Of a stretch of DNA of 23,124 nt, positions 1 to 23,124 are shown piece by piece. Source of the stretch: a virus; IMG/VR virus record IMGVR_UViG_3300044645_000808, positions 1-23,124 of that record; one strand, 5' to 3'. The notes beneath the pieces were generated by a model. The model was not told the DNA's origin, did not search any database, and saw only the letters and a program-made list of their open reading frames with translations. Positions within the stretch are counted from its first letter, which is position 1. Each line of letters begins with the position of its first letter. The position numbers and the translations under genes were made by a program.

Positions 1-173
1 ATATTAGCATCAAAAACAAACTGTTCATTTATTGGTATGCTATTAAAGTTACCATCATGTAGTAACGTTACAAATAACTCAGGGCTGTGAAACTTAACTG
101 ATGCAGCTAAGTTTACAGCCCAATTATAATAAGAGTTATCTCTTAATGCGAGAATATAAACGCCCCTTGCCAT
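1..173 (-). CDS. Glycosyltransferase-like protein, N-terminal part (cut by window edge)
   Basis: A leftward reading frame opens with ATG at 173 and stays open to the window edge, giving 57 residues that begin MARGVYILALRDNSYYNWAV and continue with a Val-Thr-Leu-Leu-His-Asp strand. A short hydrophobic strand, a (N)LAxSVK helix and a second strand ending in Asp are typical of the first Rossmann-like unit of nucleotide-sugar glycosyltransferases, and such proteins occur in phage structural regions. It starts 13 bases after the stop of the preceding structural gene, so it is probably co-transcribed. Catalytic residues lie outside the window. Known of the family: sugar transfer from an activated donor. 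Inferred: modification of virion or host surface glycans. The assignment rests on the N-terminus only. Confidence 0.5.
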   Translation of the reverse strand, partial: MARGVYILALRDNSYYNWAVNLAASVKFHSPELFVTLLHDGNFNSIPINEQFVFDAN

Positions 174-186
174 AAGCGTTTGTTTA

Positions 187-723
187 TTATCCGAAGATAC
201 CCGCAGGAGCAGTATATAGAGTTGGGAATTCATCAGGAGCTGAACGCCACTGAGCAGTGTTTACATACTTCTGAAAATCTGCATTTAGATCATCAGTTGC
301 AGGCAAACAAGTCCAAGTAACTGGCAATACAACTACTCTGATTTCATCCTCTTCAAAGTTATACCATGCTAAGTAAGTCTCACGACCGTTAAGAGTTTCG
401 TAGAATGTATCGTTATTACTATCTACGTTAGGATCTTCAACGTTCAAAGTATGTTCTAACTTCATTAATACGTTAGCAGCACCTCTAGCACGTGGATTAG
501 CAGCAGTTACAGGAGAAGCCTGTACATAAGTTGCTTTAATTTCTTTGATAATTTTTACATTACCAGCTGCAATCTGAGCAGTCCACTGAGCAGCATTACT
601 GAAATCAGTAAAGCCATGATCTTTGTCGATGATAGCTACTGCAGAAATTCCAGGAATCTTATTAATTCCACAAGCGTTTTCGCTGTAGTTTGGCAAGTCA
701 TCGAAACAGTTGTTGTATGACAT
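187..723 (-). CDS. Small virion structural-type protein, function not recognised
   Basis: This 178-residue protein has no motif I can name with certainty. It is acidic, with no signal peptide or membrane segment, and has a mixed Ala/Thr/Asn-rich composition as seen in tail-tube or capsid-associated proteins. The N-terminus (MSYNNCFDDLPNYSENACGI) is Cys-containing and polar; the middle holds alternating beta-type stretches such as LMKLEHTLNV and IRVVVLPVTWTC. It lies after a Mu gpF-like head protein and before a glycosyltransferase-like gene. A 45-base gap upstream carries a good Bacteroidetes promoter, which suggests separate and possibly high expression, as for a major virion component. It could be a tail tube protein or a head decoration protein; neither is proven. 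Confidence 0.7.
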   Translation of the reverse strand: MSYNNCFDDLPNYSENACGINKIPGISAVAIIDKDHGFTDFSNAAQWTAQIAAGNVKIIKEIKATYVQASPVTAANPRARGAANVLMKLEHTLNVEDPNVDSNNDTFYETLNGRETYLAWYNFEEDEIRVVVLPVTWTCLPATDDLNADFQKYVNTAQWRSAPDEFPTLYTAPAGIFG

Positions 724-750
724 AATTTTTAAAGTTTACTAGTTTATAGA

Positions 751-780
751 CAAATATACAATTTTTTTTTAAATTCCAAT
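751..780 (-). promoter_or_regulatory. Candidate Bacteroidetes-type promoter for the 178-residue structural protein
   Basis: On the minus strand a perfect -7 box TATATTTG (758-751; consensus TAnnTTTG) follows an ATTG (-33-like, 780-777) after 18 bases. It precedes the ATG at 723 by 27 bases and sits in one of the few real gaps in the structural operon. A run of nine A residues on the same strand lies inside the spacer. Confidence 0.5.
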
Positions 781-1683
781 TCTTTTTTTAATATTTTCAG
801 GCAGATCATCAGGATCAATATTACCGTTCTCAATATTACGTTTAATAACACTTGTAGGTACATCTTTTAAACCTTTCGGTATAAAATCATGATTGCAATT
901 ATAACCCCCTGCCAAAGTAAATATAGTTCTAGGTGTTGTTCCTTTTGCTTGACCAGCCCATGTTTTTGTACCCCAACTTTCAATCTCTTTTTTATGATAA
1001 ACTTTACCTGCCCTTTCTTGACAAAATGGTCTTGTAGTATCCATTAAACCACCTGCGTATTCAAAGAATTCAATACCTAAATCATCTGCAATAACCTTAG
1101 TCATGTTCCGTTCAGTTCCGGCGAATAAGTCTATAGCGTTCTGCCTTGCGTATCTTACTAAGTTACCTTCAATTTTATTATTACCTTGTATGGATGCAGA
1201 TATACTGTCCACCATATCCCCAAAAGTATCACTATTAGTTATTGAATCTTGAAGTAAAATTTTAAAATCATCAACAGCAGTAACTACAGCCGATTCAGCA
1301 AGTAATTCAATTGCAGTTTTTTTACTTGTTTCGTAAACAGCTTTATAAATATTTTTATAATCAAATTTACCTAGCGCACCCTGTAAATATTCTACATTTA
1401 AAGCGTTCTGCAAATCCATTTCTTTGGCAAAAAAAGTTACTGAATCTGTATAACCTTGAGCATACAATTCATCTCTATATTTTTCACCTATGGTTTCAAT
1501 TAAAGCTAGGTTATAATTATTCAATAATATTTCACCTTCTACATCTAGTTGTAACTTATTTAAATCCCTTAGAATAGCTTTAAATACCTTTATTTGAGTC
1601 TTCTCTACTTGCGTAGCAAACTGATCAGGTATTGTTTCTAAACGCTTTAATTTTTCCTCTAATATGGTTGCCAACTTTGCCAT
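769..1683 (-). CDS. Mu gpF / SPP1 gp7-like minor head protein
   Basis: The 304-residue protein has a helical N-terminal two thirds and a C-terminal Cys/His-containing domain. From about residue 205 it reads as a phage Mu gpF-like (SPP1 gp7) head morphogenesis domain: a D-TTRPFCQERAGKVY segment, then EIESW, then AGGYNCNHDFIP with conserved Cys and His. In the family this minor head protein sits inside the procapsid near the portal and helps head assembly or DNA ejection. It begins 2 bases after the upstream tail gene's stop. The position is odd: this gene usually follows the portal near the terminase, but here it lies after the tail-tip genes. Portal and capsid genes may therefore lie further left. 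The domain call is good; the exact role is inferred. Confidence 0.75.
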   Translation of the reverse strand: MAKLATILEEKLKRLETIPDQFATQVEKTQIKVFKAILRDLNKLQLDVEGEILLNNYNLALIETIGEKYRDELYAQGYTDSVTFFAKEMDLQNALNVEYLQGALGKFDYKNIYKAVYETSKKTAIELLAESAVVTAVDDFKILLQDSITNSDTFGDMVDSISASIQGNNKIEGNLVRYARQNAIDLFAGTERNMTKVIADDLGIEFFEYAGGLMDTTRPFCQERAGKVYHKKEIESWGTKTWAGQAKGTTPRTIFTLAGGYNCNHDFIPKGLKDVPTSVIKRNIENGNIDPDDLPENIKKRIGI

Positions 1684-1685
1684 AA

Positions 1686-3446
1686 TTAAAACCTATTTTC
1701 TAAATTTGTTTGATCTACTTTTGATACTTCTACAATTACCTTAGCAAGCTCAGAGTTATCATCCCAATCAGGCGTATAATCACCAGTTCTTATATAAGCT
1801 ACATCCTGGATAGTAACTGTACGATGTGATAAACCAACTGCCAAAGCGTTATGCAAGTATTCAGGTATTGGGCTGATTGCAAGCTCCTCAATCTTTTGCC
1901 CGTTGTAATAAGGCATACCCATTCTACCTAAACTATTTTTGAAAGGAGAAAATTCTAAATCATTTATCTTAGCATTCCTAACCCTTGCATTTAAACGTAC
2001 TGAGTTAGTGAAACCGTCTTGATACCAATATCCAAATGAATTAGTATTGTTTGTCCATGATATTTTTATAGTACAGTTATCCTGATCGCAAACATGAAAA
2101 CATTCACTCTTACCATCTACAACTAAATCATCAGAAGCTACTGTAACAGATATGTTATCTATACTTAATGTTGTACTTGTTGTGGAAGCTACAATCTGAA
2201 ACATCGAATCAAATGCAATGCCTGGAGTTATTGTAAAGCTATACGTTCCATTTAATGAATACGTTGCAGAAGATGTTGTTCCTAATACAAAATAAACTCC
2301 GCCCTCTGTTCTATTGCTTATTGTGAAAGTTACTGTATAGCTTGTAGTTCCATCGAATACAATAGCTTCATTTCCACAATATAAATAGTTTGTAGCCGTA
2401 TCAGTTATAGCCCTTGCAGATACAAAGTTTAATTTTCCTTCTGAAATATTGGTAAAGCTAGTTAATTCCCATCCTCCATCACTTTCAAAATCTCCATTAG
2501 GTAGTGTGTTTGTTAATTGACATCCTACGTTATCGTAAATCCAAAATCTATAACATCCACAATAATCCTCTCCAAGTTGACCACCCCATGAACCCTGAAC
2601 AACTACGTTACCAATATTTAAACTGTCGCTTGTTTCTACATGAGTTGTTGAGCTGATTAAATTATCAGATAAATCTCTAATTTCTATTAAATATGTTTGG
2701 TTTAATTCTAATGCATTTATAGCACTTATGTTACCAATAAAATCAGCAGTATAATCAAAATCTATTTTAGAAGTTGATAGCATTTGACCGTAAAATGTAT
2801 ACGTTCCGTTTGCTCCTATCGTACCTATTGCATTATTACCTAATTTAACAGTAAACGCCCCTGATACATAATCAGTAACTGATAAACTTACTTTATACCA
2901 ATTACCTACGATACCCGTATTTAAAGCAAAACCACCTGTATTATTTGTATTTGAAAACGTAAAAGTATTGTTATCAAAGTATACTCCTGTATCTACATTA
3001 ATATTATATATTTTATAGTTCTTTGGAGTGGCTGTAAATATATCATCGAACAAACCAACCGTTGTGGCTGTTATACTTCCAGTAACTGTAGATGATAAAT
3101 TATCTGATGTATTCACTACAAGCTTTCCAGTCGTAACTCCACTTGCAAAAAACGAAGCTCCGGAATCTACAAGCTGATTAGCTACTACGCTTGTGTTAGC
3201 ACCGAACACAATTGGATTAGCTATTAATTCATCGAACAAATTGCTACCGATTGTTGAAGCTTTGTACTGAAAACCATAACTATCGGTTATATCCGCCTCT
3301 TGACAAAATGAAGGCGTTATAAAATCACAATCGTAAATTCTACGTTGATCGTATGCAGAGTTCTGAAATATACTTGCATCGTTAGGACCACGACCTGTTA
3401 TCTTATAAAATTGTACGGGACTGTTTTGTAAATATTGTATTGGCAT
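1686..3446 (-). CDS. Large tail-tip or fibre protein with two jelly-roll-like domains
   Basis: The 586-residue protein lies after the tape measure and a first tail-tip protein, the usual place for baseplate or receptor-binding proteins. Residues about 91-147 form a small module ending DDIFTATPKNYKIY that is shared with the neighbouring 744-residue tail protein. Residues about 154-250 and 313-437 look like two related beta-sandwich domains, each with a G-x-(Y/F)-x-V...G...NGTYTF pattern; the second opens with NGDFESDGGWEL, like carbohydrate-binding modules (CBM4/9 type). A conserved-looking C-terminal part (residues about 450-586) probably anchors it in the tail. Inferred role: host glycan recognition at the tail tip. 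No enzyme motif was seen. The start is ATG at 3446, 12 bases after the upstream stop. Confidence 0.75.
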   Translation of the reverse strand: MPIQYLQNSPVQFYKITGRGPNDASIFQNSAYDQRRIYDCDFITPSFCQEADITDSYGFQYKASTIGSNLFDELIANPIVFGANTSVVANQLVDSGASFFASGVTTGKLVVNTSDNLSSTVTGSITATTVGLFDDIFTATPKNYKIYNINVDTGVYFDNNTFTFSNTNNTGGFALNTGIVGNWYKVSLSVTDYVSGAFTVKLGNNAIGTIGANGTYTFYGQMLSTSKIDFDYTADFIGNISAINALELNQTYLIEIRDLSDNLISSTTHVETSDSLNIGNVVVQGSWGGQLGEDYCGCYRFWIYDNVGCQLTNTLPNGDFESDGGWELTSFTNISEGKLNFVSARAITDTATNYLYCGNEAIVFDGTTSYTVTFTISNRTEGGVYFVLGTTSSATYSLNGTYSFTITPGIAFDSMFQIVASTTSTTLSIDNISVTVASDDLVVDGKSECFHVCDQDNCTIKISWTNNTNSFGYWYQDGFTNSVRLNARVRNAKINDLEFSPFKNSLGRMGMPYYNGQKIEELAISPIPEYLHNALAVGLSHRTVTIQDVAYIRTGDYTPDWDDNSELAKVIVEVSKVDQTNLENRF

Positions 3447-3450
3447 AACA

Positions 3451-3458
3451 CAAAGATA
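3451..3458 (-). promoter_or_regulatory. Weak candidate -7 box before the 586-residue tail gene
   Basis: The only bases between the two tail-tip genes contain TATCTTTG (3458-3451), a perfect match to TAnnTTTG. An ATTG lies 21 bases upstream, inside the preceding gene. Only four bases separate the box from the ATG at 3446, so a transcript would be almost leaderless. It may be chance. Confidence 0.25.
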
Positions 3459-5693
3459 TTAAATTCCTGATTTCTTTCGCAATAATCTTACTGTTGTTTC
3501 GCCTGTTATTACATTCCTATTAATCTCTTCAGGATAACCTAAGTCAAACTTATTCTCTCCATACTGAACGTTAAGGTATTTGTAAGGCGTAGCCTTTAAA
3601 TTATTCCAAGTTGTAGAATCTAATTTATTATTGAATTCTAAATTAACTACAAAGGCTTCATCTGCTGAACCAGGTTGGTAAACACCGCCACCGTTAGCTA
3701 CAGCGTTACAATTAAAAAAACTTTCAGCAATATAACCCCATAACCCATTGAACTGTCCAGTAGGTGCAAATGGTGCAGATGTTGAACTTGGGCGAGCTAT
3801 AACGCAATAGATTAAATCACCAGCCTCGCAATTAAATACTCCATTAATCCAACCTGAAATACTTGGATACCATTCCGTTCCATTAGGTACAAACAAAACA
3901 TCCTGAGAAACAGGTACTGATTTTAATACTGTATTAGCTGAATCAGTATGCCACATCTCACATTGGAAAAAAGAAAACCCTGTATAGTTTGCATTCTTAA
4001 TTCCTATAGCAGATTGAAACTCATAAGCCCCATCCGCGGGAACTGTATAAATTCCAGTTACAGGATCATAGTTGGAGTTAGGGTCTGTTATCTCAATATC
4101 AAAACGAATTCTTTTATAATCAGAATTAAATGTATTAAAGAAATACAATGCATTACTTGATTGATTATATGTATTCGTTTCAGCACTGAACACATCGTTA
4201 CCGTCTCCTAAGTAAATAGCTACATCCTGAGGTATAGAACCTTGATGCCTTGTTAATACATTTGCATTAGAATAAAAATCATTATAATAATATTGAGTTA
4301 TACCGCCAAATGTAAACTCTGATTTATACGCTAAAATATCACTTCCTTTACTTTCGTTTTTATCTAAGTGAACAAGTATTGTATCTTCATCATCAGTTGG
4401 GTTACCGTCTGGTTTATATATTTTATAGTTATCAAAAGGACCATTAAATATATCATCCTGTAATGTTAATACTTGAGCAGTTACAGCGGTTATGTAAGTG
4501 TATGTATTATCCAATGAATTGTACGCAATATCCCCAACTTGTACATCTGCATTTGTAAAATCAGCCGCAGGGTCTTCTAATTCAAATGGATTATTAGCAA
4601 AGTTAGTATAACTTTCAGCTATCAATTGGGCAGTTGTAAAGCCACTAACAGAAGGTAAGTTTTGACGTATTGAATTGCTATGTATAATTACATTTTGCAT
4701 TCTTAAGTCAAACTCTGAATCAATATTACACTGTCCTTTTAAATGATACTCCTCTTGATTTTGATAAGCTAATGGTACATCAGGTAATGGAAAATCTTCA
4801 GGGCGTGTTGAACATCCTATGATAATCCTAGCGTATTGTCGATCTATATTTATCTTTTCAATTAATGAATCAACAGTTGTAAAATATATATTGCTATCCT
4901 GTTGTTTATAATAATCGTAATCTTCAATACGGATTAACGGTCTATTGTTTGCTTGCCTTTCAACTGAGATAGCAAGGTTTAGCAACTTTTGAACATCAGT
5001 AAATAATTCCTCAAATGAAATGTAAATATCTACTCCAGTTCCTGTTTTTAATTCTAGTGCATTTATTAAAGCTGTCCACGCCGCCTCTGTATCATTTGAT
5101 GGTGAACCTATATTATAAGTTAAATAGTTACTGTCAAAATCAACAGTATCATCAGTCATCGCCGCGATTAGAAAATTGAATGCATCGTATAAAAACATTC
5201 CAGTTCTTTTTGCAGGTTCTAATCCAACCGCTTCATCATCAAAATACCTACCGTAAAATGGAGAAAAGAAATTAAATGTATTGTATAGTACTGTTCTACT
5301 GCTAATATCTACATCATTCTTTGAACGTGGAACGCCTAGTTTAAACTTTATATTTTTATTGTTATCAATCTTTGCCATGAATGAATCATCCACGATCTCA
5401 CAAATAGCTTGAGATTTTACCTTATCCCATTCAATATCAGATGTTTTTATAAACCCTCTAAATACTAATTCATTTTCCTCAACTTTTAGGATGTCAATAG
5501 AAACCTCTTCACAATAGTTATTATCAAAAATATTTCTAAGCGTTTCATAATCTTCATTAAAAAACGTTACCGTTCCCTCGAGTTCTAAAAAATATCCTTT
5601 TAATACTTCTGAATAATACAGCCTTTCGCTTATATCGTTAGCTCCTATCGGAGGGTTTATACATTCAGTTCCGTTTAAGATAAATTTAAGCAT
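3459..5693 (-). CDS. Tail-tip / baseplate protein downstream of the tape measure
   Basis: The 744-residue protein starts 8 bases inside the end of the tape measure gene, the usual place for a distal tail or tail-hub protein. The N-terminal 120 residues are beta-rich (LELEGTVTFFNEDYETLRNIF, ELVFRGFIKTSDIEWD), resembling hub-type domains that close the tail tube. Residues about 371-426 carry a module ending LQDDIFNGPFDNYKIY that recurs in the next gene. The C-terminal half, from about residue 540, has a VPADGAYEFQSAIGI segment like the C1q/TNF-type jelly-roll domains of phage fibres. No peptidase or lysin motif was recognised. The tail-tip assignment rests on position and fold impression; the specific role (hub or receptor binding) is unresolved. 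Confidence 0.75.
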   Translation of the reverse strand: MLKFILNGTECINPPIGANDISERLYYSEVLKGYFLELEGTVTFFNEDYETLRNIFDNNYCEEVSIDILKVEENELVFRGFIKTSDIEWDKVKSQAICEIVDDSFMAKIDNNKNIKFKLGVPRSKNDVDISSRTVLYNTFNFFSPFYGRYFDDEAVGLEPAKRTGMFLYDAFNFLIAAMTDDTVDFDSNYLTYNIGSPSNDTEAAWTALINALELKTGTGVDIYISFEELFTDVQKLLNLAISVERQANNRPLIRIEDYDYYKQQDSNIYFTTVDSLIEKINIDRQYARIIIGCSTRPEDFPLPDVPLAYQNQEEYHLKGQCNIDSEFDLRMQNVIIHSNSIRQNLPSVSGFTTAQLIAESYTNFANNPFELEDPAADFTNADVQVGDIAYNSLDNTYTYITAVTAQVLTLQDDIFNGPFDNYKIYKPDGNPTDDEDTILVHLDKNESKGSDILAYKSEFTFGGITQYYYNDFYSNANVLTRHQGSIPQDVAIYLGDGNDVFSAETNTYNQSSNALYFFNTFNSDYKRIRFDIEITDPNSNYDPVTGIYTVPADGAYEFQSAIGIKNANYTGFSFFQCEMWHTDSANTVLKSVPVSQDVLFVPNGTEWYPSISGWINGVFNCEAGDLIYCVIARPSSTSAPFAPTGQFNGLWGYIAESFFNCNAVANGGGVYQPGSADEAFVVNLEFNNKLDSTTWNNLKATPYKYLNVQYGENKFDLGYPEEINRNVITGETTVRLLRKKSGI

Positions 5694-7920
5694 ATCCTCC
5701 TCGTTTCTTATTGTTTCTACTCATAGCCTTTGACAAAGTATGAAACCCTGATTGATTAATATTAGAGTTTTTTTCCAATGATCTGTACAATCTATAATCA
5801 TCAAAGATACTATTTACTTTTAAAGCCTCTGCAATGTTCTGAGCTAAATCTTTATTCCTTGCCTGCTCTACTGCCGGAGCTACCCAGTTGCTCATGATAT
5901 AATCATCTAAATTACCTTTGATCCACGCCGAAGCTAAACCAGGATATTTATTATTCTTATCCGTTGGTATTACCGCCTCACCTTCGTTAAGCCAGGCAGG
6001 TATAGTATCCACCCCTCTAGGATTACCGTTTAATCCAACAAAGGCAGTACCTTCTGCGTAAGCAGGTACTTGAGATTGATTAACTATTGCAATGGATTGA
6101 CCTATTGCAGTCGTAACCGCAGCAACCCCTGAAATAATATTAGCAGCAATAGCAAATGGCGTAGCGGATTCTTTTGTAATGTTTGCAATGATGTTAGCGA
6201 TGGATTCAGCTAACTTTAATTGAATAGCAAATAAAGCCAATGCCTTTTGAAACTCGGCGTTCTTTTGACCTGATGCAGCCGCAGCATCTCCAATAGCGGT
6301 AAACAACTCAGATATTGAACCAGCAACTTGAGCTACGCCTTCAGATGTTTTTATGATATTATTAATCCGTTTAATAGTAGGATCTTCGGCTTCAGCAAGC
6401 TGTTGGTTGGCTCTAACATAGTTTTTAATTGCATCTGTATTTTTATTCCAGGCTTGCTCTTGTTGTGGCAATAAATCGATTAATTCTTTTGTAGGTTCTT
6501 TAATGACACCTTGTAATTTAACAGTACTATCTAATGCGGCATTATATTCTAGTTGAATCTTTTCAAGTCGTTCTGTTAATTCAGCTATTTTACGTTCTTG
6601 TTCGTAATAGTCCTTACCTAGCGTTACGTTATCTGCTAATAATTTTTTGGCATCATTTAATTGCTTATTTAATAAATCAAATGCTCCTAACTGTTGTTTT
6701 TTAGCTTCTGTATTTTTCTTTGTTTCCTCAGTATCTGTTTTAACAGCTGTTGTTTGTTCTTTAACTGCTGTTGTGGTTTGTGTTATTTTCTTAGCTACTT
6801 TTTCTTGACCATCCCCTAACTTTGCAATCTGTTCTGCTATGAATTCAAAAGGAATTGCCAACTTATCAAAAACCTCTCCTAATAAACCGCCCTCTTCTCT
6901 TATTTGTCTAAACCATTTTATACCATCGGCTATAAGGTTAATTAAAGTTGATAGTATATCAGCAACTAATCTTAAAGGGCTAGTTAAAATATCAAGCACA
7001 CCGCCTAAAATATCTAATGTTCCAACTAACTTATCACCTGCTGAAGTTGTGCCAGTTACTGCCTCAAATAAATTATTTAAAGCTGAAAATACCTGGTTAA
7101 TTGGTTGGAAAATAGTACTAAATATTTCTCCAAGTTCAGCCATAACAGCGTTAAAATCTGTTTCTGCTGCGAACTCTGAAAGGCTATCTATTAAATTACT
7201 TATAACAGGAATAAAGGCGGCCCCTATCTCTTCCTGAATATCTCCTAACTGATTTTGAAACCTTATTAATTGCCCTTCTGTTGTTTCACCTGCTGCCTCT
7301 GCTAATCCGTTGTATTTACTTATTACTAAATCAACAGCAGCTCCGTTAGCTAACTGTTCTTTTGTTAATTTACCAAAGCCTGCATCTAATTTACCTAATC
7401 TCCCTACTGATCCTTCATAAGTTGCAGATAATTGCTCAGTTACTGTTTGTAAATCACCGCCCGTAACTGTAGCTAACTGAATAGAGGCATCAATCGTTTT
7501 CATAATTTGCTCCTCAGTCATACCTTGATTAGCTAGGAACGTTTGCGCCTGTTGAATCTGATCATCTGAATAAATGGTAGTTTTCTGAATCCTAGCAGAT
7601 TGTTCAATGAGTCTTTGTTGAACCTCAGCGTTACCATTCAACGCAAACAATAATAACTTTGCATTTTTCTCAGCTTCTAAGTAAGCATTTACGCTTGCCT
7701 TTCCAAATTGAATAACCTGTTGTACTCCAAACGCTACACCAATAGCAGCACCTACACCTTTTAAACTATTTGAAACCTGGTTAAAACTTTCAGTAGCTGC
7801 CTTTCCTGTTTCAGAAGTTTTTTTCTGTGTAGTATCTAAGTCCTTTCGTACGTTAGCCAGATCAGTTTTAAAGCCTTTTACATCTGCCTGGAGTTCAAGT
7901 ATTATTTTATCAACAGCCAT
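5686..7920 (-). CDS. Tail tape measure protein
   Basis: The 744-residue protein opens with a phage minor-tail N-terminus (long helices with KGFKTDLANVRKDLDTTQKK), followed by hydrophobic helices around residues 55-75 and the TP901-type core containing AQTFLANQGMTEEQIMKTI and ATYEGSVGRLGKLDAGF. Further hydrophobic stretches and coiled-coil segments with many Lys, Glu and Gln (about 370-470) follow. The C-terminus carries GVDTIPAWLNEGEAVIPTD, common at the end of tape measures in this group. The protein sets tail length and is ejected with the DNA. By the usual rule of about 0.15 nm per residue, the tail would be about 110 nm. It starts one base after the stop of the frameshifted chaperone and overlaps the next tail gene by 8 bases. 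Confidence 0.92.
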   Translation of the reverse strand: MAVDKIILELQADVKGFKTDLANVRKDLDTTQKKTSETGKAATESFNQVSNSLKGVGAAIGVAFGVQQVIQFGKASVNAYLEAEKNAKLLLFALNGNAEVQQRLIEQSARIQKTTIYSDDQIQQAQTFLANQGMTEEQIMKTIDASIQLATVTGGDLQTVTEQLSATYEGSVGRLGKLDAGFGKLTKEQLANGAAVDLVISKYNGLAEAAGETTEGQLIRFQNQLGDIQEEIGAAFIPVISNLIDSLSEFAAETDFNAVMAELGEIFSTIFQPINQVFSALNNLFEAVTGTTSAGDKLVGTLDILGGVLDILTSPLRLVADILSTLINLIADGIKWFRQIREEGGLLGEVFDKLAIPFEFIAEQIAKLGDGQEKVAKKITQTTTAVKEQTTAVKTDTEETKKNTEAKKQQLGAFDLLNKQLNDAKKLLADNVTLGKDYYEQERKIAELTERLEKIQLEYNAALDSTVKLQGVIKEPTKELIDLLPQQEQAWNKNTDAIKNYVRANQQLAEAEDPTIKRINNIIKTSEGVAQVAGSISELFTAIGDAAAASGQKNAEFQKALALFAIQLKLAESIANIIANITKESATPFAIAANIISGVAAVTTAIGQSIAIVNQSQVPAYAEGTAFVGLNGNPRGVDTIPAWLNEGEAVIPTDKNNKYPGLASAWIKGNLDDYIMSNWVAPAVEQARNKDLAQNIAEALKVNSIFDDYRLYRSLEKNSNINQSGFHTLSKAMSRNNKKRGGYA

Positions 7921-7921
7921 G

Positions 7922-8733
7922 TTAATTTATATTATTGTTTGCTGCCTGTTCTGCTTTCCGTTTCTTAATTGTTCGTGCTAATATACGAAAAAAATCATCA
8001 ACTATTCCACGATTGTATAATTCTCTAAACGCCACCTCATCATCATTACACAATACCATTAAATTCTCTTTATATTCACTTACAAAGTTGAAGACTTTAT
8101 CTCGCCAAGAATGGTATCGTATGTCATATTTGATTTTTCTACTATCCTTAGGTGTGCTTCCCACGTATCCTTGAGTCCGTTTATTAATTCTTTGGAGTTG
8201 GGTAAATATACGTTCAACCCACTCTCTATTATAAAAGGGTTAGCACCCCCTTCTCTTTTTAAATATTCAACCTTTTCTTTATGAATTACTTCGTTAATCT
8301 CAAACGGATTCTCATCATTACGGATAAGATTCAACGCTGCTAATTCAGTCATGATGTCAGGGTGAAACATTAGCGTTTCTTTTCTGCTCTTAATCTCTTC
8401 TAACGCCCAAATAGCATGAGTAATGCCTTCCATTTTCTTATCCTCCTTCATGCTTGTCAACGTCTTATTTAAAGACTGCATACAAATCTCTACAAGCGTT
8501 TCAAATTCTGCCTTGCTCAATCTGTTATCTAACATAATAACCTGAACTTGAATACGTTCTAAACGATTTAATGGAATCATATCTGATGATTTGAACTTGT
8601 AATAGTCATACTGACCATCACTAAAAGCAAAGTCACATTTTTCTTTCCAATCTGTTTTCTTTAATTCTGCCTGTAGTTTTAAGATGTCATTCTGTAGTAC
8701 ACTGTAGATTTTCCTTACTATTGCCTGTTTCAT
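7922..8733 (-). CDS. Tail assembly chaperone long form (gpGT-like), made by -1 frameshift
   Basis: A second leftward frame (stop at 7924-7922) lies one base upstream of the tape measure and overlaps the end of the 217-residue gene. Its only late start would be GTG at 8164, but the -1 frame is already open from just after a TAA at 8243-8241, immediately before a slippery C_CCT_TTT at 8239-8233. Joining 167 residues of the upstream frame (ending GGANPF) to 103 residues of the -1 frame (starting YNREWVERIFTQLQRINK) gives a 270-residue fusion that reads as normal protein across the junction and past the GTG. This is the lambda G/GT arrangement. Known role: the extension recruits tail tube protein to the tape measure during tail assembly. 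Confidence 0.82.
8080..8733 (-). CDS. Tail assembly chaperone short form (gpG-like)
   Basis: This 217-residue soluble, helix-rich, charged protein sits directly upstream of the tape measure region, where tail assembly chaperones are encoded in long-tailed phages. It starts with ATG at 8733, overlapping the stop of the upstream membrane protein gene by four bases (ATGA). The frame ends at TAA 8082-8080. Residues 1-167 are shared with the frameshifted long form; residues 168-217 (from IIESGLNVYL) occur only in the short form. No enzymatic motif is visible. In known systems the short form coats the tape measure before tube polymerisation. Primary sequences of these proteins are poorly conserved, so the call rests on position and on the frameshift site. 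Confidence 0.75.
   Translation of the reverse strand: MKQAIVRKIYSVLQNDILKLQAELKKTDWKEKCDFAFSDGQYDYYKFKSSDMIPLNRLERIQVQVIMLDNRLSKAEFETLVEICMQSLNKTLTSMKEDKKMEGITHAIWALEEIKSRKETLMFHPDIMTELAALNLIRNDENPFEINEVIHKEKVEYLKREGGANPFIIESGLNVYLPNSKELINGLKDTWEAHLRIVEKSNMTYDTILGEIKSSTL
8195..8239 (-). promoter_or_regulatory. Programmed -1 ribosomal frameshift site (slippery heptamer plus hairpin)
   Basis: Read on the minus strand, frame 0 contains aaC CCT TTT ata: the canonical X_XXY_YYZ heptamer CCCTTTT at 8239-8233. After an 8-base spacer (8232-8225), GAGTGGGT (8224-8217) pairs with ACCC and ACTC (8203-8200 and 8198-8195, one bulged A), an 8-bp stem with a 13-base loop. ACGTAT in the loop (8213-8208) could pair with ATACGT at 8168-8163 as a pseudoknot. 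The -1 frame has a TAA at 8243-8241, so it opens almost exactly at the slip site. Confidence 0.82.
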
Positions 8734-8996
8734 TTTTCTAATTTATATAATATTTCATAAAATAATCCCGACACAAATATACAACTTCCACTCATTAATA
8801 AGCTATGCCACCCATAACCTAATAATAAACTTACTATCAATGTATAAAATCCACCCATACAATAGATACAATCTACCAATGGTTTACGAATTAAATTAGG
8901 TATCAACTTTGCAGGTTTCTCAAATATCATTCCATCATAGGTAGCTATCTTGAGCCCATTTACAAAGGCTGCCATAATTAAGATAATCTCTATCAT
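8730..8996 (-). CDS. Small membrane protein with a CxxC motif
   Basis: The 88-residue protein has a hydrophobic N-terminus (residues 1-15), a basic stretch with KPAKLIPNLIRKPL, then DCIYCMGGFY (Cys43 and Cys46), and two further hydrophobic segments (about 49-60 and 64-82). The Cys-x-x-Cys next to a Gly-rich turn before a membrane helix resembles small DUF1360-like membrane proteins with a C-x-x-C-x-G/F-x-x signature. It overlaps both neighbours by four bases (ATGA type), so translation is probably coupled in the tail operon. Function is unknown. A membrane protein among tail genes might act at entry, exclusion or lysis, but nothing here shows which. Confidence 0.7.
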   Translation of the reverse strand: MIEIILIMAAFVNGLKIATYDGMIFEKPAKLIPNLIRKPLVDCIYCMGGFYTLIVSLLLGYGWHSLLMSGSCIFVSGLFYEILYKLEK

Positions 8997-9388
8997 ATTG
9001 TAATGTTCTGAGTTGTGATAAACACCTGCTCATTAGTATCATTAAATGCCATTGAGAACTCTAATTTAAAACAGGTATAAGTTTCTGAATCAATTATAAT
9101 ATCCTCTTTTGCTGTGATGTCCGCAGCTTCCTCAGTTACCCAAAAATAATAATAAGCATAAGGATGATAGAACGCTGCGTGATCTGATAGGTCAATAGTT
9201 AAAATACTATTTGCATCTGATGTAGCTTCAATGCGCTTAATCTTATCTCTACTCTCATCATAAACATAAACCCAGTAATCAGTATTGGCAGCAGGCATCT
9301 CTCCTATAACTAAGTTCTGAGGAGTTTCACATTTATTAGGCGCAAGTAAACACTTTGCCGGAGTGCAATTAGAAATACATACTATCAT
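8993..9388 (-). CDS. Structural-region protein of unknown function, Cys-rich N-terminus
   Basis: This 131-residue beta-rich protein has four cysteines in its first 20 residues (positions 4, 8, 13 and 20). The rest alternates strands (NTDYWVYVYDESRDKIKRIE, YAYYYFWVTEE, TYTCFKLEFSM), suggesting a compact beta-sandwich. There is no clear signal peptide or membrane helix. It overlaps the 37-residue gene upstream by four bases and the membrane protein gene downstream by four bases, so it is translated as part of the tail operon. Position between fibre-like genes and the tail chaperone suggests a minor virion component. I do not recognise the family. Confidence 0.65.
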   Translation of the reverse strand: MIVCISNCTPAKCLLAPNKCETPQNLVIGEMPAANTDYWVYVYDESRDKIKRIEATSDANSILTIDLSDHAAFYHPYAYYYFWVTEEAADITAKEDIIIDSETYTCFKLEFSMAFNDTNEQVFITTQNITI

Positions 9389-9504
9389 CTGCCTTGTCTA
9401 TTATAAGGTTTAACACTTTGATGCTTATTACGTTTCTTTTTAGATACTCCACGTTTGCGAGTACCGAATGAAACTTTTGTAGATTCTTTAAGCTGCTTTG
9501 CCAT
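9385..9504 (-). CDS. Tiny strongly basic protein (37 residues)
   Basis: An ATG at 9504 opens a 37-residue frame ending at TGA 9387-9385. It exactly fills the otherwise empty stretch between two genes: its start overlaps the end of the 72-residue gene by 17 bases, and its stop overlaps the next start as ATGA. The product begins MAKQLKESTKVSFG, continues with TRKRGVSKKKRNKHQ and ends YNRQGR. About one third of residues are Lys or Arg, so nucleic acid or nucleoprotein contact is plausible. The exact fit into the operon supports real coding. Function is unknown. Confidence 0.65.
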   Translation of the reverse strand: MAKQLKESTKVSFGTRKRGVSKKKRNKHQSVKPYNRQGR

Positions 9505-9706
9505 ATAAATAATCAGCAAATGAATTAATATCAGTAAAAGATTGACCATCTATACTTACTGATAAATCTAATAGGATTACTCCATTATTAGTATAGCTGT
9601 GCATCTGATTTTCAGAAATGATTTCATATTCCTTTCCATCTATTGATTCAAATAGATAAGGCATTCCATTCATTTCAAATCCGTTGGTAATTTTAATTAT
9701 ATTCAT
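9488..9706 (-). CDS. Small protein of unknown function in the tail operon
   Basis: The 72-residue acidic protein (start MNIIKITNGFEMNGMPYLFE, end YLYGKAA) follows the fibre-like gene by one base and overlaps the basic 37-residue gene. Its pattern of short strands (MPYLFESIDGKEYEIISENQ, NNGVILLDLSVSIDGQSF) suggests a small beta domain, and the C-terminal FTDINSFADYLYG looks like a helix. No known motif is seen. The continuous operon spacing supports coding; the role is unknown. Confidence 0.6.
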   Translation of the reverse strand: MNIIKITNGFEMNGMPYLFESIDGKEYEIISENQMHSYTNNGVILLDLSVSIDGQSFTDINSFADYLYGKAA

Positions 9707-9707
9707 A

Positions 9708-10394
9708 TTATATATATTTTACTGCTCTTGCCATTTCTACTACTGAACTATCTGCTGCATTTGTTAATTGTATGGAAATGATTATATAATTATCTACTGT
9801 TGTATTAAATGTAGCTGAACTTTTACCATTTGCAGCAACATAATCACTATTACCTGATGTGCTTGCAAAAGTACCACTCAAAGTATTTGAATTAATCCTA
9901 AATGTTCTTATTCCTTGAGGTAATACTTGACTTGATGCTGCCATAAAAGTAGCTATTAATGTAGCACCTGTTAAACTTGCAGATGTATTTGTATATGCTC
10001 TTAAAGATTGATTACCTGCACTACCAGTTTTAAAAGACCTTGCTAATATTTCTAACATACCATTACCTGTAAATGTATTGGCACGGATTAATAAACTTTG
10101 TGATAAAGTATCATTAGTAGTACCTGTTACAGCTGTTCCATTTGTAGCACTTAAAGCTATTACTGAAGGATTAGCACTACCACCTGAATATTGTGGAATA
10201 TTTAATGTACTTCCAACTAATGTTGCAGCACCACTTGTTCCAGTTGTGGTTAATGTTAACGTATCTTGTTTACCTGCTACGATATTAGATACAGTTACCT
10301 TTTTAGTTGATCCACTCTGTACGATAGGAACTACCTCAGTACCGGCTAATGGAGTTGAGGCATTGTTTAATTGAGATATTTTTACATTACTCAT
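9708..10394 (-). CDS. Tail fibre / appendage-type protein
   Basis: The 228-residue protein starts MSNVKISQLNNASTPLAGTE, followed by VVPIVQSGSTKKVTVSNI. This opening is typical of Bacteroidetes phage fibre or appendage proteins (an anchoring segment), with a Gly/Ser/Thr linker after it. The C-terminal part (about 75-228) is rich in Thr, Ser and Asn with beta strands ending SSVVEMARAVKYI, as in fibre tip domains. No enzymatic motif. It lies between a 42-residue gene and a 72-residue gene in the leftward operon. The neighbouring 224-residue protein has the same kind of layout (anchor, linker, beta tip). Inferred role: virion decoration or host binding. Confidence 0.7.
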   Translation of the reverse strand: MSNVKISQLNNASTPLAGTEVVPIVQSGSTKKVTVSNIVAGKQDTLTLTTTGTSGAATLVGSTLNIPQYSGGSANPSVIALSATNGTAVTGTTNDTLSQSLLIRANTFTGNGMLEILARSFKTGSAGNQSLRAYTNTSASLTGATLIATFMAASSQVLPQGIRTFRINSNTLSGTFASTSGNSDYVAANGKSSATFNTTVDNYIIISIQLTNAADSSVVEMARAVKYI

Positions 10395-10396
10395 AT

Positions 10397-10525
10397 TTAT
10401 TCTGTTATTAAATTATTATTGTCTTCTGTCATTAAAAATTCTAATAGCTCAGTCATTAATTCAGTTTCATCATCATCTATATTCTGCTGAAACAACTGAA
10501 ACTTTATAATATTACCCCACCTCAT
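10397..10525 (-). CDS. Tiny acidic protein (42 residues)
   Basis: ATG at 10525 directly follows the stop of the upstream fibre-like gene (10527) and opens a 42-residue frame ending at TAA 10399-10397, two bases before the next gene's ATG at 10394. The product starts MRWGNIIKFQLFQQNIDDDE and has an acidic helical second half (ETELMTELLEFLMTED). It fills a gap of about 130 bases that would otherwise be non-coding. The fit between neighbours and protein-like composition support a real small gene. Function is unknown. Confidence 0.6.
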   Translation of the reverse strand: MRWGNIIKFQLFQQNIDDDETELMTELLEFLMTEDNNNLITE

Positions 10526-10526
10526 A

Positions 10527-11201
10527 TTAATATATTTTATTTAAAACAAAAATATCTGAATAGATACTATTTGTAGCATTATTACTACCCCATTGAACTG
10601 TTATATCTAATGTGTTAGGAATCGTTGTATCAAATGTAGTATTATTAACTACGTTAAAAGCGAAGCCCTGAGTTGTAGCGTTAGATGTTTTAACATAATG
10701 GAATGTACCTAATGAAACTATCGATGCAGTACCTGTACCTCCAATCTGCCTAATGGTAAAATTTAAGTTCAAAGAAAATACATCATTAGTAATATTACTA
10801 ATATTTTGAACACCACTATCTAAAAGTATAACCGATCCTGATTTAACCTTTATTCTTATTGTTTGATTATTAGCAGCAGTTAAAATACCTCCTAAAATAG
10901 TAGTAAAACTATCACCTACTGCAAAGCCATTCGCAGGTACAGATAAAGTACCTACTCCTCCATTGATTAATGATGTTTCTACATTCGTTCCTGTAATCGG
11001 TGTGCTATTAGCTGTCTGTGCAAATAATCCGTAAGCAGTATTAGGTGGAATGCTATTAATCTGATTCTGTAACTTACCAAAGGCTTGAAGCACAGTATCA
11101 GTTGCTGATATCGTACCAGTCAACGCAGTATTCAATCCTGTTAGTACAGTATTTCGTACCTTGTTTGAGATGTTGTTTATATTTATTATTAATCCACTCA
11201 T
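10527..11201 (-). CDS. Tail fibre / appendage-type protein with trimeric-fibre-like opening
   Basis: The 224-residue protein contains VLTGLNTALTGTISATDTVL followed by QAFGKLQNQIN (about residues 18-48), a repeat-like fibre segment found in many Bacteroidetes phage fibres, where GKLQ-x-QI sits before a coiled or beta stalk. The remainder is a Thr/Asn/Ser-rich beta domain, probably a jelly-roll tip, ending SNNATNSIYSDIFVLNKIY. It overlaps the upstream gene by four bases. The layout (linker plus C-terminal beta domain) matches the 228-residue protein downstream, so the two may be paralogous appendage parts. Role in host attachment or head decoration is inferred. Confidence 0.7.
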   Translation of the reverse strand: MSGLIININNISNKVRNTVLTGLNTALTGTISATDTVLQAFGKLQNQINSIPPNTAYGLFAQTANSTPITGTNVETSLINGGVGTLSVPANGFAVGDSFTTILGGILTAANNQTIRIKVKSGSVILLDSGVQNISNITNDVFSLNLNFTIRQIGGTGTASIVSLGTFHYVKTSNATTQGFAFNVVNNTTFDTTIPNTLDITVQWGSNNATNSIYSDIFVLNKIY

Positions 11202-11878
11202 AAATCAATATCAATTGTTAAATCACTACAAGTATTATAAGTTCCATTCTGAACTAATACGCTATCCACAAACACATCATAATCTATATCTACACAAACT
11301 CCAGGAACTGGATTAGTTGTACAGTTATAATTATCAAAGCATTTCTGATTAGCTCTCAACACAATGTTATAATCAACAATCACAACATCCAAATCGTGTC
11401 TCATGTTCAATTCCACATTCTCAAATATGCCCGCCAAATCCTCCTTATTCGTTGAATAATTAACCACGTTTACCGCAACCCTATCAACACCGATTACTGG
11501 TCTTAATGACGGAATACTTCTACGGTTAATTGCGTTTACTATATTATTCGCTACATATTCCTGAGAGTAGTTATTGTCCTGATAGATATTACGCCCATGA
11601 ATCATAACTGCACGCATAGGATGGCTATACTGCCGGTAAGCTGATGAACTGATTACACGATCTAAGTCTTCCATTGCAGCAGTACCATTCTTTAAATGGA
11701 ATATCAATCCGTTTCTAAAATCGTATGATGTAATAAATCTTAGATTATCTTTTCCTGTGTAGATTGCAGGGAATGTCTGTTCATCCTCTGTAATCAGTTC
11801 AGTCAAACCCTTTACCTCCTTAAAAATATTTAAGTTAGTTAGGTTAGTATTTATATAACTGATGACAGCTTCAATCAT
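11198..11878 (-). CDS. Probable tail terminator / head-tail joining protein
   Basis: The 226-residue protein follows the terminase and a neck-type protein and precedes the fibre genes, the usual place of a tail completion (terminator) protein. It begins with MIEAVISYINTNLTNLNIFK, like tail terminator proteins that open with an amphipathic helix, then a beta strand with FPAIYTGKDNLRFIT, an FRNGLIFHLKNG strand and a long helix. A C-terminal extension from about residue 180 is Cys-rich (CFDNYNCTTNPVPGVCVDID). Family identity is inferred from length, order and fold impression, not from a diagnostic motif. A good promoter lies directly upstream. Confidence 0.5.
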   Translation of the reverse strand: MIEAVISYINTNLTNLNIFKEVKGLTELITEDEQTFPAIYTGKDNLRFITSYDFRNGLIFHLKNGTAAMEDLDRVISSSAYRQYSHPMRAVMIHGRNIYQDNNYSQEYVANNIVNAINRRSIPSLRPVIGVDRVAVNVVNYSTNKEDLAGIFENVELNMRHDLDVVIVDYNIVLRANQKCFDNYNCTTNPVPGVCVDIDYDVFVDSVLVQNGTYNTCSDLTIDIDL

Positions 11879-11883
11879 AAATA

Positions 11884-11913
11884 CAAAGTTAATTATTTAT
11901 TTATATTTTCCAA
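11884..11913 (-). promoter_or_regulatory. Candidate Bacteroidetes-type promoter before the tail terminator-like gene
   Basis: On the minus strand TTG (11913-11911) is followed after exactly 19 bases by TAACTTTG (11891-11884), a full match to TAnnTTTG. The box ends five bases before the ATG at 11878. The -33 element lies within the end of the upstream gene. A transcript would have almost no leader. Confidence 0.4.
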
Positions 11914-12483
11914 GAGTATCTCTCTAAATCTTTTAATGATAAATCCCCTCTCACCTTTCGTTAACTTAAACATATTAGGATAACGTTCCAATATACCATC
12001 AATTTTACCTGATGGATTATTAGATGATGCTATAAGCTGAACGAATATACTTACACCTGTTTGTGTATTCCTTGCCAATGGATTCTTACCTGCGTTCTGA
12101 AACATCCTCCTGAAGTTACCGAACAACCAAAGATTAACCTTACCCCCTGACCCTTTACCTACCGCTTGCTTAAACTGTCCATATCCACCCGCAAAATACG
12201 TTGACTTCCTACGTTTACCGTTCTCAAATGTTGGGCTGTTACTGTTCTTACCTCTCGGCGGATTCTTACGTGGCGTGTACTTTGATAAATTACTTGCGTA
12301 TATTGGCTTCCTACTGTAACTGTATGCATTACCTTCGCCTGGAGTTGCCTTATCAAACACACGCTTTGATTGTCTGCTAATTATCTCATTAGTCAGTTCA
12401 AAGTAATTCTTTACATCTATTGATTTACGCAGCTTTTCTAACGTTGCTGCTGTCCATTGATCAGCGTTTTTATAAGTAGCCAT
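11893..12483 (-). CDS. Neck / virion morphogenesis-type protein
   Basis: This 196-residue, very basic protein follows the large terminase by 21 bases. It resembles the head-tail joining or virion morphogenesis proteins (HK97 gp10 or Mu gpG type): an N-terminal helix (QWTAATLEKLRKSIDVKNYF), a flexible Arg/Lys/Asn/Pro-rich middle (about 60-95) and a C-terminal helix that closes with FIIKRFREILLENINK. The middle segment with YFAGGYGQFKQAVGK and VNLWLFGNFRRMF matches the pattern of a loop followed by a beta strand in this group. A role in the neck between head and tail is inferred from position; the identity is moderate. Confidence 0.55.
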   Translation of the reverse strand: MATYKNADQWTAATLEKLRKSIDVKNYFELTNEIISRQSKRVFDKATPGEGNAYSYSRKPIYASNLSKYTPRKNPPRGKNSNSPTFENGKRRKSTYFAGGYGQFKQAVGKGSGGKVNLWLFGNFRRMFQNAGKNPLARNTQTGVSIFVQLIASSNNPSGKIDGILERYPNMFKLTKGERGFIIKRFREILLENINK

Positions 12484-12504
12484 AAGCTACGAATATAATA
12501 AAAT

Positions 12505-13815
12505 TTATCGAATAATAAAATCTCTATTCCACATATTCAAGTCGTATATCATCGCATCCAATAAGTCGGATTGCTGTGTTAAATCAGATCGGTTATCCTT
12601 CATCCTATGCCCATCTGCCTTTGCTTTCACAAACTCACAATCTCGAATCAGTTCCCTATTCTTTGGATGGATTAATATTTCATCGTAGTTGCTGAACATT
12701 GCGTTACATAATACCCTCGCTTCCTGATGTGTTGGGTTCGTTGCATTAAGGTGCAATTGATTCAAGCTAATGCCAAACGTTCTAACAACCTTGTCCCAAA
12801 TCGTAACACCAACCTTACCTAATACGTTTTGACTTCTGCCTGATGTATCACCTGTTACTTGATATAAATTAAAATTTGCCTGATACGGTGTACGTTCCTT
12901 TATCATCTTAACAATAGCGTCTATATACTCCATGCCTTGTATCTGTTCAGGCGTTACTACTACACTATCGAAGTAATGAATGTATCTTTTACCATCTTTT
13001 ACTCCTCTATGTGCTAACGTACAAACAAACGGATTCACGTTGAAGTCAAAGCTAACGTAAACCATATTAGTTGGTTCATACAATGCTAACTCTGAAACGT
13101 GCCTCTGCCTGTCGAATGCGTAAAGCCAGTTCATACCTGCAAGCGTTACCCGTTCACAAAGTACCTCCCTTCTAAATGTGTACTTATCATACACTTTCTC
13201 CAACGTATTAATGTAATTAGCAGGCAAGTTCTTTTGATTGTCGTAGGTAGTTCCAACTACTAAAGGTATCTTGTTATCTCCATATATTAGCTCATCAATA
13301 TCAGGATTACTATGTGGAGGTGTTAATGTATAGAATGTTCTCGGATGCTTTGAGCCTGACATCCTACCCAATACAATGTTTAGCTGATCTAATGATGCCT
13401 CTTGGATTTCATCCAACCAAGCCCAACCAAACTCAACTCCTCGTATCTGTGTTTCTAAACTGAATGTGTATATCTGTGCGCCATTATAAAATGACCATAC
13501 ACCAGTATGATCGGTAAACTTTGAACGATAATTAAAATGCTTCTCAGGATTCTTATTAACGTAGTAATGCTCATTCTCATACAGTCCATACAAGGCAAGT
13601 ACCTGTTTGAACTCTTTTAATGTCGCTTTCGTTAACTGCTTATTAGTATTCGATGCAATGCCTCCTAATTCCTTAGGTCTCTTCACTATCATATTAATAG
13701 CAAAGTGGCTACCTGTTATAGTCTTACCTGATCGTATCCCTCCTAAGTATGCAGCGACTGGCTCAACTTCACTCAGTTGTAGTGCCTTCCATTGCTTCTG
13801 ATGGAGTACTATCAT
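12505..13815 (-). CDS. terL: Terminase large subunit
   Basis: The 436-residue DNA packaging motor has both expected parts. The ATPase part begins LHQKQWKALQL (adenine-binding Q motif) with Walker A GGIRSGKT (residues 25-32) and Walker B WAWLDEIQEA (Asp135, Glu136). The nuclease part shows the acidic residues of an RNase H-like fold: Asp257 in YVSFDFNVNP, Asp323 in VTGDTSG, and Asp417/Asp420 in SDLLDAMIYDLNMW. Length is normal. It cuts concatemeric DNA and drives it into the procapsid through the portal. Its start overlaps the 83-residue gene by 47 bases; the Q motif directly after the Met supports this start. Confidence 0.95.
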   Translation of the reverse strand: MIVLHQKQWKALQLSEVEPVAAYLGGIRSGKTITGSHFAINMIVKRPKELGGIASNTNKQLTKATLKEFKQVLALYGLYENEHYYVNKNPEKHFNYRSKFTDHTGVWSFYNGAQIYTFSLETQIRGVEFGWAWLDEIQEASLDQLNIVLGRMSGSKHPRTFYTLTPPHSNPDIDELIYGDNKIPLVVGTTYDNQKNLPANYINTLEKVYDKYTFRREVLCERVTLAGMNWLYAFDRQRHVSELALYEPTNMVYVSFDFNVNPFVCTLAHRGVKDGKRYIHYFDSVVVTPEQIQGMEYIDAIVKMIKERTPYQANFNLYQVTGDTSGRSQNVLGKVGVTIWDKVVRTFGISLNQLHLNATNPTHQEARVLCNAMFSNYDEILIHPKNRELIRDCEFVKAKADGHRMKDNRSDLTQQSDLLDAMIYDLNMWNRDFIIR

Positions 13816-14020
13816 CTTTCATTTTTATACTTTGCAATGAGTCCTTAGCCATCTTTAATCCTGTGTACATACCTACAGCAGCAGCGTGTCCTATTATCTG
13901 CAAGTAGTCATCGTGCTTTAGATTCTTTACTTTCTTTTTTGCTCTATTGCAGTAATCAGTTACTAAGTTATTCGCTGTCAGCTTCACTCGGTGTTGCTCC
14001 TGCTCCTGTGCCTGTTCCAT
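13769..14020 (-). CDS. Small protein between the terminase subunits
   Basis: The 83-residue protein overlaps the end of the small terminase gene by 53 bases and the start of the large terminase gene by 47 bases. The N-terminus is Gln/Glu-rich (MEQAQEQEQHRVKLTANN); the middle is basic and then hydrophobic-amphipathic (DDYLQIIGHAAAVGMYTGLK); the end is acidic. The central helix looks like real coding, but about 40% of its length is shared with neighbours in other frames. It might assist packaging, yet no motif shows this. Moderate confidence that it is translated. Confidence 0.5.
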   Translation of the reverse strand: MEQAQEQEQHRVKLTANNLVTDYCNRAKKKVKNLKHDDYLQIIGHAAAVGMYTGLKMAKDSLQSIKMKDDSTPSEAMEGTTTE

Positions 14021-14453
14021 TTGATTCGTATTTAATTGTTATTTGTGGGACTGTGTAATTAGATTTCTCTTCCTTATTCTCTTCAATCAATCCACATAAT
14101 TTAGCAGCTATCTGTTGAGATTTGAAAGTACCAGTAAGCGTTCCACTTAGCTGATTAGCATTGCGTTCGTTCACTATATGCGTAACGATATCAACATAGG
14201 AAGCATAAGCAGTATTCTTTCTGTCAAAGTATTGCTTAACGTGAAAGCCATAATTCTCATAAACAAAAGCATAGAACTCCTCTTGTAAATAAGGTCTGCG
14301 CTTAGGTTTCATTACTATTTCTCCTTTAACTGTTACAGTAGCTTCGTAATCAGGATTATTATCTACGTGAGACTTATAAGCCTTCCACATATCTAATAAA
14401 TCATCAGGAGTCTTAACGTACTTTTGTTTTATTGGAGGTTTCGGTTTATACAT
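13968..14453 (-). CDS. terS: Terminase small subunit
   Basis: The 161-residue protein begins with a basic Pro-rich stretch (MYKPKPPIKQKYVKTPDDLL), then DMWKAYKSHVDNNP, and a strand with RRPYLQEEFYAFVYENYG. This layout, a helix-turn-helix-like DNA-binding N-terminus followed by SGTLTGTFKSQQIAAKLCGL, is characteristic of small terminases in Bacteroidetes and other phages. A Gly/Thr-rich C-terminal tail (SNGTGTGAGATPSEADSE) follows. The protein recognises phage DNA and loads the large subunit, which is encoded downstream. The stop-to-start distance from the upstream 47-residue gene is zero bases. Confidence 0.85.
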   Translation of the reverse strand: MYKPKPPIKQKYVKTPDDLLDMWKAYKSHVDNNPDYEATVTVKGEIVMKPKRRPYLQEEFYAFVYENYGFHVKQYFDRKNTAYASYVDIVTHIVNERNANQLSGTLTGTFKSQQIAAKLCGLIEENKEEKSNYTVPQITIKYESNGTGTGAGATPSEADSE

Positions 14454-14597
14454 TTATTTTTTCTTTTTAGATGCGTATGTAGGCAGGCTCTTTTGTTTGG
14501 TTTCTTTGCTCCACTTTGAGCAGTTCCAACTTCCTGCCTGTCCAACTGATTGTAAATAATAACAAAGTCCCTGCTGTTTTTTAGATTTGAATGGCAT
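14454..14597 (-). CDS. Tiny basic protein with two cysteines (47 residues)
   Basis: ATG at 14597 opens a 47-residue frame ending at TAA 14456-14454, directly followed by the terminase small subunit ATG. It starts one base after the stop of the upstream gene, so it fills the gap exactly. The product begins MPFKSKKQQGLCYYLQSVGQ, has a central AGSWNCSKWSKETKQKSLP and ends with four lysines. Short phage proteins opening MPFKSK-x-QQ and containing a W-x-x-x-T-x-x-K-x-LP end are a pattern I have seen in several phages, but I know no function for them. Confidence 0.65.
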   Translation of the reverse strand: MPFKSKKQQGLCYYLQSVGQAGSWNCSKWSKETKQKSLPTYASKKKK

Positions 14598-14598
14598 A

Positions 14599-14976
14599 TT
14601 AGATTAGTTTTAGTTCACGTAATTTAGCTGTAGCCCAACGTTTACCTGCTAATCCTCCCCAAAGCAAAAAACTTATCGTGCCACACGCTTCTGTATCATT
14701 CTCATTATAGTAAGCCTCTGCTCTACTTAAATACGAGTACATTCTTTGGATTGTTTCAACTGAGATGGGTTCTTTATTAGCCAGTTGCTGTCCACGAATT
14801 TTTCCTATCTGCGTGGCACAACGATTATTCACACGTTCATTCAACTCAATACCACGTTTAGCATTGTTAACAACTGAATCAGGATAATCGTTATATGTAG
14901 CCATAATTATAGGGTTATGTAGTCCACCGTATGCCTCATCCCATGCATCAATCTCCCATTCAGAAGGGTAAATCAT
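14599..14976 (-). CDS. Conserved phage protein with a RG...RM.SYLSRA...LWGG signature
   Basis: The 125-residue protein carries a recognisable signature: NAKRGIELNERVNNRCATQI, then a TIQRMYSYLSRAEAYYNEND segment, then ACGTISFLLWGGLAGKRWA and a C-terminal KLRELKLI helix. A similar block (RG..., S-x-x-T-x-x-RM-x-SY/F-x-x-RH/A, GxIA/S-x-x-LWGG-x-x-G-x-x-WA) occurs widely in phage proteins, often as a domain attached to head maturation protease or portal-region proteins. Its biochemical role is not established. Here it stands alone, upstream of terminase genes, and overlaps the preceding 101-residue gene by 17 bases. Confidence 0.65.
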   Translation of the reverse strand: MIYPSEWEIDAWDEAYGGLHNPIIMATYNDYPDSVVNNAKRGIELNERVNNRCATQIGKIRGQQLANKEPISVETIQRMYSYLSRAEAYYNENDTEACGTISFLLWGGLAGKRWATAKLRELKLI

Positions 14977-15265
14977 TTGATGATATTACTTTAGCCTGTT
15001 GAACTTCCTCCTCTTTCTTTTCAGCTTTCTGAATAGTTCCACTTGTCCAAACTACCTTACCATTACCAACATAATACTTTGCTTTCTTTGCTTCACGTTC
15101 CTCTTTTTTCTGAGATACGTGTGCGCTTACGTTTTGCCCGTTTTGGTTTGTTTCATCATTGATGTTTACAGTAATTGCAACACCTTTCTCCTGTTTACTT
15201 TTAACTACTTGTAGTAAAGTTTCTAAAACTTCTACTTTCAAATAAATGTCTAAAATGCTTGCCAT
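14960..15265 (-). CDS. Conserved small protein with an SSB-like acidic C-terminal tip
   Basis: The 101-residue protein starts with a helix (ASILDIYLKVEVLETLLQVV), has a strand ITVNINDETNQNGQNVSAHV, a charged stretch and YYVGNGKVVWTSG, and ends SSNDLPF. The last residues resemble the D-D-x-P-F tip of single-stranded DNA binding proteins, which recruits repair and replication partners. The body does not look like an OB-fold SSB that I can identify. It begins the segment leading into the terminase genes, with a weak promoter upstream. Role inferred: accessory nucleic acid protein; unproven. Confidence 0.6.
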   Translation of the reverse strand: MASILDIYLKVEVLETLLQVVKSKQEKGVAITVNINDETNQNGQNVSAHVSQKKEEREAKKAKYYVGNGKVVWTSGTIQKAEKKEEEVQQAKVISSNDLPF

Positions 15266-15281
15266 GTTTTATAAATTTAAT

Positions 15282-15313
15282 GCAAGGTATAAACTTTTTT
15301 ATTATCTACCAAA
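15282..15313 (-). promoter_or_regulatory. Weak promoter candidate before the 101-residue gene
   Basis: On the minus strand an exact -33 TTTG (15313-15310) is followed after 20 bases by TACCTTGC (15289-15282), which matches only part of TAnnTTTG. It sits in the 36-base gap before the ATG at 15265, so position is good and sequence match is weak. Confidence 0.25.
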
Positions 15314-15451
15314 TTTTTTAAGATCATCACTTTTCATCCAGGTAGTTTTCCCATTAGTAGTATTTTTAACGAGATCATAATACCCATTCTGTCTTTTCTC
15401 AGTAGCGATGATGATAAACTCAACACCTTCTGCTATAAATTTAAACGCCAT
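15302..15451 (-). CDS. Small SH3-like protein (49 residues)
   Basis: ATG at 15451 opens a 49-residue frame ending at TAA 15304-15302. Its start overlaps the end of the nuclease gene by 11 bases, and it fills the stretch before the 101-residue gene. The product starts MAFKFIAEGVEFIIIATEKR and continues QNGYYDLVKNTTNGKTTWMK with a Lys-rich end. Alternating strands with a Gly-Lys turn suggest a small SH3/KOW-like barrel. Length and protein-like composition support coding; function is unknown. Confidence 0.6.
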   Translation of the reverse strand: MAFKFIAEGVEFIIIATEKRQNGYYDLVKNTTNGKTTWMKSDDLKKFGR

Positions 15452-15908
15452 AATTCATAAAATTATCATACCATTTAACAAAAGAATCAAAATCACGAAC
15501 GATTATATAAACACCTCCGGCGGATTGTATATGCTGTTCATATTGTTTCTGAACATCAGATTGTCTGTCCTTTGCGTATTTAATCTCAATTTTAACAGAT
15601 ACACCAAATGGCAGAGAGGTAGGTTTTATCGTTGCTGATATATCTGCGCTACCTTTAGTTCCGGTTCCTGGAATAAAGTACCCACCTTTTACGCTACCTT
15701 TATCAACTATCCATCTTCCTGTTGTGCTAATCCGTTCAGCCTGATGTCCTGAATAGTTAAGGAATTCAATCACGCATTTAGTAAGTCCGTTTGTCGAATT
15801 ATCGTTAAATGATTTTTTCGGCAGAGCATACTCCGGAAAGTTAGGATGTTTTGCCTTATTATAATCTGCGTGTAACTTCTGTAATCTTAATTTGTTGTTT
15901 TTTGTCAT
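15441..15908 (-). CDS. VRR-NUC-like endonuclease
   Basis: With ATG at 15908 the protein has 155 residues. The motif block is GTKGSADISATI (Asp89), then VSVKIEIKYAKDRQSDVQKQ (Glu108, Lys110), a D...E-x-K arrangement typical of PD-(D/E)xK nucleases of the VRR-NUC group, followed by GGVYIIVRDFDSF. These enzymes cut branched or flap DNA. The frame runs further upstream to GTG 15959, but that start would overlap the promoter -7 box at 15966-15959; the ATG at 15908, 50 bases downstream of the box, fits better. Role in replication, recombination or packaging is inferred; the gene opens the packaging operon after the repeat region. Confidence 0.75.
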   Translation of the reverse strand: MTKNNKLRLQKLHADYNKAKHPNFPEYALPKKSFNDNSTNGLTKCVIEFLNYSGHQAERISTTGRWIVDKGSVKGGYFIPGTGTKGSADISATIKPTSLPFGVSVKIEIKYAKDRQSDVQKQYEQHIQSAGGVYIIVRDFDSFVKWYDNFMNYGV

Positions 15909-15958
15909 TTCTATGCGTTTTAAACCACTTTTATACTGTCTTTGGTATCTATATACCA

Positions 15959-15992
15959 CAAAGGTAAAAATAATTCGTTAGAAGGCTTCTAA
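15959..15992 (-). promoter_or_regulatory. Candidate promoter with overlapping 15-base dyad (operator-like)
   Basis: A perfect -7 box TACCTTTG (15966-15959, minus strand) lies upstream of the nuclease ATG. No TTTG or TTG is found at the -33 distance; instead TTAGAAG-G-CTTCTAA, a perfect 7-bp inverted repeat with one central base (15978-15992), covers that place. A promoter with a missing -33 box and a dyad over it suggests a protein-controlled promoter, activator or repressor. The match is by eye. Confidence 0.45.
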
Positions 15993-15997
15993 ATGCG

Positions 15998-16250
15998 TTT
16001 GTAAAAATATAACTCAGTTTTGTAAAAAGTGTAAAAACCTATTTTGAACTTTTTACACACTTTTTTACAACCCTAACTATCTATATATTATATATTTATC
16101 TTTATTTTGTAAAAATGTAAATATATATATATAAAAGTCCTGGTATTCATTTTGTAAAAAGTTAATATAGCAAACTTGAAAAACGTTTTTACAATTTACA
16201 CTTTTAGTTAACTCTCTCATAATCAAATGTATTTTTGTAAATTTGTAAAT
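15998..16250. repeat. Iteron-like TTTGTAAAAA repeats in an AT-rich gene-free region
   Basis: Between the helicase and nuclease genes lie about 290 bases without a gene. TTTGTAAAAA occurs exactly at 15998-16007, 16019-16028, 16106-16115 and 16151-16160. Inverted copies TTTTTACAA occur at 16062-16070 and 16186-16194, and shorter TTTGTAAAT twice at 16234-16250, reaching the helicase stop. Several copies are followed by a second half GTGTAAA or TGTAAA. The 16019-16037 and 16050-16070 segments form a large imperfect inverted repeat. An AT-only tract (about 16079-16099 and 16119-16134) lies between copies. This is the build of an iteron replication origin or of a multi-site operator region. Confidence 0.7.
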
Positions 16251-17776
16251 TAGAATGGTAAGCCTTTTACAACTTCAGGGGCAAAATTGATCTCAATATC
16301 CATTTCCTCTTTAACAAAATTTTCACGTTTAAAAATATATGGCGTACCTATTTTTGAATTTTCACCCTCTAAAGGATAGTACCTTTGATTTTTTCCGATA
16401 GGCACTTTCATGTCATTTTTTAACACTTTATGTATATATGGATTATTATAATTATTGTTTTTTTCAAACCATATCTTTTTAATATCCATAGCTGTCATCT
16501 TAAATTCATTCATATTTCGATCCTGCATAAAAGCATCTTCAATAAGCATCTCAAGTTCTTTACGTAGTGTGTTTTTAGATTCATCCATAACAACCTCAAG
16601 ATATTGCGTTCTAATCTCTTCCTCAGTAAAAATCATCCTTGATTTACTCATATCTATATCAGGTAGTTGCTGTAGGTAGCGTAGAAAGTAAGGTATTTCG
16701 GATGTCATTTTTTGCTCTATATCAGTAATTCTGTGCTTAATAACACCAACTCTACGAACCCAAAAACGTATCTCTTCCTCATCAATACGCATAAAATCAT
16801 GCTCTCGGTTAGTTCCGATTATTATCTTACCAAAGAATGGCACTTTATACTGAGATACGAACTTTTGATTAACTGCCATGCTCTTTTGAGTTGCTATTGC
16901 TTTGATTTTCTCAACGCTTGATTGTTTCTCTAATACGGTTTCATCAATGGCTATTATGTTTTTAGTAGCATAAAGATGATTGAAAGTACCTGTTAATTCA
17001 TCCGGCGCTATGTTAACGTAATTATCTCCGAAAAGAATCTCTAAAAAGTTTAGGAATGTAGTTTTACCCGTTTGCCTTTCAGTAGATGCAAGCACTAAAA
17101 CAGGTAGTATCTGTTGTGGCATCTCATACATTACCTTCATATATTTATATCCGAGTTCTATCTGAGAACCGAAAATGTGATTTAGTAATAAATCTATATG
17201 TTTAAATTCTCCATCATGTTCAGCAGGTGAATGAGGGAATTTAGCATAAAGATTATACATAGAGTTTTGAAACTCAGTATAGTTTACATTGTCAGGAATA
17301 ATAGTGAAGTCATCAAAACGTGGTATTTCTCGAACCATTGCTTTACCATAATCATCCTTTATCTCCTCTTTTTTCCAATTTTTAATAGCTTTAACATTAA
17401 CACCGTAACGATTAGTTTTGTAATTAATTTTAAAATAATCGCATCCAACCCTAATGAAAGGTATTTGTTTTTTTAAAATTCTAAATTCAACGTAATTCAT
17501 AGCATCACGATGATTACCGTCAAATTTGCAAATGGTAAGTATTTCAAATTTAGTGTATAAATAATCATCTTTATTTATCTGTACCATACCGGATTCAAGT
17601 AATCTATAACTATTACCTTCATCTACACAATAAGCTTCAATAGATGATCTAAGTTCAAATCCATCAACATCGTGGAATATTTGTACAAAGTCTCCATATC
17701 TATTAAAAAAATCAACTGCATTCATGTATGGCTTTAGTTTAGCCATATCATCTTGTTTAAAAAATTTAGTACTCAT
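16250..17776 (-). CDS. SF3-like replicative helicase (D5/primase-helicase type)
   Basis: The 508-residue protein has an ATPase core at about 225-345: Walker A STERQTGKTT (Lys238), Walker B NIIAIDET (about 273-280), a sensor-like strand KIIIGTN (about 317-323) and an arginine pair after FWVRRVG (341-342). This fits superfamily 3 / D5-like phage helicases (DUF5906 type) that unwind DNA from a replication origin. The C-terminal segment (about 400-508) probably holds a winged-helix DNA-binding part. Its start overlaps the primase stop by four bases, so primase and helicase are co-translated. The iteron-like region follows its stop. Confidence 0.88.
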   Translation of the reverse strand: MSTKFFKQDDMAKLKPYMNAVDFFNRYGDFVQIFHDVDGFELRSSIEAYCVDEGNSYRLLESGMVQINKDDYLYTKFEILTICKFDGNHRDAMNYVEFRILKKQIPFIRVGCDYFKINYKTNRYGVNVKAIKNWKKEEIKDDYGKAMVREIPRFDDFTIIPDNVNYTEFQNSMYNLYAKFPHSPAEHDGEFKHIDLLLNHIFGSQIELGYKYMKVMYEMPQQILPVLVLASTERQTGKTTFLNFLEILFGDNYVNIAPDELTGTFNHLYATKNIIAIDETVLEKQSSVEKIKAIATQKSMAVNQKFVSQYKVPFFGKIIIGTNREHDFMRIDEEEIRFWVRRVGVIKHRITDIEQKMTSEIPYFLRYLQQLPDIDMSKSRMIFTEEEIRTQYLEVVMDESKNTLRKELEMLIEDAFMQDRNMNEFKMTAMDIKKIWFEKNNNYNNPYIHKVLKNDMKVPIGKNQRYYPLEGENSKIGTPYIFKRENFVKEEMDIEINFAPEVVKGLPF

Positions 17777-18657
17777 AATGTTAGTGGTTTTTGTTTTCCT
17801 TTATTTATCATGTCTTTGGCAGTTTTTATATATCCGTTTACCTTAGATTTTTGATTGAGATAGTTATTGTTAACTATTTCTTTAATTATAATATCTTCAG
17901 CTTCCTGTTCAGATAGGTAATTATTAGCAACGTATCCGCCAAGAGCATAACTTATAGCTCTGAGAGGTGGATGTCCATAATCTACTATTTTTGACATTGC
18001 GCTGTTTACTAATTTTGCCACTTTATCCACCTGTTTATTTTGATATATTCTAATAGTTGTAACTTTTGGAGGCTGAGGAGGTGCAATATACTGTTTATTC
18101 CATTCGATTGCATCCGGTCTATATAATAAATTTTCATCATCAGAAATAAAAAGAGGTAGTACACAGTTCTGAGGTGCTTTATCAAATCCCTTATATTTAG
18201 ATGCTTCCTGTTCAAATCCTTTATAATAAAGTTTATATTCATCAGGTGAATTTACCACAGGAATACGAAGCAAGGCACGAACTCCTAACCTGGAAGATGA
18301 TAACCAACAGGCAATTATTTCAGGATATTCATTAAAAAGAAAATCCCTAAAATCAATAGCATATTGTTCAGATTCTAATTTATCAAAGTCAAGAGGTGCA
18401 AGTCCTGTAAATGATACGATGCTTTCGTAGTTTCTATATGTACAGTTTACCGCAGGTGTAAAAAAATAAAGTTTCTGTTTTAGATATGCTTTTGTATCTT
18501 CATCTTTATTACCTGCTGCAAGTCTAATCTGTTCTAAAATTTCTTTAATGTGTGGCTTTGGATGTTTAATAGCTTCAATCATCCTAAGCATAGAAAGGTT
18601 GCCTAATGGTACAACCTCTTTAATGCTACTTCCATAATATTGAAAAATTGGATTCAT
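17773..18657 (-). CDS. BT4734/VirE-N-type primase
   Basis: With ATG at 18657 the protein has 294 residues. The open frame continues to an ATG at 18678, but that start lies inside a terminator hairpin and its T-run, so the ATG at 18657 is preferred. A block GLAPLDFDKL (Asp90, Asp92 in this numbering) gives the paired acidic residues of an archaeo-eukaryotic primase-like domain, followed by LSSSRLGVRALLRIP, as in BT4734-like / VirE N-terminal domains of Bacteroidetes mobile elements. A helical C-terminal part (SYALGGYVANNYLSEQEAED) resembles primase C-terminal domains. It makes primers for the helicase encoded directly downstream. Expression probably depends on the structured leader. Confidence 0.82.
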   Translation of the reverse strand: MNPIFQYYGSSIKEVVPLGNLSMLRMIEAIKHPKPHIKEILEQIRLAAGNKDEDTKAYLKQKLYFFTPAVNCTYRNYESIVSFTGLAPLDFDKLESEQYAIDFRDFLFNEYPEIIACWLSSSRLGVRALLRIPVVNSPDEYKLYYKGFEQEASKYKGFDKAPQNCVLPLFISDDENLLYRPDAIEWNKQYIAPPQPPKVTTIRIYQNKQVDKVAKLVNSAMSKIVDYGHPPLRAISYALGGYVANNYLSEQEAEDIIIKEIVNNNYLNQKSKVNGYIKTAKDMINKGKQKPLTL

Positions 18658-18665
18658 AAATAAAT

Positions 18666-18715
18666 AAAAAACCCCCATTCAGTACGCAGCCACTACTCTG
18701 CGAGCCAAATGAGGG
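18666..18715 (-). terminator. Intrinsic terminator / attenuator just before the primase start
   Basis: On the minus strand CCCTCATT (18715-18708) pairs with AATGGGGG (18679-18672) over 8 bp including one G-U pair. It encloses the 5-bp stem CGCAG/CTGCG, and six T (18671-18666) follow at once. The G-U pair is a C-A mismatch on the opposite strand, and no T-run follows on that strand, so it acts leftward. The primase ATG lies 8 bases after the T-run. Confidence 0.65.
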
Positions 18716-18766
18716 CGATATAATTTCGGTTATTATCCTGTAGTGGAGGATATAAATGTAAAGAAC
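18666..18766 (-). ncRNA. Structured leader RNA with complementary hairpin loops before the primase
   Basis: Leftward transcription from the promoter at 18801-18772 would give a leader of about 100 bases. Hairpin A: a 6-bp stem TATCCT/AGGATA with the 7-base loop CCACTAC (18752-18734). Hairpin B: inner stem CGCAG/CTGCG with the loop AGTAGTGG (18702-18685). Loop A is perfectly complementary to GTAGTGG in loop B over seven bases, allowing a kissing interaction within one RNA or between copies. Hairpin B is part of an intrinsic terminator. No known riboswitch or ribozyme core was recognised. The transcript start is an estimate from the -7 box. Confidence 0.5.
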
Positions 18767-18771
18767 GAGTG

Positions 18772-18802
18772 CAAATATAGGCAATATTTATATAAAAACA
18801 AT
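18772..18802 (-). promoter_or_regulatory. Leftward promoter of the primase operon
   Basis: TATATTTG (18779-18772, full match to TAnnTTTG) is preceded after 19 bases by ATTG (18802-18799). It lies in the divergent intergenic region and points at the structured leader and primase. Spacing and box quality fit a Bacteroidetes sigma-factor promoter. Confidence 0.6.
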
Positions 18803-18840
18803 TAAAATTAGCAATTAACAAAATTTTAACAAGTATTTTT

Positions 18841-18872
18841 TTTGTTATTAGAAATAAATAAATGAATATTTG
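18841..18872 (+). promoter_or_regulatory. Rightward promoter of the MazG-ParB-PAPS reductase cassette
   Basis: TTTG (18841-18844) is followed after exactly 20 bases by AATATTTG (18865-18872), five of six defined bases of TAnnTTTG. The ATG at 18885 lies 12 bases after the box, so the leader is very short. It diverges from the primase promoter. Confidence 0.55.
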
Positions 18873-18884
18873 CAAAAATAATTT

Positions 18885-19124
18885 ATGAATCAAATAATAG
18901 AAGAAAATTACAAAGTAACTGTTAAACGTGGATTAATAACAGAAAATACTAAAATGTCAGATTTTTTAAATAAAATAGATGAGGAAGTAAAAGAGTTTAA
19001 AGATAGTTTAGAGTTTAATGAATTAGCTGATATTATACTTGTATGTTTAAATATAGCAAAGCATTATAATATAGATATAGAAAATCAATTAATAAATAAT
19101 ATAAATAAAAACAAAAACAGGTAA
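18885..19124 (+). CDS. MazG-like nucleotide pyrophosphohydrolase (short form)
   Basis: The 79-residue protein shows the MazG metal-binding signature: E-x-x-E in IDEEVKEFKDS (Glu34, Glu37), then FNELADIILVCLN (Glu46, Asp49), followed by a helix and KNKNR, the usual basic end. MazG-fold enzymes hydrolyse nucleoside triphosphates to monophosphates; phage copies may clean the nucleotide pool or lower alarmone levels. The protein is short but keeps the four acidic residues. It starts the AT-rich rightward cassette and is followed two bases later by the ParB-like gene. The substrate cannot be told from sequence. Confidence 0.75.
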   Translation: MNQIIEENYKVTVKRGLITENTKMSDFLNKIDEEVKEFKDSLEFNELADIILVCLNIAKHYNIDIENQLINNINKNKNR

Positions 19125-19126
19125 TT

Positions 19127-20269
19127 ATGGAAAATCAAATTTTAGAGATTAAAACAAAAATTAGTAATTTATTAGAAGATAAAGATTTTTCTAATAAAGT
19201 TAATTTAATTAATGAATTAAGAGAATTTATTCATGAATTAAGCCCATTTAAAAATGAACCAGTTGATTTTGTAAAGTGGATAATATCAGATGATGTTACA
19301 AGTAATGATTATAATCCAAATAAAGTAGCTCCACCTGAAATGGAATTATTAGAAATTTCTATTATGAATGATGGATATACTCAACCTATAGTAACTTGGG
19401 AAAATGAAAATAAAAATAAGATTGAAGTTATTGATGGATTCCATAGAAACAGAGTAGGTAAAGAATCTAAAATTGTTAGACAAAGAATAAATGGGTATTT
19501 ACCTATTGTTAATATAAGAAAAGAACAAACTGGTAAAAATGATAGAATTGCATCTACAATAAGACACAACAGAGCAAGAGGTAAACATCAAATAGATGCT
19601 ATGAGTGAAATTGTATTAGAATTAAAAGCCAGGAATTGGAAAAATGAAAGAATTGCTAAAGAATTAGGAATGGATGAAGAGGAAATTTTAAGATTATGCC
19701 AAATAACTGGATTATCTGATATTTTTAAAGATGAAGATTTTAGTAAATCATGGGAATCATCAGATTCAATACATTCATATGATCCAATTGATGATAATAT
19801 AAGTGATGAAGATTTTGAAAATTATAGGACAGTTAATACTTCTGATCCTGATAGAATATTTCATACTTTTGAACATTGGGAATGTCATAAAGCCGGATTT
19901 TACGCCTCTAAAAAAGATGGAATGACAGCAGAGCAATGTGAGCAGTCTTATGCAGATTTTTTATCAAATGATGAATTATTTAGAAAAGGTTTAGAAGGTG
20001 TAATAAAAGATTGGAAAAATTCATGTGAACATTATTTAACTAATAAAGCAATGAATAGAATTGCATGGTTAGGACAAGCTGCTATGTGTTATTCTACTGG
20101 TGTACCTTCTAAGTTCTGTTCAGGATTTAATAGATTACTTCCTTTAGAACAACAAATAGCAAATGAAACTGCACTTGAATATTTAAATAAATGGATGATT
20201 TTAAATAATAGAAGTGAAGTAACAATGGAAGAGGCTTTATCAATTGGAAGACAAGTAAATATTTATTAA
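19127..20269 (+). CDS. ParB/Srx-domain protein, IbrB-like, with C-terminal extension
   Basis: The 380-residue protein has a ParB-like N-terminal domain: ISIMNDGYTQPIVTW, then VIDGFHRNRVGKE (about 101-113) and TIRHNRARGKHQIDAMSEI (about 144-162), followed by a helix-turn-helix stretch (NWKNERIAKELGMDEEEILR). This is the order seen in ParB/sulfiredoxin-fold proteins and in IbrB. A second domain (about 240-350: FEHWECHKAGFYA, SCEHYLTNKAMNRIAWLGQA) is not in short IbrB proteins; I have no function for it. One base separates the stop from the PAPS-reductase-like gene, so they are an operon pair as ibrB-ibrA. Sequence is very AT-rich with mostly AGA for Arg. Confidence 0.78.
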   Translation: MENQILEIKTKISNLLEDKDFSNKVNLINELREFIHELSPFKNEPVDFVKWIISDDVTSNDYNPNKVAPPEMELLEISIMNDGYTQPIVTWENENKNKIEVIDGFHRNRVGKESKIVRQRINGYLPIVNIRKEQTGKNDRIASTIRHNRARGKHQIDAMSEIVLELKARNWKNERIAKELGMDEEEILRLCQITGLSDIFKDEDFSKSWESSDSIHSYDPIDDNISDEDFENYRTVNTSDPDRIFHTFEHWECHKAGFYASKKDGMTAEQCEQSYADFLSNDELFRKGLEGVIKDWKNSCEHYLTNKAMNRIAWLGQAAMCYSTGVPSKFCSGFNRLLPLEQQIANETALEYLNKWMILNNRSEVTMEEALSIGRQVNIY

Positions 20270-20270
20270 T

Positions 20271-21479
20271 ATGGCAACTAAAGTATATCAAAACAAAAAT
20301 GTATTAAATGCAAGCATAGATAGAATATCTTATGTATTTGATAATTTCGAGAGAATTTACATTTCATTCTCAGGTGGAAAAGATAGTTCAGTTATGTCTC
20401 ATTTAGTATTAAATGAAGCACGTAAAAGAAAAGTTAAAGTAGGATTTTTAATAATTGATTTAGAAGCTCAATATGATGATACAATAAGTCATATTGAACA
20501 CATGATTGATTTATATTCTGATGTAATAGATTTACATTGGGTATGTGGAGAATTATTATTAAGAAATGCTGTTAGCAATTATGAACCAAGATGGATTTGT
20601 TGGGATGAATCTAAAAAAGATATTTGGGTTAGAGATAAACCAAAAAATGCAAGTAATTTAAATCAATATGATTTTTATATTCCAAAAATGGAATTTGAAG
20701 AATTTATGGTATTATTTGGAGAGTGGTATTCTCAAGGTAAAAAAACTGCAGGGTTTATTGGTATAAGAGCTGATGAAAGTTTACATAGATATAGAGCTAT
20801 AACATCACGCAAAGATGGATTAATGTATGATAATTTAAAATGGACTACAAGAATATCATCTAATTTATTTAATGTATATCCAATTTATGATTGGAAAACT
20901 GAAGATATTTGGATATTTCATGGAAAGTATAGACACCTCCCACATAATAAGATTTATGATAAAATGATGATGGCAGGCGTTAAAATTAGTCAACAAAGAT
21001 TATGTCAACCGTATGGAGATGATCAAAGGCGTGGATTATGGTTATATCATATTTTAGAACCTGAAACTTGGTATAAAATTGTAGCGAGAGTAAATGGTGT
21101 AAACTCAGGTGCTTTGTATATTCAAGAAAATGGTAATATGACTGGATATAATAAAATATATAAGCCTGAAGGTCATACTTGGAAGAGTTTCTGTAATTTA
21201 TTATTACAAACTATGCCTAAAAAAACAAGTGATCATTATAGAGAAAGATTTGTTAAATTTATTAAAGGATGGCAAGATAGAGGTTATAAGGTTATACCTG
21301 ATGAAGCGCCGGAAGATTTAGAATCTAAATGTTGGGTTCCATCCTGGAGGAGAATGTGTAAAGTTATTTTAAGAAATGATTATTGGTGTAAAGGATTAGG
21401 ACAAACACAACCAAAATCAGATGCTTATATTAAATTTAAAGAAATAAAGCATAAAAGATCCTTAGAATCAAAACTTTAA
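20271..21479 (+). CDS. PAPS-reductase-family protein (IbrA-like, DUF3440 type)
   Basis: The 402-residue protein has the PP-loop ATP pyrophosphatase motif SGGKDSS (residues 34-40) after a short strand, and IIDLEAQYDDTISHIE, then GIRADESLHRYRAI (substrate-site region) and YPIYDWKTEDIWIF, typical of the phosphoadenosine phosphosulfate reductase family. A C-terminal part of about 170 residues (KISQQRLCQPYGDDQRRG onward) matches the build of IbrA / DUF3440 proteins. PP-loop enzymes of this group activate a substrate by adenylation; DndC of phosphorothioate DNA modification is a relative. Here the partner is the ParB-like gene just upstream. Real substrate is unknown; DNA or nucleotide modification is an inference. 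Confidence 0.85.
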   Translation: MATKVYQNKNVLNASIDRISYVFDNFERIYISFSGGKDSSVMSHLVLNEARKRKVKVGFLIIDLEAQYDDTISHIEHMIDLYSDVIDLHWVCGELLLRNAVSNYEPRWICWDESKKDIWVRDKPKNASNLNQYDFYIPKMEFEEFMVLFGEWYSQGKKTAGFIGIRADESLHRYRAITSRKDGLMYDNLKWTTRISSNLFNVYPIYDWKTEDIWIFHGKYRHLPHNKIYDKMMMAGVKISQQRLCQPYGDDQRRGLWLYHILEPETWYKIVARVNGVNSGALYIQENGNMTGYNKIYKPEGHTWKSFCNLLLQTMPKKTSDHYRERFVKFIKGWQDRGYKVIPDEAPEDLESKCWVPSWRRMCKVILRNDYWCKGLGQTQPKSDAYIKFKEIKHKRSLESKL

Positions 21480-21509
21480 ACATATTAACAAAAATTTAAC
21501 AAATAAAAA

Positions 21510-21541
21510 TTTGGTTGTTTAAATTAAATGCATTTACTTTG
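21510..21541 (+). promoter_or_regulatory. Promoter of the rightward recombination operon
   Basis: TTTG (21510-21513) and TTACTTTG (21534-21541, five of six defined bases) are separated by exactly 20 bases, in the 84-base gap after the PAPS-reductase-like gene. The ATG at 21564 follows 22 bases after the box. No terminator for the upstream cassette was seen in the gap. Confidence 0.55.
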
Positions 21542-21563
21542 TCTTCATAAATAATTACACAAT

Positions 21564-21788
21564 ATGAAAACAAATTACGATCAGGTAACAGAGTTGCTAA
21601 CTCAACTAAACTTAAACTTTGATGATTTTTATTCTATTTATTTAACTAAAAATAGCATTCAATTATCAGCCAATTTTAACACTGAATTATCAAAGATACT
21701 TATTAATAATGACTTTGAAAGTAGAGTATCTTGTAATACTGGAGTACTTAATTTTACAAAAAATAATTTAACAATTACTTTATTATGA
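21564..21788 (+). CDS. Small protein of unknown function
   Basis: This 74-residue protein (MKTNYDQVTELLTQLNLNFD..., ending LTITLL) has an N-terminal helix and a set of short strands (NSIQLSANFN, GVLNFTKNNLTITLL). No known motif is seen. It is the first gene after a good promoter, and its stop overlaps the next start as ATGA, so it is probably translated with the following unknown gene. Composition is AT-rich like the preceding cassette. Confidence 0.6.
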   Translation: MKTNYDQVTELLTQLNLNFDDFYSIYLTKNSIQLSANFNTELSKILINNDFESRVSCNTGVLNFTKNNLTITLL

Positions 21789-22087
21789 AAACCTATTTTA
21801 CTTTTATGTACAATGACCGCAAGTGTGAGGTTGAGATGTACGATACTGATAACACAATGTGCGTAGCTACTTTTGAGGTAGATTGTGAAACATTACTACA
21901 GCATGAGTTTAAACTTACTGATTTAGATTTGTCATGTAAAGGCTCATATTTCACATGGGATTATTCAACTGAATCACCAAAAGAGGAGGAATTTATATTT
22001 AATCCTTATTTAGATGGGTTTGACTACTGCGAATCTGATGTTATTGATTATTTATTTAATGCTAACTTTGAACTTATAACATTATGA
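21785..22087 (+). CDS. Acidic small protein of unknown function
   Basis: The 100-residue protein is strongly acidic (Asp/Glu-rich, for example LTDLDLSCKGSYFTWDYSTE) with four to five cysteines spread along it and a beta-type N-terminus (MKTYFTFMYNDRKCEVEMYD). Both ends overlap neighbours as ATGA, which ties it to the recombination operon. Acidic phage early proteins can mimic DNA or inhibit host enzymes; nothing beyond charge supports that here. Confidence 0.6.
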   Translation: MKTYFTFMYNDRKCEVEMYDTDNTMCVATFEVDCETLLQHEFKLTDLDLSCKGSYFTWDYSTESPKEEEFIFNPYLDGFDYCESDVIDYLFNANFELITL

Positions 22088-22701
22088 GTATAGTAAAAAT
22101 TGCTGACTTGTATTCAGATATACAGGCAGCCGCACAGCAGGATCAATTACAATACTTGCTTAATCAAGATCCTAAACCTAATTGGGTAAAAACACATCCG
22201 TACATCAAAGGATATAAGTACCTCCCGATTGACAAAGTTGAGTATCTTTTAAAGCGAATATTCAAAGCCTATAAGATTGAAGTCACCGATCAGGGGCAGT
22301 CATTTAATGGAGTTTATGTACGTGTACGTGTACATTATCAAAACCCAATAACAGGCGAATGGTTATTCCATGATGGCATAGGAGCTATGCAGTTACAGAC
22401 TAAACAAGGGAGCAGCCCTGCGGACTTAGGGAACATTAATAACGGAGCTGTGAGTATGGCTTTCCCGATGGCTAAGACATTGGCAATTAAAGACGCTTGT
22501 GATCATTTCGGAAGATTATTTGGAAGTGATTTGAATCGAAAGGATTTAGCACCTCATTCAATGGATGTAACTTTGCAGGAGAAGGCAGAGGAGGAACGTA
22601 ATCGTTTACAGTTACTTTTAGAGAAAGCAGATACACCTGAGTTAAAACAAAAAATAAAACAGCAATATGAAGCACATAGTAAGTTTCAGCAAGGCAGTTG
22701 A
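22084..22701 (+). CDS. Rad52/Sak-like single-strand annealing protein
   Basis: The 205-residue protein shows a single-strand annealing protein pattern: KPNWVKTHPYIKGYKYLPID then VEYLLKRIFKAYKIEV, a strand region VRVRVHYQNPITGEWLFHDG, and GAVSMAFPMAKTLAIKDACD followed by HFGRLFGSDLNRKD. The A-x-x-MA-x-x-x-AI-x-DA...G-x-LFG-x-DLNR block is a hallmark of Rad52/Sak-type phage recombinases. The C-terminus is helical and charged. It anneals single-stranded DNA during phage recombination. The exonuclease gene downstream fits the usual annealase-nuclease pair. Its codons and base composition are less AT-rich than the preceding cassette. Confidence 0.78.
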   Translation: MSIVKIADLYSDIQAAAQQDQLQYLLNQDPKPNWVKTHPYIKGYKYLPIDKVEYLLKRIFKAYKIEVTDQGQSFNGVYVRVRVHYQNPITGEWLFHDGIGAMQLQTKQGSSPADLGNINNGAVSMAFPMAKTLAIKDACDHFGRLFGSDLNRKDLAPHSMDVTLQEKAEEERNRLQLLLEKADTPELKQKIKQQYEAHSKFQQGS

Positions 22702-22831
22702 TAAGCTTTTTGACCAGGATTTAAGCAAAGAACAAACATATAAACAATTAAAAAGATACATTAAATATTTATACAACAATGAAATACAGGGCATCGGCAA
22801 TAGGCAAATTAATGACAGAACCACGAAGTAA
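22667..22831 (+). CDS. Small protein between annealase and exonuclease (54 residues)
   Basis: ATG at 22667 opens a 54-residue frame ending at TAA 22829-22831. It overlaps the end of the annealing protein gene by 35 bases and the start of the exonuclease gene by 53 bases. The product (MKHIVSFSKAVDKLFDQDLS, then KEQTYKQLKRYIKYLYNNEI) is helical and basic. Its central part (about 26 codons) is not shared with a neighbour, so it fills a gap. Real translation is plausible but not proven; function is unknown. Confidence 0.5.
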   Translation: MKHIVSFSKAVDKLFDQDLSKEQTYKQLKRYIKYLYNNEIQGIGNRQINDRTTK

Positions 22832-23124
22832 ATCGGAGGTACTGTCGGAAACCACTAAAAGCTATTTATTAGAATTGTGGATTGAGAAAAACTACGGAAG
22901 AAAAAAAGTAATTGATAGTAAGTACATGAATAAAGGCATAGCAGTTGAAGAGCAATCTATTACTCTTTATTCACTTCATACCGGCGAATTCTATAAAAAG
23001 AACAATTACAGACATCAGAATGATTATATTACCGGAGAACCTGATATCATTACAGATGAATGCATCATTGATATTAAAAGTTCATGGGATATTTTTACCT
23101 TTATGGCATCAAAGCATAGCAAGG
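22779..23124 (+). CDS. YqaJ/Cas4-like PD-(D/E)xK exonuclease, N-terminal part (cut by window edge)
   Basis: ATG at 22779 opens a frame that runs to the window edge (115 complete codons). It starts MKYRASAIGKLMTEPRSKSE and shows the nuclease residues: Glu in GIAVEEQSITLYS, Asp in ITGEPDIIT, and the D-I-K of CIIDIKSSWDIFTF. This is the PD-(D/E)xK arrangement of YqaJ/lambda-exonuclease-like and Cas4-like phage nucleases. Such enzymes resect DNA ends to make single strands for the annealing protein encoded just upstream. The C-terminus, with further Gln/Lys/Tyr motifs, lies outside. The start overlaps the 54-residue gene. Confidence 0.8.
   Translation, partial: MKYRASAIGKLMTEPRSKSEVLSETTKSYLLELWIEKNYGRKKVIDSKYMNKGIAVEEQSITLYSLHTGEFYKKNNYRHQNDYITGEPDIITDECIIDIKSSWDIFTFMASKHSK

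Follow-up and report, generated by a model that had tools for sequence, protein, structure and literature searches.

The CI immunity RNA of the temperate satellite P4 is a processed RNA that acts in trans, with early termination of the Rho type. In ColE1-type kissing RNAs and in the plasmid attenuators of pT181 and pIP501, the partner of the leader loop is an antisense RNA made from the other strand. The put elements of HK022 form promoter-near two-hairpin phage leaders, have a conserved sequence and govern the passage of terminators; to our knowledge, no loop-loop complementarity with a terminator has been described for them. In this study, we analysed a stretch of viral DNA of 23,124 nucleotides (the window), in which a short minus-strand leader with two hairpins precedes a primase-like gene (Table 1). 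As in the P4 replication-operon leader, complementary leader segments are found here in front of a primase-containing replication operon, with early termination predicted before the replication genes; however, the complementary strands lie within one short RNA, which has an intrinsic terminator. Fully paired loop-loop helices of 6-8 nt, leader attenuation of replication genes (predicted here) and loop diversification are shared with the ColE1, pT181 and pIP501 systems, but both loops are located on one strand, and no promoter for an antisense RNA was identified. The fluoride, preQ1 and ZTP riboswitches also combine a promoter-proximal leader, a pseudoknot and an intrinsic terminator; in these, however, the terminator arms face competition from the aptamer or pseudoknot, whereas here the arms are free and no conserved ligand core was seen. 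The multimers that phi29 pRNA forms on the packaging motor through intermolecular loop-loop contacts, brought up in an earlier note on this DNA, are an analogy only, as a leader position before many unrelated genes does not suggest packaging. A palindromic Bacteroidetes candidate RNA of ~109 bp, HMP2_4078, is located near D5 primase domains, and no intrinsic terminator is predicted for it (PMC8040213); it resembles the leader in its Bacteroidetes phage context, its size and the vicinity of primase domains, and it is set apart here by its published description, not by its sequence.

Table 1. Features of the leader and of the genes that follow it (minus strand of the window), with the corresponding leader of phage 11b
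Feature	Position	Strand	Description	Basis
Promoter, predicted, Bacteroidota-type	18772..18801	-	TTG 18801-18799, 19-nt spacer, TATATTTG 18779-18772	sequence
Hairpin 1	18734..18752	-	UAUCCU[CCACUAC]AGGAUA; 6-bp stem, 7-nt loop CCACUAC 18746-18740	fold
Linker	18717..18733	-	A/U-rich, 17 nt	sequence
Two-part terminator hairpin	18671..18716	-	12-bp outer stem, 2x2 internal loop, 5-bp inner stem	fold
Kissing strand GUAGUGG	18690..18696	-	7-bp kissing helix with CCACUAC 18740-18746	
U6 tract of terminator	18666..18671	-	first U can pair in the stem	sequence
First gene, PF08800 (BT4734-like/VirE N) primase-like protein	17776..18657	-	Pfam E=5e-12, PHROG 23402 E=3e-61	Pfam, PHROG
Second gene, DUF5906/VirE-like helicase-primase	16250..17776	-		Pfam
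Phage 11b leader			predicted start just after TATATTTGC	

The earlier note had claimed that the loops of the two hairpins are complementary over 7 bases and that the second hairpin is an intrinsic terminator ending in U6, 8 bases before the primase ATG, and both claims are borne out by the minus-strand sequence and its fold. The RNA is predicted to start at about 18766, a position placed from the TTG-N19-TATATTTG promoter fit; the TTG -33 element is cited as established in Flavobacterium, and the RNA-seq of the FCL-2 host reported in the same paper was done without phage and gives no information on the leader (PMC8092290). From 18716 to 18671 the terminator reads GCCCUCAUUUGG-CU-CGCAG[AGUAGUGG]CUGCG-UA-CUGAAUGGGGGU, with AGUAGUGG as an 8-nt loop (18697-18690), and its fold has a value of -25.0 kcal/mol. 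It was not flagged by a generic terminator scan of the window, probably because the internal loop breaks a simple stem model. Between the U6 tract and the ATG at 18657 lie 8 bases (18665-18658), and this start codon is backed by an alignment of homologues. The longest open frame of the primase begins further upstream, at an ATG at 18678 inside the terminator stem (18655-18678, minus strand); as the homologues favour 18657, automatic annotation would misplace the start of this gene. No ATG is present in the window between the predicted RNA start and the terminator, where a leader-peptide attenuator would have a short conserved ORF. When the 121-nt leader was folded, it outdid 197 of 200 shuffled versions (z = -2.9), with the other 3 being as good. 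Among 20,000 dinucleotide-shuffled versions of the 50-nt leader, 0.7% contained a 7-mer complementary to the terminator loop, and 0.025% (P ~0.00025) had it within a hairpin loop with a closing stem of at least 5 bp. In a 97%-identical relative, L006, the leader differs by one base and the TATATTTG box is kept, although the two sequences have diverged upstream of the box.

Leaders of this kind were defined by a promoter box, a 5' strand able to form at least 6 bp with the terminator loop, a strong terminator and a start codon within about 45 nt, and all of these (promoter box, loop complement, strong terminator, nearby start codon) are found at 18801-18655 of the window. A loose detector was rejected as too permissive (57 matches versus 43 in shuffled sequence), and a strict one was used instead, which asks for a strong terminator, a hairpin 1 of at least 4 bp, a loop-loop helix of at least 6 bp and a linker of 6-55. 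Over 1.65 Mb the strict detector gave 41 matches, compared with 6.95 in shuffled controls. Contigs of phages with the primase accounted for 36 matches (5.3 expected), 31 of them with promoter box and ATG, and ~0.68 Mb of Bacteroidota chromosomes for 8 (9.5 expected), of which none has both features. The set of ten cultured phages yielded 7 matches against 2.75 expected; the three with promoter and ATG map to a single locus each in Flavobacterium phage 11b and FCL-2, and there were none in crAss001 and phi38:1 (first 50 kb each), B40-8, FPSV-S1, lotta8-2, phi12:1, P12024S or Chlorobi phage CV-1-33. The layout itself recurs in the cultured Flavobacterium phages 11b, FCL-2 and FCV-1. We did not count as proof the uncertain cases, namely some single matches lacking a promoter or ATG (e.g. 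L064 and L133) as well as L083 and L087, whose loops are weak. In a scan for promoter, terminator and ATG, kissing leaders ranked at the top, with ~30 out of 295 clusters reaching p<=0.02, compared with 6 expected. A model of the A4 subfamily, from which the kiss and the window had been left out, recovered L018 with E=4e-4, the L006 leader with 0.015 and the window leader with 0.057. Model R1, which covers one subfamily and therefore carries low weight, found nothing at E<=0.05 in 148 Bacteroidota genomes; the sole weak cellular match, L179, is a perfect hairpin of the ordinary kind and has no kissing loops. Searching phage records at the DNA level gave nothing useful with either the leader or the primase region, and the exact loop patterns occur in IMG/VR only in the three near-identical contigs. 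The architecture is invisible to sequence search because it is mainly the complementarity that is conserved.

Strong evidence comes from the covariance search in relatives that the earlier note had proposed, as the loop pairing is kept by compensatory change both in the A4 subfamily and in the Flavobacterium-phage groups. Three loop pairs (GGUCUCAC/GUGAGACC, GAUUCCAC/GUGGAAUC and GGUUCGAC/GUCGAACC) are found among fourteen leaders that have the backbone TGTTTC[loop]GAAACATAA...GGCC in common. In their kissing helix all 112 of 112 cells are paired and four of the eight base pairs have changed on both sides; the remaining helices covary too, and sliding the partner abolishes the signal. The structure as a whole outdoes 500 of 500 shuffles in cells paired and in covariation score, although the 14 leaders are kin and the shuffle counts are therefore not probabilities. 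The stem that matches hairpin 1 has likewise changed on both sides in subfamily A. At one locus of the F. columnare phages the pair is CATCCAC/GTGGATG in FCL-2, GTAGAGAG/CTCTCTAC in FCV-1 and GTAGAGA/TCTCTAC in FCOV-S2, and the metagenomic relative L226 carries GTGGAACG/CGTTCCAC on the FCV-1 backbone. Phage 11b and its relatives have CGGGCAGG/CCTGCCCG (11b) or GTAGAG/CTCTAC (L231) at the equivalent place, and one contig, L230, contains three leaders. For the class, then, the loop complementarity is not due to chance. Since the close relatives of the window have identical loops, the covariation holds for the class and not within the window's own subgroup.

About 35 loop pairs were observed, with up to three different pairs per phage, in a list that was assembled partly by eye. 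The pairing strand is usually the loop of the 5' hairpin and sometimes lies in the linker, as in some members (L113, L018 and L158), with a helix of 6-9 bp and, in the relatives found with the strict detector, a linker of 10-34 nt. Among primase upstream regions with leader-like gaps, L018 shows the same layout with the loops GTAGGAG/CTCCTAC, and in L038 an equivalent leader with GATTCCAC/GTGGAATC precedes a small gene. Pairs with a linker strand near the VirE helicase are GATTCAC/GTGAATC, GATTGAC/GTCAATC and CTCTAAC/GTTAGAG, and L151 and L135 have a branched terminator in which an unpaired strand serves as the partner. The shared denominator of these variants is a terminator that is pseudoknotted to its own leader. 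In 22 of 26 distinct pairs the complementarity extends exactly as far as the loops do. One kissing strand starts with 5'-GU, often after an A, in 20 of 35 pairs compared with 4.7 (sd 2.0) when the letters are shuffled; this tendency may reflect a structural rule for loop-loop helices of this type. Leaders of a single phage differ in their loops (GGTGAGAG, GTAGGAG and CTCTAAC in L018; GGTCTCAC, GATTGAC and GTAGGAG in contig 3300042868_005237), which makes it unlikely that one shared RNA or protein reads the loop sequence. In the FCV-1 leader (L221 168-330, at ~36 kb in the record) the kissing loops are kept and the U-tract is displaced (CUUAACUUUUU); strict termination may thus not be the shared function. 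We also noted that the words GTGGAATC and GATTCCAC occupy swapped positions in L151 (4885-5050) and L029 (2198 onward), two leaders that are otherwise different, and that TGAGGGA/TCCCTCA and GGGCAG/CTGCCC likewise recur across different phage groups.

The predicted leader RNAs of the class are ~80-140 nt long and stand at the head of a phage transcription unit, with the start codon of its first gene 9-30 nt past the U-tract. Behind them are found genes for primase, VirE helicase, nuclease-like and DnaJ-like proteins and DNA methylases (PF00145, PF01555 and PF05063). In FCL-2 it is a Phg_2220_C protein, and in FCV-1 an HTH_36 protein is encoded by the second gene, both of which we take to be replication initiators. 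Leaders of type II precede, or lie just ahead of, the helicase-primase gene in L113, L124 and other relatives. A specific tie to the primase, as the earlier note had it, was not upheld: homologues of the primase are present in Cellulophaga and Flavobacterium phages, most of them are operon-internal without an adjacent leader, and the leader precedes many other genes, so that the association is incidental. The same note had held that homologues which keep the primase but lose both stems and the loop complementarity would speak against the element. At the primase gene this is the situation in most homologues; however, several such genomes have the element elsewhere. A family of 42-50-aa proteins (MKIFLVKSPSGK...) is often encoded directly behind a leader (L057 2304-2450, L078 2313-2459, L126 6435-6575 and others) and gave no match in phage records.

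We propose, with about even confidence, that the leader is a cis-acting gate that is off by default, that is a pseudoknotted promoter-proximal attenuator. The promoter would yield a short RNA ending in the strong intrinsic terminator before the first gene. Once the terminator loop has left the RNA polymerase, hairpin 1 would capture it and lock a compact pseudoknotted terminator, so that transcription would halt before the downstream genes; read-through would come about by chance leakage or through a phage or host factor that recognizes the shape. The promoter box, the terminator, the compensatory loop pairing, the recurrence in unrelated phages and the lack of a competing antiterminator pairing were all obtained by computation, and from here we infer that the RNA is made, that it terminates, in which direction the kiss acts and that a factor of this kind exists. 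In 33 curated leader clusters the upstream leader did not pair with either arm of the terminator beyond expectation (median p 0.68 and 0.50). A classical antiterminator is thus not apparent, and the pairing that excludes a terminator arm in riboswitches and classical attenuators was not found in these clusters; nor is there a conserved leader ORF in the A4 subfamily. It counts against the gate that the terminators are already very stable, so that the kiss is not needed for stability. The same strength of the terminators would suit a fairly unlikely alternative, namely that the short RNA is the actual product, a compact molecule shielded by its 5' hairpin, its 3' terminator and the kiss, with read-through being secondary. 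Hairpin 1 is at or near the predicted 5' end in most members, and the RNA is closed at both ends; however, a trans-acting RNA would need a conserved sequence, and only the kiss frame with its 5'-GU/AC-3' ends is seen across subfamilies. In addition, the members found abut a start codon, in a search that was not systematic for stand-alone copies.

Loop sequences that are swapped wholesale between relatives with the complementarity kept, as in specificity determinants, and that differ inside one phage would also be expected if terminated leaders exchanged loop partners with nascent leaders in trans, so that every operon would have its own copy-number or immunity signal, in the manner of P4 CI RNA or the kissing antisense RNAs of plasmids. 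Several of the downstream genes belong to replication modules. We regard this self-targeting as unlikely, as proximity favours the partner in cis, compensatory drift of a cis structure gives the same pattern, no antisense promoter was identified and leaders of the class are found before DNA methylase and nuclease-like genes as well. Its fuller form, a self-recognizing RNA lock private to each operon, in which leaders accumulate with gene dosage and the loop sets a copy-number or superinfection signal without an antisense gene, is doubtful. The conservation of the shape and the kiss-end motif but not of the loop sequence, and the presence of the same shape before several transcription units of one phage, would be consistent with a phage or host protein that reads the docked two-hairpin form and either blocks termination, in the manner of the processive antitermination by put, N or Q, or represses translation. 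We consider this quite unlikely: no candidate protein was identified, and the leaders showed neither a conserved bulge nor a conserved box comparable to those in put RNA or boxA/boxB. Finally, an ordinary terminator next to a chance hairpin with a coincidental loop match might be invoked for the window, given how often the 7-bp match alone turned up in shuffled leaders and that the initial pick came from the whole window. We think this highly improbable: for the class it is refuted by the covariation, the recurrence and the host control, and the model built from other phages recovers the window leader, if weakly.

The pseudoknotted attenuator that we favour looks like a real and so far undescribed class, namely kissing-loop terminator leaders of several Bacteroidota phage groups. 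Rfam 15 gave no match at the gathering score in the window, in 11 related loci or in 8 loci of the Flavobacterium-phage groups, and no description of such leaders was found in the open-access papers searched, where absence is not proof; the view that no known RNA family has this layout therefore stands. A permissive Rfam search returned only STnc390, a chance match reaching from the terminator into the gene. Taken singly, the kissing loop, the pseudoknot and the attenuator are known kinds of element, and it is their combination, with the complementarity kept and the loop sequence free across phage operons, that appears to be new. If the proposal is correct, several unrelated Bacteroidota phage groups, including cultured Flavobacterium phages, would gate replication and DNA-modification genes with one RNA architecture, which would represent a new type of promoter-proximal attenuator and provide an entry point to transcription timing in poorly studied phages.

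The genes on the other side of the leader in the window are divergent from it and on the plus strand. A 79-aa protein (18885-19124) has a weak match to phage pyrophosphatases (phrog_3301, E=3e-5) and is followed at 19127-21479 by a ParB-like protein and then a PAPS-reductase/DUF3440 protein, a pair that resembles the IbrB/IbrA pair of many phages; the PAPS-reductase/DUF3440 protein shares 65% identity with a Microcystis phage protein.
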